11,323 nt of DNA from assembly GCA_016188625.1 (NCBI GenBank), contig JACPHL010000152.1, positions 1 to 11,323 of the forward strand. Reading direction: 5' to 3'. Of this stretch, positions 1-11,323 are shown in pieces. The notes beneath the pieces are model-generated. The model saw nothing but the letters and a program-made list of their open reading frames with translations, ran no database searches and had not been told where the DNA came from. The first letter of the stretch is position 1, and each line of letters opens with the position of its first letter. This DNA is from Candidatus Rokuibacteriota bacterium. GTDB taxonomy: Bacteria > Methylomirabilota > Methylomirabilia > Rokubacteriales > JACPHL01. The position numbers and the translations under genes are program-made.

Positions 1-1246
1 CCCCCCCGATGAACCCCTGGAGCTCGGGGAACTCGCGCACGCTGCCCGTCAGGAGGTCCGCCTTGGCCAGGAGGGCCGCGCGGCGGGCCGCCGCCCGGTC
101 GGCCTCCCCCACCCCCGCCGCCAGCGAGTCGACGAGGGCGACCAGCCGCTGGGTCTTGTCGTAGAGCGTCCCGAGCCGCTCCTGGAAGATCACGCCCCGG
201 AGGGCCGGCACCCGCTCGGCCAGCGGCACCTTCTGATCCTCCCGGAAGTAGAAGTCGGCGTCCGCCAGGCGGGCCCGGACCACCCGCTCGTAGCCTCGAC
301 GCATGGCCTCCAGGACCGCCGGGGCCTCGGTCGGCAGGTTCGAGACGGCGACGAAGACCGGGAGCAGCCGGCCGTCGGCCTCCACCGGGACGAAGCGCTG
401 GTGGTGGCGGATCGGGGTCTCGAGCAGGGCGCGGGGGAGCCTGAGGTACCCCTCGGGGAAGCGGCCGAGGACGGCCTCGGGGGCCTCGACCATGTAGGTC
501 AGGGTCTCGAGCAGCCTGGCGTCCAGGACGGGGGTGCCCCCGGCGGCGTGGGCCGCCTCTGCCACCTGCTCCTGGATCACGGCCCGCCGCCGCTCGGGAT
601 CGAGGAGCACGTGCCGGGCCGCGAGCCCCTGGAGGTAGCCCTCCACCGAGGTCACGGGGAACGGCCCCGGGGCCAGGAAGCGGTGCCCGTGGCTGGTGGC
701 GGTCGCCTCGACCCCGCGCAGGGTGAGGGGGAGGGGCCGACCGCCGTAGAGCGCGAGCACCCAGCGGATCGGGCGCACGAACCGCGCCTCGCCCTGCCCC
801 CACCGCATCTGCTTCCCGAACGGGAGCGCGGCCAGGAGCCGCTCCAGCAGGTCCGGCAGGACGCGCTCCAAGGGCTCGCCGGGGATCTCCCGGACCGCCG
901 CCACGTACTCACCGCGCTCGGTCTGGACCCGCCGGAGCTCAGCGACCGGGATCCCCTGGGCGCGCGCGAACCCGATGGCAGCCTGCGTCGGGTCCCCGGC
1001 CTGGTCGAAGGCCCGGGCGGCCGGCGGCCCGATCGCCCGGCGGGTCTCGGCCGTCTGCCGGTCCGCCAGCCCTCGGACCAGAAGGGCGAGCCGGCGCGGG
1101 GTGGCGAACGCCTCGACCGCGGCGAAGCCCAGGCGCTCGGCCTCGAGCAGGGCCGGGGCCTGGGCCCGGAGGGCGGCGAGGGCCTCGGGGAGCTCCGCCG
1201 CCGGCATCTCCTCGGTCCCCAGCTCGAACAGGAGATCCGCGGTCAC
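1..1246 (-). CDS. glyS: Glycine--tRNA ligase beta subunit, N-terminal 415 codons (cut by window edge)
   Basis: GlyS is the large subunit of the alpha2beta2 bacterial glycyl-tRNA synthetase. It binds and positions tRNA(Gly), while GlyQ carries the catalytic core. Reading from a GTG at 1246, the frame is open to the left edge, where it runs off after about 415 of the roughly 690 codons usual for the family. Family landmarks appear in order: the N-terminal segment FELGTEEMP, then [63 protein letters not shown] and finally EFPELQG near the edge. The start is fixed by the FELGTEEMP segment and by a GTGA overlap with the glyQ stop (1243-1246), which implies coupled translation of the two subunits at equal dose. 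There is no strong Shine-Dalgarno before the GTG. Nothing in the visible part looks damaged. Confidence is high. Confidence 0.96.
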
Positions 1247-2130
1247 CGGCCGGCGCCCCCGAACGCCTTCATGAGCGGGTACCCCAGCTCGGCCCGCTGC
1301 GCCAGGTACGCCTCGGCCACCTGCCGCGCCAGAGCGCGGATCCGCCCCAGGTAGGCCGTCCGCTCCGTCACGCTGATGGCCCCGCGCGCATCCAGGAGGT
1401 TGAAGAGGTGGGAGGTCTTGAGGCAGTAGTCGTAGGCGGGGAGGACCAGCCCCCGGCGGATCAGGCGGTTCCCCTCGGCCTCGTACAGCTCGAAGAGCCG
1501 GGCGTGCAGCGCGGGATCGGCCTCGTCGAAGTTGAAGCGCGAGAACTCCACCTCCCCCTGGCGGTGGACCATCCCGTAGGTGACCCCGTCGGTCCACACC
1601 AGGTCGAAGACCGACTCCACCCCCTGCAGGTACATGGCGATCCGCTCGAGCCCGTAAGTGAGCTCCGCCGAGACGGGCCGGCAGTCGATCCCGCCCGCCT
1701 GCTGGAAATAGGTGAACTGGGTGATCTCCATCCCGTCGAGCCAGACCTCCCAGCCGAGGCCCCAGGCGCCCAGGGTGGGGGCCTCCCAGTCGTCCTCCAC
1801 GAAGCGGATGTCGTGGGCGAGGGGGTCGATCCCGAGGGCGCGGAGGCTCTCCAGGTAGATCGCCTGGATGTCGTCCGGCGAGGGCTTGATGATCACCTGG
1901 AACTGGTAGTAGTGCTGGAGGCGGTTCGGGTTCTCGCCGTAGCGGCCGTCGGTGGGGCGCCGCGTGGGCTCCACATGGGCCACGCGCCAGGGCTCCGGGC
2001 CCAGGACCCGGAGGAAGGTCGCCGGGTTCATGGTCCCGGCGCCGACCTCGAGGTCGTACGGCTGCTGGAGCAGGCACCCCTGGTCCGCCCAGTACGCCTC
2101 GAGCCGCCGGATCACCTCCTGGAAGGTCAC
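1243..2130 (-). CDS. glyQ: Glycine--tRNA ligase alpha subunit
   Basis: GlyQ is the catalytic class II subunit that activates glycine and transfers it to tRNA(Gly) as a heterotetramer with GlyS. The 295 residues match the usual family length. Highly conserved family blocks are present: [20 protein letters not shown] (about 57-76), the catalytic-site segment from [20 protein letters not shown] to [11 protein letters not shown] (110-144), and [14 protein letters not shown] (156-169). The start is a GTG at 2130 that overlaps the recO stop as GTGA, with GGAGAGGG just upstream as ribosome binding site. The stop overlaps the glyS GTG in the same way. The separate alpha and beta subunits mark this as the bacterial two-subunit type rather than the single-chain alpha2 enzyme. 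No unusual residues were noticed. Confidence 0.98.
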
Positions 2131-2888
2131 GGCCCTCTCCGGGCGACCGCCCGGGTCTGGGCGATGAAGCGAGGGACCCGGAGGGCAGAGCCGATCAGCG
2201 CGGCCAGGTAGCGCTCCAGGAGCCCTTCCAGCTCCCGCCCCGCCGCCGGGGCGAGGGGGGTGGCGAGCCGCTCCTCCCAGGAGGAGGTCTGGAGGCGACG
2301 GAGGGTCGCCAGCGCCGGCGTGGAGAGCGGCAGCGCCCCCTCGGCCCGGCAGCGCGCGCAGGCGAGACGTCCCTGGGTCGCGTCGAAACTCCAGGCGCCC
2401 GCCCCGACCGGCCGCCGGCAGCCGAGGCAGCGGTCCAGCCGGGGGCGGTGGCCGAGGAGGTCGAGGAGCCGGAGGGTGAAGGCGAGGTGGACCCGCCGCG
2501 GGCTCCCCCGCTCGAGCGCCCGGAGCCCTCGCAGGAGGAGGCCGAAGAGCGCCGGATGGGGGTCGCGCTCGGCCGTGAGGCGGGCCAGGGCCTCGACCAT
2601 CGCCGCCCCCTGCCCGAGGCGCTCCAGGTCCTCCCGGAGGGCCTGGAAGGGGCGGTGGACGTCGAAGTGGTCGATCCTGACCAGGTCGCGCTGGGCGGGC
2701 TCGAAGGCGACCAGCTCCCCCCAGGTGAAGAGCTCGAGGGCGGCGCCGAAGCGGGAGCGTCCCCGGCGGGCCCCCCGGGCGACCCCGCTGAGCTTCCCGA
2801 GCTCGCGGGTGTAGAAGGTAACCAGCCGGTCCCGCTCGCCGAGGGCGCGGCGGCCGATGACGATCCCCTGGGTCTTGATGAGGCTCAT
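2127..2888 (-). CDS. recO: DNA repair protein RecO
   Basis: RecO is the annealing and mediator protein of the RecF pathway. It displaces SSB and, with RecR, loads RecA on gapped DNA. The 253-residue product has the expected layout. The N-terminal OB-fold opens with [20 protein letters not shown] and continues through VARGARR. A helical domain (about 80-150) follows, and then a zinc-binding segment with C154-x2-C157 and C177-x2-C180. The C-terminal helix [12 protein letters not shown] fits the family. The ATG at 2888 has GAGG four bases upstream and starts at the canonical N terminus. A 109-base gap separates it from era, so recO is the one gene of the core cluster not overlapped by its upstream neighbour. 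It may have its own transcription signals, though no clear promoter was seen. The TGA stop overlaps the glyQ GTG. Confidence 0.95.
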
Positions 2889-2997
2889 GAATCCTCGGAG
2901 GGGGGCTGACGCCCCCCTTCCGAACCTCTCCCCACCGGTTGCGCCGGCAAAGCCGGCGCTCGAAACGCCGAAGACCAGGGCGGTGACGTGAAGTGTC
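2889..2997. repeat. era-recO spacer with two strong inverted repeats
   Basis: This 109-base spacer holds two compact hairpins. One is 2900-2906 pairing with 2911-2917 (GGGGGGC, loop TGAC, GCCCCCC; extendable by about one more pair). The other is a perfect 8-bp repeat, GCGCCGGC at 2941-2948 with loop AAA and its complement at 2952-2959. On the recO transcript the first hairpin ends directly before the GAGG ribosome binding site (2893-2896) of recO. Neither hairpin is followed by a run of T on either strand, so neither is a classical intrinsic terminator. They could be REP-like elements, RNA processing or stability sites, or structures affecting recO translation. No gene was found in the spacer. 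Confidence 0.7.
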
Positions 2998-3864
2998 TCA
3001 TGAGGTCAGAAGATACCCGAACTCGCGGAGAGCGCGCTCGTCCCGCCTCCAGTGCCAGCGGACCCGGACCTGGAGCTCCAGGTAGACCTTGATCCCGAAG
3101 AAGGCCTCGAGCTCCCGCCGCGCCGCCTGCCCGATCCACTTCAGCATCCGCCCCCCCTCGCCGATCACGATCGCCTTCTGAGGTTCCCGCTCGACGAAGA
3201 TGACCGCCCGGATGTAGAGGAGCTCGCCCCCCGGTCGCTCCGTCAGCTCCTCCACCCGGACGGCCGAGGCGTAGGGGACCTCCTCCCGGGTGAGGAGGAA
3301 GAGCTTCTCCCGGATGATCTCGGCGACGAAGAAGGTCTCCGGCTGGTCGGTAGTCGTCCCCTCGGGGTAGTAGGCCGGCCCCGGCGGCAGGGCCTCCAGG
3401 ATCGCCGCCTCCAGCCGGTCCACGTTGGTCCCCGCCGTGGCCGAGATCGGGACGATCTCCCTGAAGGGGTGGCGGACCCGGTAGGCGTCGATCAGCGGCA
3501 GGAGCCGCTCCTTGGGGGAGACCAGGTCCACCTTGTTGAGGGCCAGCTCGGTGGCCTCGCCGACCAGGCAGATGAGATCCACGTCCTCGAGGGCCCGGAG
3601 GGCGGTCCGGATCATGAACTCCCCGAACCTGCCGGGGGGCGCCCCGAGCCCAGGGGTGTCCACGAAGACGACCTGGGCCCCGGGCAGCGTCTTGATCCCC
3701 GTGATCCGGTTCCGGGTCGTCTGCGGGCGCGGGGAGACGATCGCCATCTTCTGGCCGAGCAGGCGGTTCAGGAGGGTCGATTTCCCCACGTTGGGGCGGC
3801 CGACGAGGGAGACGAAGCCCGAGCGGTGCTCAGGCGACGTGGAGGGTCCGGGGCGGTCTGGCAT
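2998..3864 (-). CDS. era: GTPase Era, with an apparent ~20-residue loss in the G domain
   Basis: Era is a Ras-like GTPase with a C-terminal KH domain that binds the 3' end of 16S rRNA during late 30S assembly. The 288-residue product shows G1 GRPNVGKS (22-29), a G2 region in PQTTRNR, G3 DTPG (69-72), G4 NKVD (110-113), G5 SAT (141-143), and a KH loop GEGG (235-238) followed by ERALREFGYLL. The odd point is that only four residues (ELAL) separate GEAT, after strand beta-4, from NKVD, where Era proteins such as E. coli's have about 24. Helix alpha-3 and much of strand beta-5 therefore appear to be missing in frame. The ATG at 3864 is the only in-frame start before G1. It overlaps ybeY by 35 bases and lacks a Shine-Dalgarno, so translation probably depends on ybeY. 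Identity is sure; full GTPase function is in doubt. Confidence 0.94.
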   Translation of the reverse strand: MPDRPGPSTSPEHRSGFVSLVGRPNVGKSTLLNRLLGQKMAIVSPRPQTTRNRITGIKTLPGAQVVFVDTPGLGAPPGRFGEFMIRTALRALEDVDLICLVGEATELALNKVDLVSPKERLLPLIDAYRVRHPFREIVPISATAGTNVDRLEAAILEALPPGPAYYPEGTTTDQPETFFVAEIIREKLFLLTREEVPYASAVRVEELTERPGGELLYIRAVIFVEREPQKAIVIGEGGRMLKWIGQAARRELEAFFGIKVYLELQVRVRWHWRRDERALREFGYLLTS

Positions 3865-4267
3865 GAAGGCGCGAGAGGATCTCGAGCTCCCGGGCGTGCA
3901 TCAGGCGCGCCTCGCCCGGGTCCCGGTCGTCGTAGCCGACCAGGTGGAGGAGGCCGTGGATCAGAAGGAGGTCCAGCTCCGCGGCCAGGGAGTGGCCGAG
4001 CCGGCGGGCCTGCCGCTCGGCCGTCTCCACCGAGATGACGACCTCGCCGAGGACGGGGGCCGGGCCGTCCAGGGGGAACGCCAGGACGTCGGTCCGGCGC
4101 CGGACGCCCCGGTAGCGGGCGTTGAGCGCCCGGATCCGGCGATCGCCGACCAGGGTCAGGCTCACCTCGTGGTCGGCCGCCCCGAGGGCCCGGAAGGTCA
4201 CCCGGGCGGTCCGCCCGAGGCGGGCGAGGTCCACCGGGCGCCGCTGCCGGTTGTCGATGGCGATCAC
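3830..4267 (-). CDS. ybeY: Endoribonuclease YbeY, 16S rRNA maturation factor (third metal ligand is Asp)
   Basis: YbeY is a metal-dependent endoribonuclease needed for 16S rRNA 3'-end maturation and ribosome quality control. The 145-residue product has the family core: LNARYRGVRRRTDVLAFPL (about 48-66), LGEVVISV (73-80) and the metal site HGLLHLVGYDD (104-114). The usual signature is H-G-x-L-H-L-x-G-Y-D-H. Here H104 and H108 are present, but the third ligand position (114) is Asp, encoded by GAC. Asp as a third zinc ligand is known in some metzincins (snapalysins), so activity may persist. The start is a GTG overlapping the phoH stop as GTGA, with GGAG upstream. The 3' end overlaps era. Placement between phoH and era is the classic arrangement. 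The name is secure, and the catalytic state is uncertain. Confidence 0.93.
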   Translation of the reverse strand: MIAIDNRQRRPVDLARLGRTARVTFRALGAADHEVSLTLVGDRRIRALNARYRGVRRRTDVLAFPLDGPAPVLGEVVISVETAERQARRLGHSLAAELDLLLIHGLLHLVGYDDRDPGEARLMHARELEILSRLHARPPRTLHVA

Positions 4268-5259
4268 GGCGCGCGCTCCGCCGCGGGCCCCTCCCGCCCC
4301 TGGAGGCCGTACCCCTCGTAGGCCTTGATGATCTCCGAGACCAGCTCGTGGCGGACCACGTCCTTCTCCGTGAAGTAGACGAAGCGGATCCCCTCGACCC
4401 TCTTGAGGATCGCCTGGATCTCGATCAGCCCCGAGGGGCGCCCCGCCGGGAGGTCCACCTGGGTGATGTCCCCGGTGATCACCATCTTCGAGTTGAAGCC
4501 GAGGCGGGTCAGGAACATCTTCATCTGCTCCGAGGTGGTGTTCTGGGCCTCGTCCAGGATGATGAAGGAGTCGTTGAGGGTCCGCCCGCGCATGTAGGCC
4601 AGGGGGGCGATCTCGATGGCCCCCTTCTCGAGGAGCGTGGCGACCTTGTCGGCCTCCATCATGTCGTAGAGGGCGTCGTAGAGCGGGCGCAGGTAGGGGT
4701 GGACCTTCTCGTAGAGGTCGCCGGGGAGGAAGCCGAGGCGCTCGCCGGCCTCCACCGCCGGCCGCGTGAGGATGATCCGGGAGACCTCCCGCTTCACCAT
4801 GGCGGAGACGGCCATGGCCATGGCGAGGTAGGTCTTCCCGGTCCCGGCGGGCCCGATCCCGATCACGACGTCGTGGGCGCGGATGGTGTCGATGTAGCGC
4901 TTCTGGTTGATGGTCTTGGGGGTGATCTGCTTCTTCCGCGACGGGACCGCGATGGCGTCGAGGAAGATCGTCCGGAGGTCGGCCCCCGGGTCCTCGGCGA
5001 GGATCCGGAGGACGGCCCGGACCTCGTAGCTCGCCACCGGCATCCCCGCCTGGACGAGGCCCTCGAGCTCCCGGAGGACCCGCTCGGCCCTGGCGACCTG
5101 CCGCTCCTCCCCCTTGAGGACGATCTCGCTCCCGCGCGCCGAGATCCGGAGGGCGAGCTGGGTCTCCAGGACCCGGAGGTTCTCGTCGTTCCGTCCAAGG
5201 AGCGGCTGGAGATCGGTCTCCGAGGCAAGCTGGATCCGGCGGGTCACCGTCTCAGCCAT
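4264..5259 (-). CDS. phoH: PhoH family ATPase
   Basis: PhoH-like proteins are cytoplasmic P-loop NTPases related to the N-terminal part of superfamily 1 helicases. They are commonly encoded next to ybeY and are thought to act in RNA metabolism, though the exact reaction is not settled. The 331 residues have an N-terminal KH-like/RNA-binding region (about 1-100), then PSRKKQITPKTINQKRYID, Walker A GPAGTGKT (136-143), LTRPAVEAGERLGFLPGD (164-181), Walker B IILDEAQN (233-240) and VITGDITQVDLP (260-271). All key nucleotide-binding residues are intact. The ATG at 5259 overlaps the aspS stop by one base (TGATG), and the GAGGAGGAG run that encodes the acidic AspRS tail doubles as its ribosome binding site. 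The same frame stays open far upstream, but that stretch lies antiparallel or out of frame to aspS and is not part of PhoH. Confidence 0.95.
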   Translation of the reverse strand: MAETVTRRIQLASETDLQPLLGRNDENLRVLETQLALRISARGSEIVLKGEERQVARAERVLRELEGLVQAGMPVASYEVRAVLRILAEDPGADLRTIFLDAIAVPSRKKQITPKTINQKRYIDTIRAHDVVIGIGPAGTGKTYLAMAMAVSAMVKREVSRIILTRPAVEAGERLGFLPGDLYEKVHPYLRPLYDALYDMMEADKVATLLEKGAIEIAPLAYMRGRTLNDSFIILDEAQNTTSEQMKMFLTRLGFNSKMVITGDITQVDLPAGRPSGLIEIQAILKRVEGIRFVYFTEKDVVRHELVSEIIKAYEGYGLQGREGPAAERAP

Positions 5260-7018
5260 CACTCCTCCTCGGCCTCCACCCGGAGGCCCAGCTCGGCGAG
5301 CTGCGCCGGGCTGACCGGGGCCGGGGCCTCGGTGAGGGGGCAGGTCCCCTTCTGGGTCTTGGGGAAGGCGATGACGTCGCGGATCGAGTCCGTCCCGGCC
5401 AGGATGGCGACCAGCCGGTCGAGCCCCAGCGCGATCCCGCCGTGGGGCGGGGCCCCGTACTCCAGGGCCTCCAGGAGGAACCCGAACTTCGCCCGCGCCT
5501 CCGTCTCGCCGATCCCCAGGACCTCGAACATCCGCTGCTGGAGCCGGCGCTCGTGGATCCGGATCGAGCCGCCGCCGATCTCCTGGCCGTTCAGGACGAG
5601 GTCGTAGGCCTTCGCCCGCACCCGCCCGGGCTCGCTCCAGAGCAGCTCGACGTCCTCGTCCCTGGGTGCCGTGAACGGGTGGTGCATGGCCTGCCACCGC
5701 TTCTCCTCCTCGCTCCACTCGAGGAGGGGGAAGTCGAGCACCCAGCAGGGGCGGAACAGATCGGCCGGGATCAACCCGAGCCGGGCGGCGAGCCCCGCCC
5801 GGAGGCGGCCCAGGACCTCGGCGGCGAGGGGGAAGGCGTCGGCGACCAGCAGGAGGAGGTCGCCCGGCTGGGCGCCGAGCCGGGCCGCCAGCTCCCGGGT
5901 CAGGGCGGAGTCGCCGCGGAAGAGCGCCACCGAGGCCTGGGGCCCGCCCTCGGCCAACCGGACCCAGACCATCCCCCGCGCCCCGGACCCCTTGGCCTCC
6001 TCCACCAGACCGTCCAGGTCTCTGCGCGAGAGGCCCCCCGCGCCCGGGACCCGGAGCGCCTTGACGACCCCGCCGGCGTGGACGGCCTGGGCGAAAACCT
6101 CGAAGGCCGCGTCCCGGAATAGGTCCGAGCAGTCGGCCAGCTCGAGGCCGAAGCGGAGGTCGGGCTTGTCCGAGCCGTAGCGCGCGCGCGCCTCGTCCCA
6201 GCCGAGGCGCGGGAAGGGGCGCGGCAGGGCGATCCCCCGGACGGCCTGGAAGACCTCCACGATCATCCCCTCCACGATCGGCAGGAAGTCGTCGCGGTCG
6301 AGGAAGGCGGTCTCGATATCGATCTGGGTGAACTCCGGCTGGCGGTCGCGGCGGAGGTCCTCGTCGCGGAAGCAGCGGACGATCTGGAAGTAGCGCTCCA
6401 GGCCGGCCACCATGAGGATCTGTTTGAAGAGCTGGGGGGACTGAGGGAGGGCGTAGAAGTGGCCGCGCGCCAGCCGGCTCGGGACCAGGAAGTCCCGCGC
6501 CCCCTCCGGGGTGGACCGGGTGAGGAACGGGGTCTCCACCTCCACGAACCCGGCGGCGTGGAGCGAGGCCCGGACCGCCTGGTAGACCCGGTCGCGGAGG
6601 AGGAAGTTCCGGAGGAGCCGGGGGCGCCGGAGGTCGAGATAGCGGTACCGGAGCCGGACCGCCTCGTCCACCTCGACCCCCTCCTCCAGGTGGAAGGGGA
6701 GGGGCTTCGACTCGTTGAGGATCCGGACCTCGCCGACCGCGACCTCGATCTCCCCGGTCGGGAGCTGGGGGTTCGCGGTCCCGGGTGGGCGCGCCTGGAC
6801 CGTCCCCCGGACCGCGAGGACGTACTCGCCCCGGACCCGGCCGGCCGCGGCGTGGGCCTCGGCGCCGGTCGCCGGGTTGAAGACGCACTGGGTCACCCCC
6901 TCCCGATCCCGGAGATCGACGAAGATCAGCCCGCCGTGGTCGCGGCGCCGGAAGGCCCAGCCCATCAGCGTGACGGCGGCGCCGGCGTCGCCGCCGCGCA
7001 GCTCGCCGCAGGTGGGGC

Positions 7019-7022
<4 letters not shown>
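5259..7022 (-). CDS. aspS: Aspartate--tRNA ligase, bacterial type, predicted non-discriminating (Asp/Asn)
   Basis: AspRS is a class II synthetase that charges tRNA(Asp). The 587 residues fit the bacterial type: an N-terminal anticodon-binding OB domain (1-105), a catalytic core with RYRYLDLRR (125-133), the motif 2 region CFRDEDLRRDRQPEFTQIDI (217-236), a GAD insertion (about 300-420), and motif 3 GIALGLDRLVAILAG (529-543) followed by SIRDVIAFPKTQKG. In the OB domain, RRRDHGG carries His29 and RPPGTANP carries Gly81. These match the His/Gly pair described for non-discriminating AspRS of Pseudomonas aeruginosa, whereas E. coli has Leu/Lys. The enzyme may therefore also make Asp-tRNA(Asn) for GatCAB. 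The ATG at 7022 has GGGAGG upstream and overlaps the hisS stop as ATGA. The hisS-aspS pairing is a common bacterial arrangement. Confidence 0.97.
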
Positions 7023-8283
<1,261 letters not shown>

Positions 8284-8287
<4 letters not shown>

Positions 8288-8793
8288 GGCTTGAGGTAGC
8301 GATCCTTGAGGCGGACGTAGTTCCGGGCCGGACGGCGGATCAGCTCCAGCTCCTCGTCGGTGAGCGTCCGGGCCGGCCGGGCCGGGGCGCCCAGCATGAG
8401 GGTCCGCCGCGGGATCCGGGTCCCGGGGGGGACGACGGAGCCGGCGGCCACGATGGACTCCTCCTCCATCACCACCCCGTCCAGGACGATGGCGCCGATG
8501 GCGATCAGGCAGTGGGAGGCGATCCGGGCCCCGTGGAGCCTGACCCCGTGCCCGAGGGTGACGTGGTCGCCGATCTCGATGTCGTAGCGCTCCGCCATGA
8601 CGTGGAGGACCGAGCCGTCCTGGATGTTCGAGCCGCTCCCGATCCGGATCCGGTTGACGTCGCCCCGGAGGACGGCGTGGAACCAGACGCTCGAGTGCTC
8701 CCCGATCTCCACGTCCCCGATGACCTGGGCGCTCTCCTCGACGAAGGCGGTGGGGTGGTTGCGGGGGGACCGGTCGCCGAACGCCCGGATCAT
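8284..8793 (-). CDS. Gamma-class carbonic anhydrase-like hexapeptide-repeat protein
   Basis: This 169-residue protein belongs to the YrdA/PaaY/Cam group of left-handed beta-helix proteins, which are trimers with a metal site between subunits. Hexapeptide repeats run from about residue 15 to 140 (for example AQVIGDVEIGEHSSVW and CLIAIGAIVLDGVVM), followed by a C-terminal helix. The gamma carbonic anhydrase landmarks are present: R43-x-D45 in RGDVN, NIQDGSVLH with H64, and GHGVRLHG with H82 and H87. Those three His residues fit the metal ligands. Many relatives have no proven carbonic anhydrase activity, so bicarbonate chemistry is likely but not certain. The ATG at 8793 has a weak GAAGG (8800-8804) upstream. 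It heads the tight run into hisS with an ATGA overlap, so it is probably co-transcribed with translation genes for which it has no obvious functional tie. Confidence 0.92.
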
Positions 8794-8857
8794 CGGCGGC
8801 CTTCGACGGGCCCGCGCGGACGAGGGCGGGGAGGGCGGGGGCTTGGGACGACCGGAC
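8794..8857. other. C-rich transcript spacer, G-quadruplex motif on plus strand
   Basis: The 64 bases between the FG-GAP protein and the carbonic anhydrase are strongly skewed. The plus strand has five G runs (8824-8826, 8828-8831, 8833-8835, 8837-8841, 8845-8847) with loops of one to three bases, which satisfies a G-quadruplex pattern on the template strand. The minus-strand transcript is correspondingly C-rich: about 24 C to 8 G over the 40 bases next to the upstream stop. That resembles a Rho-utilisation region and could mark the end of the upstream unit. No clear promoter or intrinsic terminator was seen. Confidence 0.45.
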
Positions 8858-9592
8858 TCACGAGCCTCGGGCCAGGAAGATCCGGCTCTCGCCGCCCCCG
8901 CCGCGGGGGTCCGCCCGCTTGGCGACGGCGACGAGGAGGCTCGGGGGCGTGCGCCCGAGCACGGCGACGCCGCTGACTACGCCGTCGAACTGGGGGCCCA
9001 GGGTCTCGAGGGTCAGCTCGTCCTCCTGGCGGCGGAGGATCACCACCTCCCCGGCGGTGAACCCCTGGCCGGCCGCGAGATTCCGGGGGACGAGGACCTC
9101 CTCGACCCCGTCCCCGTCGAGATCCCGGGCGAAGAGGTTCGGCTCCGGGGCCTCGACGCCCGGCCCGCCCCCGCCCACCCGTACCGGGGAGCGCCAGAGC
9201 TCGATCCGGCCGCGGGCGACGACCAGGCGGCGGTCGGCGTCGATGTAGACCAGCTCGCGCCCTCCGCCTTTCGTGAGGCTCGCCAGGACCGCGCCCGTGG
9301 CCCTGAACCCCGCCGGGACCTCCACCGCGCCTTCGGGGGTGAGCCGCCCCTCCTGGTAGCGGTACCGGACGACCCGGCCCGCGGCGAGGCGCCCGGCCTC
9401 GGAGCCCTGGCCCCAGAGGGTCTCCTTCACCCCGTCGCCGTCCTCGTCCACCGCCAGGAGGATCGCGGGGATCCCGTCCACCAGCGGGCGCACGGGCGCC
9501 GGCGGGGCGGCGAGGATGAGCGAGGCCGGCCCCACGCCCGGGAGGGAGCGGTTCACCGCCACCGCGAGCCGGTCGGGGCCCTCGAGGGCCAC
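8858..9592 (-). CDS. FG-GAP/VCBS repeat protein, C-terminal half downstream of in-frame amber
   Basis: This is the distal part of a secreted FG-GAP repeat protein whose first half lies at 9653-10738. The frame is the same as the upstream part. Between the TAG at 9653-9655 and the GTG at 9592 lie 20 open, protein-like codons (read as RPEGSWRPAAGAILGVQF and flanks), so the whole reads as one gene of about 626 codons. The segment has beta-propeller style repeats with calcium-loop motifs DEDGDG (49-54 from the GTG) and DLDGDGVEEVLV (157-168), and ends in SRIFLARGS before TGA. The GTG at 9592 lacks a good ribosome binding site and would begin inside a propeller blade, so a separate functional protein is doubtful. 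Codon use resembles that of its neighbours, which suggests the break is recent, read through or artefactual. Confidence 0.7.
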   Translation of the reverse strand: MALEGPDRLAVAVNRSLPGVGPASLILAAPPAPVRPLVDGIPAILLAVDEDGDGVKETLWGQGSEAGRLAAGRVVRYRYQEGRLTPEGAVEVPAGFRATGAVLASLTKGGGRELVYIDADRRLVVARGRIELWRSPVRVGGGGPGVEAPEPNLFARDLDGDGVEEVLVPRNLAAGQGFTAGEVVILRRQEDELTLETLGPQFDGVVSGVAVLGRTPPSLLVAVAKRADPRGGGGESRIFLARGS

Positions 9593-9652
9593 GAACTGGA
9601 CCCCCAGGATCGCCCCCGCGGCCGGGCGCCAGCTCCCCTCCGGCCGGAGCCC

Positions 9653-9655
9653 CTA
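9653..9655 (-). other. In-frame TAG amber codon interrupting the FG-GAP protein
   Basis: The minus strand reads CCC TAG GGG at this point. Codons before it (SFYRLTP) and after it (GLRPEGSW) continue a plausible blade of the same protein in the same frame. A CAG (Gln) codon one transition away would restore the reading. It is the only TAG in frame with a recognised gene in the window; all true gene ends use TGA. Confidence 0.85.
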
Positions 9656-10738
9656 GGGCGTCAACCGGTAGAACGAGACGCTCTCCCCGTCGGTCAGCAC
9701 GAGCTGGGGCGACGCCCCGGCCGCGCGGGGCTCGGCGGCATCCACGGCCAGGGCGAACTGCCCGAGGCTCCCGATCTCGGCGAGCGGGAGGGCGTCTCCC
9801 CTTCGCCTGTCCCGGGGGCTGGCGAAGAAGCTCCGGAGGATGGCGCTCCGGGCGAGCGGCACCGGCTCGCCCCCGGCCTTGATGGCATCGGGCTCCGGGG
9901 GCGGGGACGGAGGCGCCGGTCGCCGAGGAGCGAGGGCGAGCCGAGCCAGGGTTCCCAGGAGCTCGGTGGCGGTCATGAGCGGACGCCGCTGCGCCAGGGA
10001 GAGGAGCCGGACCTCGAGGGCAGTCTCGGTCGCGGCCGGGCGGAGCGTGGCCACCAGGAGGTAGTCCACCCCGAACGCCCGCCGGAACTCGGCCAGCCGA
10101 TCCCCGGCCCCCAGCACTCCGTCGGCCGACAGGACCTCCCCTGGGAGCCCGGCCTTGAGGCGATCGGCGAAGATCGGGCGGAAGCGCCCGGTCGCCTCCA
10201 GCTCGCTTGCCAGCGCCGCGGCCAACGGATCCTCGCCGCCCCCACCGGCCGCCTCAGGCCTCGTCAGGGTGAGGAGCCCGAGCCGGATCGGCCCGCGGGC
10301 CGTCCGGACCCGATCCCCGGGTCTCGGCATCGCCCCTGGCGGGGGCTCGAGCAGCCTGGCCGTGGCGTCCCCCTCGCGGACCGCCTGGACCGCCACCCGC
10401 CCGAGGGGCTCCTCGACGTGGCCGAGGAGCTGGCCGGTCCGCGGGTGGCGGAGCTCCCGCCCCCGCCTGAACAGGATCAGCTCAGCCTCGACGGGGAGAC
10501 CATCCCGCGCCCCGAGCCCGATCCGGACCGTCCCGCCCTGGACCTCCAGCACCTCCCCTTCGATCTCGGGGAACTGACGGAGCACCGCCTGGACGAGGGG
10601 GTGAAGCGGGGAGGGGCTCGACTCCTGGGACTCCTGGGCCGACGGCGAGGCGGCCATGAGAAGGCCGAGGAGCGCCAGGCCGGCGGAGCGACGGAGCATC
10701 GGGGAGGTCGGGATCGGGGCGGGGGCGACGCTGCTCAA
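9653..10738 (-). CDS. Secreted FlgT/CsgG-like + FG-GAP repeat envelope protein, N-terminal half
   Basis: The product is 361 residues up to an in-frame TAG. A signal peptide is clear: RR at 16-17, hydrophobic GLALLGLLMAA (20-30) and a likely cut after SPSA (34). Residues about 46-150 resemble the C-terminal domain of flagellar assembly protein FlgT, with EIEGEVLEVQGGTVRIGLG, then LRHPRTGQLLG and GRVAVQAV. Residues about 155-265 resemble the CsgG/TolB-N/FlgO-like fold, with LAAALASELEATGRFRPIF and GVDYLLVATLRPA. From about 325 the first propeller-like repeat begins (LVLTDGESVSFYRL), and it continues past the stop into the downstream ORF. The start is uncertain: TTG at 10738 has GAGG four bases upstream, while an ATG at 10699 gives a more typical signal peptide but no ribosome binding site. 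The role is unknown; an exported or periplasmic structural or sensor protein is likely. Domain assignments are by eye. Confidence 0.8.
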   Translation of the reverse strand: MSSVAPAPIPTSPMLRRSAGLALLGLLMAASPSAQESQESSPSPLHPLVQAVLRQFPEIEGEVLEVQGGTVRIGLGARDGLPVEAELILFRRGRELRHPRTGQLLGHVEEPLGRVAVQAVREGDATARLLEPPPGAMPRPGDRVRTARGPIRLGLLTLTRPEAAGGGGEDPLAAALASELEATGRFRPIFADRLKAGLPGEVLSADGVLGAGDRLAEFRRAFGVDYLLVATLRPAATETALEVRLLSLAQRRPLMTATELLGTLARLALAPRRPAPPSPPPEPDAIKAGGEPVPLARSAILRSFFASPRDRRRGDALPLAEIGSLGQFALAVDAAEPRAAGASPQLVLTDGESVSFYRLTP

Positions 10739-10875
10739 CGGGCCTCGATTCCGTCAGGGATCCCGGCGTCGGGGGTCTCCTTCCGAGGGGGAGCGAGGCC
10801 GAGCCCACGCGCCTCGGGGGTGCCGCTCATCGGGGCCGGGGAGCAGACGACGAGGCCGAAGCTCATCCGGATCAT
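10735..10875 (-). CDS. Possible 46-residue leader ORF, near-leaderless and coupled to the envelope gene
   Basis: The ORF reads from ATG 10875 (MIRMSFGLVVCS at the N terminus, IPDGIEAR at the C terminus) to a TGA at 10735-10737 that overlaps the TTG start of the envelope gene as TTGA. Its ATG lies about nine bases downstream of a predicted -10 box, so the mRNA would be nearly leaderless. No family is recognised, and no signal peptide or domain is convincing. It could be a leader peptide that couples translation to the next gene, or a chance open stretch in GC-rich DNA. The evidence is positional only. Confidence 0.35.
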   Translation of the reverse strand: MIRMSFGLVVCSPAPMSGTPEARGLGLAPPRKETPDAGIPDGIEAR

Positions 10876-10883
10876 CGGCCCAC

Positions 10884-10912
10884 ATTCTACCACCCGGCCC
10901 CGGGGGCAGCAA
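10884..10912 (-). promoter_or_regulatory. Predicted extended -10 promoter for the envelope-protein unit
   Basis: On the minus strand, TGGTAGAAT gives an extended -10 (TAGAAT at 10884-10889, five of six consensus bases, with TG one base upstream). TTGCTG at 10907-10912 serves as a -35 after a 17-base spacer. The expected transcript start is near 10877, directly before the ATG of the short ORF. AT-rich sites are rare in this GC-rich window, which makes the match more meaningful. Confidence 0.55.
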
Positions 10913-10935
10913 GGACGGCGCGCGGAGGCGGCGCC

Positions 10936-10964
10936 TTGACACCTCGGGGGGGTCGTGCTATCTA
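10936..10964 (+). promoter_or_regulatory. Near-consensus sigma-70 promoter for the FmdB-type gene
   Basis: A perfect TTGACA (10936-10941), a 17-base spacer and TATCTA (10959-10964) point toward the zinc-ribbon gene. The expected start is near 10971, which leaves a leader of about 40 bases before the GTG at 11011. The -35 boxes of this promoter and of the divergent minus-strand promoter lie only 23 bases apart, so a shared regulator could act on both. Confidence 0.75.
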
Positions 10965-11010
10965 AACGGAGCAGAACGCGATCGAAAACCCATCTCGGTG
11001 GAGGGCCAGC

Positions 11011-11295
11011 GTGCCGACCTACGAGTACGAGTGCGAAGGGTGCCGTCGGACCTACGAGATCCGGCAGCGGATCTCCGACCCGCCCCTGACCGCCTGCCGG
11101 GAGTGCGGGGGGCCGATCCGGCGGCTCCTCTCCCCGGCCGGGTTCATCCTGAAGGGGTCCGGCTTCTACGTCAACGACTACCCCTCCGAATCCCGGAAGA
11201 AGGCGGCCGAGGCCGAGAAGAAGGGGTCAGACACGAAGGAGGCGTCCGCCGCTCCGGCCCCCGCCCCTAAGAGCTCCGAGTCGCCCGCACCTTGA
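11011..11295 (+). CDS. FmdB family zinc-ribbon protein
   Basis: This 94-residue protein is the only gene on the plus strand. It begins MPTYEYECEGC, the standard opening of FmdB/CxxC_CxxC regulatory-type zinc ribbons. Two knuckles, C8-x2-C11 and C29-x2-C32, flank TYEIRQRISDPPLTA, followed by IRRLLSPAGFILKGSGFYVNDY. The tail (about 60-94) is charged, then Ala/Pro-rich, as is common in the family. The founding FmdB was linked to amide-utilisation gene regulation, but the role of most members is unknown, so no specific function is assigned. The GTG start at 11011 has GGTGGAGGG (10997-11005) upstream and yields the canonical N terminus. It has its own strong predicted promoter and diverges from the envelope-protein unit. 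The 28 bases after its stop show no identifiable start of another gene. Confidence 0.93.
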   Translation: MPTYEYECEGCRRTYEIRQRISDPPLTACRECGGPIRRLLSPAGFILKGSGFYVNDYPSESRKKAAEAEKKGSDTKEASAAPAPAPKSSESPAP

Positions 11296-11323
11296 CCGCG
11301 GCCCCCGGCCCCGCCCCGAGCGC

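Follow-up and report, generated by a model that had tools for sequence, protein, structure and literature searches.

A Premature TAG Codon in an FG-GAP-Type Gene of a Rokubacteriales Draft Genome That Does Not Reflect Recoding

A single in-frame TAG codon (9653-9655, minus strand) interrupts a gene for an apparently exported FG-GAP-type protein in the window, the 11,323-nucleotide stretch of DNA that was analyzed. We lean toward a recent nonsense mutation in this single-copy gene, with an error in the draft sequence close behind; recoding is not the explanation. Were the codon a nonsense mutation, RF1 would read it as an ordinary stop and the cell would make a truncated protein of 348 residues, ending inside the first blade of the propeller-like FG-GAP region in the C-terminal part; the downstream 264 codons would constitute a remnant that has yet to decay. 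We infer both that the organism itself carries TAG here and that the shortened protein is inactive. Recent bacterial pseudogenes that arise from one nonsense mutation likewise show a lone in-frame stop, an otherwise intact sequence and intact orthologues.

The interrupted gene and its relatives

The initial annotation described two parts of one frame separated only by TAG, and an open-frame check bears this out, with all 626 codons of the minus-strand frame from 10738 to 8861 open except the one at 9653-9655. Its counts of 361 codons before TAG (from a TTG at 10738), 20 after it and then 244 from a GTG at 9592 are also correct. The start is most likely the ATG at 10699-10697 (minus strand) rather than the TTG, in which case 348 codons precede TAG, TAG itself is codon 349 and 264 codons come after; without the interruption the frame from ATG 10699 to the TGA at 8858 would encode 613 residues. 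The N-terminal part (9653-10699, minus strand) comprises a likely signal peptide, a FlgT_C-like and TolB/CsgG-like region and the beginning of the first FG-GAP blade, and the C-terminal part (8858-9652, minus strand) continues in the same frame as an FG-GAP-like β-rich region with DEDGDG and DLDGDG loops before the terminal TGA. A signal-peptide-like stretch follows ATG 10699; both this stretch and the TolB/CsgG likeness were judged by inspection alone.

In the order Rokubacteriales the orthologue is a single uninterrupted protein of approximately 620-650 residues, relative to which the stop in the window gene is premature. An order-wide search returned 48 matches in 47 other Rokubacteriales genomes (relatives were found in 48 of the 60 genomes sampled, own genome included, with E values up to 1e-30), and among the matches of this search there was no internal stop besides that of the window's own gene. 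The matches cover the greater part of the 626-position query with identities of 30-40%, those named deriving from Candidatus Rokuibacteriota draft genomes. Gene order, with HisS, AspS, PhoH, YbeY, Era and RecO, is shared in five of six relatives' regions, the sixth contig being too short, and a neighboring gamma-carbonic-anhydrase-like gene (8284-8793, minus strand; identity by inspection) is kept in three of the six. On the basis of whole-chain similarity and synteny, and not of the FG-GAP Pfam model, we assign the window gene as the syntenic orthologue of the Rokubacteriales FG-GAP-type protein; it is present in a single copy, and some relatives do not have the gene or have lost it. The FG-GAP label given initially holds in part, as the window protein itself scores 17.6 bits against FG-GAP_3, below the cut-off of 26.9, while the two relatives tested (L063 and L065) pass. 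The match to FlgT_C in the N-terminal part of the relatives is below threshold.

Relatives L002, L005, L063 and L065 resemble the window gene in length, domain order and neighborhood, at ∼30-40% identity, but have a sense codon where the window gene has TAG. A further difference lies in the first calcium-type loop of the window protein (approximately 9570-9592, minus strand), which reads ALEGPDRL where most relatives have DLDGDG.

The TAG site and the sequence beyond it

The 264 codons past TAG have a mean codon log-odds of 0.31 per codon, as compared to 0.25 across all gene models, and a third-position GC of 0.97, while every other frame scores at most 0.10 per codon. This codon signature, in the same frame as the upstream part, establishes that the region is a real coding frame and not the result of chance openness in GC-rich DNA. 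A 780-codon ATG frame on the plus strand (8597-10939) lies antisense across the whole of the FG-GAP gene and passes through the TAG site; it is probably a by-product of high GC content, since antisense frames over the C-terminal part reach no more than 0.10 per codon, as against 0.31 in the sense direction.

Identity to homologues is 0.352 upstream of TAG and 0.363 downstream, and the ratio of C- to N-terminal identity for the window protein (mean 1.03) falls within the range of 0.95-1.17 spanned by intact homologues, so that the relaxed constraint past the stop that would be expected of an old pseudogene, and only of an old one, was not found. The relatives in this comparison are all of the same order, none belonging to the same genus or family. 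Because the downstream part has drifted no faster than the upstream part, the lesion is either recent or not real, and the undecayed sequence would fit a recent nonsense mutation and a draft error equally well.

Across 32 homologues the residue aligned with TAG is Arg in 23, Gln in 7, Glu in 1 and Tyr in 1, encoded by CGC (13), CGG (9), CAG (7, accounting for every Gln), CGA, TAC and GAG (1 each). The site is predicted to be a variable turn between two strands, residues 341-347 and 350-357, in an AlphaFold model that is of poor quality (mean pLDDT of 59, five sequences) and that was used solely for strand placement around TAG. A single transition from CAG to TAG, as proposed initially, is plausible in view of the seven homologues with CAG, but CGN codons are commoner at this position and an ancestral CAG is therefore plausible only; TAG is one change away from CAG or GAG and two from CGG. 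The tetranucleotide CTAG is scarce in this genome, with 72 occurrences versus approximately 625 expected from base composition in sampled contigs L066-L085 and the window, a nine-fold shortage. Its presence within a gene is therefore unusual, which fits a new change.

In the same sampled contigs and window the frequencies of CCAGG and CCTGG are roughly twice those expected. A mutation hotspot at methylated CCAGG, conceivable had the ancestral codon been CAG, is unsupported, as no match to the C5-cytosine methyltransferase model TIGR00675 was obtained in the 84%-complete draft genome; the model finds matches in 10 of 14 control genomes.

Contig quality and alternatives to a nonsense mutation

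The strongest rival to a recent nonsense mutation, which we regard as a serious possibility yet somewhat the less probable of the two, is that the organism has a sense codon at this site and that the draft carries a wrong base, through low coverage or through a minority or mixed-strain base. The draft genome is fragmented (344 contigs, 84% complete, 2% contaminated), and the intact sequence downstream of the stop is as compatible with an error as with a recent lesion. Further, the gene for the GTPase Era in the window (2998-3864, minus strand) is missing 20-21 internal residues in alignments with relatives. The gap, with a junction near 3546-3547, falls between ...LVGEATE and LALNKVDLV and preserves the reading frame; the residues in question are present in all 12 aligned relatives (15 rows, three of which repeat a genome), and the matches of relatives are interrupted there as well. 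As judged from alignments to Era chains of solved structure, two core elements of the GTPase fold would flank the missing piece, and a working Era that does not contain it is for that reason hard to picture, in a protein expected to be essential. The gap thus points to faulty assembly of this contig, or else to a genuine deletion for which an explanation would be required, and, as it is located on the same 11-kb contig only 5 kb from TAG, it raises the chance that TAG is an artifact as well. The contig therefore calls for a sequence check before either era or the FG-GAP gene enters comparative work.

On the other side, all of the other window genes that were compared are full length and free of frameshifts, and in typical genomes real pseudogenes outnumber substitution errors that create a stop. 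The sampled contigs contain 13 cases in which neighbors in the same frame are split by one stop, 11 with TGA and 2 with TAG. The second TAG pair, in L081, was rejected as an interrupted gene, as it consists of ribosomal protein L25 followed by peptidyl-tRNA hydrolase (the latter named by inspection) and is thus a gene boundary. A Pfam scan of five of the 11 TGA pairs identified separate genes on either side of the stop in four, which are thus gene boundaries, and gave no match for the second piece of the fifth. Among the pairs examined, both TAG pairs and five of the 11 TGA pairs, no further gene was clearly interrupted by a single stop, which is a point in favor of an artifact.

Programmed or leaky readthrough of TAG, by which some full-length protein would be produced, is improbable. 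The frame past TAG is intact and conserved, as readthrough would have it, but not one homologue has a stop at the site, a suppressor tRNA was not seen among the 29 tRNAs recovered, and the sequence 3' of TAG shows no unusual structure (folding z-score of +0.74, with 153 of 200 shuffles folding at least as well). A regulated version of this scheme, with low-level readthrough giving two exported forms, one with and one without the propeller-like region, is more doubtful still.

Very unlikely is an arrangement of two adjacent genes, the second beginning at GTG 9592, located 60 bases past TAG, or arising by re-initiation; all full-length homologues are continuous across this point, which contradicts the two-gene option as the ancestral state, and by inspection there is no clear ribosome-binding site.

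TAG as a stop codon in this genome

Reassignment of TAG to an amino acid, the least probable of the readings, is excluded for practical purposes. All ten of the gene ends checked in the window are TGA, as had been noted initially, along with a warning that this bias is only weak evidence for recoding. In order to place stop usage on a broader footing we have considered 255 kb of the same genome, comprising 20 sampled stretches and the window, with genes modeled using a simple codon-usage picker, because of which single calls may be wrong. The 198 models so obtained end in TGA (127), TAG (51), TAA (14) or at a contig end (6), so that TAG terminates 51 of the 192 models with a stop, ∼27%. The absence of TAG from gene ends in the window is thus a small-sample effect rather than a trait of the genome.

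Genes ending in TAG, identified with NCBIfam, include gyrB, atpA, prs, rplY, ychF, folD and mnmA. In gyrB and mnmA the match extends to the final position of the family model, in atpA, prs and ychF it reaches to within a few positions of the end, and for rplY and folD the best family model is matched to near its end; conserved genes with TAG therefore stop at or near the points where their families do. In addition, TAG is the terminal stop in 7 of the 32 orthologues of the interrupted gene itself. The RF1 gene prfA is present, scoring 517.5 bits against a cut-off of 423.25 and without an internal stop; a second, weaker match is presumably RF2. No CUA anticodon was found among the 29 tRNAs recovered, an incomplete set from which such a tRNA could be missing in this draft. 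That possibility and the single in-frame codon are all that speak for reassignment. Of the explanations listed without ranking in the initial annotation, a nonsense mutation and an error or strain variant thus both stand, while reassignment is contradicted. A search of the literature on stop codons in Rokubacteria gave nothing specific.

Genomes in which TAG encodes Gln or pyrrolysine likewise have TAG within coding frames. Unlike these, the present genome has RF1, TAG as a common terminator, no CUA tRNA seen and one affected gene found. The case serves as a control in this regard, in that the absence of TAG on the scale of the window could pass for possible recoding, a reading that does not survive once 255 kb of this genome are considered.
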